Of a stretch of DNA of 64,000 nucleotides, positions 1-64,000 are shown piece by piece. The stretch comes from Campylobacterota bacterium (lineage in GTDB: Bacteria; Campylobacterota; Campylobacteria; Campylobacterales; Sulfurovaceae). The DNA lies in contig QKDN01000054.1 in assembly GCA_003252535.1 (NCBI GenBank), positions 62,001-126,000 of the forward strand, in the 5' to 3' direction. Numbering within the stretch: position 1 is the stretch's first letter; each line of letters starts with the position of its first letter. The notes beneath the pieces are model-generated. The model did no database searches. It was not told where the DNA came from and was given only the letters and a program-made list of their open reading frames with translations. The position numbers and the translations under genes were made by a program.

Positions 1-347
1 AAAACGTCACCCTCGGGCAGGGGTGCTACATCGCCCATGATGTCTATATCTCCCAGGATGCCGCAGTAGGCGACCATGTCATCATCAACAACCGCTGCGA
101 TATCGGGCATGATGTCGTGATCAGAGAGAATGTCACCATCAGCCCCAAGGTCTTCCTCGGCGGCGCTGTCGAAGTCGGAAGCGATACGCTCATAGGGGTA
201 GGAAGTATCGTCAAGCAGGGGGTGAAGATAGGACACACATCGATCGTATCGATGGGCTCAAGCGTTATCAGGAACATCAAGCCCTATTCACTCGTCCTCG
301 CCCCACAATCCACAGTACATAAAGAGTTTTACAAAAATGAGCAATAA
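1..347 (+). CDS. pglD: Sugar O/N-acetyltransferase, hexapeptide-repeat (PglD/NeuD-like), 5'-truncated
   Basis: Only the C-terminal part is present; the open frame runs in from the window edge (codons start at base 3) and ends with TAA at 345-347. The visible residues are imperfect hexapeptide repeats (for example VTLGQG, VYISQD, VIINNR, VTISPK) that build a left-handed beta-helix, closing with GVGSIVKQGVKIG and a short tail. In PglD-type enzymes this helix acetylates a UDP-4-amino sugar using acetyl-CoA. It overlaps pglE by 11 bases, and pglF follows, which matches the last steps of UDP-di-N-acetylbacillosamine synthesis. The family is inferred from repeats and context; the N-terminal domain is outside the window. 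Confidence 0.8.
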   Translation, partial: NVTLGQGCYIAHDVYISQDAAVGDHVIINNRCDIGHDVVIRENVTISPKVFLGGAVEVGSDTLIGVGSIVKQGVKIGHTSIVSMGSSVIRNIKPYSLVLAPQSTVHKEFYKNEQ

Positions 348-1440
348 CAAACGCATCTTCCTCTCCTCCCCCCATATGGGCGGCAATGAACTGGAGTATA
401 TCCACAGGGTCTTCGAGAGCAACTATATCGCGCCACTGGGCGAATATGTCGACAAATTCGAGCAGAGCGTCATCAGCTATACCGGGGCGAAGCATGCGCT
501 GGCGGTGAGCAGTGGGACGGCGGCGATCCACCTTGCATTGAGGGTGCTCGGTATCGGGGAGGGGGATGATGTCCTCGCCTCCACCTTCACCTTCATCGGT
601 TCGGTCAATGCCATCCTCTACCAGGGGGCGAACCCTGTATTCATCGACAGCGAGAAGGAGTCGTGGAACCTCTCGCCGGAGCTTCTCAACAAGTATCTCG
701 TCAGTGGTGCCAAAAAGCCGAAGGCGCTCATCATCACCCACCTCTACGGTCAGTGTGCGCAGATAGGGCGGATCGCCGATATATGCAGGCTCCACGGCAT
801 CTACCTGATCGAGGATGCCGCCGAGAGTCTGGGCGCTACCTACTACGGCAGGCATACGGGGACATACGGGGATTTCGGTATCTACTCTTTCAACGGCAAC
901 AAGATCATCACCACCAGCGGCGGCGGGATGCTGGTGAGCGACAACAAAGAGTGGATCGAGAAGGCGAAGTTCTACTCCACCCAGGCCAAAGAGCCGTTCC
1001 TCCACTACGAGCATGAGGAGTACGGCTACAACTACCGTATGAGCAATGTCCTCGCTGCTATCGGCGTGGGGCAGATGGAAGTGCTCGAAGAACGGGTGGC
1101 GAAGAAGCGGCAGATATTCGAATGGTACCGTGGGTTCCTCGGCGAGAGGGTCGAATATATGAACGAGCTCGAGGGGAGCCGCGGCAACCGCTGGCTCACC
1201 ACTATATTACTCAAAGATACGGAGCCTATGAAGATCATCAAGGCCCTCGAGGAGATCAATGTCGAGTCGCGCCCGCTCTGGAAACCGATGCATATGCAGC
1301 CGCTCTTCAGGGATGCTGCCCGTTTCGTCGACGGCACCAGCGAGGAGCTCTTTGCCAGAGGGGTGTGCCTGGCGAGCTCGACGACGATGGAGCGTGAAGA
1401 TGTGGAGCGGATATGCGTCAAGATAGGGGAAAATCTCTGA
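337..1440 (+). CDS. pglE: UDP-4-amino sugar aminotransferase, DegT/DnrJ/EryC1 family (PglE-like)
   Basis: 367 residues, full length for a PLP-dependent sugar aminotransferase. It would transfer an amino group from glutamate to the 4-keto sugar made by PglF. Visible marks are the AVSSGTAAIHLAL cofactor-binding segment near residues 56-68, the EDAAESLG segment near residue 160, and the probable PLP lysine K189 in SFNGNKIITTSGGG. The ATG lies inside the 3' end of the acetyltransferase gene, and its own stop overlaps the next start (ATGA at 1437-1442), so the three genes are translationally coupled. The product could feed protein N-glycosylation or a surface polysaccharide; the window has no oligosaccharyltransferase to decide. 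Confidence 0.88.
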   Translation: MSNNKRIFLSSPHMGGNELEYIHRVFESNYIAPLGEYVDKFEQSVISYTGAKHALAVSSGTAAIHLALRVLGIGEGDDVLASTFTFIGSVNAILYQGANPVFIDSEKESWNLSPELLNKYLVSGAKKPKALIITHLYGQCAQIGRIADICRLHGIYLIEDAAESLGATYYGRHTGTYGDFGIYSFNGNKIITTSGGGMLVSDNKEWIEKAKFYSTQAKEPFLHYEHEEYGYNYRMSNVLAAIGVGQMEVLEERVAKKRQIFEWYRGFLGERVEYMNELEGSRGNRWLTTILLKDTEPMKIIKALEEINVESRPLWKPMHMQPLFRDAARFVDGTSEELFARGVCLASSTTMEREDVERICVKIGENL

Positions 1441-3215
1441 TGAACCCCTGGTTGCAACCGACACCGCTCAAGAGGATATTGTTTTTTGTCATTGCAGACC
1501 TGATCCTCTCACTGGCGACCTTCTACCTCTCCTACGATCTGCGGTTCAATTACGATATCCCGTCGAATTTCCTCGAAGGATTCTGGGTCTTTTTCGCCCT
1601 CCTGGTCACGCTCAAGATCGGGGCACTCTACCTCTACAAGGTCTATTTTGCCGTATGGCGGTTCTTCGCCCTCAGTGAAGCACGAAGCATCGTCGCGGCC
1701 CATGTGCTCGCCTATACGATCTTTGCGCTCGTTTACCATCTGTTCCGTGACTCTTTCGACAGTTTTCCGCGGAGCGTCCTGATCATCGACTTCTTTATCT
1801 CCCTCTTTGCCCTCGGGCTGCTGCGGATGTCCAAGAGGCTGATCATCGAGCGCAACAGGCGAAGCAGGGTCAACCCTACGCTGATCATCGGTATCGGGAC
1901 CCATACCGCCTCGACGATCAGACACGCTCTCAGCGGTGAAATAGACTATTACCCAGTCGCTATCCTCGCTGCCGACAGGAACCGACACGCGGTCAACAGC
2001 TATATAAACAATATCCGGGTCTATTCGCTCGATGACATGGAAGCGGTGATCCATGATACGGGGGCGCAGGCGGCGATATTCACCCGCGAATTCGACCAGC
2101 AGGAGCTTCGCACGATCGTCGATGAGCTTGGCCGACACGGTATCCATGAGATCAAGCAGCTGCGCCTGCTGGGGTCGGATGAGAAGCTTGAGAATGTCTC
2201 TATCGAAGACCTCCTGGCCCGTAAGCCAAAAGACCTCGATGCCAGGGCTATCGGAGATTTCATCCGGGGCAAATCGGTGCTCATCACGGGTGCCGGTGGG
2301 AGCATCGGCTCGGAGATATCGAAGCAGTGCCGCGAGTTCGGGGCAGGTGAGCTCACTCTCGTCGACAGCAGCGAGTACAATCTCTACGCGATCGGGGAGA
2401 AGCTCGGCGATGCCAGGCTCGTACTGTTGAGCGTGACCCAGAAAGAGGAGCTCGAAAAGCTCATGGCAGAGACAAAGCCCCAGATCGTCATCCACGCCGC
2501 AGCTTACAAGCACGTCCCCATCTGCGAGGCCAACCAGCTCTCAGCGATCTATAACAATATCATCGGCACCAGGAACCTCATCGATGCGGCGATCGCCAAC
2601 CACGTCCAGAAGGTGGTCGTCATCTCTACGGACAAGGCCGTACGCCCCACCAATGTCATGGGGGCGACCAAACGTGTCACCGAACTCTATGCCAACAACG
2701 TAGCGAGCGGCGATACCGAGATCGTCGCTGTGCGGTTCGGCAACGTACTGGGATCGAGCGGCAGTGTGATCCCGAAGTTCAGGGAGCAGATAGAGAGAGG
2801 CGGCCCGGTGACGGTGACCCACCCTGAGATCACGAGGTATTTCATGCTGATCTCCGAGGCGTGCCGTCTCGTCCTCCAGACCGCGGCGATCGCCCGGGGA
2901 GGAGAGCTCTTCGTCCTCGATATGGGTGAGCCGGTCAGGATCGTCGATCTCGCAAGCCAGATGATCCGCCTCTACGGCAAGGAGGGGCAGGTGAAGATAG
3001 AGTTCACCGGACTGCGCCCCGGTGAGAAGCTCTATGAAGAGCTTCTGATCGACGAGAGCGAGAAGGAGACCCAGTACAGCTCGATCTTCATCGCCTCTCC
3101 CACCCCTTACGATATCGACATGCTCAACCGTGATATCGACCACCTTCTCAAGGCAGAGGACAAGGTGGTAGCATTGCAGAAGATCGTACCGGAGTTCCAC
3201 AAAGCTCTTCATTAG
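1440..3215 (+). CDS. pglF: Membrane-bound UDP-GlcNAc 4,6-dehydratase (PglF/FlaA1-CapD family)
   Basis: 591 residues from the ATG at 1440, essentially the size known for Campylobacter PglF. This start overlaps the pglE stop; an upstream in-frame start at 1413 would lie inside pglE and is not favoured. The N-terminal 130 residues hold about four membrane helices, followed by a nucleotide-binding-like domain and then the short-chain dehydrogenase domain. There the NAD loop TGAGGSIGSEI lies near residue 284 and STDKAVRPTNVMGATK near 395-410, carrying the T-D-K catalytic set of this dehydratase branch. It would start bacillosamine synthesis by making the 4-keto-6-deoxy sugar at the cytoplasmic membrane. 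Confidence 0.9.
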   Translation: MNPWLQPTPLKRILFFVIADLILSLATFYLSYDLRFNYDIPSNFLEGFWVFFALLVTLKIGALYLYKVYFAVWRFFALSEARSIVAAHVLAYTIFALVYHLFRDSFDSFPRSVLIIDFFISLFALGLLRMSKRLIIERNRRSRVNPTLIIGIGTHTASTIRHALSGEIDYYPVAILAADRNRHAVNSYINNIRVYSLDDMEAVIHDTGAQAAIFTREFDQQELRTIVDELGRHGIHEIKQLRLLGSDEKLENVSIEDLLARKPKDLDARAIGDFIRGKSVLITGAGGSIGSEISKQCREFGAGELTLVDSSEYNLYAIGEKLGDARLVLLSVTQKEELEKLMAETKPQIVIHAAAYKHVPICEANQLSAIYNNIIGTRNLIDAAIANHVQKVVVISTDKAVRPTNVMGATKRVTELYANNVASGDTEIVAVRFGNVLGSSGSVIPKFREQIERGGPVTVTHPEITRYFMLISEACRLVLQTAAIARGGELFVLDMGEPVRIVDLASQMIRLYGKEGQVKIEFTGLRPGEKLYEELLIDESEKETQYSSIFIASPTPYDIDMLNRDIDHLLKAEDKVVALQKIVPEFHKALH

Positions 3216-3262
3216 TATTAAGAGGATAAAGTATTGCCAAATACCTTTTCAAGGAGTCGAAA

Positions 3263-3580
3263 ATGTCCAGAGTCATTGCGCTGTTGGCAGCTGTGTTGTT
3301 GACAAGTTCCGTTTTTGCGTTCGAGCGCGGGAACGGTGAGATCCATTCGTGGTATGCAGGGACGACCTATGTGGGGTCGGTCGATACCTTCGGGTTCGTA
3401 TGGCGATGCAGCGGCGGTACCTGCGTACTGCGCGGCCCCTACGGAACAGGGCTCAATATGAAAGTGTGCCGCGAACTCTCCCGTCAGGTGGGGCCTCTGG
3501 AGTACTACTACAACGATGCCGGGATGACATGGTCCCCTTCCGAGAACGCTTCGCTCCTGCGCGCCTGCAACGGAGAGTAG
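3263..3580 (+). CDS. Small secreted four-cysteine protein of unknown function
   Basis: 105 residues with a clear signal peptide (basic start, hydrophobic stretch, likely cleavage after SSVFA). The mature part of about 86 residues has four cysteines (WRCSGGTC, KVCREL, LRACNGE), enough for two disulfides in the periplasm, and several aromatic residues. An AAGGAG-type ribosome binding site precedes the ATG at 3263. It lies 47 bases after pglF and 14 bases before the ATPase gene, so it could be co-transcribed with either. I do not recognise the family and assign no function. Confidence 0.75.
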   Translation: MSRVIALLAAVLLTSSVFAFERGNGEIHSWYAGTTYVGSVDTFGFVWRCSGGTCVLRGPYGTGLNMKVCRELSRQVGPLEYYYNDAGMTWSPSENASLLRACNGE

Positions 3581-3594
3581 GGTAAACACATCCG

Positions 3595-4686
3595 ATGGAA
3601 CTCCTGGAGTATTTCTATACGCAGTTGCCTGTCGGTGAATCGTACCTGCCTCGCAAGGCGCAGCTCCCGGAAGCCTCGCGTATCAACCTCCACGGAGTCA
3701 GGGGGGCTGGCAAAAGCGTGCTGCTCTTCGACCATCTCCAGGAGCTGGACAAAGAACGGCTTCTTTATATCGACTGTCAGGACCCGAACCTCCGTTTCAA
3801 CCGGCTCGAGAGCGGCAGGATAGAGGAGTTCTGCGTCAAGAGGGATATCTCGCTCCTGATACTGGATCATTACTACGAAGCGTATCTTGACATACTCCCC
3901 GATATATCAAATCTCATCGTCGTCACCCTCGAGCCGCTTGAGACGGAGGGGTTCGATCGGGTGGAGCTCTTTCCGCTGGACTACGAGGAGTTCCTCCTCT
4001 TTGAGCGCGGGGCGCACCAGGGGACGAGCTTCAAGCACTTCCTCAAGCTCGGTACCCTCCCGGTGATGGCGCGCTCGACCAAAAGCTCGACTCTGGTACT
4101 GCGGAATTTCTTCAACGCTTCGTTCGATCCCCAGGAGCAGTCCCTGCTGATCCTCATGGCGATCTACCAGACCAGGCACATCACCGTCAATCAGCTCTAC
4201 ACCTATGCCAAGGAGCGGTTCAGGATATCCAAGGACTGGCTCTACCGCACGGTCAAACGGTTCGAGCAGGAGGGGATCGTATTTTTCATCGAGGATGTCG
4301 CCCAGAAGGGTGGGAAGAAACTGATCCTCTTTGACTTTGCACTGGGGAAATACCTGACGATGGGGCAGCCCTTTATCACGCAGTTCGATACGATGGTTGC
4401 CCTCTCGCTGATCAAGCACAAGGTTCCCTTCACCACGCTGGGTATCCACGGCTACCTCCTCCATGACAGGCGGCTCGTCATCCCCGCACCCTTCGAGAGC
4501 GAGGAGAGCATCTGGAAGAAATCCCACGCGCGCTTCTCGCTCTACAGGGAGCACGGCATCGCGGAGGTGGTGATCATCACCGTCGCCAACCAATACCGCT
4601 ACGAGATACAGGGGATCAGCTTCGAGGCGCTCCCGTTCTATGAATGGAGCATCCTCAACGATGACGAGCTGAGTCCTGTTGCCTGA
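3595..4686 (+). CDS. P-loop ATPase with C-terminal winged-helix region (AAA_14-like)
   Basis: 363 residues. A Walker A motif GVRGAGKS sits near residues 34-41 and a Walker B-like LLILD near 86-90. The layout fits AAA_14/ATPase_2 proteins: ATP-binding domain, then a middle segment rich in short helices (about 185-235) that reads like a winged helix. The C-terminal third is a DUF4143-like or nuclease-like remnant without a motif I can name. Family members often occur singly in Campylobacterota genomes without known substrates. It ends just before the convergent gene at 4690. The ATPase call is firm; the biological role is unknown. Confidence 0.75.
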   Translation: MELLEYFYTQLPVGESYLPRKAQLPEASRINLHGVRGAGKSVLLFDHLQELDKERLLYIDCQDPNLRFNRLESGRIEEFCVKRDISLLILDHYYEAYLDILPDISNLIVVTLEPLETEGFDRVELFPLDYEEFLLFERGAHQGTSFKHFLKLGTLPVMARSTKSSTLVLRNFFNASFDPQEQSLLILMAIYQTRHITVNQLYTYAKERFRISKDWLYRTVKRFEQEGIVFFIEDVAQKGGKKLILFDFALGKYLTMGQPFITQFDTMVALSLIKHKVPFTTLGIHGYLLHDRRLVIPAPFESEESIWKKSHARFSLYREHGIAEVVIITVANQYRYEIQGISFEALPFYEWSILNDDELSPVA

Positions 4687-4689
4687 GGC

Positions 4690-5394
4690 TCAATGGACTT
4701 TTCGCGGTTCCGAAGCGATGCATCTTCTGAGTGCGTCATCGGCTTCGGCGTCGCTGTTGTAGTGACCGAAGTAGTAGAGGGACTCGGAGCGGCAGAGGGT
4801 ATTGCTCAGGCGGCATCCCGTGTAGAGGTTCTTTTGGCTTTTTGTATCGAAGATTCTCTCGTCGTAGCAGACATAACGGAAGAGCTTTGAGTTCTCTTTG
4901 TCACGCAGCGGGTTGTAAAGCGAAGCAACGATAGGGGGACATTTGATCTTTTTGGCTTTGATGGGGGATCTGGTCGAGGGTATCTCGATCCGTTTTTCGA
5001 CGACAGGCTGTTTGTCCCGGTTGCTCCCCAGCGCTTCGATCTCGAGCCTTACTTCCCACTCTTTCGGTATGGTAAGTGACATATGCCTGTCAAAGACGGC
5101 TGTACCGCCGTCGCACTCGACACCGCAATCCATAGTACCTTTGGAGGATGGGGTATTACATTCGAGTATCTGCTGGAGGAGAGCTCTATCACCTTTTTTG
5201 TCGGTCAAAAGCAGATAGGGATTATTGTACTCCACCACCCTCGTCGGCTTGGCAAGGATGACACGCTTGTAGTCGAATATATCGGGCGTGACCCTGATCT
5301 TCTCCCTGGGGTATTCATAGCAGGTATAGTAGGGGTCTGAGAGCAGGGGTACGAGTGTGAAGAGAAACATGACGAAAATACGAGGCAAAACCAT
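4690..5394 (-). CDS. Exported cysteine-containing protein of unknown function
   Basis: The preferred start is the ATG at 5394, because AAGGAT lies 7 bases upstream of it; a longer in-frame start at 5442 would place a charged stretch before the signal peptide. From 5394 the protein is 234 residues with signal sequence MVLPRIFVMFLFTLVPLLS and cleavage probably just before DPYYTC. The mature protein has about nine cysteines and ends in a conserved-looking segment (YYFGHYNSDAEADDALRRC). It overlaps no neighbour and is convergent with the ATPase gene, only three bases apart. Periplasmic location is inferred; no family is recognised. Confidence 0.72.
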   Translation of the reverse strand: MVLPRIFVMFLFTLVPLLSDPYYTCYEYPREKIRVTPDIFDYKRVILAKPTRVVEYNNPYLLLTDKKGDRALLQQILECNTPSSKGTMDCGVECDGGTAVFDRHMSLTIPKEWEVRLEIEALGSNRDKQPVVEKRIEIPSTRSPIKAKKIKCPPIVASLYNPLRDKENSKLFRYVCYDERIFDTKSQKNLYTGCRLSNTLCRSESLYYFGHYNSDAEADDALRRCIASEPRKVH

Positions 5395-5451
5395 GAGCCG
5401 ATCCTTGTGAGAAGATCGTCTATTATAGCATAGAGATATCACTCCCTTATG

Positions 5452-5898
5452 TTATTTGGCAAACTGCTTCAGCAAGTCCTCCGTCGCTTTTTCTATCATC
5501 TCGTAGACCTTCTCGAATCCCTCGCCGTCGGGATAGTGGTAGGGGTCGGGGACATCCCTGCCGCCATATCCTCCGAACTCTCCGAGGAGATAGACCTCGG
5601 CGAACCCCATATTTTGGAGGTCGCTGCGGTTGCTTCGGTCAAGGGCGATGATGATGTCGAACCGCTCCCTGTCTGCGGCGATGACCGGGCGGGAGCGCTG
5701 GGAGGAGATATCGATGCCGTGGCGGGAGGCGACGAGGATGGAGTTGGCGCAGGGGTGCTCCCCCTTGTGCCAGTCGCTCGTCCCGGCAGAGTCGACCTCG
5801 TACGGCAGACCCTCGCGCGCTATCACGCTCCTGGCGACCCCCTCGGCGATGGGTGAGCGGCAGATATTGCCGAGACAGACGAAGAGTATCTTTCTCAT
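5452..5898 (-). CDS. Low-molecular-weight protein-tyrosine phosphatase
   Basis: 148 residues from the ATG at 5898, which overlaps the cutA stop (ATGA), a better start than the in-frame one at 5919 inside cutA. The active-site loop C8-LGNICR-S (CX5RS) is at the extreme N terminus as in all family members, and the general-acid aspartate is in DVPDPYHYPDG in the C-terminal third. It hydrolyses phosphotyrosine in the cytoplasm. In other bacteria such enzymes counter tyrosine kinases of polysaccharide export; here the pgl cluster is nearby but on the other strand, so that link is only suggestive. Confidence 0.92.
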   Translation of the reverse strand: MRKILFVCLGNICRSPIAEGVARSVIAREGLPYEVDSAGTSDWHKGEHPCANSILVASRHGIDISSQRSRPVIAADRERFDIIIALDRSNRSDLQNMGFAEVYLLGEFGGYGGRDVPDPYHYPDGEGFEKVYEMIEKATEDLLKQFAK

Positions 5899-6215
5899 GC
5901 TAGCTCCCCATCGAGCCACTGGAGGTAGGGGATATTGGCCTCCTCTATAGTGGTGACGAGGATCTCGGGCAGATCGTAGTTGTGCATCTGTACGATCTGC
6001 TCCATGACCGACTCGATGTGGATGCGTCGGGTCTTGAGGGTGAGGCGTATCTCTTCGTCGGTGACGAGTTTCCCTTCCCAGAAGTAGTGGCTGGTGACGG
6101 TCTCTGTCTGCACGCAGGCTGCGAGCTTCTGTTCAAGGAGGCTGAGAGTGATCTTTTCAGCGGTTTGGGGATCGTTGGTGGTGGTCGTGATGAGGACGAA
6201 TTTTGTAGTTTTCAT
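5895..6215 (-). CDS. cutA: CutA1-family divalent cation tolerance protein
   Basis: 106 residues, the normal CutA size. Recognisable features are the opening VLITTTTNDPQTAEKI strand and helix, the KLAACVQ segment, HYFWEGKLV, and the C-terminal EILVTTIEEANIPYLQWL. CutA1 forms very stable trimers; a role in copper tolerance was proposed from E. coli but the molecular function remains unclear. It is the first gene of a two-gene overlap with the tyrosine phosphatase downstream on the minus strand. Confidence 0.93.
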   Translation of the reverse strand: MKTTKFVLITTTTNDPQTAEKITLSLLEQKLAACVQTETVTSHYFWEGKLVTDEEIRLTLKTRRIHIESVMEQIVQMHNYDLPEILVTTIEEANIPYLQWLDGELA

Positions 6216-6280
6216 AGAGATATTGTAGCGGGTTTTTGGTAAATGGTCGTGACTTGTGCGAATCCATTTTGCAGTTTCGA

Positions 6281-6574
6281 TTATAGTCTGCCGATCCAGT
6301 AGGAGGGTCTTCTCCGGTGATGTGCGACAGCAAGTACCTGAATCTCATTTTTCTTGAATCGATAGATGATGGTGTAAGGGAAACGGTTCATCTGTGAGCG
6401 TCTGATATCCGGAGTAAATTCTATCTGATATAATCTGGGGTTTGAACAGATCATTTGCATTTTTGACTCGAATGCATAGAAAAACGACGCTCCGAGCCCG
6501 GCCTGTTTGGATTCAAAATATCCGATGGATTCAAGGTACTCAGCTTCGGCAGCCGGGTGGAATACATAGGTCAT
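6281..6574 (-). CDS. RelE/ParE-type toxin of a type II toxin-antitoxin pair
   Basis: 97 residues with the RelE/ParE layout: N-terminal VFHPAAEAEYLESIGYFESKQAGLG helix pair, then strands with FPYTIIYRF and a C-terminal VLAVAHHRRRPSYW. ParE members poison DNA gyrase and RelE members cleave mRNA; the sequence does not settle which. Its ATG overlaps the stop of the antitoxin gene by four bases (ATGA), so expression follows the antitoxin. A clear paralogue of the same length lies at 40085-40378. Confidence 0.88.
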   Translation of the reverse strand: MTYVFHPAAEAEYLESIGYFESKQAGLGASFFYAFESKMQMICSNPRLYQIEFTPDIRRSQMNRFPYTIIYRFKKNEIQVLAVAHHRRRPSYWIGRL

Positions 6575-6795
6575 CGCAGCAGGGTCATTGCTTTGCGCCG
6601 AACCTCTTCGGCCGATACGGGCTGCACTCTGCCTTCATCCAAATCTCTGGCGCGCTGCCGCGCTACGGCAAGCCACTCCTGTTCGATCTCGGTTTTGGAA
6701 GGTGAGTCGAGACTCATGAGAAGCTTTTGCGCCAGACTCGCCCGTTCATTTTCTGAAAGGTATAACGCTTCTTTTTCTATCTCTGCAAGATTCAT
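6571..6795 (-). CDS. Antitoxin, addiction-module (Unstab_antitox-like) family
   Basis: 74 residues, almost entirely charged helix, with the family pattern LSENERASLAQKLLMSLD near residues 13-30 and a C-terminal RVQPVSAEEVRRKA toxin-binding segment. It precedes and overlaps its toxin on the minus strand. Proteins of this family usually bind the toxin directly and may autoregulate the operon. The same 74-residue design is found at 39860-40084, so the genome holds at least two such modules. Confidence 0.87.
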   Translation of the reverse strand: MNLAEIEKEALYLSENERASLAQKLLMSLDSPSKTEIEQEWLAVARQRARDLDEGRVQPVSAEEVRRKAMTLLR

Positions 6796-6847
6796 AAAAT
6801 ATCCTTCTTCGATTTGGATTTATTATAGCGAATTCTGGATCGTTTTG

Positions 6848-7237
6848 TTATGGGATATTACACAAATTTTTGATCTTTTTTTTGCCGATTTCTATTTCTT
6901 TATGTAGCGTTTTTGTAAAATCATCTAAAATAAGCGGGGGATATTTTGCAGATAACTCTTCTACGCTCTCAAAGGATTCTTTTTTAAAAACTTTGCATAT
7001 TGATGCAAATTGATCCATATTGCCACTTCTCGCAGCAGCAACAAACAAACCTTCGATATTGAGAGTTAGTTTGTCAGCACATATGCCAGTGTCATAGTAC
7101 ATCTTCAGTCGCATAATATCAATGGCGACATTTGCTAAATAGGACTTAAACTCCCCCTGGCCATAAGCGATTTTATAAGTTATAATATTTGTGATTAAAA
7201 GAGTTGTAACAACGAACAAAACTATTTTGGTATTCAT
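6848..7237 (-). CDS. Hypothetical membrane-anchored protein, AT-rich gene
   Basis: 129 residues from the ATG at 7237, chosen because GGAGG lies five bases upstream; the in-frame ATG at 7249 sits before that site. Residues 3-22 are a hydrophobic anchor or signal, followed by a soluble helical domain with three cysteines (GICADKL, ASICKVF, NLCNIP). The gene is much richer in A and T than its neighbours and uses A/T-ending codons, which suggests recent acquisition. No family recognised. Confidence 0.65.
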   Translation of the reverse strand: MNTKIVLFVVTTLLITNIITYKIAYGQGEFKSYLANVAIDIMRLKMYYDTGICADKLTLNIEGLFVAAARSGNMDQFASICKVFKKESFESVEELSAKYPPLILDDFTKTLHKEIEIGKKKIKNLCNIP

Positions 7238-7382
7238 GTAAACCTCCATATCTCAAAACTATAACATAAAATATTCAAATCTCATAACCCCTTCACAAAA
7301 CATTCATAAATCCCCCATCCCTATACACCCCGCCATAATCCGCCTTCTGCTATACTACAGGCAACCAACTTCAGGATTATTG

Positions 7383-8360
7383 ATGTATAAATATTTATTT
7401 TTATTATTTTCAATGCTTTTGTCAGCTGAAGAGTATCAGCTCGGGCGTGGTCTGGAGCTGGGGGAATATCTCAATATCGGCGGGTACATCTCCGCCAACT
7501 ATGAGAACAGCGAGATCGCCAAGGAGTATATGATCGATGATGTCGCCATCATGGCGTACGGGAGGCTCGATGAGCGCCTCTCGTATCTCGTGGAGCTGGA
7601 GGCGGTCGAGTTCTGGGTGAGGGATTTCGGCGACGGTACGACGAGCACCAATATGAAGTTCCGTATCGAGAGGGGCTATGTCGACTACAAGTTCAGCAAT
7701 TATGTGCAGCTGCGGGTCGGGAAGTTCATCACCCCCATAGGGTACTGGAACCTCAACCCCATCAATGTCCTCCGCGACACTACATCCAACCCCCGATATG
7801 CGCAGGAGATATACCCGCGCTTCACCACCGGGGCGATGCTCTCGGGGTATCTCCCCTCGGATGAGAGCTGGACATACAACGCATTCGTCCAGCACAACAA
7901 AGACCTCGACCCCAACTACAACAATATCGAGACCGACGAGTACTACGGCGTGGAGGTCAAAAAGAGCTTCGACAATCTCACCCTAGGGGTCAATGCAGGG
8001 AGCTACGAGGTAGCCGAGGAGAGCTTCACATACCTCGGCGCCACCCTCAAGTACGAGCACGACAGGGTACAGGTGCTCTCCGAGTACAGTATGCTCACCT
8101 ACAACAATATCGACAATGACGGCGATACCCACGACAAATACGCCTACTATCTCCAGGGGAGGTACAAGCTCAGTCCACAGCATTTCCTCGTCGGCAGGTA
8201 TGAGAAGTTCAGGGATGGTTTCCATGGGATAGACGAGGAGATCAGGATCATCGGGTACAACTACAGGCCGATCTATCCTGTCTCCATCAAGTGTGAATAT
8301 CAGTTCAACAGCGATGAAGATAAGAACAGATTGTTGTTATCTCTTTCGATGCTTTTCTAG
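7383..8360 (+). CDS. Outer-membrane porin, OprO/OprP-like (phosphate-selective type) beta-barrel
   Basis: About 325 residues from ATG 7383; AGGA at 7373-7376 supports this start rather than the TTG immediately before it. It has a short signal peptide (cut near LLSAEE), followed by alternating aromatic/hydrophobic strands and a terminal phenylalanine (SLSMLF), the usual barrel assembly signal. Segments such as VQLRVGKFITPIGYWN, a GKF-x-PxGxxN pattern, are typical of OprO/P-type porins. It is followed at 10 bases by a phosphate-binding-protein-like gene and then a cyclase, suggesting anion or phosphate uptake linked to signalling. Substrate selectivity is inferred only. Confidence 0.82.
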   Translation: MYKYLFLLFSMLLSAEEYQLGRGLELGEYLNIGGYISANYENSEIAKEYMIDDVAIMAYGRLDERLSYLVELEAVEFWVRDFGDGTTSTNMKFRIERGYVDYKFSNYVQLRVGKFITPIGYWNLNPINVLRDTTSNPRYAQEIYPRFTTGAMLSGYLPSDESWTYNAFVQHNKDLDPNYNNIETDEYYGVEVKKSFDNLTLGVNAGSYEVAEESFTYLGATLKYEHDRVQVLSEYSMLTYNNIDNDGDTHDKYAYYLQGRYKLSPQHFLVGRYEKFRDGFHGIDEEIRIIGYNYRPIYPVSIKCEYQFNSDEDKNRLLLSLSMLF

Positions 8361-8370
8361 CAGGTGCAGG

Positions 8371-8775
8371 ATGAAACGAACAGTATTTTTCTTAGTGTTG
8401 TCCGGGTGTGTGCTGTGGGGAGGCGATCATGTCGTCGTATCATCGGGCAAGAGTGGGTTCAGAGACCTCTCGAAGCGGGCGCTCAAGGATATCTACCTCA
8501 AGAAAAAAGAGTTCATCGACGGCAGGAAAGTGATCCCCGTCAACCTCTCGGCGCAGGACCCGCTCAGGGCGAAGTTCGAAGCCGAGGTGCTCGAGATGGA
8601 CAGGGAAGAGATCAACAACTACTGGATCGAGCAGCACTACCAGGGTATCCGTCCGCCCGCTACCCAGAAGTCGTCCAAAAGCCTCAAGGCATTCGTCTCC
8701 AATGTCGAGGGGAGCGTAGGGTATCTCCCCAAGGCAGAGAACGACGAGCTGATGAGGATACTCTATGAGTTTTAG
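8371..8775 (+). CDS. Small PstS-like periplasmic substrate-binding protein
   Basis: 134 residues with a signal peptide (MKRTVFFLVLSGCVLWGG) and the core of short PstS-like proteins: LSKRALKDIYLKKKEFIDGRKVIPVNL, a segment typical of phosphate ABC-binding domains, then a short C-terminal lobe ending in EGSVGYLP. Full PstS is near 300 residues, so this is the compact version found without its own ABC permease. Here it sits between a porin and a membrane cyclase and overlaps the cyclase start by 11 bases. A role as periplasmic sensor subunit for the cyclase is an inference. Confidence 0.78.
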   Translation: MKRTVFFLVLSGCVLWGGDHVVVSSGKSGFRDLSKRALKDIYLKKKEFIDGRKVIPVNLSAQDPLRAKFEAEVLEMDREEINNYWIEQHYQGIRPPATQKSSKSLKAFVSNVEGSVGYLPKAENDELMRILYEF

Positions 8776-10522
8776 GCTCAGGACGATACTCCTCTTCCTC
8801 ACGACGAGCCTCATCCCCTACCTGCTGGTCTTTTTCTATATCGTCTACAGCACCAGGGGCGAAGTGCTGGGTGAGCTGCAAAAGGATATCGACGCCACCC
8901 TCGAGCTGATGCACACCCGCATGGAGGATCAGATCGACAGGGTCTCCAAGGAGTTCCTCTTCATCTCCAGGCTCGATATCATGGACGATGTGGCGAGCCT
9001 CGATCTCGACAAGCGGATCACCAACCTCCTCAGGCAGAAGAAAGAGGATATCAAGCTCGAGGGGGACTACTTCGTTGTAGATGCCGCGGGCAAGGTGATC
9101 GCCTCATCCGATATCGCCATGATCTCCCAAAAGCCCGACCTCTCGTCAGAGGATGCCATCATCTTTCATACCGATATCATAGCCTCCTACGACTCGCAGA
9201 AGATCGGGACATTCTATCTCAGATACGATCTCGGGAATTTCCGCGAGACCCTCAGGAACAAGCCCGAGCAGATGGTCTACCTCCGGGATGCACAGAGCGG
9301 GCGGTATCTCTTCAGGACGGCTGAGTTCGCGGAGAGCCTCACGGTCTCGCGGGAGATCGACTCTGCCAAACGGCTCAGGCTCTATGTCTCGATCGACAAG
9401 CAGCGTTCACTGAACCTCTACAACCGTCTCGGCGTCGTCCTCTTCTGGTCGCTGCTCGCAGGGGTGGTGCTGATCTCGGCGGTCTCCGTCTACTTTGCCT
9501 CGCGGATCACGAAGCCTATCAATCGCCTCTCAGCTGCCGCCCTTTCCATCGCCACGACCAAGAACTACTCGGAGCGGGTCGATATCGACACCGGGGACGA
9601 GATAGGGAAGCTCGCCACGGCGTTCAACCATCTCGTCGGCAGTATCGAAGATGCCCTGCGCGAGCTCGAACTCCAGAACCGGCAGAAGATGAAGCTCATC
9701 GAGGAGAAGAGCCGCAATGAGATGTTCAAGTCGCTCTCCGAGAAGCTCTCCCGCTACCTCTCGCCACAGATATACCGCTCGATATTCAAGGGGGAGCAGG
9801 ATGTCAAGCTCGAATCGAAACGCAAGAAGCTCACCGTGTTCTTCTCCGATATCGTCAACTTCACCTCGACCACCGAGAGCATGGAGTCCGAGGACCTCTC
9901 GCAGTTGCTCAACCACTATCTGAGCGAGATGAGCATCATCGCGCTGCGGTACGGGGCGACCATTGACAAGTTCATCGGCGATGCGATCCTGGTCTTCTTC
10001 GGTGATCCCAAATCAAGCGGCGTGAAGAACGATGCGATCAATTGCCTCAGGATGTCCATCGATATGATCGCCAAGGTCAAAGAGCTCGAGGGGTACTGGC
10101 AGGATATGGGTATAGCGAAGCCATTCAGGATACGGATCGGGATCAATACGGGGTTCTGTACAGTGGGGAACTTCGGCACCGAGGAGCGGATGGACTACAC
10201 TATCATCGGTGGCGCGGTCAACCTCGCCAGCCGCATCGAGTCCAAGGCATCGCCCAACGAGATATGGATATCCCAGGAGACCTACCTGCTGGTCAAGGAC
10301 GAGATATACTGCGAGGAGCAGGAGGCGATCACTGCTAAAGGGATCACACAGCCTATCAAAATATACAAAGTGATCGACTACTATGCCAATATGCAGAACC
10401 GGCACATCATAGACTACACGCTCGATGGAGTGAAGATCGGTGAGAGGACGATAGAGGTACGGGACAGGGATGCCGCGCTCAAGAGTCTGCGGGTATTATT
10501 GGATGATATAGGGGAGCTTTAG
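8765..10522 (+). CDS. Membrane-bound class III adenylate cyclase with periplasmic sensor and HAMP domain
   Basis: 585 residues: membrane helix near 7-29, periplasmic sensor of about 190 residues, second helix near 225-245, HAMP linker with ITKPINRLSAAA, coiled coil, then a class III cyclase domain from about 350. Metal aspartates are in FFSDIVNFT and GDAILVFFGD; DKFIGD supplies the lysine and MDYTIIGGAVNLASR carries the D-Y-T pattern of class IIIb enzymes, which favours ATP over GTP. It ends the porin/PstS-like operon. It probably makes cAMP in the cytoplasm in response to a periplasmic signal; the ligand is unknown. Confidence 0.87.
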   Translation: MSFRLRTILLFLTTSLIPYLLVFFYIVYSTRGEVLGELQKDIDATLELMHTRMEDQIDRVSKEFLFISRLDIMDDVASLDLDKRITNLLRQKKEDIKLEGDYFVVDAAGKVIASSDIAMISQKPDLSSEDAIIFHTDIIASYDSQKIGTFYLRYDLGNFRETLRNKPEQMVYLRDAQSGRYLFRTAEFAESLTVSREIDSAKRLRLYVSIDKQRSLNLYNRLGVVLFWSLLAGVVLISAVSVYFASRITKPINRLSAAALSIATTKNYSERVDIDTGDEIGKLATAFNHLVGSIEDALRELELQNRQKMKLIEEKSRNEMFKSLSEKLSRYLSPQIYRSIFKGEQDVKLESKRKKLTVFFSDIVNFTSTTESMESEDLSQLLNHYLSEMSIIALRYGATIDKFIGDAILVFFGDPKSSGVKNDAINCLRMSIDMIAKVKELEGYWQDMGIAKPFRIRIGINTGFCTVGNFGTEERMDYTIIGGAVNLASRIESKASPNEIWISQETYLLVKDEIYCEEQEAITAKGITQPIKIYKVIDYYANMQNRHIIDYTLDGVKIGERTIEVRDRDAALKSLRVLLDDIGEL

Positions 10523-10599
10523 AGAAATGGTTGGGATGAGATTATTGGGGGGTGTTCCCGCACAATGGCGGGAACGGAACTTTGATTGAGAAGCTTTGA

Positions 10600-11274
10600 T
10601 TATTCTTCGCTTGTTGTCACGTTTGACTCGTTGACATCTTCAGGTGTGAAGATCGAGATGGTCGGTTTCATCTGGTACTCACCGTTACCCAGTTCATTTA
10701 CCGATTTGTTCGCATCGAAGTCAAGTACAAGGTTGGTAGTTTCACCATCGACAACTTCGAATGAATGAGTGAGCTTGATACCTGTGTTGTATGCGCTTGG
10801 TACTTTCAGTTCTGCAACTGTACTGTCTGCGAGCACTACATAGTTCGCGAACGGATGTGTCGTTTCATTGGTATCGTACGGCTCGTCTGTAAGGATAAGT
10901 CTGACCTGAGTATAAGTACCTGCTGCGAGTTCAGTTACGCCAAGTTTTTCGAGGACGCCGTTTTGGAGTTCGAGTAGATCGAATGTGCCCTGAGGCTCAG
11001 CTACGACCATCCATCCTGCGTCGCTTGTTGTGTTGGTTTCGTTACCTTCTTCTGAAACGTTACCTTCTTCCTGCTCAGCAGTTGCTTTGTGTACCTGTAC
11101 CTCTTTGATCGATACGAATACGTTCTGGTAGTCGCCAGGTGCATCCGTCAGGTAGACCGCTACCGTACCGGTTCCTACTGTAGATGTTGTTGTAGAGCTG
11201 CTGCCACCGCATCCTACCAGGGTCATAAGACCGACAAATGCCGCCGTTGTGCCTAAAAGTTTCCAGAGTTTCAT
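10600..11274 (-). CDS. DUF4382-type lipoprotein
   Basis: 224 residues. The signal sequence ends in a lipobox MTLVGC with the acylated cysteine near residue 22, followed by a glycine/serine/threonine linker. The domain GTGTVAVYLTDAPGDYQNVFVSIKEVQVH is the DUF4382 signature, a beta-sandwich of unknown role common in marine Bacteroidota and Proteobacteria. An acidic asparagine/glutamate-rich insert lies near 68-88 and the tail is also acidic. AGGAGAACACT before the ATG is a good ribosome binding site. Single-gene unit on the minus strand. Confidence 0.82.
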   Translation of the reverse strand: MKLWKLLGTTAAFVGLMTLVGCGGSSSTTTSTVGTGTVAVYLTDAPGDYQNVFVSIKEVQVHKATAEQEEGNVSEEGNETNTTSDAGWMVVAEPQGTFDLLELQNGVLEKLGVTELAAGTYTQVRLILTDEPYDTNETTHPFANYVVLADSTVAELKVPSAYNTGIKLTHSFEVVDGETTNLVLDFDANKSVNELGNGEYQMKPTISIFTPEDVNESNVTTSEE

Positions 11275-11418
11275 AGTGTTCTCCTAATATTTGATGTATA
11301 TAACGAGAGCATTTTACGTATTGAAATGTTAAATTAGTATAAAATTGAAGGTATTGATAATTATTATGGATAATTATTTGAAACGTTCTAATCATTGCCC
11401 CCGAAAAGAGGCAAAATA

Positions 11419-11730
11419 CTACACGAACTGTGCCAGGAGCGCATAAAGGATGACGATAGTGAGGACCGACATCGCCGCCATCATCCCCATTCCTCTTGAT
11501 GGATTTCCGGCAAGGAAGAGCTGCTTCCCTTTGTAGAGGAAGTATGGATAGAGCAGTGTCGCTATGAGCGGTGCACCGAGGATCACACGGGAGATATTGT
11601 GTTCTGCAATCGCTGCTTTCATCGCAATATAGGTAGTGTAGATGAACCCGTAGGTAAAGAGGAGCAAAAACAGCTGCAGGAGGCTGAAGAGGAATCCAGC
11701 CGCTTTTTTGTTCTGCTCTTTGTCGTACAT
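11419..11730 (-). CDS. Small three-helix membrane protein, unknown function
   Basis: 103 residues with three hydrophobic helices (about 12-35, 45-66 and 82-102). The start lies two bases after the thiG stop on the same strand, so it is very probably co-transcribed with thiG. No motif beyond the helices is visible. A role in thiamine metabolism cannot be claimed from position alone. Confidence 0.7.
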   Translation of the reverse strand: MYDKEQNKKAAGFLFSLLQLFLLLFTYGFIYTTYIAMKAAIAEHNISRVILGAPLIATLLYPYFLYKGKQLFLAGNPSRGMGMMAAMSVLTIVILYALLAQFV

Positions 11731-11731
11731 G

Positions 11732-12508
11732 CTAGAAGATCATCCCGTCTACAGGTGAGCTCGCTGTGGCGAACGGTCTCTTGGGGATGCGGCCTGCAAG
11801 GTAGCTCATACGCCCTGCGATGACGGCGTGCTTCATCGCCTCTGCCATCATCATCGGGTTGCCTGCCTGCGCGATAGCGGTGTTGGTGAGGACGCCGTCG
11901 GCTCCGAGCTCCATCGCTACAGCCGCGTCGCTGGCACACCCGATACCCGCATCGACGATCACAGGGACCTTGATCGCCTCACGGATGAAGTGGATGTTGA
12001 ACTTGTTCTGCACTCCAAGACCCGAACCGATAGGGGCTGCGAGCGGCATGACCGCGTGTGCGCCCGCATCTTCGAGTCGCTTCGCCATGATCGGGTCGTC
12101 GCTGGTGTATGCCATGATGGTGAAGCCGTCCTTCGCAAGCACCTCGCACGCCTTGATCGTCTCGATCACATCGGGATAGAGGGTCTTGGCAGTGTCGCCG
12201 ATCACCTCGAGCTTGATGAGGTCGATCCCGGTAGCCTCGCGTGTGAGTCTGAAGAGGGTGATCGCCTCCTCGGCTGTCGTACACCCAGCAGAGTTGGGGA
12301 GGAACTTGACATTGGTGTCCTTGAAGTAGTCCATGAGGTTCTCTTCTTCGGGGTTGGTGATATTGACACGGCGCACCGCTACGGTGATGAGCTCGCTGCC
12401 GCTGGCGAGGGTGGCGTCGAGGGTGGTCTGGAAGCTGTCGTATTTGCCCGAGCCGACGATAAGGCGGCTGTTCAGTTCATATTTTCCGATAATGAGTTTG
12501 TTATCCAT
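11732..12508 (-). CDS. thiG: Thiazole synthase ThiG
   Basis: 258 residues, standard length. ThiG is a TIM barrel that joins 1-deoxyxylulose-5-phosphate, dehydroglycine and ThiS-thiocarboxylate into the thiazole phosphate of thiamine. Recognisable family segments are [21 protein letters not shown], the barrel lysine in [10 protein letters not shown] that forms the imine with the sugar, [11 protein letters not shown], and [25 protein letters not shown] for phosphate binding. No thiS, thiF or thiH is nearby. No TPP riboswitch signature was seen upstream. Confidence 0.95.
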
Positions 12509-12575
12509 AGTATTTTCCTAATATTTTGATCTGACTTCCTATTCTACACTGAAGTCATTGATAAGGCGAGGAAGT

Positions 12576-13139
12576 TTATATCACATTGGGATTTAAAACT
12601 TTCTTGATAGCTTCGCTTAGTGCGATTTTTTCTATCGTTTTTATGGCTGCTTCGTACTCTTCGAAACTCTTTTGCTCTTTGGCGACAGACTTCTGGAGGA
12701 TGATCTCGCCGCCGTCGAGCTCGCTGGTGACCCAGTGGACGCTCACGCCTCCCTCGGGATGCTCGTCATCGTAGCTGCGCTCTATCGCCTTCATCCCCTT
12801 GTGTCGGGGGAGGAGGGAGGGGTGGAGGTTGATCGCGCTGACCTGCTCGGTGAAGACTGGGGTGAGGATGCGCATGAATCCAGCGAGTACCACAAGCTCG
12901 ACACCGTACTGTTTGACGATATCCACGACCATACTGTCGAACTCTTCGCGGCTGCTGAAGCCTTTGGAGTCGACGATCTCCAGCGGTACGCCGTGGGCCT
13001 CGGCATACCTGATCCCGTTCGCGGTCGGGACATTGGTGAGGGTGAGAGCTACTTCGATCCCCTCTTTTCGGTGGAGGTTATCAAGGATATAGGCGAGGTT
13101 GCTCCCCGCACCGCTAAATAATACTGCTATTTTTTTCAA
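12576..13139 (-). CDS. purN: Phosphoribosylglycinamide formyltransferase, folate-dependent
   Basis: 187 residues. It transfers the formyl group of 10-formyl-THF to GAR in purine synthesis. The catalytic Asn and His are in INLHPSLLPRHKG and the Asp in SELDGG; the N-terminal LFSGAGSNL loop binds the ribose phosphate. The frame opens with TTG at 13137-13139, inside the end of nnr (26-base overlap), with GAGGAG about ten bases upstream; no ATG is available nearby. A second, formate-dependent GAR transformylase (purT) is 3.4 kb away. Confidence 0.93.
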   Translation of the reverse strand: MKKIAVLFSGAGSNLAYILDNLHRKEGIEVALTLTNVPTANGIRYAEAHGVPLEIVDSKGFSSREEFDSMVVDIVKQYGVELVVLAGFMRILTPVFTEQVSAINLHPSLLPRHKGMKAIERSYDDEHPEGGVSVHWVTSELDGGEIILQKSVAKEQKSFEEYEAAIKTIEKIALSEAIKKVLNPNVI

Positions 13140-14526
13140 GCTTTGCTATCTCCTCGATCAGGTCTGTAGGGAGGAGGCTGTAGGAAGCCCCCTCATAATG
13201 GGCAGCAGCGACCGTGAGCGCAAGCGACGCCTGGATGGCTGCGTCGAGGGCGCTGTACCCCTGTGCCAGGAGGGCGCCGCAGAGACCGCCGAGGACATCA
13301 CCGCTCCCCCCTTTGGAGAGGACGGAGGTGCCCAGGGGGTTGATATAGACCTTGTTCTTCTTCGCGATGATGGTATTGGCCCCTTTGAGGACGAGGGTGA
13401 CATCGGGGTATGCTTCGGTGAACTCCCTGACATAGTGGAGCCTGTCCTGAAGCAGGGTCTCCATATCGATCTCGCGTGCCATCGAGAGGTTGTAGAGTGA
13501 GATGAACTCTTTGGGGTGCGGCGTGAGGATCACTTCCCGCTCTTCACTGTCGATGAACTTCTGGATCACATCCTCATGAAGGATATCGGCATCGAGGATG
13601 ATGGGGGTGTCGAGGTCGGCAAGGTACTCTATTTTGTATGTATCGGTGCCATATCCCATCCCCAGGGCGATCGCCGATGTATTCATCGGGAGCACGGTGT
13701 CGTGCATCAGGGAGTAGGGGATGGGGCTTTTGGGCTCGCCCACCAGTGTCACCAGTCCACTCCCGAAACGAAGCGCGGCAAGCCCGGCGATGATCGCCGC
13801 ACCCTCTTTGGTACCACAGTAGAGGGCGAGGTGGCCAAAGGTACCTTTGTGTGTCGTCTGCACCTTGCGCGAGGGGAGGACGAGATCACATGCTTCGAGG
13901 AGCTTCGTATCGCTCTTCTCCTCGTAGAGTTCCCTGGGGACTCCCAGGTCGACACGGATCACCTTCCCCACATAGTCTTTGGCATTGTCTCCGAAGAGGA
14001 GCTCCTTGAGTGCTCCCATCGTGATGGTAGTATCGGCACGGAAGGCTACGGGGTGGGGATTGCCCATAGCATTGATGCCGGTGGGGATATCGCAGGCTAT
14101 CTTGTATCCCTTGAGATCGTTGATCCTGCGGAGGATATGTCTGGTCGATTCATCCAGCTCTCTCCCGAGTCCCGCACCGAAGAGGGCATCGACGACGATG
14201 TCGCTCTCCATGATCTCCGAAACTCTTGCGACCTTTGCCCGTATGGCACGTTTGAACTGGAGTTTCGACATATGGGTAGCGGTCTCGAAAGGGAGATAGA
14301 GGCGCACATCGCAGTAGTCGACAAGGAGTCTGGCAAGCGCCATACCATCGGCCCCATTGTTCCCTTTGCCCGCTGCGATGAAGAGAGAGGAGCCTTTGGG
14401 GAAGTTGGCGCGGATGAAGGAGGCCATCCCCAAAGCCGCATGCTCCATCAGTATCTCTTCGCTCATAGCATAGTCCTTGTAGCACTTTTGGTCCAGCTCG
14501 TAGCACGATCGGTAGAGGTTTTGCAT
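13114..14526 (-). CDS. nnr: Bifunctional NAD(P)H-hydrate epimerase/dehydratase
   Basis: 470 residues repairing hydrated NAD(P)H. The N-terminal half is the YjeF_N epimerase ([17 protein letters not shown] near 50-66, [12 protein letters not shown] near 110). The C-terminal half is the ribokinase-like ADP-dependent dehydratase, with LTPHPKEF and the nucleotide-site [21 protein letters not shown] near 415-435. The gene is first of a two-gene overlap with purN on the minus strand. Confidence 0.94.
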
Positions 14527-14598
14527 GATGATCCTTGTCTGTTGGAATTTGATGGGGAATATTCTAACATAAATAACCTATCTCTTATAAACTTCAGC

Positions 14599-14604
14599 TA
14601 TAAT
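14599..14604 (+). promoter_or_regulatory. -10 box of the rpsU promoter
   Basis: TATAAT in the context CAGCTATAATTCGC, with no obvious -35 box, as is usual for sigma-70 promoters of Campylobacterota. It lies 66 bases before the rpsU ATG and no other gene intervenes. Confidence 0.7.
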
Positions 14605-14670
14605 TCGCCCCAGTTTTATCTCTCCCGGCAACAATACCGGGAAATCTTGATAAGGAAGGGGGTGCTTGAT

Positions 14671-14883
14671 ATGCCAGGAATTATGCTTAACTCACGCGAT
14701 TCATTTGATGACGCTTACAGAAAATTCAAAAGACAGTGTGACAGAAACCTTATCGTAACAGAAGCTAGAGCGAGACAATACTTCGAGACAGCTACTGAGA
14801 AGAAGAAAAAAGAGAAGATCGCAACTCGCAAGAAGATCCTCAAGAAACTCTTCATGATCAGAAGATACGAGTCAAGACTCTAA
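14671..14883 (+). CDS. rpsU: 30S ribosomal protein S21
   Basis: 70 residues: [20 protein letters not shown], then a basic helical protein ending in [17 protein letters not shown]. This is S21 of the 30S platform. The ATG at 14671 follows AAGGAAGGGGG; a second possible start is the ATG at 14683. The gene is embedded in a much longer open frame that begins in the antisense of nnr and is not real upstream of this point. It stands alone with its own promoter and terminator. Confidence 0.95.
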
Positions 14884-14893
14884 TCACCACTCA

Positions 14894-14925
14894 CGGAGCC
14901 TCCGGGCTCCGCGAACTTCATTTTT
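14894..14925 (+). terminator. Rho-independent terminator of rpsU
   Basis: CGGAGCC-TCCG-GGCTCCG gives a perfect 7-bp stem at 14894-14911, followed after eight bases by TTTTT. It lies 11 bases after the rpsU stop. The rest of the gap up to 15164 is AT-rich with no further gene visible. Confidence 0.75.
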
Positions 14926-15164
14926 ACAATCCCCAATATTTTTCCAGATCAATTACTTTTTATGATACCTTTCACTGTTGTTTCATAATTTCCCAACCAT
15001 CTTATTATTGCATACGGAATTATCGCTTCTAAGAGAAACAGGAGTACAATGGAGGAAAGAATATTTCTGCAAAATCTATAGCTCCAAATAATCATATTTT
15101 GGTATCGTAATAGCCTTTTTACGGTGTTTGCAGCATTATTCTATTTACTTTCAAAGGGATATAT

Positions 15165-16073
15165 ATGAAAACGATCTTCCAGGATATAGAGTACCTCGAT
15201 CATCACATCACGGACGAAGAGTCACAAAAAGTCCTCAAAGAGCTCAGGAAAAATTTACAGCTCCTCCGCACCAACAAGGGTATCTCCCAGCTGATGGGCA
15301 AAAAGAAACTCTCCAAAGTAGCCAGGAATGTAGAGTACGAAAAGGAGCTCCAGGAGCTCCAGGTGGAGCTCATCAAGCTCCAGAACTGGGTCTACGAGAA
15401 CAACAAAAGGGTGATGATCATCTTCGAGGGGCGCGACGCCGCAGGGAAGGGCGGGGCGATCAAGCGCTTCACCCAGTACCTCAATCCCAGGAAGTTCCGT
15501 GTCGTGGCGCTCCAGAAACCCACCGAGGTGGAGTCGGGGCAGTTCTACTTCCAGCGCTACTTCCAGCACCTGCCAAATCCCGGCGAGATCGTCTTCTTCG
15601 ACCGCAGCTGGTACAACCGCGCCATCGTCGAGCCTGTGTTCAAGTTCTGCAGCGATGACCAGTACGAGAAGTTCATGAAAGAGGTGCCCGAGATCGAGCA
15701 CGCCCTCGTCGACGACGGGATCATCCTCATCAAGTTCTGGTTCTCGATCTCCAAGGAGAACCAGCAGGAGCGATTCAAAGAGCGGATGACCAACCCTCTC
15801 AAACACTGGAAGCTCAGCCCGGTCGACGAGCAGGCGCAGAAGATGTGGGACAGGGTCACCCACTATAAAGAAGAGATGTTCAGCCGCAGCCACACCAGCT
15901 ACTCCCCGTGGATCATCGTCGACAGCAATGACAAGAAAAAGGCACGGCTCGAATCGATCCGTTATGTCCTCTCCACCATCGATTACCCGGAGAAAAAAGA
16001 CGCGAAGATCAACCTCCACCACGATCCCGAAGTGGTCGAGAGGTATCATAGACGGACGCATAGTGAGAATTAA
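15165..16073 (+). CDS. ppk2: Polyphosphate kinase 2
   Basis: 302 residues. PPK2 enzymes move phosphate between polyphosphate and nucleotides. Walker A is FEGRDAAGKGGAIKRF near residues 87-102; the lid region contains NPRKFRVVALQKPTEVESGQFYFQRY, and Walker B FFDRSWYNRA lies near 145-154. The first 70 residues are an N-terminal helical extension typical of class I PPK2. A TATAT-rich leader with AAAGGG precedes the ATG. It is followed by a repeat-bearing gap, so it is probably a single-gene unit. Confidence 0.93.
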   Translation: MKTIFQDIEYLDHHITDEESQKVLKELRKNLQLLRTNKGISQLMGKKKLSKVARNVEYEKELQELQVELIKLQNWVYENNKRVMIIFEGRDAAGKGGAIKRFTQYLNPRKFRVVALQKPTEVESGQFYFQRYFQHLPNPGEIVFFDRSWYNRAIVEPVFKFCSDDQYEKFMKEVPEIEHALVDDGIILIKFWFSISKENQQERFKERMTNPLKHWKLSPVDEQAQKMWDRVTHYKEEMFSRSHTSYSPWIIVDSNDKKKARLESIRYVLSTIDYPEKKDAKINLHHDPEVVERYHRRTHSEN

Positions 16074-16090
16074 TATAGGATGGAGGAGGA

Positions 16091-16145
16091 ACCGAAAGCT
16101 TCAGCTTCGCCTTTTCGGGGCTGAAGCCGCCGACTCCGAAAAAGT
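16091..16145. repeat. REP-like palindrome
   Basis: Contains CTTCAGCTTCG then CGGGGCTGAAGCCG, an imperfect hairpin related to the GGCTTCAGCC/CGGGACTAAAGTCTCCG element at 35598-35680. It sits right after ppk2 and could act as a 3' end structure. Confidence 0.45.
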
Positions 16146-16177
16146 CATGTGATTTTTGGATTTCTCAGAAGTTATGT

Positions 16178-16183
16178 TATAAT
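16178..16183 (+). promoter_or_regulatory. -10 box of antisense RNA promoter, cassette copy 1
   Basis: TATAAT seven bases before GTTGGGACAG. The stretch CAGAAGTTATGTTATAATA before it is identical in copy 3 on the other strand, and the same box recurs in copy 2 with eight-base spacing, so it is a conserved part of the cassette. Confidence 0.75.
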
Positions 16184-16190
16184 ACCGCCA

Positions 16191-16364
16191 GTTGGGACAG
16201 ATGAGAGAGCGCCAACTCTCTCGCCTGCTTTTAATAGACTTTTGTCGCGATAAGCAACAAAAGAATAACAATTAGGATGATTCGCTCCATTGTTACTCCT
16301 CGTTAAAGGCTGACCCTGTCCCACCTCACGCCTCGCAATGAATCCTCACATCCCAATCGCCAAC
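16191..16364 (+). ncRNA. Predicted antitoxin antisense RNA, cassette copy 1 (Sib-like)
   Basis: A transcript from the TATAAT at 16178 would begin near GTTGGGACAG and run across the whole peptide ORF on the other strand. It can form a 5' hairpin (GAGAGAG 16203-16209 with CTCTCTC 16216-16222) and a long-range stem (TGGGACAG 16193-16200 with CTGTCCCA 16316-16323). The end point is set by homology with the other copies, not by a terminator. This arrangement matches Sib RNAs of E. coli, which overlap ibs completely. RNA has not been shown here. Confidence 0.6.
16231..16290 (-). CDS. Ibs-like hydrophobic toxic peptide, copy 1 (19 aa)
   Basis: Reads MERIILIVILLLLIATKVY then TAA. The core is one short membrane-spanning run of Ile, Leu and Val, closely resembling enterobacterial Ibs peptides of 18-19 residues. 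GAGGAG (16296-16301) lies five bases before the ATG, which is strong for so short a frame. Codon changes between this copy and copy 3 leave the hydrophobic pattern and the ATKVY tail intact. It probably inserts into the inner membrane and is toxic unless the antisense RNA blocks it; toxicity is inferred from the family resemblance. Confidence 0.72.
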   Translation of the reverse strand: MERIILIVILLLLIATKVY

Positions 16365-16376
16365 CGGCTTATGAAG

Positions 16377-16382
16377 ATAGTA
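16377..16382 (-). promoter_or_regulatory. Probable -10 box for the peptide mRNA, copy 1
   Basis: TACTAT on the minus strand, 12 bases before the cassette end GTTGGCGATT, in an AT-rich upstream region. Copy 2 has TATACT at the same 12-base spacing and copy 3 TATAAT at nine bases. Confidence 0.55.
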
Positions 16383-16558
16383 TCACAAAGATATCGGTTT
16401 TTGAAAAAATATTTCATAATTAAATTTAGAAGAATCGAAATACGGTATTCTGATAGTAAGAGGTAGAGGAAAGACTCTTTTGCCCAAAGCCCCCGCTTCT
16501 AACCAAACTTTCGCTAAAATCCACTATTATTGAATTCACTACTCAAAAGGTTCACCCC

Positions 16559-17722
16559 ATGACATTTACACCCCCATTACAACCAAACAGTATCAAGATC
16601 ATGCTCCTTGGCTCGGGAGAGCTCGGCAAAGAGGTCGCTATCGAGGCGCAGAGACTCGGTATCGAGGTGGTAGCAGTCGACAAGTACGCGGGCGCCCCGG
16701 CACACCTCGTCGCCAACAAGGCCTGCGTGATCAATATGCAGGATAAGGAGGCGCTCCTCGCCCTCATCCGCGAAGAGAACCCTACCTATATCCTCCCAGA
16801 GGTCGAGGCGCTCAGTATCCAGGCGCTCATCGAGGCGGAGGCGGAGGGTTTCCATGTGATCCCCAACGCCGAAGCGGTAAATAAAACAATGAACCGAAAG
16901 AACATCCGTATCTTCGCCGCCGAGACGCTCGGGCTCAAGACGAGCAAGTATGAGTTCGTCACGACCCTCGAGGGGCTCCGCGAGGCGGGCGGGCGTATGG
17001 GATTCCCGTGCGTCATCAAGCCCGTCATGAGCAGCTCGGGTCACGGGCAGAGCATCGCGAGGAGCGCGGACGATATCGGGAGATCATGGGAGATCGCCAA
17101 GGAGGCACGCGGCGATGCGAGCGAGCTGATCGTCGAGGAGTTCGTCCCCTTCGACTATGAGATCACACTGCTCACGATCCGCAACGAACAGCAGACGGTA
17201 TTCTGCGAGCCTATCGGGCACATCCAGCAGGATGGCGACTATATCCTCTCATGGCAGCCGATGGCGATGAGCGATGTTGCATTGCAGAAAGCGCAGGAGA
17301 TCGCCAAAGCAGTCACCGACGGTCTGGGCGGCAGAGGGATATTCGGCGTGGAGTTCTTCGTCAAGGGCGACGAGGTCTACTTCTCCGAGCTCTCGCCGCG
17401 CCCGCACGATACGGGGATGGTGACCCTCATCACGCAGAGCCAGAGTGAGTTCGCACTGCACCTGCGAGCCGTGCTTGGACTGCCGCTTGACTACGAGTTC
17501 TTCGGCCCCGGCGCCAGCGGTGCGTACAAGGCGAAGAACCACAGCGAGAACCCGATCCTCGAAGTACCTGAGAGCGCATTCAGCAAGAACAGCTTCGTCA
17601 GGGTCTTCGGCAAGCCCGAGTCCCATGTAGGGCGCAGAATGGCGGTCGCGCTGGTGCTTGACGAGGTCGAAGAGGCCAAGAGAAAGGCCAAAGAGATCGT
17701 CGATATGATGGATGACAAATAG
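16559..17722 (+). CDS. purT: Formate-dependent phosphoribosylglycinamide formyltransferase
   Basis: 387 residues, full-length ATP-grasp enzyme that makes formyl-GAR from formate, ATP and GAR. Features: [21 protein letters not shown] at the N terminus, [31 protein letters not shown] (ATP-grasp loop) near 155, and [14 protein letters not shown] near 280-293. Starts at ATG 16559 about 195 bases after the peptide cassette. It leads a unit with the following dehydrogenase (one base between stop and start) and flavoprotein. Since purN is also present, formate can enter purines directly. Confidence 0.95.
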
Positions 17723-17723
17723 C

Positions 17724-18656
17724 ATGAAGATCACGCTGCTCGATGCCAAGACCCTCGGAGCCGACCTCGACCTGAGCCCCCTCGAGGCGTTCGGCGAGCT
17801 GGAGGTCTATGAGACCACCACCCCCGCGCAGACTCTCGAAAGGATCAAAGACTCCTATATCATCATCACCAACAAGGTGGTGATCACCGACGAGATCATG
17901 GCAGGGTGCGAAAAGCTCGCCCTTATCTGCGTAGCCGCGACGGGGACGAACAATATCGACCTGAATGCAGCCAGAGAACGGGGTATCCCGGTCAAAAATG
18001 TCGCCGGATACTCGACCCAGAGCGTGGTGCAGCACACCTTCGCGATGGCGCTCTATATGATCGAGAAGATGGGGTACTACGACGGCGTCACCCGCAGCGG
18101 CGAGTGGAGCCGGGGGGATATCTTCACCGATATCTCCCACCCCTTTATGGAGATATGCGGCAAGAGGTGGGGGATCATCGGACTCGGCACTATCGGCCGC
18201 GAGGTGGCGAAGGTCGCCTCGGCGTTCGGCGCTGAAGTGTGCTACACCTCGACCAGCGGGGTGCTCAGGGAGGAGGCGTATCCTCACATGGAGCTGAACG
18301 AGCTTCTGAGCTCATGCGATATCGTCTCGATCCACGCGCCGCTCAATGATGTGACCAACAACCTGATCAACAGTACGAACCTGCCGTTATTCAAAGACGG
18401 AGCGCTTCTCCTCAACCTCGGACGCGGCGGTATCGTCAATGAATCCGATCTCGCAGCAGAGCTTGAAAAGCGTGAGCTCTACGCAGCACTCGATGTCACT
18501 GCCAAAGAGCCTATAGCATTGGACAATCCGCTGATGCATATCACGCACAAAGAGAGGCTGATGATCACACCCCATATTGCATGGGCAAGCAAAGAGGCGC
18601 GGGTGAAGCTCCTCGAGGGGATCATGAAGAATATCAGGGAGTTCCAGAATGGTTGA
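17724..18656 (+). CDS. D-2-hydroxyacid dehydrogenase (glycerate/hydroxypyruvate reductase type)
   Basis: 310 residues from the ATG at 17724; the in-frame ATG at 17712 lies inside purT and is less likely. The NAD loop GLGTIGREVAKVASAFG is near residue 153. The catalytic residues are in NLGRGGIVNE (Arg), DVTAKEP (Glu) and TPHIAWASKEAR (His). The family reduces 2-keto acids with NAD(P)H; glycerate dehydrogenase is the closest common annotation, but substrate cannot be read from sequence. It overlaps the next gene by eight bases. Confidence 0.88.
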   Translation: MKITLLDAKTLGADLDLSPLEAFGELEVYETTTPAQTLERIKDSYIIITNKVVITDEIMAGCEKLALICVAATGTNNIDLNAARERGIPVKNVAGYSTQSVVQHTFAMALYMIEKMGYYDGVTRSGEWSRGDIFTDISHPFMEICGKRWGIIGLGTIGREVAKVASAFGAEVCYTSTSGVLREEAYPHMELNELLSSCDIVSIHAPLNDVTNNLINSTNLPLFKDGALLLNLGRGGIVNESDLAAELEKRELYAALDVTAKEPIALDNPLMHITHKERLMITPHIAWASKEARVKLLEGIMKNIREFQNG

Positions 18657-20283
18657 TGTACTCATCATAGGCTCAGGCGGTGCAGGTCTCACCGCTGCGC
18701 TGAGCGCCAAAGCTCAGGGGGCAAGTGTCCTCGTTGTGGGCAAGCACTACCCGACCAACTCACAGACCTCGATGGCGCAGGGGGGTATCAATGCTGCACT
18801 GGGCAATGTCATCCCCGACAGCATCGAATCCCATATCGCCGATACGGTCAAGTCAGCCCACGGACTCTGCGACGAGGAGATGGTGACGGCGCTCTGTGAA
18901 GGGGCGCCCGAAGCGATCGCGTGGCTCGAGTCGATCGGCGTGCCGTTCAGCCGTACGGAGGATGCCAAAGTAGCGCAGCGCAGACTTGGCGGTGCCAGCA
19001 GCAAGCGCGCCTGCTACTCCCAGGACTATACGGGGCTCAAGATACTGCACACCCTCTACGACACCTGTCTCAAAGAGGGGATCGAGTTCCTCGACCGCCA
19101 CTACCTGCTCAACCTTATCACCGCTCCCCAGAGCAACCCGAAGCTCGACCCCGTCGTCAAAGGGGCGACCTTCCTCGATATCGCCACGGGCGAAGTGAAG
19201 CAGATCGAGGCAGCATCGGTGATACTCGCTACGGGCGGCTACAGCTCGATCTACCACGGTTTCACGACCAACTCGGCGGGGATCACGGGCGACGGTATGT
19301 CGGCAGTGGTGCGGGCGGGGGGATATCTCAGCGATATCGAGTTCGTCCAGTTCCACCCCACTGCGCTCAAGAGCTCCTCTATCCTCATCTCAGAGAGCGC
19401 ACGCGGCGAAGGGGGTTACCTCCTCAATGACAGCGGCGAGCGGTTCGTCGATGAGCTCCTACCGCGCGATATGGTCGCGCGCGCTATCTACGAGCAGATC
19501 AACAGCGGGAGCAGCGTCTATCTCGATGTCCGTCACCTCGGAGAGGAGAAGCTCACCGAGCTGCTCCCGCAGGAGCTTCACCTCTGCCGCCTCCACGAAG
19601 GGATCGACCCCGTCAAAGAGCTCATCCCTATCAAGCCCGTCGCCCACTACTCGATGGGTGGTATCGATGTCAAACGCTCCCTAGAGATACGCGGTATCAA
19701 GGGGTGCTTCGCAGCAGGTGAGTGCTCCAATGCCAAAGTCCACGGTGCCAACCGTCTCGGTGGCAATTCGCTCCTGGAGCTCATCGTCTTCGGCAAGAGA
19801 GCAGGGGAGAGCGCGGTGAAGTTTGCTGCGGAAGCTGACAAAACACCGCCAAATGACGAGCAGCTCAAGAGCGATCAGAACTTCATCCGCGGTGTCTACC
19901 ACTTCACCAACCAGATCAATTTCTACGAAAAGCGCGAGTTCATCGGCAAGATATTCTACCACAACGCCGGGATCGTCCGAGACAAGACCAAACTCACCGC
20001 CGTACTCGCCGCCATCCGCCAGATACAAAAAGAGCTCCCGTTCATGGGGATCGCCGACAAGTCCAAAGGGTTCAATACCAACCTGATCGAGTTCATCGAG
20101 TTCGGCAACGCCCTGGAGCTCAGCGAGATACTCCTCGTAGGAGCACTCAGCCGCAACGAAAGCCGCGGGGCCCACTACCGTGACGATTTCCCGCAGGAGA
20201 ACGACGAGATGTACGCCGCCCATACGATCTATTGGAAAGAGGACGGGGTGCTGTGTGCAGATTTTGAGAAAAGGTATGTGTAG
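18649..20283 (+). CDS. FAD flavoprotein of the fumarate reductase/succinate dehydrogenase/L-aspartate oxidase family
   Basis: 544 residues. FAD-binding IIGSGGAGLTAALSA at the N terminus, SMAQGGINAALG near 42-53, QFHPTAL, the active-site ARGEGGYLLNDSGERFVDELLPRDMVARAIY, and HYSMGGI plus ANRLGGNSLLELIVFGKRAG. HYSMGGI resembles FrdA/SdhA, whereas the length and absence of adjacent iron-sulfur and anchor genes resemble NadB. It could make iminoaspartate for NAD or be a soluble fumarate reductase. Last gene of the purT unit, followed by peptide cassette copy 2. Confidence 0.8.
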   Translation: MVDVLIIGSGGAGLTAALSAKAQGASVLVVGKHYPTNSQTSMAQGGINAALGNVIPDSIESHIADTVKSAHGLCDEEMVTALCEGAPEAIAWLESIGVPFSRTEDAKVAQRRLGGASSKRACYSQDYTGLKILHTLYDTCLKEGIEFLDRHYLLNLITAPQSNPKLDPVVKGATFLDIATGEVKQIEAASVILATGGYSSIYHGFTTNSAGITGDGMSAVVRAGGYLSDIEFVQFHPTALKSSSILISESARGEGGYLLNDSGERFVDELLPRDMVARAIYEQINSGSSVYLDVRHLGEEKLTELLPQELHLCRLHEGIDPVKELIPIKPVAHYSMGGIDVKRSLEIRGIKGCFAAGECSNAKVHGANRLGGNSLLELIVFGKRAGESAVKFAAEADKTPPNDEQLKSDQNFIRGVYHFTNQINFYEKREFIGKIFYHNAGIVRDKTKLTAVLAAIRQIQKELPFMGIADKSKGFNTNLIEFIEFGNALELSEILLVGALSRNESRGAHYRDDFPQENDEMYAAHTIYWKEDGVLCADFEKRYV

Positions 20284-20309
20284 ATTTTTACATTCTAAAA
20301 AAATTATGC

Positions 20310-20315
20310 TATAAT
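20310..20315 (+). promoter_or_regulatory. -10 box of antisense RNA promoter, cassette copy 2
   Basis: TATAAT eight bases before GTTGGGGCAG, preceded by a run of A residues. Same arrangement as copies 1 and 3. Confidence 0.7.
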
Positions 20316-20323
20316 TTTCGCTA

Positions 20324-20498
20324 GTTGGGGCAGGCAGAGAGTGGGGACTCTCTGCAAGCTTTTAGAATAACCGTTCGGTTAGCAATAACAAAACGATTAT
20401 AACGATCAAAATGCGTGCAAGCATTGTTGTGTTCCTTTCAAAAAGGCTGACCCTGTCCCACCTTCTCCTTACAATGCCTCGCAAAATTGATCGCCAAC
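20324..20498 (+). ncRNA. Predicted antitoxin antisense RNA, cassette copy 2 (Sib-like)
   Basis: 175-base cassette read from its TATAAT promoter. The 5' hairpin is GCAGAGAGT-GGGG-ACTCTCTGC (20334-20355), nine perfect pairs, different in sequence from copy 1 but at the same place. The long-range stem is kept with a G-U pair: TGGGGCAG with CTGTCCCA. The cassette ends in CGCCAAC as the other copies do. Transcription is predicted, not shown. Confidence 0.6.
20362..20424 (-). CDS. Ibs-like hydrophobic toxic peptide, copy 2 (20 aa)
   Basis: Reads MLARILIVIIVLLLLTERLF then TAA. It keeps the Arg-hydrophobic block-polar-tail design of copies 1 and 3 but has diverged in sequence and tail, so selection seems to act on hydrophobicity. 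AAAGGAA lies about eight bases before the ATG. The diverged cassette still preserves both promoters and the RNA pairings, which argues for function over decay. Confidence 0.68.
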   Translation of the reverse strand: MLARILIVIIVLLLLTERLF

Positions 20499-20510
20499 TA
20501 GCTTGGTATA

Positions 20511-20516
20511 AGTATA
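20511..20516 (-). promoter_or_regulatory. Probable -10 box for the peptide mRNA, copy 2
   Basis: TATACT on the minus strand, 12 bases before the cassette end GTTGGCGATC, matching copy 1 spacing. Confidence 0.5.
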
Positions 20517-20566
20517 GCCATACTATATTGAGATCGATTAATAATATATCAATTTGAAATATATGT

Positions 20567-20812
20567 TTACTGTTCTTCGTTTTTCAGAGCTTCAAGTTTC
20601 TCCGGTTCCACCCAGAACTCCAGCCCTTTGTATATGCCAGAAAGTATGGCGAAGATGAGCATGGTCGAGCCCATGCAGTAGGGCGCCTGCTCCATGAAGG
20701 GTGCGGGTGATGAGGCGATGGTGATGATGACATCTATCCAGAGCGCGACTGCGATGGCAGTGATGAGCGGTTTGAGTATTTTTGTGATCTTGATCTTTGC
20801 TTCTTTTTCCAT
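20567..20812 (-). CDS. Small two-helix membrane protein, unknown function
   Basis: 81 residues with charged ends and two hydrophobic helices (about 13-33 and 45-63), ending in an acidic/lysine-rich tail (EKLEALKNEEQ). No catalytic motif. It is a single gene on the minus strand between a peptide cassette and a 230-base gap. That gap (20813-21045) holds short imperfect inverted repeats but no convincing gene. Confidence 0.65.
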   Translation of the reverse strand: MEKEAKIKITKILKPLITAIAVALWIDVIITIASSPAPFMEQAPYCMGSTMLIFAILSGIYKGLEFWVEPEKLEALKNEEQ

Positions 20813-21045
20813 GGAAGGTATTTTATCCTATTTTGGTTATACTTTTGACCAGACTCGGCATATACGATAGCGAGCACAGACCTGGTACCCATCATTGCAA
20901 CCATGGATATTCACAAAGAACCATCGATTAACTTTCCAAGTTAACCTCAAGTTCCTTGTAAATACCCATGACGCAAGCATGGACACTATCTCAAGTGATC
21001 CGATCGCATATTCCGAGTAAAAACAAGGATAATATTTAAGTACCG

Positions 21046-21897
21046 ATGCAACGATTTGAAGCCTTTCTCCAAGCCAACCTCCCCAAGGTTCCGTCCTTTC
21101 ACCCTGTCTACGAAGAGGCACTCGCCAAGATGCTCCTGGCCGGGGGCAAACGCTTCCGCCCGATGCTCCTCCTCTCTATCGTCGATGCCTATGAGCCGCT
21201 CCTCTATGAGGGTGCGATGAGCGCCGCGCTGGCGATGGAGATGCTCCACACCTATTCGCTGATCCACGACGATCTCCCGGCGATGGATGATGCCGACCTG
21301 CGCCGGGGCAACCCTACGCTCCATGTCCTCTACGACGAGGTGACCGCAATCCTCGCAGGTGACGCGCTCAATACCGAGGCGTTCTATATCCTCTCCCGTG
21401 CTCCCTTCCGCGCCGATATCAAGGTGAAGCTCATCGAGATACTTGCCCGCGACGGCGGGACACGGGGGATGGTGCTCGGTCAGGCGATCGACTGCTATTT
21501 CGAGAACCAGCCGCTCACCCTCGACCAGATCAAGGTGCTCCATACCAACAAAACAGCCAAGCTCATCGCCGCCTCGATGCTGATGGGAGCCGTGATCGTG
21601 GGGCTCGACAAATCCGTACAGGAGAGTCTCTACAGCTTCGGTATCGACCTCGGGCTGCTCTTCCAGATACAGGACGACATCATCGACGAGACACAGAGCG
21701 AAGAGGAGGCAGGCAAGACCACAGGCAACGACGCCGACAAGAACAGCTTCGTCAACCTCCTCGGACTCGAAGGGAGTATGAAAGAGGCGGATAGCCTCGC
21801 CAATGATCTCCAGTCACGATTTGAAGAGTTCGATGCACCGCTCAAAGAGGCTCTGCGAGAAATCATTACGAAGTATCTTTTCAGGCATCAGGCATAG
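21046..21897 (+). CDS. ispA: Geranyl/farnesyl diphosphate synthase (trans-polyprenyl synthetase)
   Basis: 283 residues. The two aspartate-rich motifs that bind Mg-diphosphate are present: IHDDLPAMDDADLRRG near 83-98 and QIQDDIIDE near 207-215. KRFRPMLLL supplies the IPP-binding Lys-Arg. Size and motif pattern fit short-chain synthases (IspA) making FPP for quinone and undecaprenyl chains. It stands between two non-coding stretches. Confidence 0.93.
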   Translation: MQRFEAFLQANLPKVPSFHPVYEEALAKMLLAGGKRFRPMLLLSIVDAYEPLLYEGAMSAALAMEMLHTYSLIHDDLPAMDDADLRRGNPTLHVLYDEVTAILAGDALNTEAFYILSRAPFRADIKVKLIEILARDGGTRGMVLGQAIDCYFENQPLTLDQIKVLHTNKTAKLIAASMLMGAVIVGLDKSVQESLYSFGIDLGLLFQIQDDIIDETQSEEEAGKTTGNDADKNSFVNLLGLEGSMKEADSLANDLQSRFEEFDAPLKEALREIITKYLFRHQA

Positions 21898-21925
21898 TTT
21901 AAAGGCGGGGTCTGAACACCGTCCT

Positions 21926-22041
21926 GTAGGGTGTTGTCCCCCGACAACACCGTGATATACAGTTGTAGAAAAGTTATCAGTTTCACGGAAACATTTAGAG
22001 AATCCGTAATATGGTGGTGCTGTGAGGGCACAGCACCCTAC
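21926..22041 (+). mobile_element. MITE-like element M1 with hairpin ends
   Basis: 116 bp bounded by GTAGGGTG and CACCCTAC. Left end folds as GTGTTGTC-CCCC-GACAACAC and right end as GTGCTGTG-AGGG-CACAGCAC. Same design, inverted, at 39449-39562 and a longer version at 42898-43083. No coding capacity. Confidence 0.65.
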
Positions 22042-22113
22042 GCGAACACGATTATCCTCTTCACCCAAATCGTCACACCAACGGTATAGAAATCTCCTTT
22101 AATACTAATTCGC

Positions 22114-22119
22114 TATAAT
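22114..22119 (+). promoter_or_regulatory. -10 box of the tkt promoter
   Basis: TATAAT in TTCGCTATAATTGCACC, 45 bases before the tkt ATG at 22165, with no clear -35 box. Confidence 0.65.
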
Positions 22120-22164
22120 TGCACCATTTTGAAACACTCCCCACATATAAAAAAGGAACCTTTA

Positions 22165-24141
22165 ATGCCGAATACTATGCGCAAAAAGATGGCCAATACT
22201 ATCAGATTCCTCGCTGCCGATATGGTGCAGAAAGCCAATTCAGGCCACCCGGGTGCGCCGATGGGACTGGCGGATATCGCCGTCGTCCTCAGCGAACACC
22301 TCAACCACAACCCGAAGAACCCCAAGTGGCTCAACCGCGACAGACTCGTCTTCTCGGGCGGTCACGGTACTGGTCTGATCTACTCGCTCCTCCACCTCTG
22401 GGGCTATGATGTGACGATGGAGGACCTCCAGAACTTCCGTCAGCTCGACTCACGCACGCCGGGACACCCAGAGTACGGGCACACTGCGGGCGTAGAGATC
22501 ACGACAGGTCCTCTCGGTCAGGGTGTCGCCAATGCCGTAGGTTTCGCGATGGCGCAGGCGTACACTGCCAACCAGGTCAACTCCGAGACCTGCGACCTGA
22601 TCGACCACAAGATCTACTGCCTCTGCGGCGACGGCGACCTCCAGGAGGGGATCAGCTACGAAGCGTGCGCCCTCGCAGGACACCTGGGTCTCAAAGACCT
22701 GATCCTCATCTACGATAGCAACGAGATCACGATCGAGGGTGACACGAGCCTGGCGTGGAGCGAAGATGTAGAGAAGAGATTCGAAGCGCAGAAGTGGAAT
22801 GTCATCAAAATCAACGGCCACTGCTACGACGATATCGAAAAAGCGCTCAATGAAGCAAAAACTTCTGACAAGCCGACCATCATCATCGCCAACACCATCA
22901 TCGGCCGCGGCGCAGAGGGTCTGGAGGGGAGCCACGAGACCCACGGAGCGCCGCTCGGTCACGATGTCATCAAAGAGTCCAAAGAGAAAGCAGGTTTCCC
23001 TGTAGACCAGATATTCTATATCCCTGAAGATGTGCTGCTCAGATTCAGATGCGCGCTCGAAGAGGGTGAGAGAAAAGAGAAAGAGTGGATCCACAGACAG
23101 AAAGAGGCGCCGCTCGTCGAGCAGAACCACGCCCTCGGGAGACTTCTCAACCCTGATCTCGCATCGATCAATTTCCCGGACTTCAGCAAGGAAGAGGGTA
23201 TGGCGACCAGAGACAGCAACGGCAAGATACTCAATGCCATCGCGGCGGCAGTACCGAGCTTCCTCGGCGGTTCGGCTGACCTCGCGCCGTCGAACAAGAC
23301 AGAGCTCAAAGGGATGGGCGACTTCCCCAAGGGCAAGAACATCCACTTCGGTATCCGCGAGCACTCTATGGCGGCGATCAGCAACGCGATGGCGCTCTAC
23401 GGTACGATCATCCCGTTCAATGCGACCTTCTTCGTATTCTCCGACTACCTCAAGCCATCGGCGCGTATCGCTGCTCTTGCAGGTATCCAGAACTTCTTCG
23501 TCTGGACGCACGACAGTATCGGCGTAGGGGAGGACGGCCCGACGCACGAGCCTATCGAGCATATGAGTCAGTTCAGAGCGCTTCCGGGCTTCTATGTATG
23601 GAGACCGGCTGACGCTACGGAGAATGTCGAGGCGTGGAAGACGGCTCTGACCCTCCAGGCTCCGAGCGGTTTCGTCCTCTCGAGACAGAAGCTCAAGACA
23701 CTCAAGCCGACCAGAGATTTCGGCGAAGTGTCCAACGGCGCCTACCTCCTCAAGTCAAGAGAGGGCGCGACCCTCACGCTCATGGCGAGCGGTTCCGAGC
23801 TGATGATCTCGCTCCGCGCTGCATGCCACCTCGAGAAGCTTGGTATCAAGGCGAATGTCGTCTCGGTACCGTGTCTCGACCTCTTCAACGAGCAGTCTGC
23901 CGAGTATAAAGCGAAAGTGATCGACCCAGCTACAAAGGTACTCGCGGTCGAGGCGTCAAGTGCTACTGAGTACTACAGATATGCCGACGATGTGATCTGC
24001 ATGGAGAGCTTCGGCGCTTCTGCCCCTGCGGAGCTCCTCTTCGAGAAGTTCGGTTTCACGATCGAGAATATCATGCAAAGAAGCTGCGCGCTCATGGGCG
24101 TAGAGTACAAGAGCATCGAGATAGGACAGTGTGAAGTCTGA
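22165..24141 (+). CDS. tkt: Transketolase
   Basis: 658 residues from ATG 22165, chosen over the in-frame ATG at 22129 because AAGGAA lies six bases before it. Thiamine diphosphate enzyme of the pentose phosphate pathway. Features: NSGHPGAPMGLADIAVVL, GPLGQGVANAVGFAMAQ, the TPP/Mg motif GDGDLQEGISYEA near 150, and the pyrimidine domain RDSNGKILNAIAAAVPSFLGGSADL with HDSIGVGEDGPTHEP. It overlaps the next gene by 11 bases. Confidence 0.95.
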   Translation: MPNTMRKKMANTIRFLAADMVQKANSGHPGAPMGLADIAVVLSEHLNHNPKNPKWLNRDRLVFSGGHGTGLIYSLLHLWGYDVTMEDLQNFRQLDSRTPGHPEYGHTAGVEITTGPLGQGVANAVGFAMAQAYTANQVNSETCDLIDHKIYCLCGDGDLQEGISYEACALAGHLGLKDLILIYDSNEITIEGDTSLAWSEDVEKRFEAQKWNVIKINGHCYDDIEKALNEAKTSDKPTIIIANTIIGRGAEGLEGSHETHGAPLGHDVIKESKEKAGFPVDQIFYIPEDVLLRFRCALEEGERKEKEWIHRQKEAPLVEQNHALGRLLNPDLASINFPDFSKEEGMATRDSNGKILNAIAAAVPSFLGGSADLAPSNKTELKGMGDFPKGKNIHFGIREHSMAAISNAMALYGTIIPFNATFFVFSDYLKPSARIAALAGIQNFFVWTHDSIGVGEDGPTHEPIEHMSQFRALPGFYVWRPADATENVEAWKTALTLQAPSGFVLSRQKLKTLKPTRDFGEVSNGAYLLKSREGATLTLMASGSELMISLRAACHLEKLGIKANVVSVPCLDLFNEQSAEYKAKVIDPATKVLAVEASSATEYYRYADDVICMESFGASAPAELLFEKFGFTIENIMQRSCALMGVEYKSIEIGQCEV

Positions 24142-24799
24142 GAAACTTCGCCGGCTTCTTAGCATCAAATTCTTGGCACTCCTCTTCGCGGGGCTGCTTC
24201 TCCTCCTCTACATCCTCAACGACTCTATTGTTTCACAGACGAGCCCCTTCATCTATACCGATAGCAAAACTATTCCTTCCAAAAAGGCTGCGCTGCTGCT
24301 GGGCACTGCCAAATACTTCGCCACAGGTCAGCGAAACTACTTCTACACCTACCGTATCCGCGCCGCCGCCGAACTCTTCAAAAAAGGGAAGGTGCGAGCG
24401 ATCGTCATCTCGGGGGACAACTCCACCAAACGGTACGATGAGCCGACGACGATGAAGAACGATCTCATCGCCCTCGGTGTCCCTGCGAGGTATATCACCC
24501 TCGACTATGCAGGGTTTCGTACCCTTGACTCTATCGTGAGGGCCCGTGAGATATTCGGCCTCGACGACTATATCATCATCTCCCAGCGTTTCCACCTCGA
24601 ACGAGCCCTCTATATCGCCCATGCCAGGGGGCACAAGGCGATAGGCTTCGTCGCCAAGGATATCCCGGGTACCGCCGCAGCCTACCGTATGCTCTTTCGC
24701 GAATACCTCGCCAGGGGCGCAGCCTTCGCCGATCTCCATATCCTCTACAGGGAGCCCAGATTCCTCGGGAAGCAGGAGAGGGTTCTTTACAGGCAGTAA
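24131..24799 (+). CDS. SanA/YdcF-like DUF218 membrane protein
   Basis: 222 residues starting with GTG within the tkt 3' end. One membrane helix near 13-32 and a DUF218 domain outside: AALLLGTAKYFATGQRNYFYTYRIRAAAELFKKGKVRAIVISGDN is the SanA/YdcF pattern. SanA-type proteins affect envelope permeability to vancomycin; the biochemical activity is not established. Co-transcription with tkt is implied by the overlap. Confidence 0.85.
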   Translation: MKSEKLRRLLSIKFLALLFAGLLLLLYILNDSIVSQTSPFIYTDSKTIPSKKAALLLGTAKYFATGQRNYFYTYRIRAAAELFKKGKVRAIVISGDNSTKRYDEPTTMKNDLIALGVPARYITLDYAGFRTLDSIVRAREIFGLDDYIIISQRFHLERALYIAHARGHKAIGFVAKDIPGTAAAYRMLFREYLARGAAFADLHILYREPRFLGKQERVLYRQ

Positions 24800-24863
24800 C
24801 CCCTTTTTAACCACACTTTGGCTAATATATTCCACAAATTTTTGCTCTAACGGAGTCTACTGA

Positions 24864-25781
24864 ATGAATGAAGCTAAATACATCTGGAAAAACGGTGAGA
24901 TGGTGGCATGGAAAGATGCCACGACTCATGTCCTCGCACACACGATCCACTACGGCAACGGTGTCATAGAGGGGACCAAAGCATACAAGACCGCCGACGG
25001 GTATGCGATCTTCCGACTCAATGACCACACCAAAAGACTGCTCGAATCTGCCAAGATGACCCTTATCAAGATCCCATACACTGTCGAAGAGCTTAACCAG
25101 GCGCAGATCGACCTGATCCGCATGAACGATTTCCAGGGTGACAATGTCTATCTTCGCCCGTTCGCTTTCCTCGGGTACGGTGTCATGGGTGTCTACCATG
25201 TTCATGCTCCTGTTGAGACTGCCATCGCAGCGTGGGAGTGGGGTGCGTATCTCGGCGAAGAGGGGCTCCAGAAGGGGATCAAGCTCAAGATCGCTTCGAT
25301 GACCAGACCGGCGAACACTTCGAACATGGGCAAAGCAAAAGCGACAGCGAACTACCTCAACAGTCAGATGGCAAAATTCGAAGCGATCGACTGCGGTTAT
25401 GACGAAGCGCTCCTCCTTGACGACCAGGGATATGTGGCAGAGGCGAGCGGCGCGAGCTTCTTCATGATCCGTGAAGGGAAGCTTATCACACCTCCAAGCG
25501 ACAATGCCCTCGAATCGATCACGCAGAAGACTGTCATCGAGATCGCACAGGATATGGGCTACGAAGTGGTGAGAAGACGTATCACACGTGAAGAGTGTTA
25601 CATCGCTGAAGAGGCGTTCCTTACCGGAACGGCAGCAGAGATCACCCCTGTACGCAACATCGACGGCAGAACGCTCGGCGCCGACTGTAGAGGGCCGATC
25701 ACCGAGATTATCCAGAGCACATATTTCGACATCGTCTTCGGACGCAACGAAAAGTACAAGCACTATCTGACATTCGTCTAA
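24864..25781 (+). CDS. ilvE: Branched-chain amino acid aminotransferase
   Basis: 305 residues, class IV PLP aminotransferase. IHYGNGVIEGTKAY near 32-45, YLRPFAFLGYGVMG, the PLP lysine region NMGKAKATANYLNSQ near 155-169, DDQGYVAEASGASFF, and GTAAEITPVRNIDGR near 257-271. Last step in Leu, Ile and Val synthesis. Single gene followed by two hairpins. Confidence 0.94.
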   Translation: MNEAKYIWKNGEMVAWKDATTHVLAHTIHYGNGVIEGTKAYKTADGYAIFRLNDHTKRLLESAKMTLIKIPYTVEELNQAQIDLIRMNDFQGDNVYLRPFAFLGYGVMGVYHVHAPVETAIAAWEWGAYLGEEGLQKGIKLKIASMTRPANTSNMGKAKATANYLNSQMAKFEAIDCGYDEALLLDDQGYVAEASGASFFMIREGKLITPPSDNALESITQKTVIEIAQDMGYEVVRRRITREECYIAEEAFLTGTAAEITPVRNIDGRTLGADCRGPITEIIQSTYFDIVFGRNEKYKHYLTFV

Positions 25782-25784
25782 TAT

Positions 25785-25855
25785 ATCCCCGCGAGCGCAA
25801 GCTCAGGGGATACGAAGTGATACTTTAGCCCCTCTTTGTTGTGAGGCTAAAATCT
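25785..25855 (+). terminator. Hairpins between ilvE and the SPFH gene
   Basis: TATCCCC-GCGAGCGCAAGCTCA-GGGGATA gives a nested stem with an inner GAGC-GCAA-GCTC loop, and TTTAGCC...GGCTAAA follows about 20 bases later. Their place right after ilvE fits transcript ends, though no long T run follows the first. Confidence 0.5.
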
Positions 25856-25893
25856 CATTTTATATTTATAGAAAAAACAACCAAGGAAACACC

Positions 25894-27033
25894 ATGCCTG
25901 CTGATATGAATGACTATTTCAAGAAAAAGAAACCTGCACCGAACAATTCCGACAACCAGCCTCCCAAGGGGCCAAGGCTTACTATGCCGGGCGGCAGCGA
26001 CGGCGGATCACCGGGCAAAATAGTGCCGTGGATCATCACCCTTGCGATCCTTGGCTTTGCTTTCGTGACTTTCAAGCCATTTACGATCATCAACTCGGGC
26101 GAGGTGGGGATCAAGGTACGAACCGGTAAGTTCGACGAGACGCCGCTCCCACCCGGGCTTCACTTCTATGTGCCGATCTTCCAGAAGATCATCCCTGTCA
26201 ATACCCGTATCAGACTTATTACTTACTCAAGTACAGAGACATCTACAGTAGGTGATGATTATACCAAAGGGATGAGCTCTGAAAGTTTTGAAGGGGGACT
26301 TAAAAGGAATCCCGCGATACAAGTTCGGGATAAAAGAGGACTTGAAGTAAGTATTGATATTGCGGTACAGTACAGCCTCAAAGCTGAATCTGCACCCAGG
26401 ACTATCGAGACATGGGGGGCGAGCTGGGAGGAGAAGATCATCAACTCCAAGGTACGCGAAGTGGTACGCGACGTGATCGGTCAGTATACTGCCGAGCAGC
26501 TCCCTGAGATGAGGAACGAGATCGCTTCGGCTATCGAGACGAAGATCAGTGAAAAAGTCAACTCTGTTAAAGATCAACCTGTAATTCTGGCTTCGGTAGA
26601 ACTCAGAAATATTCAACTTCCAGCAGATATCAATAAACAAATCGAGAGAGTTCAGATCGCAAAACAAGAAGTGACCATCGCCGAGCAGCAGAAAGAGCAG
26701 GCAAAGCAGGAAGCGCAGAGAAAGGCAGAGATCGCGAGGGGTGAAGCGGAGCGAAACCGTATCGAGGCCCAGGGTGAAGCTGACAAGATCCGTATCGAGG
26801 CAGAGGAACAGGCGAAAGCGAACAAGCTGATCTCCGATTCGCTCACAACGAACCTCATCGAGCTCGAGCGCGTCAAGACCCAGGCGAAGTTCAACGAAGC
26901 CCTCAAAGTCAACAATAACGCGCAGATATTCCTCATGCCGGGCGGCGCAGTCCCCAATGTATGGGTAGATGCTAAGAACGGCACGAAGAACAGCAGAGAG
27001 CTTTCCGAGAAGATCGAAAGCCGCAACGAATAA
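25894..27033 (+). CDS. SPFH/prohibitin-family membrane protein (HflK/HflC-like)
   Basis: 379 residues: a proline/glycine-rich cytosolic start, one membrane helix (IVPWIITLAILGFAFVTF near 46-63), the SPFH domain (INSGEVGIKVRTGKFDETPLPPGLHFYVP onward), and a long alanine/glutamate/glutamine coiled coil near 260-330. Such proteins form membrane scaffolds and can control FtsH protease. Two internal blocks (about 26205-26385 and 26565-26655) use A/T-ending codons unlike the C-ending codons around them, suggesting gene conversion from a foreign copy. Confidence 0.85.
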   Translation: MPADMNDYFKKKKPAPNNSDNQPPKGPRLTMPGGSDGGSPGKIVPWIITLAILGFAFVTFKPFTIINSGEVGIKVRTGKFDETPLPPGLHFYVPIFQKIIPVNTRIRLITYSSTETSTVGDDYTKGMSSESFEGGLKRNPAIQVRDKRGLEVSIDIAVQYSLKAESAPRTIETWGASWEEKIINSKVREVVRDVIGQYTAEQLPEMRNEIASAIETKISEKVNSVKDQPVILASVELRNIQLPADINKQIERVQIAKQEVTIAEQQKEQAKQEAQRKAEIARGEAERNRIEAQGEADKIRIEAEEQAKANKLISDSLTTNLIELERVKTQAKFNEALKVNNNAQIFLMPGGAVPNVWVDAKNGTKNSRELSEKIESRNE

Positions 27034-27047
27034 TCTCAAACCGCACC

Positions 27048-27126
27048 AAAAGAGAGCGCTCCTGCGCCATGCGAACGCAAGCGCCCATTTCATGGGTTGA
27101 GCGCATGGCTTCTCGCACTCTCTTTT
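27048..27126 (+). repeat. Structured leader element, copy A
   Basis: Outer stem AAAAGAGAG (27048-27056) with CTCTCTTTT (27118-27126), conserved stem CCATGCG (27067-27073) with CGCATGG (27102-27108), and inner stem CCCAT-TTC-ATGGG (27084-27096). The internal loop AACGCAAGCG is conserved in all copies except D. It ends 63 bases before hisIE and is followed by the palindrome TTTGTAC-G-GTACAAA. Confidence 0.7.
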
Positions 27127-27189
27127 GTACGGTACAAAACTTTCTGGCAACCGAGTAACGCAAGATATCATTGCCACTGACACAATAAT

Positions 27190-27867
27190 ATGGAAATCCC
27201 AATGCAAATAGACTGGAACAAAACCCCGACCATCCCCGTGATAGCGCAGGATGAAACGACCAACGAAGTACTCATGCTCGCCTATATGAACGAAGAGGCG
27301 CTCAACCTCACCCTCTCTACAGGCTTCGCCCACTACTACAGCCGCAGCCGTCAGAGACTCTGGATGAAAGGCGAGACCTCGGGACACACCCAGAAAGTGA
27401 GCGATATCCTCCTCGACTGCGACGGCGATGCGATCGTCATCAAGATCGCCCAGGAGGGGGTCGCCTGCCATACGGGGAGAAAGAGCTGCTTCTTCACCTC
27501 GCTCAAGAGCCATGAGATCGTACTCGAGCAGGAGGTCGATACGACAGCCGTCTACGGTGTGGTCGATACCCTCTACCACACCATCCTCGAGCGCAAGAGC
27601 GACACGAGCGCGACCAAATCATGGACCAAGAAGCTCCTGAACGACAAGGAGCTCCTCCTCTCCAAGATCCGTGAGGAGGCGAACGAAGTAGCCGTAGCGA
27701 TCGATGAAGAGAGCGACGAGCAGGTGATCTACGAGTCTGCTGACCTCCTCTACCACACCCTCGTGGGTCTGGGACTGCGCGAGATATCCCCCGACCGCGT
27801 CAAGCAGGAGCTTGCCCGCCGCTTCGGCATGAGCGGCATAGAGGAGAAGGAGAACCGGAAGAAGTAG
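27190..27867 (+). CDS. hisIE: Bifunctional phosphoribosyl-AMP cyclohydrolase / phosphoribosyl-ATP pyrophosphatase
   Basis: 225 residues (ATG 27190; the ATG at 27202 is an equally possible start, as neither has a strong ribosome site). HisI domain: RLWMKGETSGHTQKV, LDCDGDAIVIKIAQEGVACHTGRKSCFF with the zinc cysteines. HisE domain from about residue 120: SWTKKLLNDKELLLSKIREEANEVAVAI and YHTLVGLGL. Steps two and three of histidine synthesis. Preceded by structured element A. Confidence 0.95.
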   Translation: MEIPMQIDWNKTPTIPVIAQDETTNEVLMLAYMNEEALNLTLSTGFAHYYSRSRQRLWMKGETSGHTQKVSDILLDCDGDAIVIKIAQEGVACHTGRKSCFFTSLKSHEIVLEQEVDTTAVYGVVDTLYHTILERKSDTSATKSWTKKLLNDKELLLSKIREEANEVAVAIDEESDEQVIYESADLLYHTLVGLGLREISPDRVKQELARRFGMSGIEEKENRKK

Positions 27868-27894
27868 TCTTCCCTTCGGCACGGCACTCCTTTA

Positions 27895-27925
27895 TTGCAG
27901 CAGGGTGGATGTAATCCACCGCTTG
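27895..27925. repeat. Short REP-like palindrome (GGTGGA...TCCACC type)
   Basis: CAGGGTGGATGTAATCCACCGC, a hairpin that recurs with small changes at 35561, 39697, 39774 and 40389. The remainder of the gap to 28096 is AT-rich and contains no gene I can support. Confidence 0.5.
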
Positions 27926-28096
27926 CTTCGTATGCTTCTTCCAAATTTTCATCTTTTACATCTTTTATCCAGGCATCTTTCGAACAGCAACATATACCGG
28001 TATCATCTAAATTATTATAAAAATTGAACTTCACTTAATAAAAATATTTATAAAAAATGAATACAATAAATTAAACATCTTTTTTAAGGAGTGGAG

Positions 28097-29155
28097 ATGA
28101 AGCAACAATCGATATCAAAAACGTATAAACGTTCTTTTTCGACTCTTTTGGCGGTGGTCATCGCAGCAGCGATAACGGGATGCAAGGAGAACGAGCTTGG
28201 CGTCTACACGCTCTGTTCCTATGAAGACAACTGGAAAGGGAATGTGTGCCTCAGCGACCCGGACGATGACCCGTACGAAACATTCTGGACGGTCATGAAC
28301 AGCGGTTCCGGGGCCCCCTATGCCGATCATGGCGAATCAAGGCGCTACAAGAACCAGGATGTCAATATCCGCTCCGTCCTTCCGATCCCGGGAGACTCCT
28401 ATAAAGGGTGGGACGAGTTCGACCTGGTCTTTTTCTACGGACACAACAACATGATCGTTCCCCCTCACCCGCATGATACTTTCGGGTATTACACCTACAA
28501 CGGTTCGACATGGGACCACCATTACGGCTATCTTGACGAGATAGGGTGGGGCAGCACGACCCCCTACGATTACTATACCTATCCCGGTGTGACGACCGGG
28601 GATACCCACCCCGGATCGGTCACATACCTGTACTACAAGTACACCTCTGCCCTGCTCGGCGGACTCTATCACTACGGCCAGGGTACCGGGCACCAGTGGC
28701 GTATGCATTGGAACGATCCTGTCCAGACGACCATCTACCGGCAGCTGGGGAACAAGGACCTGGAATTCCTGATCCTCCATGGCTGCCAGGCGGTGATCAC
28801 CGCAAATATGGACGGCAGTTACAACGACATGGCCCTGCGTACTTTTCACTGGACGCAGGGGTCGTGGCATATCATCATGGGGCATTACAAAAGCTACTCT
28901 ACCTCGCAGCTCGTTTCGCTGGTCGGCTTCGCAAACGACCTGATCGCCGGTGTCCCCATCCAGAAAGCCTACTTTGACGTCGATCCTGCCAACAACTCAT
29001 CAGCTATCGCCGCAGAAGCCTACCCCTTCTCAGGCTGGAGCAATTCGACGATGGAAAACGACAAATGGTCCGATGCGATGGGCGACCATAAAGACAGCAG
29101 CGAATTCACAATGCGCTGGGTAACCAATGTCGGCACATCCCAACAACAGTGGTAA
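28097..29155 (+). CDS. Exported lipoprotein, DUF6345-like, possible caspase-fold hydrolase
   Basis: 352 residues from ATG 28097 (AAGGAG at 28086-28091). The signal peptide ends in AAAITGC, a lipobox, so the mature protein is probably outer- or inner-membrane anchored. The body is rich in Tyr, Trp and His. DLVFFYGHNN near residue 115 and LEFLILHGCQAVITANMDG near 220-240 have the hydrophobic strand-His and strand-Cys layout of clan CD (gingipain/caspase-like) peptidases, and the whole resembles DUF6345 proteins. Peptidase activity is a hypothesis. It is followed 11 bases later by an exported partner gene. Confidence 0.62.
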   Translation: MKQQSISKTYKRSFSTLLAVVIAAAITGCKENELGVYTLCSYEDNWKGNVCLSDPDDDPYETFWTVMNSGSGAPYADHGESRRYKNQDVNIRSVLPIPGDSYKGWDEFDLVFFYGHNNMIVPPHPHDTFGYYTYNGSTWDHHYGYLDEIGWGSTTPYDYYTYPGVTTGDTHPGSVTYLYYKYTSALLGGLYHYGQGTGHQWRMHWNDPVQTTIYRQLGNKDLEFLILHGCQAVITANMDGSYNDMALRTFHWTQGSWHIIMGHYKSYSTSQLVSLVGFANDLIAGVPIQKAYFDVDPANNSSAIAAEAYPFSGWSNSTMENDKWSDAMGDHKDSSEFTMRWVTNVGTSQQQW

Positions 29156-29166
29156 AGGAGAACGAA

Positions 29167-30165
29167 ATGCATAACTACAGATTCTGGATACTGACACTGT
29201 TCATCCAAACCATCTTCCTCTCAACCCATCTCATGGCCGAAGAGCAGAAAGAGGATCAGGACACAGACCTGGCCGAATACAAGATCACCAGCCCAGCAGT
29301 AGCGAAATACCTGAAAACCGACAAGATCAAAGTAAGACGTTTCTCCTATACCGAGCGGCCGCAGGAACCGCTTCCGGTGATCAAACTCCGCGAACCAGAC
29401 GAGGCACGGTTCAGGGATCGTTTCCAGCAGATACTCAAAACATTCAGTGATGCTAAGGTAATGACCGAGGAGAAGGGCAATATCATCATCGCCAAACACA
29501 GGGAGTATGCCTGTTGGATGCATCGGGCATCAGGCGGTTTCAAATACACGCAGAAGCAGAACAATGTATCCAAGACATCTTTCAAGGACTTCAAAGAGGC
29601 GGTCGGTACGGCCCTTGATCTCGTAGAAAAGACCGGGATCGTGCAGCTGGCTGAAGGGGAGGAGCTGGATATCCTCGGTGTTTCCGCGATCAACAATGCC
29701 CTTGCGACCGTCAAAAACCCGCAGACTCCCAAAGAGCTGTTCGTCTCCGACTATTATGTATCGTTCGGCAGACGCTATAAAGGTGTACCGGTCGTCGGCT
29801 CCTACCTGGTCTTCAGACTCGATGCCGGGAAGAAACCGGTCATGGTAAAAATGAACTGGCGGGAGATCGCAGGTACAGGCGTGATGGCAACACCGGTGAC
29901 CAAAGAGATCGCACGGATGGTCACGGAGCAGCCGAGCTTCCGCAAAAGTTTCGGAGAACAAAAAAAACCGGAAGATATCGTGATCACCCAGGTGCAGTCG
30001 GGCTATATCGAAGCGCCAGTGAACTATAAGCAGATGGAACTCCGGCCGGGGAGCCTGGTGTCCTTCAAAATGAGATCGGAGGGGGATGAGGAGACGATAC
30101 AGCTGGTTCTACCCCTGGAAGCGGAATATGCAGAGAGATCGATACTGGGGGAAGCTGTGAAGTGA
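29167..30165 (+). CDS. Exported protein, propeptide (FTP/PepSY)-like, partner of the preceding lipoprotein
   Basis: 332 residues from ATG 29167; AAAGGAG ends six bases before it, so the GTG at 29149 is rejected. Signal peptide cut near THLMAEE. The C-terminal half alternates strands and helices like protease propeptides: DILGVSAINNALATV, VSDYYVSFGRRYKGVPVVGSYLVFRLDAGKKPVMVKMNWREI, which recalls FTP/PepSY modules (a conserved YKGVPVVGS turn). Its tight spacing after the DUF6345-like gene suggests it acts as a chaperone or inhibitor in trans. Family assignment is tentative. Confidence 0.58.
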   Translation: MHNYRFWILTLFIQTIFLSTHLMAEEQKEDQDTDLAEYKITSPAVAKYLKTDKIKVRRFSYTERPQEPLPVIKLREPDEARFRDRFQQILKTFSDAKVMTEEKGNIIIAKHREYACWMHRASGGFKYTQKQNNVSKTSFKDFKEAVGTALDLVEKTGIVQLAEGEELDILGVSAINNALATVKNPQTPKELFVSDYYVSFGRRYKGVPVVGSYLVFRLDAGKKPVMVKMNWREIAGTGVMATPVTKEIARMVTEQPSFRKSFGEQKKPEDIVITQVQSGYIEAPVNYKQMELRPGSLVSFKMRSEGDEETIQLVLPLEAEYAERSILGEAVK

Positions 30166-30241
30166 TATCATGATCCAGTCTAATCAAAACCTTTATAAAA
30201 TAGGACTATAATAAACTATATACCTTTTTTAAGGAGTGAAG

Positions 30242-31492
30242 ATGAAAAAGAGTGCTGCGATCTCACTGCTGCTGGCGACATCCCTCTTTGGATTTGAAAA
30301 CACTGTAGGCTCCCACGGGTACGGGCGTATCCAGGTATCCTTCGACGATGCGAAGAACGACCTCTGCTTCCAGGCTCCCGGTGCGGGGAGCAAGTACCGT
30401 CTGGGGAACGAATGCGAGACATGGCTCGAGCTGGCGCTCTATGACGATCTCAAGTTCGATAGCGGCGTCGTACTCCATACCCAGGTGCGCCCCCTCTTTG
30501 TCGGAGGCAACGGCGAGAGGGTGGAGTTCTTCGGCTGGGGAGAGGTATACGGCGAGCTCTCGGGGCTTTTCGAGAACGGAGCCAAAGTATGGGCGGGGCG
30601 GAAGAACTACGACCGTTATGACAGCCAGATCAACGACTACTTCTATTTCAACAACAGCGGCGATGGCGCGGGTATCAGCGATATCCCCTTCGGCGGCGGG
30701 CTCTTCTCCTACGCCTTCTTCTACGACGAACTGAGCCCGAGCACCACGAACGAACATATCTACCTGATGCGCCACGACCTGCGATGGCGCAAAAAGTTCG
30801 GTGATGACGAACTCACCCTCGTCCTCGACTACTCCTCGATGGACGGCGAGCATCTTTCCCTCGGTGATATCGAGACGACGAGCGGCTTCGCACTCGGCGC
30901 GATATACAAGCTCGGAGGCCTGACCCTGGATGACTACAAAGGGGAGAGTATCAGCGGTCTCTTCTACGGTGAGGGGCTCAGCAAGAACGCTTTTGCCAAT
31001 GTCCCCAATGTCCCCTTCACCCTCGAGCGCGAAAAGCTCGTCGACAATCTCATAGGCAGCGGTGATGCCATCGAATCATCCAAGACCTGGCGCATCCTCA
31101 GCAATGCTGCGGTAGAGAACGACGATTTCGGCTTTATGGGCAACTTCGTCTACGAGTCGAAGGATGATGAGGATTTCGGCGTGGTCAACCAGGAGTGGCT
31201 CTCGCTCGGGGTTCGCGGCTACTGGTTCGCCTACAAGAATGTCAGGCTGGTCGGCGAGGTGGGATACGACAGCGTCGACGACAAGATAGCCGACGAGACC
31301 TACGAGCTCGTCAAGTCTACGGCAGCGGTGGAGCTGGCGCTCGACAAGGGTATCTGGAACCGCCCCGTACTGCGCCTCTACTACACCAATGCCTCTTGGA
31401 ACGACGAGGCCAAAGGGAAGATCGGCGGCACAGCCTACGCCGACAAGACCTCAGCGGACAATGTCGGGGTACAGCTGGAGTACTGGTGGTAG
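30242..31492 (+). CDS. LamB-like maltoporin/carbohydrate porin
   Basis: 416 residues from ATG 30242 with AAGGAG upstream. Signal peptide (cut near LFGFENTV), then a beta-barrel with LamB marks: GSHGYGRIQVSF, GNECETWLEL, and VWAGRKNYDRYDSQINDYFYFNNSGDGAGI, matching the maltoporin W-AGRRYYQRHDVHMID...SGPGAG block. It ends in LEYWW, a porin-type C terminus. Probably an outer-membrane pore for sugars or other solutes; no sugar uptake genes are adjacent. Upstream sequence resembles that of the 28097 gene (similar AAGGAGTG-A leader). Confidence 0.82.
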   Translation: MKKSAAISLLLATSLFGFENTVGSHGYGRIQVSFDDAKNDLCFQAPGAGSKYRLGNECETWLELALYDDLKFDSGVVLHTQVRPLFVGGNGERVEFFGWGEVYGELSGLFENGAKVWAGRKNYDRYDSQINDYFYFNNSGDGAGISDIPFGGGLFSYAFFYDELSPSTTNEHIYLMRHDLRWRKKFGDDELTLVLDYSSMDGEHLSLGDIETTSGFALGAIYKLGGLTLDDYKGESISGLFYGEGLSKNAFANVPNVPFTLEREKLVDNLIGSGDAIESSKTWRILSNAAVENDDFGFMGNFVYESKDDEDFGVVNQEWLSLGVRGYWFAYKNVRLVGEVGYDSVDDKIADETYELVKSTAAVELALDKGIWNRPVLRLYYTNASWNDEAKGKIGGTAYADKTSADNVGVQLEYWW

Positions 31493-31555
31493 AGTAACTG
31501 CCTTATAATATGTCAATATGCTATATTTTGGAAGGGTTTGATAAATCTTTGATAT

Positions 31556-31561
31556 TATAAT
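31556..31561 (+). promoter_or_regulatory. -10 box for the peptide mRNA, cassette copy 3
   Basis: TATAAT in GATATTATAATCTC, nine bases before GTTGGCGATC at the cassette edge. It is the clearest mRNA promoter of the three copies. Confidence 0.65.
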
Positions 31562-31570
31562 CTCAAGTCG

Positions 31571-31745
31571 GTTGGCGATCGAGCTATGGATATCATTGTG
31601 AGGCGTGAGGTGGGACAGGGTCAGCCTTTAACGAGGAGTAACAATGAGAACCCTAATCTTGATTGTTATTCTTTTGTTGCTATTCGCGACAAAAGTCTAT
31701 TAAAAGCAGGGTTGGAGAGCGGGAACTCTCCAGCCCTGTCCCAAC
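31571..31745 (-). ncRNA. Predicted antitoxin antisense RNA, cassette copy 3 (Sib-like)
   Basis: 175-base cassette, opposite orientation to copies 1 and 2. The antisense RNA would start near GTTGGGACAG (31745 downward). Its hairpin is GGTTGGAGAG/CTCTCCAGCC (31710-31735, one mismatch), and TGGGACAG pairs with CTGTCCCA (31736-31743) as in copy 1. Between copies 1 and 3 most differences are concentrated in this hairpin and in the peptide N terminus. Confidence 0.6.
31644..31703 (+). CDS. Ibs-like hydrophobic toxic peptide, copy 3 (19 aa)
   Basis: Reads MRTLILIVILLLLFATKVY then TAA. GAGGAG at 31633-31638 lies five bases before the ATG. It differs from copy 1 mainly at residues 2-5 and at 14 (Phe for Ile) and shares LIVILLLL and ATKVY. 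The peptide is short enough to be missed by gene finders. Likely a single membrane-spanning toxin controlled by the overlapping antisense RNA. Confidence 0.72.
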   Translation: MRTLILIVILLLLFATKVY

Positions 31746-31752
31746 TGACGGT

Positions 31753-31758
31753 ATTATA
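31753..31758 (-). promoter_or_regulatory. -10 box of antisense RNA promoter, cassette copy 3
   Basis: TATAAT on the minus strand, seven bases before GTTGGGACAG, with the same 19 upstream bases as copy 1. Confidence 0.72.
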
Positions 31759-31850
31759 ACATAACTTCTGATAAATTCAAAAATCTGATAAAAAGTGTGC
31801 TTCTATCTGTTTATGCGAATTTCCGTTTGCACTTACATCGTCTATAGGAA

Positions 31851-32474
31851 TTACACAATACTGACTCTCTCTTTAGAAGTGAGAAGTCCGCCGGTAAAGT
31901 TTATGATTTTTTCTTTTACCTCCTCGGATGAAGATAGCTTCGCAGCTTCAAGTTCTGCCGGTGTAATGCCTACCACCTGCAATATATCGACTTCACCGGA
32001 TTGAAGAGAAAAACTTTCAGGGAAATTTAGAGGGTGGACGAACATCATGGTTTTGATGGTTTCCGATAAAGCAAGAGGAACTCGGTTTCCATAATCGAGT
32101 GGTGGAAAATTCCCCATTTTCCCGGCAGCAAGGAGTAAATTGTATGCCATCAAAGTTTGTAATACTTCGATAGCCCACATTTCTTCTTTACTGGTCTCCA
32201 TTAGAAACTCTACTCCAAGACCGGAATATTCTTCTGGAACTTCTGTTTCCCACGGATTTGACATACCGGAGGTGATATATGCCCATGTTTTTCTATTCTC
32301 ATTTGGAGGGCACTTAAATACACCATGCGTCAGCCAGCGGGGATCAACAGCATCCGAATTCATACGATTAAATATTTCAATTGACAACGGATAAATATCT
32401 GTTCCGATATCACCGAAAATGTTCTTGTATATTTTTTCTTCCCGTTCTTCCCAAGATTCTTCAAGAAAACTCAT
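31851..32474 (-). CDS. Suppressor-of-fused (Sufu) domain protein
   Basis: 207 residues. Segments such as DPRWLTHGVFKCPPNENRKTWAYITSGMSNPW, GLGVEFLMET, LQTLMAYN and VHPLNFPESFSLQSGEVDILQVVGITPAELEAAK follow the bacterial Sufu domain. Bacterial Sufu proteins are frequently immunity proteins in polymorphic-toxin loci, but no toxin is present here. The gene is AT-richer than the surrounding genes and stands alone next to cassette copy 3, hinting at acquisition. Confidence 0.83.
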   Translation of the reverse strand: MSFLEESWEEREEKIYKNIFGDIGTDIYPLSIEIFNRMNSDAVDPRWLTHGVFKCPPNENRKTWAYITSGMSNPWETEVPEEYSGLGVEFLMETSKEEMWAIEVLQTLMAYNLLLAAGKMGNFPPLDYGNRVPLALSETIKTMMFVHPLNFPESFSLQSGEVDILQVVGITPAELEAAKLSSSEEVKEKIINFTGGLLTSKERVSIV

Positions 32475-32699
32475 GATTGTTCCTTTACAATACTATTTTC
32501 GTCTATCCAAAGTGTATCGACCTGTTATATTAGTCTGAATTGTTACACTTTTTCCTTAATAAATCTGGATGTGATATGCTCATTCATCTCTGATACAATA
32601 TAAGCATATACGCGAACCAGCCCAAACAAAAAAGTTGTTGCCAACTTTTAGAAAATTCAAATAAAATAAGAGTAAAATACTCCTATTAAAGGAGATATT

Positions 32700-33734
32700 A
32701 TGGAAACCGTTTCGCTCTTTTTCGAAAACATCATGATCCTCGCGAATGCGATGAGCTTCTATATCCTGCTGGGGCTTCTCATCGCAGGGGTACTCAAGGA
32801 GCTGATCCCCGATGACTTCATCGCCAGACATCTGGGGAAGAACAAAACAAGCTCGGTGATCAAGGCCACACTTTTGGGTATCCCCCTCCCCGTCTGCTCG
32901 TGCAGCGTCATCCCGCTGGCTAAATCGCTCCAGAAAGAGGGGGCGAGCAAAGGGGCGGTGCAGAGTTTCCTCATCTCGACTCCCATCACCGGGGCTGATT
33001 CGATCCTCGCTACCTACAGCTTCTTCGGGTGGGTCTTTACCCTCTACCGGGTGGTGACATCGGTCATCATCGCGATCGTCACTGGCATCCTCCAGAATCT
33101 CATCGACTCCCGCGAACCCGAGCCTGAGCCCGCCTCCAAATCATGCTGCTCATCGTGCGGTTGCGGTCACAAGGAGGAGGAAGTACCCAAAAAGGGCTTC
33201 AGCTTCCGCAATGCCGTGCGATACGGCTATGTGACCCTCTTCGGGGATATCTACTTCTCACTGCTTATCGGTGTCGGGATCGGCGCGCTCTTCACCACCT
33301 TCCTCCCCAAAGAGCTGCTGGGCGGGCTCTACGCCTCCCCGCTGCTGACCTATATCGCCGTGCTGGTGGTCGCGATGCCGCTTTATGTCTGTGCGACTGC
33401 CTCTCTCCCTATCGCGGCGGGGTTTGTCCTCGCCGGGATGAGCCCCGGGGCGGCATTCGTCTTCCTCACTGCCGGGCCCGCTACCAACAGCGTGACGATG
33501 GGAGTGGTCGCCTCGATGTTTGGCCGCCGTTCGCTGGCGCTCTATATCGGGACGATCTCGCTGATGAGCATCCTCTTCGGCTATCTCCTCGACACCTTCT
33601 GGAGCGGGTTCGATGTGCGAGCAGCGATGCACCTGCACGAGGAGAGTTCACTGCTCCAGATGATCAGCTCGGTCGTGATGTTCTCTATGATCTTGTACTA
33701 CCTGGTGAAGGAGAAGATCGTCAAAAGGGGATAG
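32700..33734 (+). CDS. SO_0444-family Cu/Zn efflux permease
   Basis: 344 residues with about eight to nine membrane helices. The first block carries the family motif GIPLPVCSCSVIPLAKSLQKEGASKGAVQSFLISTPITGADS. A cysteine-rich cytosolic loop CCSSCGCGHKEEE near 147-160 probably binds metal. A second permease half follows (PLYVCATASLPIAAGFVLAGMSPGAAFVFLTAGPATNSVT). It likely exports Cu or Zn. AAAGGAG precedes the ATG; the palindrome GAGTA-AAA-TACTC just upstream could be a metal regulator site. Confidence 0.9.
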   Translation: METVSLFFENIMILANAMSFYILLGLLIAGVLKELIPDDFIARHLGKNKTSSVIKATLLGIPLPVCSCSVIPLAKSLQKEGASKGAVQSFLISTPITGADSILATYSFFGWVFTLYRVVTSVIIAIVTGILQNLIDSREPEPEPASKSCCSSCGCGHKEEEVPKKGFSFRNAVRYGYVTLFGDIYFSLLIGVGIGALFTTFLPKELLGGLYASPLLTYIAVLVVAMPLYVCATASLPIAAGFVLAGMSPGAAFVFLTAGPATNSVTMGVVASMFGRRSLALYIGTISLMSILFGYLLDTFWSGFDVRAAMHLHEESSLLQMISSVVMFSMILYYLVKEKIVKRG

Positions 33735-33743
33735 GGAGAGGAG

Positions 33744-33822
33744 TGCCGCACGAGGTGCGGCAGGGTGCAAATATTTTCGCAACAGACATGATAGGCACTT
33801 TTTGAGCAAAGCCCAAAAAGTG
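33744..33822. terminator. Paired hairpins between convergent genes
   Basis: TGCCGCAC-GAG-GTGCGGCA (33744-33762) and CACTTTTTG...CAAAAAGTG (33796-33822). The second carries T or A runs in its arms on both strands, suiting a bidirectional terminator between the permease and nrtD. Confidence 0.7.
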
Positions 33823-33844
33823 GCAGATGAGGGAGGAGGGATGC

Positions 33845-34642
33845 CTATTCGTCCTCTTTGGCGAACTTCTCGTAGAGGAAGCTCAGGATCGCTTCGCGGC
33901 ATCGTGTGTACTCGGGGTCCTTCTGGAGGGCTACCCTGTCTCTGGGGCGCGGGAGGTTGACCTCGAGTATCTCGCCGATAGTCGCTTCCGGGCCGTTGGT
34001 CATCATGATGACCCTGTCAGAGAGGAGTACCGCTTCATCGACATCATGGGTGATGATGATGACGGTGTTCTGCACATTCTGCTGGATGCGCATGAGGTGC
34101 TCCTGGAGGTTGGCTCTGGTGAGCGAGTCGAGCGCGCCGAAGGGCTCGTCCATCAGGAGTACTTTCGGCTTGATCGCCAGCGCCCTGGCGATACCGACAC
34201 GCTGCTTCATACCGCCGCTGATCTCGTCGGGGAGCTTGTCTTTGGCATGGTCGAGGTTGACCATCGTGACGAACTTCTCGACCCTGGCTTTGAGCTCGTC
34301 CTTGGAGAGCTCGGGCATCACTTTCTTGACCGCCATCTCGATGTTCTGGTAGACGGTCAGCCACGGCAGGAGCGAGTGGTTCTGGAAGACCACGGCGCGG
34401 TCTGGACCCGGTCCTACGACCTCTTTGCCCTGGAGGAAGATATATCCGCCTGTCTGCATGTCAAGACCCGAGATCATATTGAGCAGGGTCGATTTGCCGC
34501 AGCCGCTGTGGCCGATGATCGAGATGATCTCGTTCTGCTTGATCTCCAGGTCGACATTGGTCACCGCCACATAGTCGGGTTTGCCCGGGATGTGGAATCT
34601 CTTTTCGATGTTTTCAAGATGCAAGAATTTTTGATCAGCCAT
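33845..34642 (-). CDS. nrtD: Nitrate/nitrite ABC transporter ATP-binding protein
   Basis: 265 residues. Walker A GHSGCGKST near 43-51, Q-loop VVFQNHSLLPWLTVYQN, signature ISGGMKQRVGIARALA near 142-157, Walker B VLLMDEPFGALD. The Q-loop and spacing are those of nitrate/sulfonate/taurine importers. Its ATG overlaps the nrtB stop. With nrtA and nrtB it forms a nitrate import operon; unlike cyanobacteria there is no NrtC fusion. Confidence 0.92.
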   Translation of the reverse strand: MADQKFLHLENIEKRFHIPGKPDYVAVTNVDLEIKQNEIISIIGHSGCGKSTLLNMISGLDMQTGGYIFLQGKEVVGPGPDRAVVFQNHSLLPWLTVYQNIEMAVKKVMPELSKDELKARVEKFVTMVNLDHAKDKLPDEISGGMKQRVGIARALAIKPKVLLMDEPFGALDSLTRANLQEHLMRIQQNVQNTVIIITHDVDEAVLLSDRVIMMTNGPEATIGEILEVNLPRPRDRVALQKDPEYTRCREAILSFLYEKFAKEDE

Positions 34643-35457
34643 TATGCCCTTCCTTTCTTTCTATAGTCAAAATAATCGGCGATCTTCCCCATGATGAGGT
34701 CGAGCAGGAACCCGACCACACCGACGATGATGATACCGATGATGATATGGTGGTAGTTGAGGTTGTTGTACTCGTCCCATATCCAGAACCCTATGCCGAT
34801 ACCACCTGTGAGCATCTCAGCAGCGACGATGACGAGCCACGCGATCCCCAGCGAGAGTCTCATCCCCGTGAAGATAAAGGGGACGGCGACGGGGAGGATG
34901 ATCTTGCGCACCTTCTCGATAGGGGTGAACTGCAATACTTTCGCGACATTGAGGTAGTCAGGGCTGACATTGCGTACCCCCAGGGCGGTGTTGACGATGA
35001 TCGGCCAGATCGATGTGACGAAGATCGTCGAGATCGCCGTCATATTGATATCCTGGAAGATAAAGAGCAGCAGCGGGAGCCACGCGAGCGGCGAGACCGG
35101 CTTGAATATCTGGATGAACGGGTCGAAGGCGTACTGCGCGCTCTTGCTCATCCCGACCATGAGCCCCAGCGGTACGCCGACGATGATCGCGATGATGAAG
35201 CCGCTGAACACACGCTCAAGAGAGGCGAGTATCTGCCAGAATATCCCCTTGTCGTCGTCATTGGCGATATAGAAGGGGTCGGCGAGGACACCCGTGACCT
35301 CGTTGCCGTCCGCATCGACGCCGCCGAATGCCGCGATATAGGTGGAGGTAGGGGTGGGGAAGTTCTCCACCACGCTTGCGATAAATGACCACACGCCGAT
35401 GAGCGCCGCGAAGACGAGCATCGGGAGTACGATTTTTCTTGCTAGTTCGTATTTCAT
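34642..35457 (-). CDS. nrtB: Nitrate/nitrite ABC transporter permease
   Basis: 271 residues with six or seven helices. The permease EAA-type loop is near DYLNVAKVLQFTPIEKVRKIILPVAVPFIFTGMRLSLG. The periplasmic insert after helix 1 includes a short DADGNEVTG segment typical of NrtB. It is separated from nrtA by 268 bases that hold repeats, which is unusual inside an operon. Confidence 0.92.
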   Translation of the reverse strand: MKYELARKIVLPMLVFAALIGVWSFIASVVENFPTPTSTYIAAFGGVDADGNEVTGVLADPFYIANDDDKGIFWQILASLERVFSGFIIAIIVGVPLGLMVGMSKSAQYAFDPFIQIFKPVSPLAWLPLLLFIFQDINMTAISTIFVTSIWPIIVNTALGVRNVSPDYLNVAKVLQFTPIEKVRKIILPVAVPFIFTGMRLSLGIAWLVIVAAEMLTGGIGIGFWIWDEYNNLNYHHIIIGIIIVGVVGFLLDLIMGKIADYFDYRKKGRA

Positions 35458-35597
35458 ACAAATCCTTTGTCAGTTGTTGGCTTGGAGCACAGAGCCAAGA
35501 GCACAGAGAAGGGGGAAAAGACTCTGCTCTTGGCACCGGGCTCCTGGGTTTTTTGTTATTTTGCAGGGCGGATGTGATCCACCTTACGGTTCATTCT

Positions 35598-35680
35598 TTA
35601 GGAATCGGCGGCTTCAGCCCCGCCATACAAACCTGCAATACTGTTATTGCTTTTTCGGGACTAAAGTCTCCGATTCCTAA
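35598..35680. mobile_element. Short MITE/REP-like element with 11-bp inverted ends
   Basis: TTAGGAATCGG at 35598-35608 and CCGATTCCTAA at 35670-35680 are perfect inverted ends; inside lie GGCTTCAGCCCCG and CGGGACTAAAGTC. A GGCGGATGTGATCCACC palindrome precedes it at 35565. It separates nrtB from nrtA and could lower transcription of nrtBD. Confidence 0.6.
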
Positions 35681-35725
35681 GTTCGTTCCACCTCAGGAGA
35701 GGTGGAACGAGTAGAAGTGACGCGA

Positions 35726-37105
35726 TTACTTCTTCGTCACATACTTCGGATCGGCACATCCTGCAGGGCCGTATGGACAGACATACTCAGGCTGCTTGGT
35801 CTCTACCGTCCAGTTGTTCTCTTTGAGGAGTTCCTCTTTGGTCACTTTCGGCGTAGTCACTTCAAAGCTGTAGATATAGTCGACCGCTTTGTTCGGATCG
35901 TAGACCTTGCCGTCCATGAACTTGTTGTACTGATCGACACCATCGATCTTCCATGCGCTTGGCGGGAGTGAGTAGCCTACTTCTTTCGCTGCCGCTTCGA
36001 AGAGGTCAGGTCTGTATACTTTCTCGATCACAGCTTTCATGTTGACCGGCTTGTCGATCTGACCCCATCGGTACATCTGTGTGATGAACCACATACCGTG
36101 CGAGTAGAACGGGTACGCCGCGTAGTAGTTGGCGAAGACATTGAACATCGGGTTGGATTCCGAATCCTGACCTTTGAGGTACTGGAATGTCCCTGTCATA
36201 GACTTCTCGAGGACATTGACCGGAGCTTTGACATAGTTTGGTTTGCTGAGGATCTTCGCAGCTTCTTTTCTGTGTTCCCAGCTCTCATCAAGCCACATCT
36301 GCGCTTCGATGATCGCTTTCATGACCGCTTTGGTAGTTTCGGGGTTCTTCTCTACGAAGTCGGCTCTTGCCTGGAGGACTTTCTCCGGGTTGTTGTTCCA
36401 GATGTCGTAGTTGGTGACCAGTGTAGAACCTTTGTTCTCCATAACGATCCTTTCGTTCCACGGCTCACCTACGCAGTACCCTTCGATGTTGCCAGCGATG
36501 AGGTTGGACGGCATGGTCGGCGGTGGGAATGGTTTGATCGTTGTATCTTCGTCAGGCTTGATCCCTGATGACGCCATCCAGTATCTGAGCTCGTAGTTGT
36601 GGGTCGATACAGGGTGTACCATACCGAAGTTGAGCGGTTTGTAGGTCTTCTCTTCTGCGTGTTTCGCATCGATGTACTTTTTGAGCGCTATAGAGTCGAG
36701 GGGTCTTTTCTTTTCGTCCATACCGTATTTTGCCATGATATCGATGATCTTGTTGCCGAAGGTGATCCCGTTGCCGTTGAAGTCGAGCGAGAGGAGCGCC
36801 TGGAGGTTCGCCTCACCGTTGATCCCGAGGGTCGCTGCGATAGGCATACCTGCGAGTGCATGGGAGAAATCATACTCGCCGTTGATCACCTTCTGCTGGA
36901 TACCCGGCCATCCGCCGCCCTCTTTTTCGACCTTGACATTGAGGCCGTATTTTTCGAAGAACCCTTTCTCTTTGGCGATGACGATAGGGGCGCAGTCTGT
37001 AAGGGCGATAAACCCGATCTTGAGATCTTTTTTCTCAAGCTCTGCGAGGAGAGCCGATGTGATAAGCGAAAGGCCAAGACCAACTTTGAGAACCGTTTTG
37101 AACAT
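35726..37105 (-). CDS. nrtA: Nitrate/nitrite ABC transporter substrate-binding protein
   Basis: 459 residues. The start is ATG 37105: AAAGGAG lies five bases upstream of it and downstream of the alternative ATG at 37126, which settles the choice. Signal peptide (LGLSLITSALLA), then the NrtA fold: DLKIGFIALTDCAPIVIAKEKGFFEKYGLNV, GGGWPGIQQKVINGEYDFSHALAGMP, GYCVGEPWNERIV. The C terminus has CPYGPAGCADP. It captures nitrate or nitrite in the periplasm. Promoter TACAAT with flank TTATGTTACAATTCTGAC resembles the narK promoter. Confidence 0.94.
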   Translation of the reverse strand: MFKTVLKVGLGLSLITSALLAELEKKDLKIGFIALTDCAPIVIAKEKGFFEKYGLNVKVEKEGGGWPGIQQKVINGEYDFSHALAGMPIAATLGINGEANLQALLSLDFNGNGITFGNKIIDIMAKYGMDEKKRPLDSIALKKYIDAKHAEEKTYKPLNFGMVHPVSTHNYELRYWMASSGIKPDEDTTIKPFPPPTMPSNLIAGNIEGYCVGEPWNERIVMENKGSTLVTNYDIWNNNPEKVLQARADFVEKNPETTKAVMKAIIEAQMWLDESWEHRKEAAKILSKPNYVKAPVNVLEKSMTGTFQYLKGQDSESNPMFNVFANYYAAYPFYSHGMWFITQMYRWGQIDKPVNMKAVIEKVYRPDLFEAAAKEVGYSLPPSAWKIDGVDQYNKFMDGKVYDPNKAVDYIYSFEVTTPKVTKEELLKENNWTVETKQPEYVCPYGPAGCADPKYVTKK

Positions 37106-37208
37106 ATTAACTCCTTTAGTTTTCATAAAATTTCTTTCATGTCAGAATTGTAACATAAAATTATTCACTATTTATGCAAACAGTTGATTAAATTTTGTAC
37201 AATATATT

Positions 37209-37239
37209 CTTAATTTTACATAAATCTATGGTGTATAAT
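37209..37239 (+). promoter_or_regulatory. Promoter of nitrate reductase 1 with shared nitrogen-gene motif
   Basis: TTAATTTTACATAAA (37210-37224), nine bases, then TATAAT (37234-37239). The same motif and the same nine-base spacing precede nirA at 46125-46154, and a third motif copy lies at the narK start. It occupies the place of a -35 region, so an activator site is likely. Confidence 0.68.
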
Positions 37240-37280
37240 ATGGTTATGAATTTGAAGAGAACGGATGAAGCATCCGCTCC

Positions 37281-37358
37281 AAAAGCGAGAGCTCCTGCGC
37301 CATGCGAACGCAAGCATCCATACTATGGGTTTGGCGCATGGCTTGTCGCACTCGCTTT
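37281..37358 (+). repeat. Structured leader element, copy B
   Basis: Outer AAAAGCGAG with CTCGCTTT, conserved CCATGCG (37300-37306) with CGCATGG (37335-37341), inner CCAT-ACT-ATGG. It lies between the nas promoter and the ATG at 37444, so it is in the 5' leader. The outer stem differs from copy A in a paired manner (A-T to C-G). Confidence 0.7.
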
Positions 37359-37443
37359 CGGAGAGTTCTTGCATGGCTGCTATACGCTCCCCGGAGTGTT
37401 TTAGGGTCGACCCTATATAATAATGAAATTAAAAGGATAACCA

Positions 37444-39423
37444 ATGATCAAATCGGTATGCGGCTACTGCGGGGTAGGGTGCGGGCTGGAGTATGACATG
37501 AAGTCGCTCGTGGGCGATGTGGGCTACCCGGTCAACTACGGTAACCTCTGCTCCAAGGGTGTTTCGGAACTCGTCAGTATGCAGACCCCCACCAGACTCC
37601 TGCGCCCCATGATGCGCAGCTCTGTCACAGAACCATACAGCATAAGCAGTTGGGAAGAGAGCATCTCCGCCGTCGCCGATGCGATCCGCAAAGCCCCTCG
37701 TGAGAAGATAGGGTTCTACCTCTCCGGGCAGCTCCTCACCGAGGACTACTATATAGCCAATAAACTCGTCAAAGGGTTCATCGGTACCAACAACATCGAT
37801 ACCAACAGCCGCACCTGCATGGCAAGCGCCGTCGTCGCTTACAAGAAGTCGCTCGGAGCAGACTTCGTCCCAGTACGGATGACAGATATCTTCAAGAGTG
37901 ATCTGCTGATCCTCGCGGGAGCCAATACCGCCGAAGCCCATGTGGTCTTCCACAACCAGATCAAAAAGGCGAAGAAACAGGGGCTCAAAGTGGTCGTGAT
38001 CGACCCGCGCCGCACCGACACCGCCGCCATCGCCGACCTCTACCTCCCCATCAAGCCCGGCAGCGATATCGACCTCTTCAACCTCCTCTCCAAAAGGATC
38101 ATCGATGAGGGGCTCTATGACGAGGAGTTCGCCACTCAGAAGCTCGCCAATTTCGAGAGCTTCAGGAACAAGTTCAAGCGTGTCGCCACGACCAAGATGC
38201 TCAAACGGACGGGGCTGGAGAGCGAAGAGTTCGAGGCGTTCTGGGAGCTCTACAAGAGCAGTCCCAATATCATCACCGCATGGACGATGGGGCTCAACCA
38301 GTCGGTGCAGGGGGTCGACAAGAACCTCGCCCTCATCAACACCCACCTCCTCACGGGTAAGATATTCAGGGAGGGGAACGGCCCGCTCAGCCTCACGGGA
38401 CAGCCCAACGCGATGGGGGGCAGGGAGGTCGGGGGGTTCGCCACGATGCTGGCGGTGCACCTCGGGTTCGACCCTGAGTCGGTGGAGAAGGTATCGCAGT
38501 TCTGGCAGACGGATCGGATCAGCGACAGGCCGGGGCTCACCGCCACGCAGATGCTCGGAGCCGACCTCGATGTCCTCGTCATCTGCCACACCGACCCGGT
38601 CTACCACCTCCCCAACCGCGCCAGGGTGGAGGAGCTCATCTCCCATATCCCCCTCGTGGTGGAGATCAACGCCTACGAGAACAGCGAGAGCGCCAAATAC
38701 GCCCACATCAGGCTCCCCGCCGCGCCGTGGGGGGAGAAGGAGGGGACACAGACCAACCTCGACCGCACCATCACGAAGCAGGAGAAGCTCACCCGCACCT
38801 CCATCGACTGCAAAGCAGACTGGGAGATATTCCAGCTCCTCGCGCAGCGGCTGGGGCACAGGGAGCGCTTCGACTATGCCAACCCGAGAGAGATATTCGA
38901 AGAGTATCGTGAGATGACCAGGCTCAGCGACCATCTCGACATCCACCGCGCCGACTACGAGACCCTGAACGAGCAGCCGTTCGTCTGGGGCGAGGGGATC
39001 AGGGATTTCCTCACTGCGGACAAAAAGGGGGTGCTCCACTTCGTCCAGAACGAGCTGGGGAGCGAAAAGACCAACCTAGAGTACCGCTTCCTCCTCCTCA
39101 CCGGGCGCACCCGCGACCAGTGGCACAGCGGTACCAAGACCAACCTCCCCCAGACCCTCCTCAAGTACAAAGAGCTCAACTTCTGCGAGATACACCCTGA
39201 CGATGCCGCCGAACTGGGGATACGCGACGGCGAGCAGATCAGGGTGGTCTCCCCCCGCGGCGCGATCCTCACCAAAGCCCTCGTCACCGATACGATCCGA
39301 CCCAAGTGTCTCTTCATCCCCATCTCCAACCGCGAGATCAACTACCTCACCAACGACCTCCTAGACCCCCAATCCCTCCAGCCCGACTACAACCACAGCG
39401 CGGTGAAGGTGGAGAGGGTATAA
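37444..39423 (+). CDS. nasA: Molybdopterin nitrate reductase catalytic subunit, paralogue 1 (NasA/NarB type)
   Basis: 659 residues. N-terminal [4Fe-4S] ligands CGYCGVGC (6-13) plus C in GNLCSKGV; molybdenum-ligand cysteine in DTNSRTCMASAVVAYK near residue 126. Core marks: VVIDPRRTDTAAIADLYLPIKPGSD, SLTGQPNAMGGREVGG, and the C-terminal RTRDQWHSGTKTNLP cofactor domain. Shorter than its paralogue at 49526 (768) because it lacks extra N- and C-terminal segments. No signal peptide, so cytoplasmic nitrate assimilation is expected; formate dehydrogenase is the main alternative, but neighbours favour nitrate. Confidence 0.85.
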   Translation: MIKSVCGYCGVGCGLEYDMKSLVGDVGYPVNYGNLCSKGVSELVSMQTPTRLLRPMMRSSVTEPYSISSWEESISAVADAIRKAPREKIGFYLSGQLLTEDYYIANKLVKGFIGTNNIDTNSRTCMASAVVAYKKSLGADFVPVRMTDIFKSDLLILAGANTAEAHVVFHNQIKKAKKQGLKVVVIDPRRTDTAAIADLYLPIKPGSDIDLFNLLSKRIIDEGLYDEEFATQKLANFESFRNKFKRVATTKMLKRTGLESEEFEAFWELYKSSPNIITAWTMGLNQSVQGVDKNLALINTHLLTGKIFREGNGPLSLTGQPNAMGGREVGGFATMLAVHLGFDPESVEKVSQFWQTDRISDRPGLTATQMLGADLDVLVICHTDPVYHLPNRARVEELISHIPLVVEINAYENSESAKYAHIRLPAAPWGEKEGTQTNLDRTITKQEKLTRTSIDCKADWEIFQLLAQRLGHRERFDYANPREIFEEYREMTRLSDHLDIHRADYETLNEQPFVWGEGIRDFLTADKKGVLHFVQNELGSEKTNLEYRFLLLTGRTRDQWHSGTKTNLPQTLLKYKELNFCEIHPDDAAELGIRDGEQIRVVSPRGAILTKALVTDTIRPKCLFIPISNREINYLTNDLLDPQSLQPDYNHSAVKVERV

Positions 39424-39448
39424 AGAAGTCAGTGGCGTACATATCGCC

Positions 39449-39562
39449 GTAGGGTGCTGTGTTCTCACAGCACCGAAATATTACGGATACAGAAATATTT
39501 CTGCAAAATGATTATTTTTGTATGGTTGAATATCATGGTGTTGTCGGGGGACAACACCCTAC
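39449..39562 (-). mobile_element. MITE-like element M2, inverted relative to M1
   Basis: 114 bp bounded by GTAGGGTG and CACCCTAC; left hairpin GGTGCTGTG-TTCT-CACAGCACC, right hairpin GGTGTTGTC...GACAACACC, the reverse order of M1. The interior shares the ATATTACGGAT motif with M1 and M3. Confidence 0.65.
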
Positions 39563-39618
39563 GAGGCTCCATATTTATGAACATCTGGCAGGGTTGCAAC
39601 CCTGATCCCGAAATCGCC

Positions 39619-39696
39619 CGCAATCCCGCCAAAATACTTCCTCCATTCTATACAATAGAGAGTTATAATAGCGGTATATATTTATGATAGGAGAGT
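39619..39696. repeat. 78-bp direct repeat, left copy (orphan promoter of the VWA gene)
   Basis: Identical to 41135-41212 except for one base (T for C at the sixth position). It includes TATAAT at 39664-39669 and the AGGAGAG ribosome site of the VWA gene but is followed by a palindrome rather than by the gene. It bounds, with the right copy, a 1.4-kb segment carrying two toxin-antitoxin pairs. Confidence 0.85.
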
Positions 39697-39826
39697 CGGG
39701 TGGAAGAATTCCACCACTCGCAACAGCTATCAATCAATCTCCAATACACACATAGCCTCACACAGAAAGCAAACGGTGGATTTCATCCATCCTACATCAA
39801 GATTTTGAGAAATCATTCAAAAGTGC

Positions 39827-39832
39827 TATAAT
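39827..39832 (+). promoter_or_regulatory. -10 box of the second ParE-type module
   Basis: TATAAT in AGTGCTATAATCATAAC, 27 bases before the antitoxin ATG at 39860. Confidence 0.6.
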
Positions 39833-39859
39833 CATAACAAAATGCAAAAGGAGCGGATC

Positions 39860-40084
39860 ATGTCTCAGATCATCGACCGGGTCATGGCAGATATCGAAAA
39901 GATGAGTCCGAGTGAGAAGAGTATCGTGGCACAGTGTATCCTCTCATCACTCGATACGCATAGTGAGAACGATTCGCTTGCGAAGTGGGAAGAGATCGCC
40001 CGGAAGAGGTATGACGAGCTCAAAAACGGTCAGGTTCAGCCTCTCGGATGGGAGGATATCAGGAAGAAAGTTACGGGCGAGTAA
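39860..40084 (+). CDS. Antitoxin, addiction-module family, second copy
   Basis: 74 residues from ATG 39860, preceded by AAAAGGAG at six bases; an ATG at 39842 lies before that site and is not used. SPSEKSIVAQCILSSLD and the C-terminal QVQPLGWEDIRKK correspond to the antitoxin at 6571-6795. It directly abuts its toxin. Confidence 0.87.
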   Translation: MSQIIDRVMADIEKMSPSEKSIVAQCILSSLDTHSENDSLAKWEEIARKRYDELKNGQVQPLGWEDIRKKVTGE

Positions 40085-40378
40085 TTGAAACCTCTCTCAT
40101 TTCACCCGGAAGTGGCTGGTGATATCAAAGGCTCCTACGATTGGTATCAGGAGCAAGCGGCAGGACTCGGAGAAAGTTTTCTCAATGAGCTTGAAACAGC
40201 CCTTGATGCGATCAACCATTTCCCGCAGGCATGGTCGCCGTTTCGGTACGGTTTCAAACGATATATCCTTGCACGATTTCCTTTCTCTGTCATCTATAAG
40301 GAAGAGGAGAAAGAGATATTTATCATAGCTGTGATGCACAACAGCCGCGAACCGAACTACTGGCTGGATCGAATTTAG
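40085..40378 (+). CDS. RelE/ParE-type toxin, second copy
   Basis: 97 residues beginning with TTG immediately after the antitoxin stop. SFHPEVAGDIKGSYDWYQEQAAGLGESF and RFPFSVIYKEEEKEIFIIAVMHNSREPNYW align along their length with the 6281 toxin. The weak TTG start in a coupled position would keep toxin below antitoxin. Confidence 0.87.
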   Translation: MKPLSFHPEVAGDIKGSYDWYQEQAAGLGESFLNELETALDAINHFPQAWSPFRYGFKRYILARFPFSVIYKEEEKEIFIIAVMHNSREPNYWLDRI

Positions 40379-40388
40379 AAACCTTCTC

Positions 40389-40411
40389 GCCAGGGTGGAA
40401 GAATTCCACCG
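40389..40411. repeat. REP-like palindrome GGTGGAAGAATTCCACC
   Basis: A 17-base perfect-arm palindrome, repeated at 39699-39717 within the same segment. It lies between the two convergent toxin-antitoxin pairs and could end both transcripts. Confidence 0.5.
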
Positions 40412-40415
40412 CTTA

Positions 40416-40853
40416 TTACCCACCTGCCACCAACCCCATAAACCCCTCCGAATCGACACATACGATATCCTTTGAGACAAACCTCCTGTCATTGGTGACG
40501 ATCACAGCGCATTTGGTATTTTTGGCGAGGATATACTGTATCGTGTCCTCCATATCGGTATAGTCGCTGTCCGATCTCATGAGGGCGATCGCCTGGGTCA
40601 GTTCCACTGTGGCGAAGGGGATGATCCCGACCGTATCCTTGAGTATCTCGAGGGCATCGAGCGCCTTGATCTTCGTGGTGTACTTGGAGGTGATGTAGTA
40701 GATATTGGTCGCGATATCGCAGCTGGTATAGACGGCGATATCGTTGCTGAGCGCGTAGGTCAGCGCTGCTTTGCTTGAGTGGTGCGCCGTTCGTTTGTCA
40801 TCGAAGATATCGTTGAAGATATTGGCATCGAAAAAGACATTTTCAATCTTCAT
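40416..40853 (-). CDS. PIN-domain toxin (VapC-like RNase)
   Basis: 145 residues. PIN acidic residues are visible: FFDANIFNDIFD (first Asp), DTVGI region, YTDMEDTIQYILAKN (Asp/Glu pair) and IVTNDRRFVSKDI (last Asp). Such proteins cut tRNA or rRNA. Its start overlaps the end of the ribbon-helix-helix gene, forming a VapBC-like pair on the minus strand. Confidence 0.86.
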   Translation of the reverse strand: MKIENVFFDANIFNDIFDDKRTAHHSSKAALTYALSNDIAVYTSCDIATNIYYITSKYTTKIKALDALEILKDTVGIIPFATVELTQAIALMRSDSDYTDMEDTIQYILAKNTKCAVIVTNDRRFVSKDIVCVDSEGFMGLVAGG

Positions 40854-41079
40854 CTCGGCTCTTTATCCACTGCATATCGACATATTCGGGTATCATCCCG
40901 GAGAACATCCCCGACATTTTTTCCAACGAAGCGAGTCTCTTCTGCCTGGTATACTCATGCATCTTCTCTTCTATGAGTTCCTGGATCACCTGGCTCTGTT
41001 TTTTGTTCATGATCTTTGCGAGCTCTTCGAGATCGGATACGATAGATTCGGGCATGGTGAAGTTCTTTCTGACACTCAT
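40843..41079 (-). CDS. Ribbon-helix-helix antitoxin of the PIN pair
   Basis: 78 residues from ATG 41079, supported by AGGAG six bases upstream; a longer frame to 41148 is unlikely. MSVRKNFTMPESIVSDLEELAKIMNKKQSQVIQELIEEKM is a typical RHH DNA-binding domain; the C-terminal part would wrap the toxin. It probably represses its own promoter. Confidence 0.83.
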   Translation of the reverse strand: MSVRKNFTMPESIVSDLEELAKIMNKKQSQVIQELIEEKMHEYTRQKRLASLEKMSGMFSGMIPEYVDMQWIKSRDED

Positions 41080-41134
41080 TTCATACTCCTGATAAAGTAA
41101 GTATTCTATAGTGTGTATTATAGCATACTTTATT

Positions 41135-41212
41135 CGCAACCCCGCCAAAATACTTCCTCCATTCTATACAATAGAGAGTTATAATAGCGGTATATATTTA
41201 TGATAGGAGAGT
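41135..41212. repeat. 78-bp direct repeat, right copy
   Basis: Partner of 39619-39696 with one mismatch. Here it forms the real promoter and ribosome binding site of the VWA gene (TATAAT 41180-41185, AGGAGAG). Confidence 0.85.
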
Positions 41213-41217
41213 ATGAA

Positions 41218-42861
41218 ATGAAGAGATATGTATGGATGTCGCTGCTCTTTGCCGGCACGCTGCTGATGGCGGAGGCGCAGCGGGCGATGATAGTGTTTGA
41301 CGCGTCGGGGAGTATGTGGGGGCAGATAGACGGGAAAGCCAAGATCGAGATCGCCAGGGATGCGCTAGACGGCGTAGTGCGCACATGGAATCCCGAAGTG
41401 GAGCTCGGACTCACCGTATACGGACACCGGAGCAAGGGGGACTGCAACGACATCGAGACCGTCATCCCCGTGGGCAAGGTACAGAGCGCCAGGATACTCG
41501 CAGCAGTCGAGGGTATCCAGCCCAAAGGGAAAACGCCGATCAGCCGCTCCCTCAGGATGGCTGCCGATGCACTCAAAAATACAGAGGAGAAAGCCACGGT
41601 CATCCTCATCTCGGACGGCGAGGAGACCTGCGACCCCGATCCGTGCGGCACTGCCAAAGCCCTGGAGAAAGAGGGGGTAGATTTCGTCGCGCATGTGATC
41701 GGTTTCAATGTCGACCAGAAGACCGATGCGGAGCTGGAGTGTATCGCATCGGCGACGGGAGGCGAGTACTTTTCGGTCAATAACGCTTCGGCGCTCAACA
41801 ACGCGATGAAAACCATCGCAAAGAAGGTCGAAGAGCCGAAGCCTGAGCCAAAACCAGAGGTCAAAACTCCCGAAAACCCACTCGAGATCACGGCCTCCGA
41901 GACAGAGGGAGGGAAGTGGGTCGATACGCACTATATGATCTACAACGCCGAGACTGGTCGATACATCACCTCATGCGATTCCTACAAAGACCGCGCCTGT
42001 CTCAAGCCGCTCCCGGTAGGGAAGTACCTTCTGAAAGCTACCTACAATGAGTTCAAACAGGAGCAGAATTTCGAGATCAAACCGGGTGAAACACTCAAAA
42101 TCCATGTCGTAATGGGGCAGACTGGCGAAGTGGAGATCACAGCTTCCGAGACAGAGGGCGGGAAGTGGATCGATACCCACTACATGATCTATAAAGTAGA
42201 GACCAAGAAGTACATCAATTCGTGCAGCTCCTACAAAGACCGCGCCTGTCTCAAGCAGCTCCCCGTCGGAAAATATCTCCTCAAATCTACCTACAACGAG
42301 TTCAAACAGGAGCAGAGTTTCGAGATCAGATCGGGTGAAACACTCAAAATCCATGTCGTGATGGGGCAGACGGGAGAAGTGGAGATCACAGCTTCTGAGA
42401 ATGAGGGCGGGAAGTGGATCGATACCCACTACATGATCTATAATGCAGAGACCAATAAGTACATCACCTCGTGCAGCTCATACAAAGACCGTACCGGTGT
42501 CAAGCAGCTCCCTGTAGGGAAGTATCTGCTGAAATCAACCTATGGCGATTCCAAACGAGAGCAGATCTTCGAGATCGTATCGGGCGAAACGACCAGGCTC
42601 CATATTGTCTTCCCTCCGCTACAGATCGCCGCCAGATGTGCCGATCCCAAGGCGAAAGTGGAGCACGAGATATACGCTGCCGACGGCAAAAGGGTCTACC
42701 GCAAAAGAGAATCATGCGACAAAGCGGTGAAACTCTCTCTCCCCGAGGGGAACTACACCATAGAATCCAAAGTCGATCGCTTCAAGAAAGAGATGAATTT
42801 CACTATCTCCAAAAGCTCGCCCGACCATCTCGAGATCGACCTGACACCGACGGTGGAGTAG
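41218..42861 (+). CDS. Exported VWA-domain protein with three tandem 83-residue repeats
   Basis: 547 residues from ATG 41218. Signal peptide (cut near LLMAEA), then a von Willebrand A domain with the metal site DASGSMWGQ near 28-36 and ISDGEETCDPDPCG near 135-148. A PKPEPKPEVK linker follows, then three near-identical units beginning EITASETEGGKW(V/I)DTHYMIY, each ending with VGKYLLK...GETLKIHVVMGQTG. A fourth, degenerate unit closes the protein. Each unit looks like a carboxypeptidase-regulatory-type beta-sandwich. A periplasmic or surface binding role is likely, ligand unknown. Placed next to nitrate genes but not obviously part of them. Confidence 0.82.
   Translation: MKRYVWMSLLFAGTLLMAEAQRAMIVFDASGSMWGQIDGKAKIEIARDALDGVVRTWNPEVELGLTVYGHRSKGDCNDIETVIPVGKVQSARILAAVEGIQPKGKTPISRSLRMAADALKNTEEKATVILISDGEETCDPDPCGTAKALEKEGVDFVAHVIGFNVDQKTDAELECIASATGGEYFSVNNASALNNAMKTIAKKVEEPKPEPKPEVKTPENPLEITASETEGGKWVDTHYMIYNAETGRYITSCDSYKDRACLKPLPVGKYLLKATYNEFKQEQNFEIKPGETLKIHVVMGQTGEVEITASETEGGKWIDTHYMIYKVETKKYINSCSSYKDRACLKQLPVGKYLLKSTYNEFKQEQSFEIRSGETLKIHVVMGQTGEVEITASENEGGKWIDTHYMIYNAETNKYITSCSSYKDRTGVKQLPVGKYLLKSTYGDSKREQIFEIVSGETTRLHIVFPPLQIAARCADPKAKVEHEIYAADGKRVYRKRESCDKAVKLSLPEGNYTIESKVDRFKKEMNFTISKSSPDHLEIDLTPTVE
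41884..42630 (+). repeat. Three tandem 249-bp coding repeats
   Basis: Units start with GAGATCAC at 41884, 42133 and 42382, exactly 249 bases (83 codons) apart. Units 1 and 2 are nearly identical in DNA; unit 3 diverges toward its end. Such repeats can vary in number by recombination. Confidence 0.85.
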
Positions 42862-42897
42862 GACAGGAATCTCAGAGGTGTCTGAGAAGTATCGCTC

Positions 42898-43083
42898 GTA
42901 GGGTGCTGTGCCATCACAGCACCATCACACTCATTAACAGATATATCTTCAATTTTGTACAATAGTGCATTTTGGTTTTGTCCTCGATTGTACCATGATA
43001 TTCGACCATGGAAAAATCATCAATTCAACAGAAACATTACACCATCCGTAATATTGTGGTGCCGTGAGGGCACAGCACCCTAC
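42898..43083 (+). mobile_element. MITE-like element M3 (long form)
   Basis: 186 bp from GTAGGGTGCTGTG to CACAGCACCCTAC. Both ends carry GTGCTGTG-type hairpins, unlike M1 and M2 which have one of each type; the right half shares CATCCGTAATAT with M1. It lies between convergent genes. Confidence 0.62.
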
Positions 43084-43093
43084 ACGAACAACC

Positions 43094-44719
43094 CTACCTG
43101 AAAATCAAATAAATATTCAACAGCAGCATTCCCACAAACCCGATCCTGCACCACAGCAGCGGGTTTCTCTCGATGAAGGAGCTCTCTTTGTGGAAGAACG
43201 GCACGACCTTGTCGCTGTTCTCGAGCTCGTAGAGCATGTGGGAGTAGTTGTGGTAGCGGCGGTCGCTCTCGGGGGCGATGGCACGGAGGATGACGCTCTC
43301 GAGCCATGCGGGCATCTTGTCGTTGAGCTTTTTGGGCGAGCGGGCGTTCTTGAAATCGGGATTCTGGAACGGCTCGATCTCGCCGTAGGGGAAGGAGCGG
43401 GTGAGCGCCTCGTAGAGGGTCACGCCGATGGCGAATATCTCGGTGTTCTCGCTGATCGCCACGCCGCTGAACCGCTCGGGGGCGAGGTAGGAGGGGGTAC
43501 CTGCCCTGGAGTCGATCGAGTAGACCTCGGTGATCGATCCGTAGTCGATCACCTTGAAGACATGCTTGCCGTCGCGCTCGCTCACCATGATGTTCTCGGG
43601 CTTGATATCGCCGTGGACGAGGTCGTGGCGGATAAGGTACTGCCCCATCTTGAGGAGCATTTTGGCGAGTCCTATCGTGTCGTCGATCCCGAGCGGGCGT
43701 TTTTTGAGGTAGGTCTTGAGGTCGACCCCTTCGACCATCTTCATCAGGTAGTAGCGGTGGGTGCGGTTCCTGGGGATGACCGCTTTGGGGAAGAACCCCG
43801 CTTTGAGCCGTCTGGCGTTCCATGCCTCCTTGACGAAGAGGTCGAGGATGGTCTTATCCTCTGCCGCTTCGGCGGGGGCGAACTTGATCACATAGCTGAT
43901 CCCGTACCGTTCGCAGTGCCATGTCCTCTCGTTCTGGACAAGGGGTTTGATGAGGAGATAGCCGTCGATGGTGTCGCCTGCGGCGAGGGATTCGGGGATG
44001 ATCAGCTCCTGCTCTTTGAGCGCGGCGATCTCGTCCGCTTCGTGGATATGGATCACGACCGCGGTGGTATCGTCGGGGAGCTCGTCGCTGCTTTGGCGGC
44101 TGGCGGTCTTGACGATGCTGTGCGCCCCGAACGGGATCTCGGCTGCGAGCGATTCGTTATCCAGCACATTGTAGAGCCCGTCGGAGCAGAGGAGGAGGAT
44201 ATCGTCCCGGCCGAGGATGTTCTCGAAGTAGTAGGGGGAGACCTCGGCACTGATGCCGATTGCCTGGGTGAGGACATTTTCGTACCCCTCCTCCTCCATC
44301 GCGTGGTCGTGGGAGAGCTGCGAGAGTCGGTCGTCGCGTCTCAGGTAGACCCTGCTGTCGCCGACATTGGCGCCGTAGAGCCTGTTCCCCTCGATGACGA
44401 CAAGGGCGAGGGTGGTGACGAGCTCGGGGCGTTCGTAGTTGGCGATCGATTCGCGGTAGAGGATGGAGTTGATCGAGGAGATGAAGGTCTGGATCGACTT
44501 TTCGATGCTCCACGAGAGGGGGCGGGTCTTGAAGTTGTTGAGGAGGTACCCCGCGACCCTTTTGGCTGCGGCGGCTCCTTCGGCTGCGCTTCCTACGCCG
44601 TCGCATACGATCCCGACCGTCAGATCGCCGATCGTCCGCACCTCGTAGAAGTCGTCGCCCGTGAGCTCACGCCCCTTGGCGAGGGTGAAGCCCGATGTCT
44701 TGATGCCTGGAGCTGCCAT
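43094..44719 (-). CDS. PP2C phosphatase - Ser/Thr kinase fusion beside narK
   Basis: 541 residues from ATG 44719 (AAGGCGGC just upstream). N-terminal PP2C domain (about 1-235): GDDFYEV, CDGVGSAAEG, NVGDSRVYL, CSDGLYNVL, DDTTAVVI supply the metal aspartates. Kinase domain (about 255-500): Lys in SYVIKFAP, catalytic HGDIKPENIM, VIDYGS in place of DFG, and LAPERF. A single C-terminal helix (GFVGMLLLNIYLIF) anchors it to the membrane. Starts 14 bases after narK, so both are made together. It may phosphorylate and dephosphorylate the transporter or another nitrogen protein; that is inference. Confidence 0.9.
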   Translation of the reverse strand: MAAPGIKTSGFTLAKGRELTGDDFYEVRTIGDLTVGIVCDGVGSAAEGAAAAKRVAGYLLNNFKTRPLSWSIEKSIQTFISSINSILYRESIANYERPELVTTLALVVIEGNRLYGANVGDSRVYLRRDDRLSQLSHDHAMEEEGYENVLTQAIGISAEVSPYYFENILGRDDILLLCSDGLYNVLDNESLAAEIPFGAHSIVKTASRQSSDELPDDTTAVVIHIHEADEIAALKEQELIIPESLAAGDTIDGYLLIKPLVQNERTWHCERYGISYVIKFAPAEAAEDKTILDLFVKEAWNARRLKAGFFPKAVIPRNRTHRYYLMKMVEGVDLKTYLKKRPLGIDDTIGLAKMLLKMGQYLIRHDLVHGDIKPENIMVSERDGKHVFKVIDYGSITEVYSIDSRAGTPSYLAPERFSGVAISENTEIFAIGVTLYEALTRSFPYGEIEPFQNPDFKNARSPKKLNDKMPAWLESVILRAIAPESDRRYHNYSHMLYELENSDKVVPFFHKESSFIERNPLLWCRIGFVGMLLLNIYLIFR

Positions 44720-44733
44720 TGTGCCGCCTTGTG

Positions 44734-46014
44734 TTAGATTCTGCCGCCTGCGTGGACGCCCCAGGTGGTTCTCCATCTGGTCTTGACGAGGCTGATGCCG
44801 CTGATCGCTACGAGGACGACCGTCGCGAAGATCACGAAGCCTGCGGTGTATCCGTCAAACGCCCCTTTGGACCATCCGAGGGTATTGATCAGGGCTGTAC
44901 CGCCCAGACCGCCCGCCGCGCCGATGATACCGGTCATGATCCCGATATCCTTGCCGAATCTCTGCGGCACGAGCTGGAAGACCGCGCCGTTGGCCATACC
45001 GAGGTTCGCCATGATAAGGAATAATACCACAATCGCGATACCAAACGGAAGATGCACCGCTGCATTGACCAGCGCGAGCACCGCGACGGCTCCGTAGAAG
45101 AAGTAGAGCGACTTGACACCGCCGAGCTTGTCTGCAATCGCGCCCCCCACAGGTCTGAGCACCGCTCCGGCGAAGATACAGAGCGCGCCGAAGTATCCCG
45201 CGACCACCTTGACATTCCCCTCATCGAGGATATCGAGACCGATAGCGCCCATGTCGATGCTGTAGGTCTTCATGAGGTACTCTTTCATATACCCTGCGAA
45301 CCCTACGAACCCGCCGAAGCTCACCGCGTAGAAGAGGTTGAACCACCATGTATCCTTGTCCTTGAGGAGCTTGAAGTAGTCTTTGAGCTTCTTGGGATTG
45401 GGTGTATAGACATCTGCTGGGGCGTCTTTGGCTGCGAAGAGGTAGATCACGAAGACCACGATAGCCATCACAGCGCCCACACCGAATACCGATTCCCATC
45501 CCCAGAGCTCCGCGATCTTGGGAGCGAAGAGGAAGTCGATGACGACGCCGATATTACCGGCACCCGCGATACCCATGACGACACCCTGGAGCTTGGGCGG
45601 GTACCACTGGCCTGCCTGCGGGAGAGCCACGGCGAACGATGCCCCTGCGAACCCGAGACCGAATGCCACGGCGAGGAGCTGACCGTAAGTGATCGCCGAG
45701 CCCTGGAAGTAGGCGAAGAGGAGCGCGGAGATGACGATAGCCTGCGCGACGAGAGCAGTGAGCTTCGGCCCGAACTTGTCGACGCCGAATCCCAGCACGA
45801 TACGGAGCAACGCACCCGAGAGGATCGGCAGTGAGAGGAGGCTCGCTATCTGCGCGTCGGTGAGGATGTGCCCACCCTTGGCAAGCGCCTCGCTGATCTC
45901 GGTGCTGAGAGGCCCAAGCATGGTCCATACCATGAAACTCATATCAAAATACAAAAACGCCATAAAAAGCGTCGGAAAATGCCCCTGACCTTTGAGGTCT
46001 TTGAAAGCGGCCAT
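44734..46014 (-). CDS. narK: Nitrate/nitrite transporter, MFS (NarK/NasA type)
   Basis: 426 residues with about twelve helices. The nitrate-signature regions are FGLGFAGASFAVALPQAGQWYPPKLQGVVMGIAGAGNIG in the first half and GIIGAAGGLGGTALIN in the second. Substrate-binding arginines lie in LLRIVLGFGVDKFGPK and LRPVGGAIADKLGG. It would move nitrate in or exchange it for nitrite. First gene of the narK-kinase unit, divergent from nirA. Confidence 0.92.
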   Translation of the reverse strand: MAAFKDLKGQGHFPTLFMAFLYFDMSFMVWTMLGPLSTEISEALAKGGHILTDAQIASLLSLPILSGALLRIVLGFGVDKFGPKLTALVAQAIVISALLFAYFQGSAITYGQLLAVAFGLGFAGASFAVALPQAGQWYPPKLQGVVMGIAGAGNIGVVIDFLFAPKIAELWGWESVFGVGAVMAIVVFVIYLFAAKDAPADVYTPNPKKLKDYFKLLKDKDTWWFNLFYAVSFGGFVGFAGYMKEYLMKTYSIDMGAIGLDILDEGNVKVVAGYFGALCIFAGAVLRPVGGAIADKLGGVKSLYFFYGAVAVLALVNAAVHLPFGIAIVVLFLIMANLGMANGAVFQLVPQRFGKDIGIMTGIIGAAGGLGGTALINTLGWSKGAFDGYTAGFVIFATVVLVAISGISLVKTRWRTTWGVHAGGRI

Positions 46015-46029
46015 TTTGTCTCCTTTTTC

Positions 46030-46067
46030 TTAATTTTACATAAAATAATTAACACATCAGAATTATA
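46030..46067 (-). promoter_or_regulatory. narK promoter with nitrogen-gene motif near the start
   Basis: TATAAT on the minus strand at 46062-46067 in TATGTTATAATTCTGATGTG, matching the nrtA promoter TATGTTACAATTCTGACATG. The TTAATTTTACATAAA motif (46030-46044) falls in the untranslated leader, where binding could repress. Confidence 0.58.
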
Positions 46068-46124
46068 ACATAGCTTTGTTGAGAATATATCATGATAAAT
46101 GGTTAAAAATTAAGCATATTAAAA

Positions 46125-46154
46125 TTAATTTTACATAAAAATACAGTTTATAAT
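46125..46154 (+). promoter_or_regulatory. nirA operon promoter with shared nitrogen-gene motif
   Basis: TTAATTTTACATAAA (46125-46139), nine bases, TATAAT (46149-46154), the same layout as at 37210-37239. Confidence 0.68.
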
Positions 46155-46213
46155 ACCGATATGAGAATGATCTGTATTCTGATCAAAGAATATACAAAGA
46201 CTTCTTAACTATA

Positions 46214-46302
46214 TCTCAAAAAGGTAGCGCTCCGGCGCCATGCGAACGCAAGCGCCTGTTGCACAGGTGAAGCGCATGGCTTGTCGCACTCTCTTTTTGA
46301 GA
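46214..46302 (+). repeat. Structured leader element, copy C
   Basis: Outer TCTCAAAAAG with CTTTTTGAGA (10 bp), conserved CCATGCG (46238-46244) with CGCATGG (46273-46279), inner CCTGT-TGC-ACAGG. Outer and inner arms differ wholly from copies A and B yet still pair. It lies between the nirA promoter and its ATG; the 3' arm carries a T run like an attenuator. Confidence 0.72.
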
Positions 46303-46350
46303 CAAGAGATAGAGATAAGAAGTCTGAAAGCATAGAAAAGGAGCATATAT

Positions 46351-47946
46351 ATGGAAAAGCTGCACGAAGCCAGAGAACTGAGAAACAAAAAAAGCAATAA
46401 AGTAGAAGAGACCAAGTCCCTCAAGAGCCCGATGAGCGTCTATGGGAGACTGGATGAGATAGCCGCAGGCGGTCTGGAGAATCTCGCGGATGAGGACAGC
46501 AGCTTCTTCCTGAAGTGTTTCGGCCTCTTCCTCAAGAAGGACGGTCGCTTCATGCTCCGTATCCGTATCCCCGGCGGTCAGCTCACCCCCGCACAGGCGG
46601 TTAAGCTCGGCGAGGTGTCGCAGCGCTACGGCGAGGACTATATCGATATCACGACGCGCCAGCAGCTTGAGTTCCGTTTCCTCAGGCTCGAAGATATCGC
46701 CGTGGTGCTCCGTGAGCTCGACTCAGTGGGGATCACCACCTTCCAGACGGGGATCGACAACTTCCGCAATATCGTCACCTCCTCATTCGACGGTCTCGGC
46801 GATACCTCCATCATCGAGACGAAACCTCTCATCGACTCGATGCAGAATATCTTCCTCAAAAATGAAGAGTGGATCGGTGTACTTCCGCGCAAGTTCAACA
46901 CCGCCATCCTCGGCAACACCATCAACGACTGCAATATCTACGGTCACGACTGCTGTTTCGTCCTCGCACAGAGCGGCGAGACCAAAGGGTTCAACCTCTA
47001 CCTCGGCGGCAAGGTCGGCGTGCAGGCGGAGGATAGCGGGCTTTTCGTCCGCCCCGAAGAGGTGGTCGATACCTTCAAGGCTGTCACCAGCCTCTTCAAA
47101 GAGTATGGCTTCCGAGACAACCGTAACAAGAACAGGCTCCACTACCTCCTCGAAGCAGTCGGGATGGATGCCTTCGTCAATGCGATCAGGTCGCAGAGCG
47201 GTCTTGACTACCTCCCCGGCGGCGAGCTCCTCGCGACCAATGAGTATGTCCTCGACGAGAGCGGTCTCTTCACCCTCGACAGCGAGACAAGAGCGGTGCA
47301 CCTGAGCGTCCCGAGCGGTATCTTCAAGGGGAGCGACCTCGCCGAGATCGGGAGACTGGCGCAGGGTGTGGATGGCGCGATACGCCTGAGCGTCGAGCAG
47401 AGCCTCTATATCGTCACCGACGCGGCAAAGGTGATGATGATCAAGAACTCCGATATCTACAACCGATACGAGACCTATCAGAACATCTATTTCAACCACC
47501 AGATCGCCTGTGCGGGGACGGCGACCTGCGCCTTCGCCGTGATCCCCAACAAACCCGATGCGATAGAGATGGCGGAGTACCTCCAGAGAGAGGTTCCTAT
47601 CGCAGGGGGCAAGGTGCGGATGTACTGGTCTGCCTGCCCCAAAGGGTGCGGTATCCACGGCGTGGCCGATATCGGTTTCGAGGGGTGCAAAGCCAAGGAT
47701 GAGAGCGGCGAGAGGGTCGACGGCGTCCATATCTTCCTCGGCGGCAAGGCGACCAGGGGAGCGCAGGAGGCGCGCATCCTCTACAAGTCCCTGCCGCTGG
47801 GCGCAGCACAGGAGAAGGTGAAGCTCCTCATGGAGTGCTACAGGGACGAGCGGAAGAGCGGCGAGAGCTTCGAGTGTTTCGACAGCCGCGTCTTCTCGGC
47901 ACTCAGTACGGAAGAGATCGTAGCCAAGATAGAGAGAGCGTCATGA
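46351..47946 (+). CDS. nirA: Ferredoxin-type assimilatory nitrite reductase
   Basis: 531 residues. Reduces nitrite to ammonium with siroheme and [4Fe-4S]. Cofactor cysteines are CAGTATC (CX5C) near 390 and CPKGCG (CX3C) near 430; ferrite-reductase half-domains begin GGLENLADEDSSFFLKCFGLF and DYIDITTRQQLEFRFL. The arginine/lysine siroheme residues fall in RKFNTAILGN and the IYGHDCCFV region. First gene of a four-gene unit ending in cysG; its stop overlaps the next ATG. Confidence 0.93.
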   Translation: MEKLHEARELRNKKSNKVEETKSLKSPMSVYGRLDEIAAGGLENLADEDSSFFLKCFGLFLKKDGRFMLRIRIPGGQLTPAQAVKLGEVSQRYGEDYIDITTRQQLEFRFLRLEDIAVVLRELDSVGITTFQTGIDNFRNIVTSSFDGLGDTSIIETKPLIDSMQNIFLKNEEWIGVLPRKFNTAILGNTINDCNIYGHDCCFVLAQSGETKGFNLYLGGKVGVQAEDSGLFVRPEEVVDTFKAVTSLFKEYGFRDNRNKNRLHYLLEAVGMDAFVNAIRSQSGLDYLPGGELLATNEYVLDESGLFTLDSETRAVHLSVPSGIFKGSDLAEIGRLAQGVDGAIRLSVEQSLYIVTDAAKVMMIKNSDIYNRYETYQNIYFNHQIACAGTATCAFAVIPNKPDAIEMAEYLQREVPIAGGKVRMYWSACPKGCGIHGVADIGFEGCKAKDESGERVDGVHIFLGGKATRGAQEARILYKSLPLGAAQEKVKLLMECYRDERKSGESFECFDSRVFSALSTEEIVAKIERAS

Positions 47947-49523
47947 ACACGCCGCTCCGCAGTTTCATAGATCACAAAGCCGACACGCTGATGCAGTGCG
48001 GCAACTACTCCATCGACCTCCCCGAGCTCCAGCCGGGCGAGCAGTACCGCTTCCACTTCGATGCGACGGCGTGCGTGGGGTGCCACTGCTGCGAGGCCGC
48101 CTGCAACGAACAGAACGGCAACAGCGCCGATGTGAAGTGGCGCAGGGTCGGTGAGATGGAGGGGGGAGTATTCCCCAATGCCGTGCAGTTCTTCAACTCC
48201 ATGTCGTGCAACCACTGCATCGATCCCGCCTGCCTCAACGGCTGCCCGACCGAATCCTATATCAAGCTCGACAACGGCGTGGTCTTCCACGAGGATGAGA
48301 CCTGCATCGGCTGCCAGTACTGCACATGGAACTGCCCCTACGAGGTCCCCGTCTTCAACAAGGATCGCGGCATCGTCACCAAGTGCCATATGTGCACCGA
48401 CAAGCTCGAGGCGGGACAGACCCCCGCGTGCGTCCAGGCGTGCCCCGCAGGTGCGATAGAGATCGAGGTGGTCAACAAGGATCAGTGGATCAGGAACGAC
48501 ATGAGGGAGCAGGGTGTCGCCCCGCACCTCCCCGATGTCAGTGTCACCAAGCCCACGACCCGCTATACATTGCCGCAGAACCTCCCGCAGATGCAGCCTG
48601 CCGACGCCCATATCGTCAAGCCTGCCCACTCCGAGCTGCCGCTCGTGTTCATGACCGTGCTGACGCAGATGAGCATGGGGGCGGTGGGGGCGCTCTTCCT
48701 CGGCGGTCTGCTGAGCCTGCTGGGATTCTCCAACCTCGCGCAGGGGAGCTTCGTCATCGCCCTCGTAGCGATACTCCCGGCTCTCGTCGGGCTCCCGCTC
48801 TCGGCGCTCCACCTTGGCCGCCCCATTCTCGCCCACAGCGCCATGAAGAATATCAAAAAGTCATGGCTCAGCCGCGAGGCGCTCGCACTCGGCGTATTCG
48901 CAGGACTCGGCGTGATGAGCGCCGGATCGTATCTCGCAGGTCTTGACGGGATCGCGCTGCTCTTCGCACTCCTCGCATCGGGCGTGGGAGTCTACGGTAT
49001 CTACGCGCAGTCGATGATCTACCGCATCCCCGCCCGCCCGTCATGGAACAGGGTCTCGACAACCAAGCGATTCTTCGCCACGGGATACCTCGGGCTGCTG
49101 CTCGTCGCACTGGTACTGAGCCTCCAGGGGTACGGGACGAGCGCGATGAGCGTACTGAGTATGGGGCTTCTGGCAGCGGGATACCAGGTGCTCGTGATCG
49201 ACGAGGAGCGGAGCTTCTACCACTACCTCAGTGAGAAAGAGGAGCACTACTACCAGCTTAGCCGCACGAGAGAGCTGCTCAGGAACAACTTCGCCGGACA
49301 CCTCAAAGCGAGGTTCATCATGCTCGCAGGTTTCGGGATGGTGCTGCCGATGGTCTCGATCATCTTCCTCGCCGACGGGAGCTTCACGGCGGCGTCCGTG
49401 CTGCTTGCACTCGCGTTTACCGGCGCTACGGCGAGCGAGCTGCTGGGGAGATATATATTCTATGTGAGCGCCGTATCTACGGGGCTCGCCGGCAACTTCT
49501 TCGCCGGCAATCAAAGGGGGTAA
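47943..49523 (+). CDS. DmsB-DmsC fusion: four-cluster ferredoxin plus membrane anchor
   Basis: 526 residues from ATG 47943 (ATGA overlap with nirA). Residues 1-190 hold four [4Fe-4S] motifs: CVGCHCCEAAC, CNHCIDPACLNGC, CIGCQYCTWNC, and CHMC...CVQAC. From about 225 there are eight hydrophobic helices similar to DmsC (MTVLTQMSMGAVGALFLGG). DmsB and DmsC are normally separate; fused forms occur with some Nas enzymes. It probably carries quinol electrons to the nitrate reductase encoded next, three bases downstream. Confidence 0.88.
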   Translation: MNTPLRSFIDHKADTLMQCGNYSIDLPELQPGEQYRFHFDATACVGCHCCEAACNEQNGNSADVKWRRVGEMEGGVFPNAVQFFNSMSCNHCIDPACLNGCPTESYIKLDNGVVFHEDETCIGCQYCTWNCPYEVPVFNKDRGIVTKCHMCTDKLEAGQTPACVQACPAGAIEIEVVNKDQWIRNDMREQGVAPHLPDVSVTKPTTRYTLPQNLPQMQPADAHIVKPAHSELPLVFMTVLTQMSMGAVGALFLGGLLSLLGFSNLAQGSFVIALVAILPALVGLPLSALHLGRPILAHSAMKNIKKSWLSREALALGVFAGLGVMSAGSYLAGLDGIALLFALLASGVGVYGIYAQSMIYRIPARPSWNRVSTTKRFFATGYLGLLLVALVLSLQGYGTSAMSVLSMGLLAAGYQVLVIDEERSFYHYLSEKEEHYYQLSRTRELLRNNFAGHLKARFIMLAGFGMVLPMVSIIFLADGSFTAASVLLALAFTGATASELLGRYIFYVSAVSTGLAGNFFAGNQRG

Positions 49524-49525
49524 TC

Positions 49526-51832
49526 ATGCTGGACAAGATCAAAAGATTCATGGGTGTCGATATCAAAGAGGAGCAATACTCCCTCGTCGACGATGCGACA
49601 TTCGGCAAGATCAACAGCGCCAAGAAGGTCGATAAGTGGGTGCGGAGCACCTGCGGCTACTGTGGCGTGGGGTGCGGTCTCTATATCGGAGTCAAGGACG
49701 GCAGACCCGTCTATACCAAGGGCGACCCGGCACACCCGGTATCCAAGGGGACACTCTGCCCAAAAGGTCTCACCGAGCACGAGATGGTCACTTCTAGCAA
49801 CCGCGTCACCACCCCGATGATCCGAAAGAACGGCGCGCTCACGGCGGTCGAGTGGGATGAGGCGTTCCGACACACCAGCGACAAGTTCAAGGAGATACAG
49901 GCGAAGTACGGCAAGGGTGCGGTCGCGTGCATCTCGACGGGGCAGTTCCTCACCGAGGACTTCTACACCCTCGGCAAGTTCGTACAGCTGGGGCTGGAGA
50001 CCAACAACTACGACGGCAATACCACCCTCTGCATGGCGAGCGCGGTGATGGGGTACAAGCAGACCTTCGGCAGTGACGGCCCGCCGGCGAGCTACGAGGA
50101 CTTCTCCCATGCCGATGTCATCATGCTGATCGGGGCGAACATCGCCGACAACCACCCGATCCTCAAGCTCCATATCGCGAAGAACAAGAAGATCACCGGG
50201 AAGAGACCGACCATCATCGTCGTCGACCCGCGCCACTCCAAGACCGCCAATATGGCAGATATCTTCGTCCCGATCAAGCCGCGAAGCGACCTCGCGCTGA
50301 TGAACGGTCTGTGCTACATCATCATGGAGCAGGGGTGGGAGGATGAGAAGTTCATCGCTGAACGCACCAGCGGGTACAAAGAGTTCCGCAAGCACATCAT
50401 GGCGAACTACCCGCCACAGGAGGTGGCGCACATCACGGGGATCGATGTCAAGACCCTCTACGAGATCGCCCGAGTCTATGCAGGGGCGGACAAAGCCCTC
50501 AGCGCATGGACGATGGGGGTCAATCAGAGCTCTATCGGGACAGACACCGTCAGCTCCATCAACAACCTCGCGCTCATCACGGGGAACCTCGGCAGGGAGG
50601 GTGCAGCTCCCTTCAGCATCACGGGACAGTGCAATGCGATGGGGACGAGGGAGTTCGGATTCACCAGCTCCATCCCGGGGTATCGTAACTTCGCTTCACA
50701 GACCGACCGCGAGGAGTTCGCCGCCCTCATCGATGTCCCCGCGGAGCTGATCCCGGTCAAGCGCGGCTACAGCTACCCGCAGATCATCGAGGCGATCGAG
50801 CGCGACGAGATCAAGGCGCTCTGGATCACCGCGACCAACCCGCTGGTGAGCTTCGTCGACCAGAACCGCCTGCGCGCCGCGTTCAAAAAGCTCGATATCC
50901 TCGTCGTGCAGGATGCCTTCATGTCGGAGACGGCGGAGATCGCCGATGTGATCTTCTCCGCGGCGACATGGAGCGAGAAGGAGGGGGTCTACACCAACAG
51001 CGAGCGCCGCTGCAACTACGCCAAAAAGGCGGTCGAACCGCTGGGCAAGACGATGAGCGACGCCAATATCGTCATGGAGTTCAGCAAGTACTTCGAGGGG
51101 AAATACGAGCTCCTCTTCGGGCATCTGCAAAACAGCCGCGATATCTTCGAGGAGATCAAGAGGGTGAGCGCGGGGAGACTCTGCGACTACAGCGGCATGA
51201 GCTATGAGCTGATCGAGGAGCTCGGCGGCATCCAGTGGCCGTGCAACGAAGCCAACCCCAAAGGGACGAAACGCCTCTACGGCGAAGGGTTCGCGTGCCC
51301 CACCGAGGATGGCAAAGCGAAGCTCCTCCCCCTCGACTGGCAGCCGCTCGCCGAGAGCTGCAACCCCGCCTTCCCTCTCGTGCTCAATACGGGGCGGACG
51401 GTCGAGCAGTGGCACACCCGCACCAAGACCAGGACGATCGACCTCCTCAACAACCTCGCCCCCGAAGCGTGGTGCGAGGTCAACCCCCTCGATGCCGCCA
51501 AGCTCCAGGTGAGTTCGGGCGACCGTATCAGGATAGGCAATGCCCGCGGCAGCGTCGAGGAGCTGATCGTCAAGGTGAGCGAGAGCGTGCGGGAGGGGAA
51601 TGTCTTCGTACCGTTCCACTTCAGCGAGCAGCTGATTAACGCACTGACGATCTCGGACTTCGATCCCAAGTCCTTCGAGCCTAACTTTAAGCAGTGTGCG
51701 GTTAATATCTACAGCGAAGCCCTCCCTGAAGGGATCAGGATGCAGGAGAACGAGATCGCAGGAGCCCTCTCGTACCAAAAGGCTGAGAGCGAATCTGCCC
51801 CTGCACTATCAAAAGTGAAAGAGAACCGATGA
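49526..51832 (+). CDS. nasA: Molybdopterin nitrate reductase catalytic subunit, paralogue 2
   Basis: 768 residues. CGYCGVGC with the fourth Cys in TLCPKGL binds [4Fe-4S]; molybdenum ligand in GNTTLCMASAVMGYK near 173. VVDPRHSKTANMADIFVPIKPRSD, SITGQCNAMGTREFG and TGRTVEQWHTRTKTR mark the cofactor folds. No Tat signal, so cytoplasmic. It overlaps cysG by four bases. With the DmsB-DmsC fusion it would form a quinol-linked assimilatory nitrate reductase. The paralogue at 37444 lacks such partners beside it. Confidence 0.9.
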   Translation: MLDKIKRFMGVDIKEEQYSLVDDATFGKINSAKKVDKWVRSTCGYCGVGCGLYIGVKDGRPVYTKGDPAHPVSKGTLCPKGLTEHEMVTSSNRVTTPMIRKNGALTAVEWDEAFRHTSDKFKEIQAKYGKGAVACISTGQFLTEDFYTLGKFVQLGLETNNYDGNTTLCMASAVMGYKQTFGSDGPPASYEDFSHADVIMLIGANIADNHPILKLHIAKNKKITGKRPTIIVVDPRHSKTANMADIFVPIKPRSDLALMNGLCYIIMEQGWEDEKFIAERTSGYKEFRKHIMANYPPQEVAHITGIDVKTLYEIARVYAGADKALSAWTMGVNQSSIGTDTVSSINNLALITGNLGREGAAPFSITGQCNAMGTREFGFTSSIPGYRNFASQTDREEFAALIDVPAELIPVKRGYSYPQIIEAIERDEIKALWITATNPLVSFVDQNRLRAAFKKLDILVVQDAFMSETAEIADVIFSAATWSEKEGVYTNSERRCNYAKKAVEPLGKTMSDANIVMEFSKYFEGKYELLFGHLQNSRDIFEEIKRVSAGRLCDYSGMSYELIEELGGIQWPCNEANPKGTKRLYGEGFACPTEDGKAKLLPLDWQPLAESCNPAFPLVLNTGRTVEQWHTRTKTRTIDLLNNLAPEAWCEVNPLDAAKLQVSSGDRIRIGNARGSVEELIVKVSESVREGNVFVPFHFSEQLINALTISDFDPKSFEPNFKQCAVNIYSEALPEGIRMQENEIAGALSYQKAESESAPALSKVKENR

Positions 51833-53097
51833 GACCATCCACCCTCCCCATACTCCTCAAGGATCAGAAGATACTCCTCATAGGGGGAGGGAATGTCGCC
51901 CTCCAGAAAGCGAAAGTACTCAGTGAGAACGATATCGACTTCACGATCGTCTCCAAAGAGTTCAAACCGGAGATACTGGAGACCACCGAGAAGATCATCT
52001 GCAAACCGTTCAAACTCAAAGATATCGGCGACTTCAGGATAGTTATCGACGCGACGGGTGATCCGAAGACAGCGAAGAAGCTCGTGAAGTACAGGAAAAA
52101 GCACCCCATCCTCCTCAATGTCGTCGATGTCCCCGCTCTCTGCGACTTCTACTTCATGGCGCTGACGAAGAACAGGCCGCTCCAGATAGCCGTATCGAGC
52201 AACGGCGCGTCGCCGACAGCCGCGAAGTTCTTCCGCGATGAGTGCGAGAGGCTCATCCCCGAGGATATCACCGCCTACCTCGAAGAGAAGCAGAGACAGA
52301 GAGACCAGGGGATCATCGATGTACCGTTAACTCAAAAAGAACTGCTGATCAAAAAGTCCAAGGTCTATCTCGTAGGCTGCGGTCTGGGCGATCCCGAGCT
52401 CCTCACGATCAAGGCGTACAAGACGATCCAGAGCGTCGATGTCGTCCTCTACGACCATCTCATCTCACAGGAGATTATGGATATCGTCCCCGAAACGACC
52501 CTCAAAGTGAGTGTGGGCAAGCAAAAGGGGTTCCACTCCAAATCACAGGAGGAGATCAACGAGCTCATCATCCGCTATGCCAGGGAGGGGAAGAGCGTCG
52601 CCCGTCTCAAGAGCGGCGACCCCTTCGTCTACGGCAGGGGTGCGGAGGAGATGGAGGATATCCTCCGCGAGGGGATAGAGAGCGAAGTGATCCCCGGCAT
52701 CAGCTCCTCAATCAGCGGCTGCTCGATGGCAGGCATCCCCATCACCGCACGCGGCTACGCCAGCGGTTTCACCGTGGTCTCCGCCCACCTCAGAGGCGAC
52801 AGGATCAAGCTCGACTGGGTAGAGCTCCTCAGCCGCAAAGACCACACCGTCGTCGTCCTGATGGGTATCACAAAGGTGGGAGAGATCGTCGAAGAGGCCG
52901 CCCGACTCGGCATCGAGTCATCCAAGAAATGCGCCATAGTCTCCAACGCCAGCCGCCCCAACCAACGCGTCGTCACCGCGACCCTCGACACCCTCGAAGA
53001 GAAAGCAGTAGACATGGAACGCCCCGCCATCCTCGTCTTCGGTGATGTGGTGGAGTATCGGAAGGTGTTTGGGCTGGAGAAAACGATTTTACAATAA
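51829..53097 (+). CDS. cysG: Siroheme synthase (precorrin-2 dehydrogenase/ferrochelatase - uroporphyrinogen methyltransferase)
   Basis: 422 residues. N-terminal NAD domain with LIGGGNVALQKAKVL and the AVSSNGASPTAAKFFRDECE helix. C-terminal SAM-dependent methyltransferase: YLVGCGLGDPELLTIKAYKTIQSVDVVLYDHLIS, RLKSGDPFVYGRGAEEM, VIPGISSSISGCSMAGIPITARGYASGF. It makes the siroheme required by NirA, explaining its place at the end of the unit. Some 35 residues shorter than E. coli CysG. Confidence 0.94.
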   Translation: MRPSTLPILLKDQKILLIGGGNVALQKAKVLSENDIDFTIVSKEFKPEILETTEKIICKPFKLKDIGDFRIVIDATGDPKTAKKLVKYRKKHPILLNVVDVPALCDFYFMALTKNRPLQIAVSSNGASPTAAKFFRDECERLIPEDITAYLEEKQRQRDQGIIDVPLTQKELLIKKSKVYLVGCGLGDPELLTIKAYKTIQSVDVVLYDHLISQEIMDIVPETTLKVSVGKQKGFHSKSQEEINELIIRYAREGKSVARLKSGDPFVYGRGAEEMEDILREGIESEVIPGISSSISGCSMAGIPITARGYASGFTVVSAHLRGDRIKLDWVELLSRKDHTVVVLMGITKVGEIVEEAARLGIESSKKCAIVSNASRPNQRVVTATLDTLEEKAVDMERPAILVFGDVVEYRKVFGLEKTILQ

Positions 53098-53168
53098 TAC
53101 TTCCACGCTTGTCAGATATTGTTTTCATTTATTCTTTCTCCTCATGAATGGTAGATTGGAACAATAGA

Positions 53169-53483
53169 TTAGCATTGCAAGTTTGTTTCAATATCGTTTT
53201 CTTTTAAGTGTGTCTCAATTTTGTTGAGATAAACTGTAACAATATTGTAGTATTTCTCCCATTCCTTGCACGGGGGAAACTCAGATATATGAGTTCTAGC
53301 ACGATTAATAAAAATAGGAATCGGATCTGAATTCTTAGATATATAGCAACCTGTGATGTTATTTATATAACACACTAATGTATAAACTGTGACATTACGC
53401 CGATATCCCCGATTCGGAGCATATTCTTTTGAATTCAGTAAAGTTTGCAGGTTAGTAATCTCATGATTGTCGAATAGTGGCAA
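53169..53483 (-). CDS. Hypothetical AT-rich protein
   Basis: 104 residues, no signal or membrane helix, with about four cysteines and a C-terminal helix (YLNKIETHLKENDIE). Base composition is far more AT-rich than the flanking genes. No ribosome site stands out, and I do not recognise a family; it may be a fragment. Confidence 0.45.
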   Translation of the reverse strand: MPLFDNHEITNLQTLLNSKEYAPNRGYRRNVTVYTLVCYINNITGCYISKNSDPIPIFINRARTHISEFPPCKEWEKYYNIVTVYLNKIETHLKENDIETNLQC

Positions 53484-53789
53484 GTCTTCCTCTTATTCAT
53501 TCACTTATTTGGCTTCCTAATTTGGATGTGAGTGATTTTTTGCATTCAAGTCTATCACAAAAATATCAAAAATCAAAGTGTTTCTAAGGTGATTTCACAG
53601 AAATTTATCTAGTGAAGTTGTTATTAGAAAAGGGAAAATTTTGTGGGTACAATTTATTACACCGATATTTTAGAGAATTGACATATTTCAGTATTCGGAA
53701 TAAATGGTGCATCAAGATGCACCCTACGCAACGATGGAATATCTTTATAACAAGGTATTCATCACATGGCAGCGAGCCAAACGGGCACT
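53484..53789. other. AT-rich gap with one REP hairpin
   Basis: No supported gene. GGTGCATC-AA-GATGCACC followed by CTAC at 53706-53727 is a hairpin of the CACCCTAC-ended family seen at the ends of M1-M3. The rest is A/T-rich with scattered short frames. Confidence 0.55.
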
Positions 53790-54923
53790 CTAATCAAAGA
53801 TCACGATCGACCGTCCAAAAGGTATCCTCGCCCTGCTCTGTGAGAGCGCCCAGAGGACTTCGTAGGCCGGGGGGATGCGGGGGAATATCCCTTCGCCGTC
53901 GGTGAAGTAGAGGAGCATGGTGGAGTTGGGGATGTGGGTGTCGACGAAGTCGAAGACCGGACGGTAGTCGGTGCCGCCGCCTCCGCGGAGGGTGAAGTCG
54001 AGCTTGTCGCCGCCGCGGAAGGTGTAGTGCTCGTGTACCTTGGCGTCGGCGATGAGGAGTTCGATGGCGACGGTGGGGAAGTTCTCCATGATCGACTTGA
54101 ACTCCGCGATAAATGCGCCGAGCAGTTCCTCCCTGATCGAGCCTGATGTGTCGATCGCTACGACGAGGCTTAGCGTGTCGCTGGTGAGCGAGGGGAGGGC
54201 TACGCCGCGGTAGAGGTGCTTTTTGTTCGGGGGCATGAAGGCGTAGTTGTTCCTCATGTGGCGGTTGATAGCGTTGTAGAGCTCGAAGCGCCAGTCGATA
54301 TCGCGGGCGCGTACCTTTTTGCCGAATCGCTCGAGCCCTTTGGGGAGGGAGCTCTTCTTGGAGGCTACCTGGTTGGCTATGGTGGAGGCGTACTCCCACT
54401 CATCCTCGATATGGTTGTTCGACATCTTTTTGCGGGTCTTGAAGAGTTTGCTGTCGCCGCCACGCTTTTTGATGAAGCTTTCGAGGTTCCTGGCATCTTC
54501 GTAGCTGTCCTCGCCGCTCTCTGTGATCAGCTCCTTGAGCTTCTCGTATATCTCCTCGGCGTACATATTGCGAAACTCACGGTCGTAGTTTGCCCCCTCG
54601 GGGATCTTGAACTTGTTGGCGTGGAGCATATTGTTGATCGCGTAGTCGGTGGCGAGCTGCCAGAGGTAGCCCTGCCGTTCGAGCTTGCGCTGCTGGTGGG
54701 CGAGGATGTGGTGCATCACGCAGTTGGTGAGGATGAAGAAGAGCTCATCCATCGTGCACCCCTCGATGAACTGCGGGTTGTAGAGGAACCGCTCGCCGTT
54801 GCTGGCGAAGGTGGCGATACTCTCTCTGGGCTCGTGTTTGAGTCTCGAGGCGAGCATACCGAAGTAGGGGTGCCTGGAGGTCAGCTGGCTCTTTGCCTTG
54901 ACGAGGAGGTTTTCGGCAGACAT
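53790..54923 (-). CDS. VWA-like metallopeptidase-type protein (DUF2201) paired with MoxR
   Basis: 377 residues. N-terminal putative metallopeptidase domain with CVMHHILAHQQRK (HX3H-like) near 70-82; C-terminal VWA domain with the metal site VVAIDTSGSIREE near 260 and LYFTDGEGIFP near 335. It starts where the MoxR gene ends. MoxR-VWA pairs act as chaperone-like activators that insert metals or remodel enzymes; the client here is unknown. Confidence 0.87.
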   Translation of the reverse strand: MSAENLLVKAKSQLTSRHPYFGMLASRLKHEPRESIATFASNGERFLYNPQFIEGCTMDELFFILTNCVMHHILAHQQRKLERQGYLWQLATDYAINNMLHANKFKIPEGANYDREFRNMYAEEIYEKLKELITESGEDSYEDARNLESFIKKRGGDSKLFKTRKKMSNNHIEDEWEYASTIANQVASKKSSLPKGLERFGKKVRARDIDWRFELYNAINRHMRNNYAFMPPNKKHLYRGVALPSLTSDTLSLVVAIDTSGSIREELLGAFIAEFKSIMENFPTVAIELLIADAKVHEHYTFRGGDKLDFTLRGGGGTDYRPVFDFVDTHIPNSTMLLYFTDGEGIFPRIPPAYEVLWALSQSRARIPFGRSIVIFD

Positions 54924-55924
54924 CAGTGGAGGAGGGTGTTGAATTTTCTCATCCAGAGCGCCCAGCTCTTGACATAATCAAGCTCGATATTGCGCTGGCG
55001 CAGGTCCTGGATGATCATCACGGCGAACTCACCGGGGAGGCCCAGCGTGTAGCGGACGAGGTTGTCGAGCTCTGCCGCTCTGGTCTCGTCGCTGATGCGC
55101 AGGGCAAGGGCAGTGCAGAGGATATGGAGCGCGGAGGTCTCGGCGGGGACATCGGTGACCGTCCCGCCCAGTATCCCGTCGATATCGGGGAGCGATCCTG
55201 CCACCGAGCGGAAGCCGAGGAACGACGCCGCCAGCTCCTCGCCGATAGCGCCGCCGATCATCGGCAGCAGCAGGTCATCCTCGGGGGCGGAGAGGAGTAT
55301 CTCGTTGACATACTCCCATGTCCTCGGAGTCGCGAAGGCCTTGGAGTCGCTCTTGGTATCGAAGGCGAAGAGTGCATCGGGGCGGTAGGAGATGAAAGCG
55401 ATGATCGAGGTGTCGATACCCGAGCGCTTCGCCCATTCGCTCCAGTCGCCCACGCTCACCTCCATCTCGAGGTGGACGAAGCGGTTGGCCAGCGGGCTTG
55501 CCATGCGGAAGACCACGCCGCGGTCGCTTTCGCGGTTCCCCGCCGCTACGATCGACCATCCGTCAGGGAGGGTGTATTCGCCGATCTTGCGGTCGAGGAT
55601 CAGCTGGTAGGCAGAGGCCTGCACCATCGGCGCGGCGGTATTGAGCTCATCGAGGAAGAGGATTCCCTCTTTGTGACTCCCGTCGGGGAGGAAGGAAGCC
55701 GGGGCCCATACGGCGCTGTTGTCCTCGGAGTTGAAGAACGGGATACCGCGCAGGTCGGTAGGGTCGAGCAGCGAGAGGCGGAGGTCGATGAACTCGATCC
55801 CCCGCTCACGGGCGATCTGGGCGACGATGGAGGATTTCCCGATACCCGGAGGCCCCCAGAGGAATACCGGGACTTTCCTTCTCGTGAGGTGTTCTATCGA
55901 TCGTTTGGCACTTTTGGGATTCAT
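54923..55924 (-). CDS. MoxR-family AAA+ ATPase
   Basis: 333 residues. Walker A LWGPPGIGKSSIVAQIA near 22-38, Walker B ILFLDELNTA near 88-97, sensor 1 VAAGNRESD near 127, and an arginine-finger region RFVH. AAAGGAG TACC precedes the ATG. It forms hexamers that work with the adjacent VWA protein. Confidence 0.9.
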   Translation of the reverse strand: MNPKSAKRSIEHLTRRKVPVFLWGPPGIGKSSIVAQIARERGIEFIDLRLSLLDPTDLRGIPFFNSEDNSAVWAPASFLPDGSHKEGILFLDELNTAAPMVQASAYQLILDRKIGEYTLPDGWSIVAAGNRESDRGVVFRMASPLANRFVHLEMEVSVGDWSEWAKRSGIDTSIIAFISYRPDALFAFDTKSDSKAFATPRTWEYVNEILLSAPEDDLLLPMIGGAIGEELAASFLGFRSVAGSLPDIDGILGGTVTDVPAETSALHILCTALALRISDETRAAELDNLVRYTLGLPGEFAVMIIQDLRQRNIELDYVKSWALWMRKFNTLLH

Positions 55925-56008
55925 GGTACTCCTTTATTGGAGAGGAGCTTTGCAATATGTATGCCAAAGGGGCGTATACTGATCCCGGTGTGCTGCAAAA
56001 TGTATTTT

Positions 56009-56077
56009 TGGAGTATTTACTCCATAAAGTATTGACATTTGTCACGGTACTGGATATAGTATGGAGTAATTACTCCA
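56009..56077 (+). promoter_or_regulatory. Promoter with two TetR-type operators
   Basis: TGGAGTATTTACTCCA (56009-56024) and TGGAGTAATTACTCCA (56062-56077) flank a full promoter: TTGACA (56032-56037), 17 bases, TATAGT (56055-56060). The arms TGGAGTA/TACTCCA are perfect in both. This is the standard layout for repression by a TetR-type protein; one is encoded 1.3 kb downstream in the same direction. Confidence 0.8.
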
Positions 56078-56090
56078 GAAAGGACGGATG

Positions 56091-57224
56091 ATGAAAAGCA
56101 GTGTATTGATCGTGGGCGGCGGTGTAGCAGGGTTGATGATGAAGAACAGGCTCGAAGCGCTCGGGTACGAGCCGATCCTCGCCGAGAAGGGCGAAAGGCT
56201 CCGCGCGGAGGGGGCAGGGCTGCTGCTCGGTGCCAATGTGGTGAAACTCTTCGGTGATATTGGGCTGAAGGAGAAACTTCTCGCACAAAGCCGTATACTG
56301 AAACGGCTCGTCTCCACGGATGAGAACGGGAAGGAGATAGGGCGGATCGACCTCCAGAAGATCGAAGAGCGGAGCGGCTATGCGACCGTGACGATCCATC
56401 GCCACCTCCTCCACGAACTGCTGAGCAGGAGTGTCGACCAGGGTACCATCCGCCTCTCCCACAGGCTCCAGAGTCTCAGGAAAGTGGAGAACGGGTACGA
56501 AGCGGTGTTCGGGAACGGTACCGCGGAGCGCTACGACCATGTCATCGGGGCGGACGGTCTCTATTCGCGTGTTCGTGAAGAACTTTTCGGCGAAGTCGGG
56601 ATCGTATCGAGCATGCAGGGGTGCTGGCGTTTCGTGATAGATACGCCTGAGGGGTTCGACAGCACTGCCGCCTATGAGATGTGGGGCGATCAGAAGCGCG
56701 TAGGGATGTTCCCGCTCGGGGAGGGGAAACTCTACTGCTTCCTCGTCACGACGCTCCGTGGAGGAGAAGAGAACCTCGGGTTCGAAGAGATACTGCGGAT
56801 GTTCGAAGAGTTCCGCGGCGAGTGGCCGTCGGTGTCGCAGCATATCGACATCACTTCGACGGAGCTGCTGTATGGGGTGCTGGCGGACACAGCGGAGATC
56901 ACCCTCCAGAAGGACGGCGTCGTTCTCCTCGGCGACGCAGCCCATGCCACCACGCCCAATATGGGGCAGGGGGCGGCTATGGGGATGGAGAGCGCGATCG
57001 TCTTCGCAAAGCTGCTGGAGGAGCACGGCTGGGATGAGGCGGTCAAACTTTATGAGACGAAACGGTATAATAAAGTCAAACAGATACGCGACAAATCAAG
57101 GCTCTTTGGCAAGATATCCCATCTCCCCTCCCCATGGATGCGGAGCGTGCGGAATTTCATCTTCAGGATCATCCCTGACAGCGTGATGGAAAAAGAGCTG
57201 GAGCGAAGTATCTTCGACGAATAA
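56091..57224 (+). CDS. FAD-dependent aromatic-ring-type monooxygenase
   Basis: 377 residues from ATG 56091, six bases after AAAGGA; the ATG at 56088 is too close to that site. FAD-binding VLIVGGGVAGLMMKNRLEALG, the DG motif in VIGADGLYSRVRE near 160, and the GD motif VVLLGDAAHATTPNMGQGAAMGMESA near 280-305 place it in the PHBH group, which includes TetX-like drug-inactivating enzymes. Substrate unknown; TetR control suggests it handles an inducer compound. Confidence 0.88.
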   Translation: MKSSVLIVGGGVAGLMMKNRLEALGYEPILAEKGERLRAEGAGLLLGANVVKLFGDIGLKEKLLAQSRILKRLVSTDENGKEIGRIDLQKIEERSGYATVTIHRHLLHELLSRSVDQGTIRLSHRLQSLRKVENGYEAVFGNGTAERYDHVIGADGLYSRVREELFGEVGIVSSMQGCWRFVIDTPEGFDSTAAYEMWGDQKRVGMFPLGEGKLYCFLVTTLRGGEENLGFEEILRMFEEFRGEWPSVSQHIDITSTELLYGVLADTAEITLQKDGVVLLGDAAHATTPNMGQGAAMGMESAIVFAKLLEEHGWDEAVKLYETKRYNKVKQIRDKSRLFGKISHLPSPWMRSVRNFIFRIIPDSVMEKELERSIFDE

Positions 57225-57240
57225 AGGGCACCTCAAAAAC

Positions 57241-57334
57241 CCACTCAAAATACAAATATTCCTGCGCCATACGAACGCTTTTCCCCTTTTCAAGGGTTGA
57301 GCGCACTGCTTGTCACATTTGTTTTTGAGTTTGG
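57241..57334 (+). repeat. Structured leader element, copy D (degenerate)
   Basis: CTGCGCCATACGAACGC then CAAGGGTTGAGCGCACTGCTTGTC. The middle stem is weakened (CCATACG versus CGCACTG), but the long outer stem (CTCAAAATACAAAT with ATTTGTTTTTGAG) and inner CCCTT/AAGGG remain. It lies 38 bases before tetR. Confidence 0.58.
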
Positions 57335-57372
57335 GTATAGTTTTTAGAGATGCCCTAAAGTGAAGGATAGCA

Positions 57373-57942
57373 TTGTCATCATCAACCAGGGAGAAAATAC
57401 TCGATACCGCCTTATCGCTGTTCAATGCGAGCGGGACAAGGCCGGTCACGACGAACCATATAGCCAAAGAGTGCGGCATAGGGATGGGGAATCTCTACCA
57501 CTACTTCAGGAACAAAGAGGATATCATCCGGACCCTTTACAACCGGATGGGGGAGGAGTGGGACTCGCAGGCGCTCGGGGTAGAGAAGATGACGATGGAG
57601 GTGTTCGGGCAGATCAGGGAGCATTCGGACAGCCTCTTCGTGAAGTACCGCTTCATCCACGATGAGCTCTACACCCTCTGCCGGATCGACCCGGAGCTCG
57701 CAGCGCTCAACCGCGAGAGGCTGATCCTCCGCAAAGCCCAGACAAAAGGGCTCATCCTTGCACTGATCAGGGATGAGGAGTTCGAACCGCTGGGTGAGCG
57801 GGAGCTCGAGCTGCTCATCGATACGATATGGATGTACGCGATATTCTGGCACCCCTACCGGGAGATGCTCTCGGAGGGTGGAGCGGCTGCCGCACCGGAT
57901 TTCGACCGGCTGATCATGAAGTTCCTGGTCAGGAAGCAGTGA
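57373..57942 (+). CDS. TetR/AcrR-family transcriptional regulator
   Basis: 189 residues from TTG 57373 with AAGGAT six to eight bases upstream. N-terminal helix-turn-helix TTNHIAKECGIGMGNLYHYFRNKEDIIRTLYNRM near 26-59. The C-terminal ligand domain is all-helical. It probably binds the two TGGAGTA-TACTCCA operators upstream of the monooxygenase and so regulates both genes. Confidence 0.87.
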   Translation: MSSSTREKILDTALSLFNASGTRPVTTNHIAKECGIGMGNLYHYFRNKEDIIRTLYNRMGEEWDSQALGVEKMTMEVFGQIREHSDSLFVKYRFIHDELYTLCRIDPELAALNRERLILRKAQTKGLILALIRDEEFEPLGERELELLIDTIWMYAIFWHPYREMLSEGGAAAAPDFDRLIMKFLVRKQ

Positions 57943-57973
57943 TCTCTGCGGTATAAGCGCTTATGAAAAAACT

Positions 57974-58690
57974 ATGAAAAGATTTGAAATGGACAAGAAC
58001 AACCCCACGGCTGTCTGCGCGATCTGCGGCAAAAGCTTCCCCCTTCGCTCCCTCATCCCCGGCGGCGCGGTGCGCGATACGGTGAGCGCGCAGATCGTCC
58101 GCGACCATCCCGAGTGGTCCGTGGAGAGCTATATCTGCCGTACCGACCTGAGAAGATACCGGACCGACTATGTCGACTCCCTCCTCCAGTCAGAGAAAGG
58201 GGAGCTGACCGATCTGGAGCGCGAAGTGATCGAAAGTATGCGAGAGCATGAGCTCCTGACAAAGAATATCGAAACGGAGTTCGACCAGTCATGGACGTTT
58301 GGCGAGAGGCTCGCCGACAGGATCGCGACGTTCGGTGGGAGCTGGTATTTCCTGATCCTCTTTGGTCTCTTCCTCGGTGGCTGGATAGCGATCAATTCGT
58401 TCGTGCTGACAGTGCGTCCGCCCGATCCCTACCCCTATATCCTTCTCAACCTGATCCTCTCCTGCCTTGCCGCGATCCAGGCTCCTATCATCATGATGAG
58501 CCAGAACCGTCAGGAGGCGAAAGACCGTCTCCGCTCGGAGCACGACTACCAGGTCAACCTCAAGGCAGAGCTGGAGATCAGGCATCTCAACGACAAGATC
58601 GATCACCTACTCTCGCACCAGTGGGAGCGGCTGGCGAGGATACAGGAGATACAGCTCGATATGCTCGAGGAGCTTGGGAAGAAGAAGTAG
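57974..58690 (+). CDS. DUF1003 membrane protein
   Basis: 238 residues. A zinc-type CAICGKSF N-terminal motif with a later SYICRTDLRRY, then the DUF1003 core: DRIATFGGSWYFLILFGLFLGGWIAIN, PYPYILLNLILSCLAAIQAPIIMMSQNRQ, with two helices, and a C-terminal coiled coil. The family is widespread with unknown function. Start 31 bases after the tetR gene. Confidence 0.86.
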   Translation: MKRFEMDKNNPTAVCAICGKSFPLRSLIPGGAVRDTVSAQIVRDHPEWSVESYICRTDLRRYRTDYVDSLLQSEKGELTDLEREVIESMREHELLTKNIETEFDQSWTFGERLADRIATFGGSWYFLILFGLFLGGWIAINSFVLTVRPPDPYPYILLNLILSCLAAIQAPIIMMSQNRQEAKDRLRSEHDYQVNLKAELEIRHLNDKIDHLLSHQWERLARIQEIQLDMLEELGKKK

Positions 58691-58714
58691 CCGAAGCAAG
58701 CCCTCAGACTATCG

Positions 58715-59392
58715 TCACCGCAGCCGATACCCCATCCCCGATACGTTCCTGATATAGTCGCCGCCGAGCTTTTTGCGGAGGTCGCGTATGACGCTTCGGA
58801 TCGCGGAGGGGGTCATCGGCTTGCTGCCCCAGACGCTTGATTCGATGCTTTCGTAGGTGTGGACGCTTTGGGGTTCTTTGTAGAGGAGCTTCAGCAGGAG
58901 CATCTCTTTGTTATTGAGGGGTATTTCCTCGCTGTCACGAAGGATCGCGCTGCGGTTGGGGTCGAAGGCAGTTACTTCATCGATGGGAAATATCTCTTCA
59001 CTGCTGCCAAGCTTCTGGATATAGACCTCGAACGCTCCGAAGAGCTGCTCTTCGGTGATCGGTTTGGTGATGTAGCGGTCGACCCCGCTGTGGATCGCGT
59101 GGAGGAGGAGGTCGGTGTCGGTGTGTGCCGAGACGATGATGGTGAAGAGCTCCGCGCGCTCCCTGCCGATCCTCTCCAGCATCTCGTAGCCGCCCATGTG
59201 GGGCATCTTGAGGTCGGTCATGATGATATCGGGGAGATGCTCCTCGTACTCCTCGAGCCCGTCGAGTCCGTTCATGGCGGTGTAGACCTTCTTGAAGAAG
59301 TGTCCGAGCATCGAGGCGAGGTTCTCGCGGATGATCCGCTCGTCCTCTACGATGAGGATGGTCTTACTTTTGAGCAGTTCGAGATGTTGCAT
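58715..59392 (-). CDS. OmpR/PhoB-type response regulator
   Basis: 225 residues from ATG 59392, preceded by AAGGAG. The open frame extends upstream but only as antisense-like sequence. Receiver domain: ILIVEDERIIREN (acid pocket), IIMTDLKMPHMGG (phosphoacceptor Asp), IIVSAHTDTDLL, and YITKPI (Lys). Winged-helix output ends SAIRSVIRDLRKKLGGDYIRNVSGMGYRLR. Partner of the overlapping histidine kinase. Confidence 0.92.
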   Translation of the reverse strand: MQHLELLKSKTILIVEDERIIRENLASMLGHFFKKVYTAMNGLDGLEEYEEHLPDIIMTDLKMPHMGGYEMLERIGRERAELFTIIVSAHTDTDLLLHAIHSGVDRYITKPITEEQLFGAFEVYIQKLGSSEEIFPIDEVTAFDPNRSAILRDSEEIPLNNKEMLLLKLLYKEPQSVHTYESIESSVWGSKPMTPSAIRSVIRDLRKKLGGDYIRNVSGMGYRLR

Positions 59393-60914
59393 CGGGGCTC
59401 CTTGTGATGGGGATGGTGATGACGAAGGTCGCTCCTCTGTCGCTGTTGTGGGCGTTGAGCGTGCCGTGCATGTGCTTGCGGATGATCTCCTGCGAGATGT
59501 GCAGACCGATCCCCGTGCCGCCGGACTCCTTGGTCGTGAAGTAGGGCTCGAATATCTTGTCGAGATACTCCCGGCTGATCCCGCCTGCGTTGTCGCTGAT
59601 CTCGCAACAGAGGCTCTCCTCTCTGCGGTAGAGTCTGATATCGATCTGCGGGTTGGGGGTAGCCCGCTCGATGAGGACATCCTTGGCGTTGGAGACGAGG
59701 TTGAGGATCACCTGTGAGAACTCGTTGGGGTAGCCATAGGTGACGAGCCCTTCCTCCGAGTCGAGCAGCAACCTGATGTTCCTGTTCTGGAGGGTCGCTT
59801 CGAGGATATTGCAGGCGCGTTTCACCTCTGCGGTGAGGTCGAACTCCTCTTTTTCCTTATTTGGTTTGAAGAAGTTGCTGAAGTCGTCGATGGTGCGCGA
59901 CATATAGCCGAGCTGTTCATTCGCTTCGTCCATGTGCCGGTCGAGGAACTCCCTGTCGACGCCGTTGGCTATAGCTGTCCACTTGATGTTCATCATGATG
60001 GCGCTCACGGCGCTGATGGGCTGGCGCCACTGGTGGGCGATATTGCCGATCATCTCGCCGAGCGCTGCGAGCCTGGACTGGCGGATGAGGAGGTTCTCTT
60101 TTTCCCTCTGCTTCTCCACCTCCTCTCTGACCCGGTTGTGGAGCGTCTGGTTGAACTCATCGAGCTCGGTGACCTTCGCTTCGAGCGAGGTGTTGAGTGA
60201 GGATATCTTCTTCTCGTCGGCGTATTTGATCCGCTGGTGGATGATGAGGGTGAGGATCGCACCGATGGAAGCGATCAGCAGGAAGAGGATCGTCTGCTCC
60301 CTGTCGCGGCTGATGGCGCCGAGCTGCTTGGACTCCTCGGAGATATCGAAGATGACGCTGATACCGCCGCGGATATCGCCCACCTTGTACCCCTGTTTCT
60401 TGTGGCAGACGAGGCACTCCTTCTCTGTCCTGAGCGCGCCCATGAAGCGGAAATCGTTCTCCTTGATGTTCCAGTAGTATTTCGCATCGGGGTTGGAGCG
60501 GAAGTACTCGAGTATCTTCTTCTCATCTTCGTCGGGGGCGTTGTGTTTGTTGATGAGCTTGTCGCTAGTGATCTTGAGCTTGAATCCGTCACGGCGGCTG
60601 GCGATATCGGATATCTGGCGGGTCATAAATGCGGGGTTGACCCATACGAGCGTTTCGTTCTTGTCCGATCTGATGAAATTGGGCTTGAGATAGGGGTTGG
60701 GTGCAAGCTTCTCGGTCTTGAGATAGACGCCGTCATAGGCGGCGTTCCAATGGCGCATATCGACGATGAGGTCGAAGATCGCTATCGCTTTGTTCTTGAG
60801 ACTCTCGTGGAGGAGGGTCTCCTGGGCGGTATAGGTCTTGTTGACCGTCGTCCCTATGATCAGGAAGAGCGACAATAGAAAGAAGATAAAGAGATAGATG
60901 ATCGACTTTTTGAT
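59364..60914 (-). CDS. Sensor histidine kinase with heme-binding (DUF3365-type) periplasmic domain
   Basis: 516 residues if translation starts at the ATC at 60912-60914. AAAGGAG lies five bases before that codon and TATAAT (60933-60938) about 18 bases before it; the only upstream ATG (60989) is before this promoter and has no ribosome site. Helix near 5-22, periplasmic domain with CLVCH, a CXXCH heme c motif, near 165-170, second helix near 210-232, coiled coil, then H-box GNIAHQWRQPIS and ATPase motifs NLVSNAKDVL, DNAGGI, GGTGIGL. It probably senses redox state or a heme ligand. The last 29 bases overlap the regulator gene. Confidence 0.85.
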   Translation of the reverse strand: MKKSIIYLFIFFLLSLFLIIGTTVNKTYTAQETLLHESLKNKAIAIFDLIVDMRHWNAAYDGVYLKTEKLAPNPYLKPNFIRSDKNETLVWVNPAFMTRQISDIASRRDGFKLKITSDKLINKHNAPDEDEKKILEYFRSNPDAKYYWNIKENDFRFMGALRTEKECLVCHKKQGYKVGDIRGGISVIFDISEESKQLGAISRDREQTILFLLIASIGAILTLIIHQRIKYADEKKISSLNTSLEAKVTELDEFNQTLHNRVREEVEKQREKENLLIRQSRLAALGEMIGNIAHQWRQPISAVSAIMMNIKWTAIANGVDREFLDRHMDEANEQLGYMSRTIDDFSNFFKPNKEKEEFDLTAEVKRACNILEATLQNRNIRLLLDSEEGLVTYGYPNEFSQVILNLVSNAKDVLIERATPNPQIDIRLYRREESLCCEISDNAGGISREYLDKIFEPYFTTKESGGTGIGLHISQEIIRKHMHGTLNAHNSDRGATFVITIPITRSPDATSRTAQK

Positions 60915-61109
60915 GGGAACTCCTTTGGGGAAATTATAATATGAATATATATAGTGATATATACTGACCACTGTATAAAAATTAATCATAGAAAAGTATA
61001 AATAATGAGTTTATCCCATTTTTTTCCTCACATTATTTGTTTTAATTACTCTTGTAAATTTATTCGAACGGATAAATGAAAAAAATCACAATAATACGAG
61101 GAGTATGGT

Positions 61110-61925
61110 ATGGCATATGTTGAGCCTTCAGAATTTTCTACCAAGCTTGTCGACTCGGGTGAACAGAAAGTTTACATGTCGACCAAAGACACAGTTATCA
61201 GAGCGTATATGGCGGGTGCGATCCTCGCCCTTGCAGCGGTTTTCGCGGTGACGGTCGCGACGAAGACGGGATCGCCACTTCTTGGCGCACTTTTGTTCCC
61301 TGTAGGGTTCATCATGCTCTACCTTATGAAGTTCGACCTTTTGACAGGTGTATTTACACTGGTTCCCCTCGCATGGCTGGACAAGAGAACGGGTGTGACC
61401 GCAGGACAGGTGCTCAGGAACTGGGGTCTGGTAGCATTGGGTAACTTCCTGGGTGCATTTACGGTCGCGGCGATGATGGCGTATATCTTTACTATGGGAT
61501 TCAACACGGACGGCGGTGAGATCGCTCAGAAGGTTGCGAAGATCGGTGAGGCACGGACACTCGGATATGCACAGTACGGTGTTGACGGCTGGTTCACGGT
61601 ATTTATCAGGGGTATGCTTTGCAACTGGATGGTATCGATGGGTGTTGTGGGTGCGATGATCTCTACATCTGTTTCCGGTAAATGGCTTGCGATGTGGATG
61701 CCGGTCATGCTGTTCTTCTTCATGGGCTTCGAGCACTCGATCGTCAATATGTTCCTCTTCCCGTTCTCTTTGATCATGGGTGGTAACTTCACGATCGCTG
61801 ACTACCTTCTCTGGAACGAGCTTCCTGTGGCACTGGGTAACCTCGTAGGGGGTCTGCTGTTCGTCGGTCTCCCGATCTACTATACCCATGCCAAAGCATC
61901 TGCCAAGAGAAAGCTCAACTCCTGA
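61110..61925 (+). CDS. Formate/nitrite transporter family channel (NirC/FocA type)
   Basis: 271 residues, six helices. The central histidine is in GFEHSIVNMFLFPF and the first constriction near RGMLCNWMVSMGVV. Such pentameric channels carry formate or nitrite; the cyanase gene 39 bases downstream suggests nitrite or cyanate uptake here. GAGGAG six bases upstream of the ATG. Confidence 0.92.
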   Translation: MAYVEPSEFSTKLVDSGEQKVYMSTKDTVIRAYMAGAILALAAVFAVTVATKTGSPLLGALLFPVGFIMLYLMKFDLLTGVFTLVPLAWLDKRTGVTAGQVLRNWGLVALGNFLGAFTVAAMMAYIFTMGFNTDGGEIAQKVAKIGEARTLGYAQYGVDGWFTVFIRGMLCNWMVSMGVVGAMISTSVSGKWLAMWMPVMLFFFMGFEHSIVNMFLFPFSLIMGGNFTIADYLLWNELPVALGNLVGGLLFVGLPIYYTHAKASAKRKLNS

Positions 61926-61964
61926 GGAGTTTGAGTATACTACAAAAACACAAGGAGAGATACA

Positions 61965-62405
61965 ATGAAAAAGATCGAGATGACCGAAGAGATCATGGCT
62001 GCCAAGAAGCACTCAGGGCTCAGCTGGGAAGAGATCGCCGCAAAGGTCGGTATCTCCCCGGTGTTCCTCACCTCTGTCGCTCTGGGGATGAACTCTCTGA
62101 AGCCCGAATTCGTCCCTGGCTTCTGCGAAGTGCTCGGCCTCTCCGATGAGGTGGCTGTCGCATTGCAGGAGTTCCCCAACAAAAAGTGGGATCAGACCGT
62201 ACCGACCGATCCGCTCATCTACAGACTCTATGAGGTGGTCGGCGTATACGGCGGGACGATCAAAGAGATCGTCCATGAGAAGTTCGGCGACGGGATCATG
62301 AGCGCGATCGACTTCTCTATGGATATCGACAAAGAGGAGAACCCTGCAGGTGACAGGGTCAAGATCACTATGAACGGAAAGTTCCTTCCGTACAAGTCCT
62401 GGTAA
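61965..62405 (+). CDS. cynS: Cyanate hydratase (cyanase)
   Basis: 146 residues. Converts cyanate and bicarbonate to ammonia and CO2. Catalytic Arg and Glu in LIYRLYEVVGVYG and Ser in GIMSAIDFSMDI match E. coli R96, E99 and S122. The N-terminal helix-turn-helix-like domain (LSWEEIAAKVGISPVFLTSVALG) is standard. AAGGAGAGATACA precedes the ATG. Its stop overlaps the next start (TAATG). Confidence 0.95.
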   Translation: MKKIEMTEEIMAAKKHSGLSWEEIAAKVGISPVFLTSVALGMNSLKPEFVPGFCEVLGLSDEVAVALQEFPNKKWDQTVPTDPLIYRLYEVVGVYGGTIKEIVHEKFGDGIMSAIDFSMDIDKEENPAGDRVKITMNGKFLPYKSW

Positions 62406-64000
62406 TGTCTGGCAATACGCTTCAGGTCAGCGTGGGACTCTACTCCCACAAAGGCCGCAAAGAGATCAACCAGGACTACCAGGGTGTATCCATCCCCGGG
62501 GATCATTTGCTGACTACTAAAGGTATAGCGCTCGCCATCGCAGACGGCATCAGCAGCAGCGCCGTGAGTCAGGAGGCATCGCAGATGAGCGTAAGCACTT
62601 TCCTCGACGACTACTTCGCCACATCCGAATCATGGAGCGTGCAGAAGTCGGCGGAGAGTGTCATCGATGCGACCAACTCCTGGCTCTATTCGCGAAACAA
62701 AGACAACCTCTACCACCTTGAAAAAGACAAGGGCTTCGTCTGTACCTTTAGCAGTCTGATCATCAAATCGACCACGGCACATATCTTCCACCTCGGTGAC
62801 GCGCGTATCTACCATATCCGTGACCATCAAAGCAGGCAGCTCACCACCGACCACAGGGTCTGGGTATCCAAAGAGCAGAGCTATCTCAGTCGCGCTCTCG
62901 GAATCGACTCGCAGATCATCATCGACTATGAGAGCATACCGCTTCAGAGAGACGATCTCTTCGTGATGGCGACGGATGGGGTCTATGAGTTCGTCACGAT
63001 GGAGTTCATCCTCGAGACGATAGCGCGTTACGAAGGCGACCTCGATATGGCGGCCAAGATCGTCATCGACAAGGCCTACGAGAATGGCAGCGGCGACAAC
63101 CTCACGGTGGGACTGCTCCGCATCGATACTCTCCCCGACAAGGATATCAAGGAGATACATTCGCATCTCTACGAGCGGCCCATCCCCGCTATCCCGGAGG
63201 AGGGGAGCGAGTTCGACGGCTACCACATTCTCCGCAAGCTCAGCTCCTCCTCACGCAGCCACGTCTTCCTCGCAGAGGATATGGAGAACGACCACAAGGT
63301 GGTGATCAAGATCCCATCGATCGACCTTCAGGGGAGCGAAGCCTATCTCGAAAGCTTCCTGCTCGAAGAGTGGGTCGCCAAACGGCTCAATAACAACCAC
63401 ATCCTCAGACCCTACACCCCGGAGCGAAAGAGCAGCTATCTCTACACCGCCACAGAGTATATCGAGGGGAAGAGCCTGCGCCAGTGGATGATCGACAACC
63501 CCAGGCGCGATATCGGGACGGTGCGCGATATCGCCGAGCAGATCGCGCGGGGACTGCTGGCATTTCACAGGATGGAGATGATCCACCAGGATCTCAGACC
63601 CGAGAACATCATGATCGATGCCAGCGGTACGGTCAAGATCATCGACTTCGGCGCAGTAGCGATCAAGGGGATTTCGGAGGTCAATACCTTCATCGAGCGG
63701 GAAGATATGCAGGGGACGATGCAGTACTCCGCCCCCGAGTACTTCCTCGGCGAGGGGGGAACCTACCGCAGCGACCTCTATTCGCTCGGTGTCATCGTCC
63801 ACGAGCTGCTCGGCGGTTCGCTCCCCTACGGTACGAAGATCGCGCGAACGACGAGCAGGGGAGAGCAGAAGAAGCTCCACTACCACACACTCTACCCCGA
63901 TCGTCCAGTCTGGATCGACGAGACGGTGAAGAAGGCGGTCGCCATCGACCCGCTCAAACGCTACAGCGAGCTCTCGGAGTTCCTCTACGATCTCAAGAAT
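62405..64000 (+). CDS. PP2C phosphatase - Ser/Thr kinase fusion beside FNT/cyanase, 3'-truncated
   Basis: At least 532 codons, uninterrupted to the window edge. Phosphatase half: KEINQDYQG, IADGISSS, HLGDARIYH, ATDGVYEF, GSGDNLTVGLL. Kinase half from about residue 270: Lys in HKVVIKIPS, catalytic HQDLRPENIMI (Gln in place of the HRD Arg), IIDFGAV, SAPEYF. The C-terminal end, where the paralogue at 43094 has a membrane helix, is outside the window. Translationally coupled to cynS, hence co-expressed with the channel and cyanase. Confidence 0.9.
   Translation, partial: MSGNTLQVSVGLYSHKGRKEINQDYQGVSIPGDHLLTTKGIALAIADGISSSAVSQEASQMSVSTFLDDYFATSESWSVQKSAESVIDATNSWLYSRNKDNLYHLEKDKGFVCTFSSLIIKSTTAHIFHLGDARIYHIRDHQSRQLTTDHRVWVSKEQSYLSRALGIDSQIIIDYESIPLQRDDLFVMATDGVYEFVTMEFILETIARYEGDLDMAAKIVIDKAYENGSGDNLTVGLLRIDTLPDKDIKEIHSHLYERPIPAIPEEGSEFDGYHILRKLSSSSRSHVFLAEDMENDHKVVIKIPSIDLQGSEAYLESFLLEEWVAKRLNNNHILRPYTPERKSSYLYTATEYIEGKSLRQWMIDNPRRDIGTVRDIAEQIARGLLAFHRMEMIHQDLRPENIMIDASGTVKIIDFGAVAIKGISEVNTFIEREDMQGTMQYSAPEYFLGEGGTYRSDLYSLGVIVHELLGGSLPYGTKIARTTSRGEQKKLHYHTLYPDRPVWIDETVKKAVAIDPLKRYSELSEFLYDLKN

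Follow-up and report, generated by a model that had tools for sequence, protein, structure and literature searches.

The window, by which we mean the whole analysed stretch of 64,000 nucleotides, contains three copies of a short cassette at positions 16191–16364, 20324–20498 and 31571–31745, where an earlier note on this DNA had placed them. All three are intergenic. Copy 1 is neighboured by the PPK2 gene and the PurT gene, copy 2 is located after a fumarate-reductase-like flavoprotein gene, and copy 3 has as neighbours a LamB-type porin gene and the SUFU-domain protein gene that adjoins it (31851–32474). The peptide is encoded on the minus strand in copies 1 and 2 and on the plus strand in copy 3. 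DNA and covariance searches of the source genome (2.92 Mb, 77 contigs) revealed nine copies, so that copy 1 is one of nine and not one of three, as had been counted before. Of the nine, seven are intact; in another the ORF is frameshifted by a deletion of 4 nt, and the last has lost its 3' end. The sequence GAGGAG five bases before the ATG, described earlier for the cassette, is present in copies 1 and 3 but not in copy 2, which has AAAGGA. The features of the three copies are as follows.

16174–16184, plus strand: predicted antisense (antitoxin) promoter of copy 1, extended -10 TATGTTATAAT
16188–16196, minus strand: 3' partner of the long-distance 5'-3' pairing of copy 1; on the plus strand, the predicted start of the antisense RNA
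16203–16222, minus strand: hairpin of copy 1 located 3' of the stop codon, with a conserved stem and a variable loop
16203–16222, plus strand: hairpin of copy 1 on the antisense strand, followed by GCTTTTA, terminator-like
16231–16290, minus strand: putative toxin ORF of copy 1, MERIILIVILLLLIATKVY, with the Shine-Dalgarno (SD) sequence GAGGAG
16360–16368, minus strand: 5' end of the putative toxin mRNA of copy 1, GCCGGTTGG, whose partner is the 3' end CCAACTGGC
16410–16426, minus strand: degenerate operator of copy 1, located as in other copies, with a score of 4.8 (above the 99% but below the 99.9% null level)
20310–20315, plus strand: predicted antisense promoter of copy 2, -10 TATAAT, extended by TATGC
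20362–20424, minus strand: putative toxin ORF of copy 2, MLARILIVIIVLLLLTERLF
20545–20561, minus strand: recA-type operator of copy 2, TATTTCAAATTGATATA, score 17.4
31509–31525, plus strand: recA-type operator of copy 3, TATGTCAATATGCTATA, score 17.5
31556–31561, plus strand: predicted toxin promoter of copy 3, -10 TATAAT
31567–31575, plus strand: 5' end of the putative toxin mRNA of copy 3, GTCGGTTGG, whose partner is CCAACTGAC
31644–31703, plus strand: putative toxin ORF of copy 3, MRTLILIVILLLLFATKVY, with the SD sequence GAGGAG
31714–31731, plus strand: 3' hairpin of copy 3, GGAGAG-CGGGAA-CTCTCC, with the variable, putative recognition loop
31741–31749, plus strand: 3' partner of the 5'-3' pairing of copy 3
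31753–31758, minus strand: predicted antisense promoter of copy 3, -10 TATAAT, extended by TG

Other repeats are also present in the window. REP-like repeats of 85 nt with GCGCCATGCGAACGCAAGC were identified at 27041–27125, 37274–37358, 46212–46296 and 57241–57325. A 78-bp repeat with a promoter-like and an SD-like sequence occurs at 39619–39696 and 41135–41212 (99% identical), and a 249-bp tandem repeat (41884–42459) lies inside the ORF 41200–42861.

The alignment of 62 sequences (A4) showed that the mRNA begins with CTAGTTGG(G)CGATTAT, followed by CATTGTGA, GGTGGGACAGGGTCAGCC, an AAAGGA or GAGGAG SD sequence and ACAATG. The coding part consists of the variable codons 2–5, the run I-V-I-L-L-L-L, K/R-x-Y and TAAAAGC, after which come a hairpin and then CTGTCCCAACTAG. 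Among 63 aligned ORFs, 48 encode 19 residues, 14 encode 20 and one encodes 18, and the peptide core is 97% hydrophobic; the 19-residue hydrophobic peptide with an SD sequence proposed in the earlier note is thus borne out, with a range of 18–20 residues. An SD sequence and a TAA stop were found in 63/63 ORFs, which is partly a selection effect because the set had been restricted to intact ORFs, and the intact fraction was therefore counted separately on matches of the covariance model. By our count, the frame is kept in about 39 of the 48 copies found by the model and not by the motif, and single-copy decay was noted in about 9 of the 48; it is thus not the case that frames are broken in most homologues, the outcome that the earlier note had held would speak against its reading. 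The pN/pS ratio of 0.49 from codon 6 to the end is only moderate, RNA structure lowering pS.

Several short ORFs that depart from this pattern were also observed. In two Sulfurimonas cassettes (L127 and L131), the reading frame continues past the usual stop, and both peptides thereby gain a common C-terminal extension (SEILFRNFT...). A second group, found in other Campylobacterales families (L214, L224, L226, L232 and L220), has peptides of 19–23 residues similar to FIVVIILLCIIAVKAY. Their ORFs are preceded by a strong promoter at a distance of about 60 nt and by a hairpin in the 5'UTR, another hairpin follows the stop codon, and no clear antisense promoter is present. Isolated Ibs-like ORFs of two further families, MLFRIVVLILVCLVFATKLY, MQQLLLIVILLMFVITKLH and MSKTMLIVALILVILVTKLY (L078, L079/L230 and L080), are likewise followed by a hairpin after the stop, with marginal E-values; E-values for distant peptides are weak.

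Five helices of the putative toxin mRNA were paired above the level of column shuffles. One joins the two ends of the mRNA, one the 5' end to the Ile-Val codons and one CATTG to the start codon, and the remaining two lie inside the ORF and downstream of the stop codon. Pairing amounted to 95% versus 88% in the shuffles for the 5'-3' ends, 91% versus 71% for the hairpin in the CDS, 89% versus 81% for the 3' hairpin and 87% versus 81% for the anti-start helix. The direction of the wobbles was identical in every varying helix, with toxin-strand and antisense-strand wobbles in ratios of 30:3, 113:5, 73:24, 48:25 and 54:16, counts that are not independent events since a single G-U column pair, almost invariant, supplies about half of the 113 wobbles and since the sequences are related to each other. 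Given the covarying base pairs and the toxin-strand wobbles, the comparison shows the predicted fold of the toxin mRNA to be under selection. For the three window copies, folding of the toxin strand gave z values of -6.3, -5.6 and -5.6 against dinucleotide shuffles (antisense strand of copy 3: -4.4), and the MFE folds of these toxin strands presented the same closed structure. The second partner of the start codon is the downstream ATTGTTAT, 98% paired, which is nearly invariant and so carries no evidence from covariation. The accessibility of the SD-AUG region did not rise after the in silico removal of the last 20 nt, so activation by 3' processing stays an analogy with Hok and AapA. A sense terminator was looked for at the cassettes and not found.

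The facing antisense promoter, also claimed earlier, was recovered as a near-invariant TATGnTATAAT in 68 aligned downstream flanks, and the predicted toxin promoters, which are weak or regulated, are more variable than it. The consensus promoter scan indicated no -35/-10 promoter at copy 1, so the promoters of this copy are assigned from the alignment of the family. In the antisense orientation, the first hairpin is followed by the conserved tail GCTTTTAAT, terminator-like and about 45 nt from the start. The earlier note expected an antisense RNA that covers the whole peptide mRNA; the promoter is suitably placed for this, but full cover was not confirmed given the terminator-like GCTTTTAAT tail, owing to which the antitoxin may cover the 3' UTR only. 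The antitoxin may therefore exist as an RNA of about 50 nt beside a read-through form. Between copies of the same genome, the loop of the 3' hairpin differs at 57–65% of positions and the stem at 1–9%, and the loops are distinct in 7 of 8 copies in one genome and in 11 of 11 in another. A hypervariable loop on a conserved stem is what would be expected if the loop served in loop-loop recognition.

About 65 distinct cassettes are known in Sulfurovum- and Sulfurimonas-type Campylobacterota. Covariance models matched cassettes in related genomes with E-values down to 1e-45, which places the cassette far from chance. The model R1, built from eight copies, matched two other genomes of the same genus and another genus of the family; one of the matched genomes carries 12 copies, three of them in tandem, and tandem copies spaced as in the genome G054 were also found in a Sulfurovum assembly (L094), so the family to which the window's genome belongs is probably that of Sulfurovum. 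The model R2 matched 10 of 175 genomes of the family, two of them with a weak or incomplete match, and, in a second family, eight genomes belonging to one genus. When 84,980 named species were scanned with the motif, matches came from Sulfurovum, Sulfurimonas and Campylobacterota assemblies with similar labels, together with a few chance intragenic matches. Matches of GGTGGGACAGGG within genes (L002+, L112, L122 and L126) were discarded as chance, and one weak model match (L081) was without an ORF.

A 17-bp palindrome, TATGnCAAWTTGnCATA, was detected in 32 of 71 toxin promoters, 59–63 bases before GTTGG, and in 1 of 68 antisense sides. The pattern is over-represented against a reversed control in the three genomes tested. 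A position weight matrix trained on recA and repressor sites alone splits the toxin promoters into two classes with a bimodal distribution; promoters without the operator have a stronger -10, and the operator accompanies weaker -10 hexamers (P = 0.0003). The same palindrome precedes recA in 12 of 12 genomes, with some sites weaker or displaced (in two genomes other than that of the window, the recA site is farther from the start codon), and a LexA/CI-like S24/Phage_CI_repr gene in 11 of 12; these regulon matches were obtained by searching with the pattern and with proteins. For the window's genome, the scores are 12.4 at recA and about 10 at the repressor gene, both weaker than the Sulfurimonas sites, and among the window cassettes the operator is good in copies 2 and 3 and degenerate in copy 1. 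The Sulfurimonas-type S24 protein (219 aa) combines an HTH of the Phage_CI_repr type with a Peptidase_S24 domain; on inspection, it also shows a NASAGG stretch together with GDSMEPT and FIKRV, motifs known from self-cleaving repressors. Palindromes upstream of S24 repressor and recA genes were recorded at L167–L178 and L190–L201. Operator-like sites also occur at genes for short CI-like HTH proteins of 70–85 aa (L180, L181 and L183–L185), and in the window's genome some operator matches have genes resembling REP-associated transposases in their vicinity (L146 and L152).

Sequence comparison thus shows that the putative toxin promoter shares its predicted operator with recA and the S24 repressor gene, and from these two genes we infer that it is the operator of a damage regulon. 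The position of the operator upstream of the -35 in all three gene classes, together with the weaker -10 hexamers, is odd for a simple repressor site. As the operator is shared with recA and the S24 gene, DNA damage probably raises the level of toxin mRNA, which suggests that the toxin may be switched on by DNA damage. With somewhat more confidence than doubt, we propose that an SOS-like S24-repressor regulon with the TATGnCAAWTTGnCATA box drives a new set of multi-copy, loop-barcoded type I toxins in Sulfurovum- and Sulfurimonas-type Campylobacterota.

The name Ibs/Sib-like, given to the cassette in the earlier note, holds as a functional analogy but not as family membership, according to profile, RNA-model and shuffle tests. 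The cassette shares with Ibs/Sib of E. coli (PF13956, RF00113) a 19-residue hydrophobic peptide, an SD-ATG arrangement, several copies per genome, a hairpin right after the stop and an antisense promoter 3' of the ORF. It differs in that its peptides have the positive TK/ER/LR near the C-terminal end, where Ibs has SFxA, in the covarying 5'-3' closure of the mRNA, in the recA-type operator and in an antisense RNA that may stop early. A true Ibs/Sib member that had moved between gammaproteobacteria and Campylobacterota would account for the peptide length, the M...AY frame and the post-stop hairpin and antisense promoter as in E. coli sibA/ibsA, and hhalign gave a probability of 89%; we nevertheless regard such a transfer as very unlikely. 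The best match to Pfam Ibs_toxin reached 12.1 bits against a cut-off of 27, a chance level that was also attained in 11 of 14 control genomes, and hmmscan found no match for the 20-aa members. The Rfam SIB_RNA model recognised the E. coli Sib loci at 1e-31 and none of the cassettes up to E=1, and real Ibs peptides scored no better against the cassette HMM than core-shuffled Ibs. Moreover, no intermediates were found, the matches of the motif scan being all from Campylobacterota apart from those due to chance. Pfam, NCBIfam and PADLOC gave only chance matches for the cassette peptides, and Rfam assigned no family to the window or the cassette loci. The suggestion of a separate, undescribed family is therefore supported by the lack of a match to Ibs_toxin or SIB_RNA; no link between Sulfurovum and type I toxins was found in the literature searched, and as far as we could find the family has not been described previously.

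The peptide might also be a regulated small membrane protein, benign or signalling, which the antisense RNA and the folded mRNA would tune. Short conserved hairpin peptides elsewhere in Campylobacterales, which are without a clear antisense promoter, agree with this, but multi-copy dispersal, hypervariable loops, the strong facing antisense promoter and the frequent decay of single copies fit a toxin-antitoxin system better, and we consider the small-protein explanation unlikely. Still less probable, to a degree that is almost negligible, is a dispersed MITE-like repeat with terminal inverted repeats and an incidental ORF. The size of about 180 bp, the multi-copy, intergenic and patchy occurrence and the complementary ends (CTAGTTGG...CCAACTAG) would suit such an element. 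However, the inverted ends lie inside a conserved block that spans both promoters and the operator, they covary and carry toxin-strand wobbles, which a DNA-level repeat would not need, and the frame is kept in most copies; we rejected this reading on the extent of the block and the strand-specific wobbles. The type I toxin-antitoxin architecture proposed earlier is supported, as the antisense promoter overlaps a small hydrophobic ORF, and we are confident that the cassette represents a new family of chromosomal type I toxin-antitoxin modules, with a folded mRNA and an S24/recA-type operator in about half of the copies. The covarying 5'-3' fold of the mRNA, the hypervariable loop and the recA-type operator had escaped the earlier note.

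Like AapA/IsoA of Helicobacter pylori, this module is found in Campylobacterota in several chromosomal copies, and covariation and folds point to 5'-3' pairing of its mRNA. The full-length AapA mRNA is made inert by a 5'-3' long-distance interaction and by sequestration of the start and SD sequence (PMC6733600, PMC8322730), and the cassette fold resembles the inert full-length mRNA of AapA3 with its metastable start-site hairpins (PMC6733600), which suggests comparable inertness here. The antisense promoter of the cassette, in contrast to that of AapA/IsoA, is located 3' of the ORF, so the 3' UTR is read first. That AapA peptides are different, as stated before, holds for length (30 aa in AapA1 versus 18–20 aa); for sequence, they are dissimilar by eye. 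The putative small membrane toxin, with a promoter apparently under a damage regulon and an antitoxin promoter that is not, recalls TisB/IstR-1 of E. coli (PMC11449926), but the cassette antisense is cis-encoded and overlapping, the peptide is not homologous and the operator is of the S24 CI-like type and not of LexA. HdiR and FddR are S24 repressors that are associated with small DNA-damage regulons in bacteria lacking LexA (PMC8565304, PMC13148647); in Campylobacterota, by comparison, the role of the S24 gene and of the TATGnCAAWTTGnCATA box is inferred. The cassette joins an Ibs-sized peptide, an AapA/Hok-like mRNA closure and a TisB-like promoter control.

Taken at the level of sequence, the cassette very probably encodes a membrane toxin of 19–20 residues whose expression is blocked both by the folding of its mRNA and by an RNA transcribed from the opposite strand. 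The 5' end of a toxin mRNA of about 180 nt would pair with the 3' end and with codons 6–9, and the AACAAUG start would be sequestered by the CAUUG of the 5'UTR or by the Ile-Val-Ile codons. Because of this end pairing and start sequestration, the full-length mRNA would be translationally inert and would need processing or remodelling before it is read, and the translated peptide would insert into the inner membrane and depolarise it. The stronger facing promoter would yield an antitoxin RNA whose first-hairpin loop complements the hypervariable 3' loop of the toxin mRNA, and the loop-loop contact would start duplex formation and decay by RNase III. Judging from the conserved stems and hypervariable loops, loop differences may keep copies of the same genome orthogonal. 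In about half of the copies, and in most of those in the window's genome, the shared operator stands at the toxin promoter, and there DNA damage probably lifts the toxin mRNA above the antitoxin threshold, as in TisB/IstR-1.

With the cassettes, a type I family that has apparently not been described before is seen in bacteria other than the pathogens from which such systems were defined, and its natural copies are numerous enough for the mRNA fold and the recognition loop to be read from covariation alone. If the S24-regulon reading is true, DNA damage would push the cells to membrane depolarisation and dormancy. The gene lexA is absent from the model members of the phylum, H. pylori and C. 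jejuni (PMC2912397), and the recA-type operator at the putative toxin promoters makes an SOS response in Campylobacterota directly testable. The up to a dozen differently looped copies per genome form a natural set for the study of antisense specificity.

Follow-up and report, generated by a model that had tools for sequence, protein, structure and literature searches.

A probable Ibs/Sib-like type I toxin-antitoxin module in multiple copies in a Campylobacterota genome

Locus, copies and homologues

The stretch studied here (positions 20324-20498, copy 2) lies in an intergenic gap (20284-20566) of the window, i.e., the whole 64,000-nucleotide stretch of DNA that was analyzed, and is preceded by a fumarate-reductase/L-aspartate-oxidase-like gene (Pfam FAD_binding_2 and Succ_DH_flav_C). 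With its promoters included, the copy 2 module extends from about 20310 to 20516. Translation, hydropathy and codon analysis identified a minus-strand ORF at 20362-20424, which encodes the peptide MLARILIVIIVLLLLTERLF followed by a stop codon. Copy 2 had been described, in a reading made from the sequence alone, as the second of a pair, but the window holds three copies and about six more are found elsewhere in the genome. Copy 1 (16184-16369, minus strand; ORF 16231-16290) encodes MERIILIVILLLLIATKVY, and copy 3 (31566-31752, plus strand; ORF 31644-31703) encodes MRTLILIVILLLLFATKVY. Copy 3 adjoins a gene for a SUFU-domain protein (31851-32474, minus strand; Pfam PF05076, E = 1.2e-22), and bacterial SUFU-like proteins are often immunity proteins.

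An RNA model (R1), built from an alignment of 50 copies (A1), gave nine good matches in the genome itself, comprising eight full-length copies (one of them, on contig C40, frameshifted) and one split copy on contig C1. These copies form a single clade (support 99/98), in which copy 2 has the longest branch (0.48) and groups weakly with another copy from the same genome; it did not arise by recent duplication of copy 1. In the C40 copy (L009, G000:C40:9196-9378), a deletion within the ORF shifts the frame and results in the product MKTTILLFFCCYC; ibsC of Escherichia coli carrying a frameshift reportedly remains toxic (PMC7192591). The ORF of the ninth copy (L062/L063, G000:C1:49805-50260) is interrupted by a MITE-like insertion about 200 bp long and bounded by terminal inverted repeats (TCTAATAACCCTAT) at 49948 (plus strand) and 50188 (minus strand), and a search of the genome for a further close copy of this repeat found none. 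A locus in another genome (L086, G320:C19:66-180) is a deletion derivative that has lost the ORF, while both end-pairing arms and the post-stop hairpin are retained. These three decayed relatives illustrate that the module can be lost. A mobile element origin was rejected, as no plasmid or phage DNA matched. A conserved genomic site was rejected as well: orf81 and ispA, the neighbors of the window locus, were not found next to the best homologue of the fumarate-reductase-like gene in same-genus genomes. Searches of the module against Rfam, Pfam and NCBIfam returned no match.

The species-genome collection contains 39 stretches with a 20-mer from the module (GTGGGACAGGGTCAGCCTTT), all from Sulfurimonas, Sulfurovum or related Campylobacterota, and nearly all occurrences were followed downstream by a hydrophobic peptide of 19-20 residues. 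Overall, about 60 homologues, or slightly more, were identified in Sulfurovum/Sulfurimonas-type Campylobacterota. According to R1 scoring, two genomes of the same genus carry 3-4 copies, two of genus g6 carry 1 and 12, and most relatives carry none, although these per-genome numbers are minimum values, as scoring covered only part of the candidates in each genome. Genomes of genus g19 (1.5-1.8 Mb) contain 1-4 Ibs-like loci each, often in tandem (L071, L072, L118-L123, L132-L134), with peptides including MKLLLAIIVLMVLATPLY and MKFIFVAIVLVVILTLPLY, and Ibs-like loci with the peptide MLLKIAILLLIILVFATKLY were found by the same models in f6 genomes. Like the window copies, the g19 and f6 loci have an 18-20 residue peptide and a start codon predicted to be closed, and they also occur in tandem copies; unlike them, most lack the GGTGGGACAGGG element. 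They score only about 30-40 bits with R1, and 35-90 bits with a second model (R2) whose training included some of them. Sub-threshold matches to Rfam n00280, a Clostridioides difficile sRNA family, are situated near the Ibs-like loci of L071 (999-1097, 49.7 bits) and L072 (1277-1375, 44.2 bits).

Coding sequence and covarying RNA structure

Copy 2 is identical to copy 1 at 3 of 20 aligned codons and to copy 3 at 4 of 20 (copies 1 and 2 differ at 31 of the 58 ORF bases aligned). Its hydropathy is nonetheless 2.31, compared with 2.09 and 2.11 for copies 1 and 3, and a Shine-Dalgarno-like AAAGGA (20433-20438, minus strand) precedes the ORF. The earlier claim that copy 2 keeps its peptide (minus strand, 20424-20362), hydrophobicity and ribosome site despite changes in most codons is thereby borne out. 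When 31 random substitutions were placed in the copy 1 ORF, only 0.2% of trials retained an open frame with hydropathy ≥2.0, under a null that ignores RNA constraints; column shuffles indicated that column composition alone already fixes part of the hydrophobicity. Across the 50 aligned copies, the second codon position of residues 5-12 is almost always U (entropy 0.08, versus 1.06 at position 1 and 0.99 at position 3), which, judged from the alignment, is the mark of a hydrophobic code. None of 42 aligned 19-codon ORFs contained a stop, compared with a mean of 2.2 in column shuffles, although this is a weak test because ORFs containing stops had been excluded from the set. The module hence appears, by its sequence, to encode a small hydrophobic peptide of membrane type that is under selection. 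Another reading frame, in the leader and starting with GTGGGACAG, was rejected as an ORF because length changes between copies break it.

The copy 2 sense RNA (20503-20317) has a predicted folding energy of -72.6 kcal/mol (z = -6.1), and none of 200 dinucleotide shuffles was as stable. Its 5' end (GCTAGTTGG, 20494-20502, minus strand) pairs with its 3' end (CCAACTAGC, 20320-20328, minus strand) in a 9-bp helix that covaries in the 50 copies, with C-G/U-A swaps at pair 3-203 in 10 copies and at pair 4-202 in 14. One long-range pair was previously described as having become G-U in copy 2, but the reverse is the case: all nine pairs are Watson-Crick in copy 2 (GCUAGUUGG/CCAACUAGC), and the G-U occurs in copies 1 and 3. 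Next to the 5' arm, the leader segment CGATCAA (20487-20493, minus strand) pairs with the codons TTGATCG (20403-20409) in a helix that is 91.8% paired, with double changes in four of nine pairs. A further leader arm (GCGAGGCATTGT, 20471-20482, minus strand) pairs with 20417-20427 over the start codon, and pair 32-93 of this helix covaries, being U-G, G-C and U-A in copies 1, 2 and 3. Pair 16-107 is C-G in copies 2 and 3, compared with U-A in 43 of the 50 copies. This change, along with those at pair 32-93 and a gain of G-C in the leader/ORF pairing, upholds the observation that the 5' hairpin arms are altered on both sides.

Downstream, a hairpin within the ORF (20367-20400, minus strand), formed by the second half of the peptide code, exhibits the strongest covariation of all, with double changes in 7 of 10 pairs and a score of 0.564 (0.222 when shuffled, ≤0.135 when slid). 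Such a peak of covariation within coding sequence is the most surprising part of the module. The post-stop hairpin (20334-20355, minus strand), which has the loop CCCC (GGGG on the antisense strand), shows double changes in five of eight pairs. This 3' hairpin and the leader pairings are present in copy 2, as the sequence-only reading had proposed for both hairpins. The leader also contains an element (AGGTGGGACAGGGTCAGCCTTT, 20442-20463, minus strand) that forms a small hairpin on both strands and is the same in all three window copies; as it served as the search word, its conservation in A1 is ascertained, and small changes were seen in some homologues. A possible helix between the start region (AUAACAAU) and the ORF (AUUGUUAU), referred to as M2, forms 6 of 9 pairs in copy 2, versus 8-9 in most copies. 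A codon change from AUU to AUC in copy 2 weakens M2 and strengthens the leader/ORF pairing that competes with it, where a G-U becomes G-C. As M2 showed no covariation beyond shuffles, we rejected it as a covariation-backed helix, and only frozen third codon positions speak for it (positions 110 and 113 are nearly invariant, with entropies of 0.14 and 0.24; most of the remaining third positions lie at 0.58-1.78).

That the design persists while the sequence drifts had been taken as a sign of selection, and results from the homologues agree: second codon positions are frozen across about 50-60 of them, compensatory changes occur in five helices at levels exceeding shuffled and slid controls, and 49 of 50 antisense promoters have the exact TATAAT. 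Copies that have drifted at random and lost frame or pairing, which would have argued otherwise, form a clearly decaying minority (the C40 frameshift, the split C1 copy and the L086 deletion). On the evidence of these alignments, copy 2 belongs to a multi-copy family and has diverged while staying intact, with its sequence changes compensated in the pairings.

Promoters, predicted antisense RNA and the hidden start codon

Sequence matching placed an antisense (putative antitoxin) promoter at 20287-20315 on the plus strand, comprising TTTACA, a 17-nt spacer and TATAAT (20310-20315) with TG ahead of the -10. The TATAAT noted earlier for the antisense strand is therefore retained in copy 2, as part of a near-consensus promoter (TTTACA-17-TGcTATAAT; 11 of 12 positions match, with an extended -10). 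This -10 is exact in 49 of 50 homologues, compared with 9% in the shuffled control. The predicted -10 of the toxin mRNA (TATACT, 20511-20516, minus strand), located 8 nt ahead of the 5' pairing arm, is weaker, being exact in 16 of 50 homologues and having one mismatch in 25. Better conservation of the antisense promoter than of the toxin promoter is what one would expect if the antitoxin is produced in excess. The predicted antisense RNA of about 150 nt (20321-20470, plus strand; 3' end inferred) would cover the post-stop hairpin, ORF, ribosome site and leader element. Its copy 2 fold (z = -3.6) and the conserved promoter would both fit a putative antisense RNA opposite the toxin mRNA. No intrinsic terminator was found on either strand of copy 2.

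At nearly every transcript length, folding of each of the three window copies predicts an AUG that is mostly paired and would therefore be hidden both during transcription and afterwards. For copy 2, its predicted unpaired probability was 0.00 at each length tested, and the Shine-Dalgarno-like site stayed open in the predicted folds. Trimming the 3' end alone did not free the AUG in silico; for copy 2, it became accessible (unpaired probability 0.66) once 34 nt or more of the leader and 25 nt of the 3' end had both been removed. Activation thus probably needs trimming at both ends, since trimming of the 3' end alone leaves the AUG paired.

We consider it very probable that the module is a chromosomal type I toxin-antitoxin system working like Ibs/Sib of E. 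coli, and from its ORF, promoters, pairings and signs of selection we infer transcripts, toxicity, repression and RNase steps. A toxin mRNA of about 185 nt would encode a single-helix membrane peptide of 19-20 residues, which, by analogy with IbsC, a peptide that depolarizes membranes (PMC8309996), may depolarize the inner membrane. The mRNA would be born closed, with the leader and its own codons pairing over the start codon and the 5' and 3' ends pairing with each other, so that little or no toxin would come from the intact transcript. The stronger promoter just downstream would drive the opposite strand, producing the antisense RNA of about 150 nt; by covering the stop-side hairpin, ORF, ribosome site and leader, it would seal any mRNA that had opened, and the duplex would probably be passed to RNase III. 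Toxin would then appear only when the antisense supply drops and the mRNA ends are trimmed.

Whether the copies act independently was assessed from predicted duplexes. The copy 2 antisense RNA is predicted to pair with its own mRNA at -297 kcal/mol, versus -136 to -182 kcal/mol with the other copies. Copies 1, 3 and C50 have up to 46 nt of perfect complementarity in common, and copy 2, the most diverged copy of the genome and the bearer of a private CCCC loop, has 17-24 nt with each. All copies share 17-22 nt of near-identical leader, a segment through which any of the predicted antisense RNAs might in principle bind any of the copies. The post-stop loops of the seven intact copies all differ, the only shared loop involving the frameshifted copy. 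Diversifying selection on the loops was rejected, as the rate of identical loops within genomes equals that between genomes. Antisense orthogonality between copies, which the sequence-only reading had put forward as a limit on cross-talk, is no more than plausible on these predictions.

Relation to Ibs/Sib and alternative readings

The module resembles Ibs/Sib in its hydrophobic peptide of 18-20 residues, which carries a basic residue close to the N-terminus and usually ends in an aromatic one, in its multi-copy intergenic loci, and in a predicted antisense RNA that begins some 40 nt beyond the stop and spans both ORF and ribosome site. For example, E. coli sibC is 141 nt long and begins 39 nt past the ibsC stop, compared with about 150 nt and about 40 nt for the module (antisense 3' end inferred); this predicted geometry fits that of Ibs/Sib, in which a peptide of 18-20 residues is accompanied by an antisense RNA of about 140 nt. 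The folds are also alike, in that the start codon pairs with early codons, hairpins lie at the end of the ORF and after the stop, and the ends pair. Pairings, including end-to-end ones in hok, keep type I mRNAs closed (PMC6733600), and that paper refers to a source describing a closing end-to-end pairing for ibs as well. The module differs in having an additional conserved leader element (GGTGGGACAGGGTCAGCC), in using the extreme 5' end of the mRNA for end pairing, where Ibs/Sib uses the ribosome site, and in belonging to another phylum. Ibs homologues outside E. coli are listed in published type I toxin surveys, and none of the papers searched mentions Sulfurimonas alongside type I toxins.

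The Rfam SIB_RNA model (RF00113) did not match the window piece at E up to 10 or three homologous loci at E up to 1, while E. coli loci, as positive control, scored 134-150 bits. On 152 kb of E. coli sequence, R1 ranked ibsC and ibsA as its top two matches; its best background match in 304 kb of Campylobacterota sequence, not counting the opposite strands of true copies, scored 11.2 bits. R2, trained on 21 Campylobacterota loci with E. coli excluded, ranked ibsA, C, D, B and E as the top five in the same 152 kb (27.0, 25.4, 18.7, 17.7 and 17.1 bits; next match 15.0). This ranking is read as distant kinship, not as proof, because the E-values are weak (0.025-1.5) and the common layout may have arisen by convergence. 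Peptide-only homology to Ibs was rejected, as the profile score was not clearly above shuffles except for overall layout.

Given the Campylobacterota host, the module could instead side with AapA/IsoA of Helicobacter pylori, an assignment we regard as unlikely. AapA mRNAs are closed by pairing of their 5' and 3' ends and form sequestering hairpins, one upstream and one in the ORF, during transcription (PMC6733600), and the same logic of closed ends and competing hairpins is present in the module. The AapA3 peptide has 30 residues, though, and IsoA3 RNA is 80 nt long with the IsoA -10 inside the AapA ORF (PMC6733600), whereas the module has a peptide of 19-20 residues, a longer predicted antisense RNA and an antisense promoter past the post-stop hairpin; furthermore, the E. 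coli loci that surface in the models are ibs. AapA1 reportedly opens by 3' trimming, and the module mRNAs do not open in this way in silico. It is likewise unlikely that the module is a structured or regulatory RNA repeat (REP/MITE-like) in which the ORF is incidental. E. coli sib loci were first noticed as QUAD repeats, and dispersed intergenic copies, strong structure on both strands and a near-identical 22-nt core would suit such a repeat. The low entropy at second codon positions, a ribosome site ahead of the ORF, the lack of stops (a weak test) and the lack of terminal inverted repeats of its own, apart from the RNA pairings, argue for a coding module. Equally hard to credit is an antisense RNA that mainly targets other mRNAs in trans, the role suggested for H. 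pylori IsoB/NikS, alongside a vestigial peptide. The strong conserved promoter is indeed on the antisense strand, and the sense transcript is barely detectable for H. pylori IsoB (PMC5385501), but in most copies the toxin strand retains its own promoter, ribosome site and hydrophobic code.

Returning to the Ibs/Sib-like reading, we tentatively suggest, as a possibility somewhat short of an even chance, that an Ibs/Sib-type superfamily extends past the enterobacteria to Campylobacterota, with a coding region that is itself a covarying RNA hairpin and a private kissing loop in each copy. Under this superfamily reading, the covarying coding hairpin means that residues of the peptide tail (ATR, AER, EVK, ELR, TVR) would change along with leucine codons for RNA reasons. 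If so, enterobacterial Ibs/Sib would be linked to Campylobacterota, and the nine copies in one genome and more than 60 in relatives would constitute a natural series in which a peptide, two promoters and up to six competing helices co-evolve in less than 200 nt. It would also mean that RNA pairing can dictate amino acid covariation in a toxin.

Follow-up and report, generated by a model that had tools for sequence, protein, structure and literature searches.

A covarying hairpin repeat in a Campylobacterota genome is a miniature inverted-repeat transposable element with an apparent structural signal on its minus strand

A structured repeat found four times in a 64,000-nucleotide stretch of a Campylobacterota genome (family Sulfurovaceae), referred to here as the window, is a miniature inverted-repeat transposable element (MITE) that is approximately 130 bp in length and putatively non-coding. 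It is likely that one explanation covers its ends, its distribution and its fold, namely that a MITE producing a 4-bp duplication inserts mostly near gene starts while its hairpin is selected on the minus strand by way of the element's own spread. Structured repeats that precede genes are easily mistaken for regulatory RNAs, and the preliminary description of the window had considered such a role for this one.

Copies within the window

Four related elements had been described on the plus strand at window positions 27048, 37281, 46214 and 57241, and all four are present there. The first core motif, with up to three mismatches allowed, is found at 27062, 37295, 46233 and 57262 and the second core motif at 27101, 37334, 46272 and 57301, all on the plus strand. 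One extra three-mismatch match of the first motif lies at 60742 on the minus strand. As many matches were reached in none of 100 shuffled sequences. Each copy can be folded as a long hairpin with stems that are unlike in sequence from copy to copy yet still paired, as had been proposed.

The hairpin cores of copies 1, 2 and 3 occupy 27041–27130 (108.6 bits), 37274–37363 (100.5 bits) and 46212–46301 (97.9 bits) of the plus strand, and in none of the three are both ends within five mismatches of the terminal inverted repeats presented below. On the same strand, copy 1 is followed by hisIE (PRA-CH and PRA-PH; 27190–27867), copy 2 by a molybdopterin oxidoreductase (37444–39423) and copy 3 by a nitrite/sulphite reductase (46351–47946), as judged from open reading frames and Pfam. 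The core of copy 4 (57241–57330, plus strand; R1 match of 77.8 bits) had been called degenerate. It is indeed the most diverged of the four cores, but copy 4 is also the sole window copy with intact ends and TAAA on both sides. From terminal repeat matches at C49:119226–119241 and C49:119340–119355, converted to window coordinates, the complete element spans 57226–57355 on the plus strand (130 bp), with the left terminal repeat GGGCACCTCAAAAACC at 57226–57241 and the right terminal repeat at 57340–57355, which reads GGGCATCTCTAAAAAC on the minus strand. The exact 4-bp target-site duplication TAAA is located at 57222–57225 and 57356–57359. A TetR-type regulator (57373–57942, plus strand) lies downstream by the same open reading frame and Pfam evidence. 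According to Pfam, the functions of the genes beside the four copies are unrelated to each other.

The window contains other repeats. A second palindromic repeat that resembles GTAG-tagged REPs (GTAGGGTGCTGTG...CACAGCACC and relatives) is present in both orientations at 21925–22048, 39448–39562 and 42897–43090. An inverted-repeat pair of approximately 190 bp, separated by 15 kb (16151–16341 and 31593–31785), has three blocks that are 93–98% complementary, and 249-nt tandem repeats at 41884–42459 lie within an open reading frame at 41200–42861.

Ends, target duplications and an empty site

When the better-kept copies were aligned with their flanks, terminal inverted repeats of the form GGGCAYCTCTAAAAAC were identified. 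Both ends have at most five mismatches in 35 of the 62 strong copies from the host genome, leaving 27 copies that lack two such ends. The length of the element in these 35 copies is 129–133 bp in 33 cases and exactly 130 or 131 bp in 27. An exact 4-bp target duplication is present around 13 of the 35 copies, compared with 1.03 when the partners were shuffled; duplications of 5 to 8 bp were found around none of the same 35.

Two relatives, G070 and G075, carry a second end type (GAGTGCTCTGAAAAAC / GAACCCTCTGAAAAAT). Among the 20 copies fetched from these genomes, all of which enter the duplication figures, 15 have both ends with at most five mismatches and each of the 15 is 131 bp in length. 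An exact 4-bp duplication is present in 13 of the 15 versus 4.3 with shuffled partners, a value that is high because the target sites are alike and are often AATT.

An empty site was observed at the one locus tried, which is filled in G070 and empty in G075. The G075 sequence aligned with the joined G070 flanks over 319 gapless bases (query 286–604, 98% identity), crossing the junction at 300/301. The run extends only 15 bases leftward from the junction, since G075 has a second insertion at that point, and the left flank resumes beyond it (query 1–290, 94%). At the same locus in G074 and G068 the element is absent and the spacer is too divergent for the junction to be read. The repeat is short and multi-copy (approximately 130 bp, 62 strong copies), as is expected of a MITE, and its terminal inverted repeats, its 4-bp target-site duplications and the single empty site in a relative therefore establish it as a transposable element.

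Some related elements depart from this form. A 265-bp element with similar ends has a different interior (L136 1045–1309; G000:C1:49944–50208), and elements of 265–290 bp at L242, L259 and L292 have the same ends and strong predicted folds. At L137 from 1632 (G000:C67:3631), a half copy retains an intact left end, the arm and the start of the core and then continues as unrelated sequence.

Fold and covariation

Within the terminal repeats, the element consists of one long hairpin that may be considered in terms of three parts. The outer stem is variable but well matched; it changes considerably among copies and genera and stays complementary. The other two parts change little between copies. 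One is an asymmetric internal loop that is conserved (plus strand, CTCYKGC / TTTGTCGCA, with variants) and the other is an inner hairpin in which GCRAACGCAAGCGCCC and GGGTTGRGYGC, each with variants, enclose the loop.

The preliminary description had proposed covariation as a measure by which the fold could be judged. A set of 26 copies from five genomes (set A3) was chosen for diversity out of 83 matched copies, with three antisense self-matches excluded from the copy matches. In this set, 92.3% of the cells are paired compared with 64.1% after shuffling, and the covariation score of 0.695 stands well above the shuffled mean of 0.179 and the slid controls (at most 0.183). Two-sided changes are present at 21 of the 27 pairs. 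There were 52 further pair types, a value that 50 of 500 shuffles reached, and this measure alone is therefore indecisive. The covarying hairpin is genuine.

In a copy at L140 (approximately 1455–1531, minus strand), which has a left end, the two stem arms are directly adjacent and the core is missing, as would result from a deletion across a hairpin formed in DNA. A different core is found between the same GGGCACCTCTAAAAAC ends in several other phyla (L256, L262, L265, L277, L283, L289, L297 and L299). Its pattern is CGGAG or similar, a variable stem and TGAGSAT, inside variable outer stems, and eight of the 11 pattern matches are alike by eye.

The probable folding strand

Where selection acts on a folded single strand, G.U (or G.T) pairs are better tolerated than A.C. 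On the plus strand of the host copies, A.C and C.A states fill 78 cells while G.T and T.G states fill 23. When counted as parsimony events that start from Watson-Crick pairs, 63 lead to A.C and 20 to G.T, an asymmetry with p = 2.4e-6 if the events are independent; independence is only partial. The parsimony tree was built from approximately 90 columns, and the copies are not independent. Two controls were free of asymmetry: the terminal repeats of 35 copies had 37 A.C versus 35 G.T, and in the unpaired columns there were 25 G>A and 29 C>T changes. An excess of A.C over G.T on the plus strand therefore corresponds to tolerated wobble pairs on the minus strand. Among 111 copies from other genomes, 30 A.C cells were counted versus 8 G.T, many of them shared by descent. 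Without the three pairs adjacent to the loop the asymmetry becomes 37:18, and much of the signal thus comes from those pairs. Mismatch states that are confined to a single copy (8 A.C, 12 G.T) have no asymmetry.

Across 173 copies, the triloop is TNC on the plus strand, or GNA on the minus strand, in 139 of 156 cases and GNA on the plus strand in none. Calculated RNA energies favor the minus strand in 54 of 62 host copies and 18 of 21 related copies, whereas DNA energies favor it only weakly (40 of 62 and 10 of 21, respectively). Very stable DNA mini-hairpins are reported for GNA loops on G-C stems (PMC4686876). This stability is not directly transferable because the closing pair here is mostly T-A.

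The preliminary description had read the structure on the plus strand. From the mismatch states, the triloops and the RNA folding, the structural signal appears instead on the complement, and it is there that structural selection seems to act. The selected molecule would be a single strand, with RNA slightly favored over single-stranded DNA. When the terminal repeats are used as an internal control, counts of A.C and G.T states give an indication of the folding strand, and the approach could be extended to other palindromic MITEs.

Family size and distribution

A covariance model built from 13 copies (R1) identified 62 strong copies (E of 7.6e-16 or better) and two weak copies (1.4e-5 and 2.0e-5) in the 2.92 Mb host genome. 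The two weakest copies (C12:128229 and C23:9310) were excluded from the statistics of pairs, ends and loops and kept in the count of gene contexts, which totals 64. The exact core word CATGCGAACGC occurs 43 times in this genome (27 forward, 16 reverse) and a control word does not occur. The host copies also split into two types according to a block variant, AAGCG or TTTTC, beside the inner stem.

Among relatives, R1 found copies in five of 41 genomes, including that of the host. A search of related genomes with a covariance model, as had been suggested at the outset, was extended with a second model (R2; 26 copies from five genomes) and revealed copies in 59 of 175 genomes of the host's family, again including its own, and in nine of 11 genera. 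At most 24 candidates were scored per genome, so the copy numbers in relatives are lower bounds. Class-wide, 12 of 397 genomes matched, five of which lie outside the host's family in two other families; their matches are weak (best E of 1e-6 to 2e-4) and two cover the inner part only. At L193, L194 and L195, which are weak matches from two further families within the order, much of the inner hairpin is retained (GCAAACGCAAGCGCC...GGGTTGAGTGC or close to it), with different, AT-rich sequence around it.

A scan of viral contigs with one inner-core pattern gave no matches, and none were found by distant blastn of plasmid and of phage records with one copy each. Rfam, to which the preliminary description had pointed for comparison, gave no match above the gathering threshold in the window; at permissive thresholds, the loci of three relatives and copy 1 gave only matches far below the gathering scores. 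Within the open-licence literature, no description of the element was found by title and no paper was found with the letters of the terminal repeat as the query.

Genomic placement

Gene context was obtained from a simple, unvalidated gene finder, and orientation was counted without the 14 of the 64 copies that overlap open reading frames. The other 50 are intergenic, with 19 in divergent, 27 in tandem and four in convergent spacers. The element had been described as always lying on the strand of its downstream gene. This is true of all four window copies but not of the genome, where the tandem spacers hold 16 sense and 11 antisense copies (p = 0.44); an orientation rule of this kind was tested and dropped. 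A same-strand gene comes next downstream for 35 of the 50 intergenic copies, and for 15 it does not. In divergent spacers the sense gene is nearer (median 32 versus 94), a difference that is non-significant (p = 0.40).

Random orientation or a position between convergent genes had been named as evidence against a structured RNA. The orientation in tandem spacers has no significant bias. Convergent spacers are avoided, with four copies seen versus 11 to 13.6 expected, and this part of the test favors the preliminary description. Relative to the other spacers of the same stretches, divergent spacers are favored and convergent spacers avoided (p = 0.0003 by number, 0.0002 by bases). This pattern is better explained by insertion near gene starts, or by the loss of harmful insertions from other places, than by a regulator in sense leaders.

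Candidate transposases

An autonomous insertion sequence (IS) with the element's own ends was not found in the host genome. A missing autonomous partner is common among MITEs and, for that reason, its absence from the same genome was not taken as excluding a MITE. Draft assemblies can also lose multi-copy IS. In Candidatus Sulfurimonas ponti (L231), an exact pair of GGGCACCTCTAAAAAC ends, 1254 bp apart, flanks the gene for a 342-aa protein that has DUF772 and DDE_Tnp_1 domains; no exact target duplication was found around this IS. In genome G085 (L196), an IS of approximately 1.27 kb has GAACCCTCTGAWWAACC ends of the second type, a TATT duplication and a 336-aa DUF772 and DDE_Tnp_1 protein. 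A transposase of this composition in approximately 1.2 kb with a 4-bp duplication is what we take to be IS5-like; the domains and the length are shared by L231 and L196, and the exact 4-bp duplication is present at L196 only. From the identical ends in another organism, a transposase of this kind may act on the element. A search of 38 loci with R2, among them the IS of L231 and L196, did not detect the hairpin core, and the core was therefore not simply cut down from those two IS.

The only host protein with DUF772 and DDE_Tnp_1 (464 aa) is encoded on contig C50 and is flanked by ends TAGTCSCCCCWGAAAAACCC that are 1534 bp apart and match the ends of the element in their inner part only. The C50 IS might be a distant mover of the element. 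TAGTC-type ends are present both there and at L205, with the inner part alone in common with the element. Judged from these ends, the local mover may be missing, lost, within an assembly gap, or the more distant C50 IS. Among the transposase loci searched for ends, only L196 has a pair close to the second end type. Of 20 relatives searched with PF01609, 13 gave no match and seven gave 24 matches, and PF05598 was without a match in 10 of 15 genomes searched. A scan of public genomes for GGGCACCTCTAAAAAC returned at least 118 stretches. Among the 80 matches listed, 37 have an inverted GGGCACCTCTAAAAAC pair (at most two mismatches) with a spacing of 60–2600 bp; these 37 are mostly spaced by 85–290 bp and belong to many phyla by record title.

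Explanation and alternatives

In the favored explanation, an IS5-like transposase would mobilize the element in trans, and insertion would leave a 4-bp duplication, mostly in spacers that adjoin gene starts. Selection would act on the minus-strand fold as a single strand and would work through the element's own spread rather than through one host gene. Arm-to-arm copying during replication may add to the match between the arms, and would leave the strand-specific features unexplained.

The preliminary description had offered two guesses. One was a cis-regulatory leader RNA, similar to a riboswitch, with a sense-strand fold that controls same-strand genes. The window itself invites this reading since all four copies are sense leaders, covariation is strong and, across the genome, a same-strand gene is next downstream of 35 of 50 intergenic copies with convergent spacers avoided. 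It is nonetheless highly improbable as a gene-specific regulator: the tandem copies are divided 16 to 11 (p = 0.44), the window copies precede unrelated genes, the element has terminal repeats and target duplications, no Rfam match was obtained, and both the mismatch asymmetry and the triloop indicate the other strand. The other guess, a REP-like element preserved for folding, came nearer in that the element is structured, covarying and kept for its fold. Taken literally as a REP/REPIN-type palindrome that a Y1 (RAYT) transposase mobilizes in single-stranded DNA form, it would account for an imperfect palindrome with conserved mispaired bases, and compensatory changes are described as common in REPINs (PMC3116915). 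The 4-bp target duplications and terminal repeats of the well-kept copies speak against it, as does the lack of a GTAG or CGTC end tag in the copies inspected by eye, and we regard it as very unlikely. To our knowledge, transposition of the IS200/IS605 type yields neither 4-bp target duplications nor terminal repeats.

It is also conceivable that covariation is a by-product of DNA copying, with template switching transferring one arm of the palindrome onto the other and no folded molecule under selection. In its favor, two-sided changes are numerous and there are few wobble states, and approximately 71 events from one Watson-Crick pair to another were counted against approximately 20 from Watson-Crick to G.T; the L140 copy, with its arms adjacent and core lost, suggests that the hairpin does form in DNA. 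Template switching does not predict a conserved asymmetric internal loop, a GNA triloop on one strand only, or a mismatch asymmetry that is present within the hairpin and absent from the terminal repeats. As the whole explanation it is unlikely, and it may act alongside selection.

Two other candidates were set aside. An intrinsic terminator was dropped by eye from copies of the G013 type, in which A-runs close the 3' arms, and an attC-like site was dropped with the inner part conserved here and the outer stem variable.

Covariation of the element is very strong and yet its ends, duplications and orientation are those of a transposon; covariation alone is therefore no proof of a host regulator. 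A wider proposal, which we advance tentatively and hold to be more doubtful than probable, is that the minus strand of the MITE harbors a novel structured non-coding RNA, or a fold of single-stranded DNA, which the element needs for its own propagation. On this view, transposons sharing its ends have gained different conserved folded cores across phyla, and folding of a single strand may be a target of selection in MITEs as a class. If it is true that transposition needs the minus-strand fold, it would be a requirement that we have not seen described for non-autonomous transposons.

Comparison with known systems

ERIC sequences have a length of 127 bp. They would be set apart from the window's element by sequence, hosts and ends. 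In other respects the two are alike, ERIC being a palindromic, intergenic MITE of similar size with tens to hundreds of copies per genome; 30 copies are given for E. coli K-12 and 150 for Salmonella LT2 (PMC10969869). With REPs and REPINs (PMC3116915), the element shares short dispersed palindromes and a hairpin kept through compensatory changes. It differs from them in having terminal repeats, 4-bp duplications and a DDE-type IS with the same ends, and no GTAG or CGTC tag was seen; by what its ends show, it appears not to be a REP. CGTC-tagged palindromes are listed for Sulfurovum sp. NBC37-1, among others, as 20–40 bp units for which the authors report no dedicated transposase (PMC3733652). 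These are also short palindromic repeats, and the 20–40 bp unit and the CGTC tag set them apart.

The MITEs of IS5-like IS with GGGCACCTCTAAAAAC ends have their ends in common with the element and, in some, a 4-bp duplication. They differ in their interior: R2 did not find the inner core of the window's element in any of the 38 loci searched. A conserved core with a strand-specific signal is what sets this element apart from known structured MITEs.
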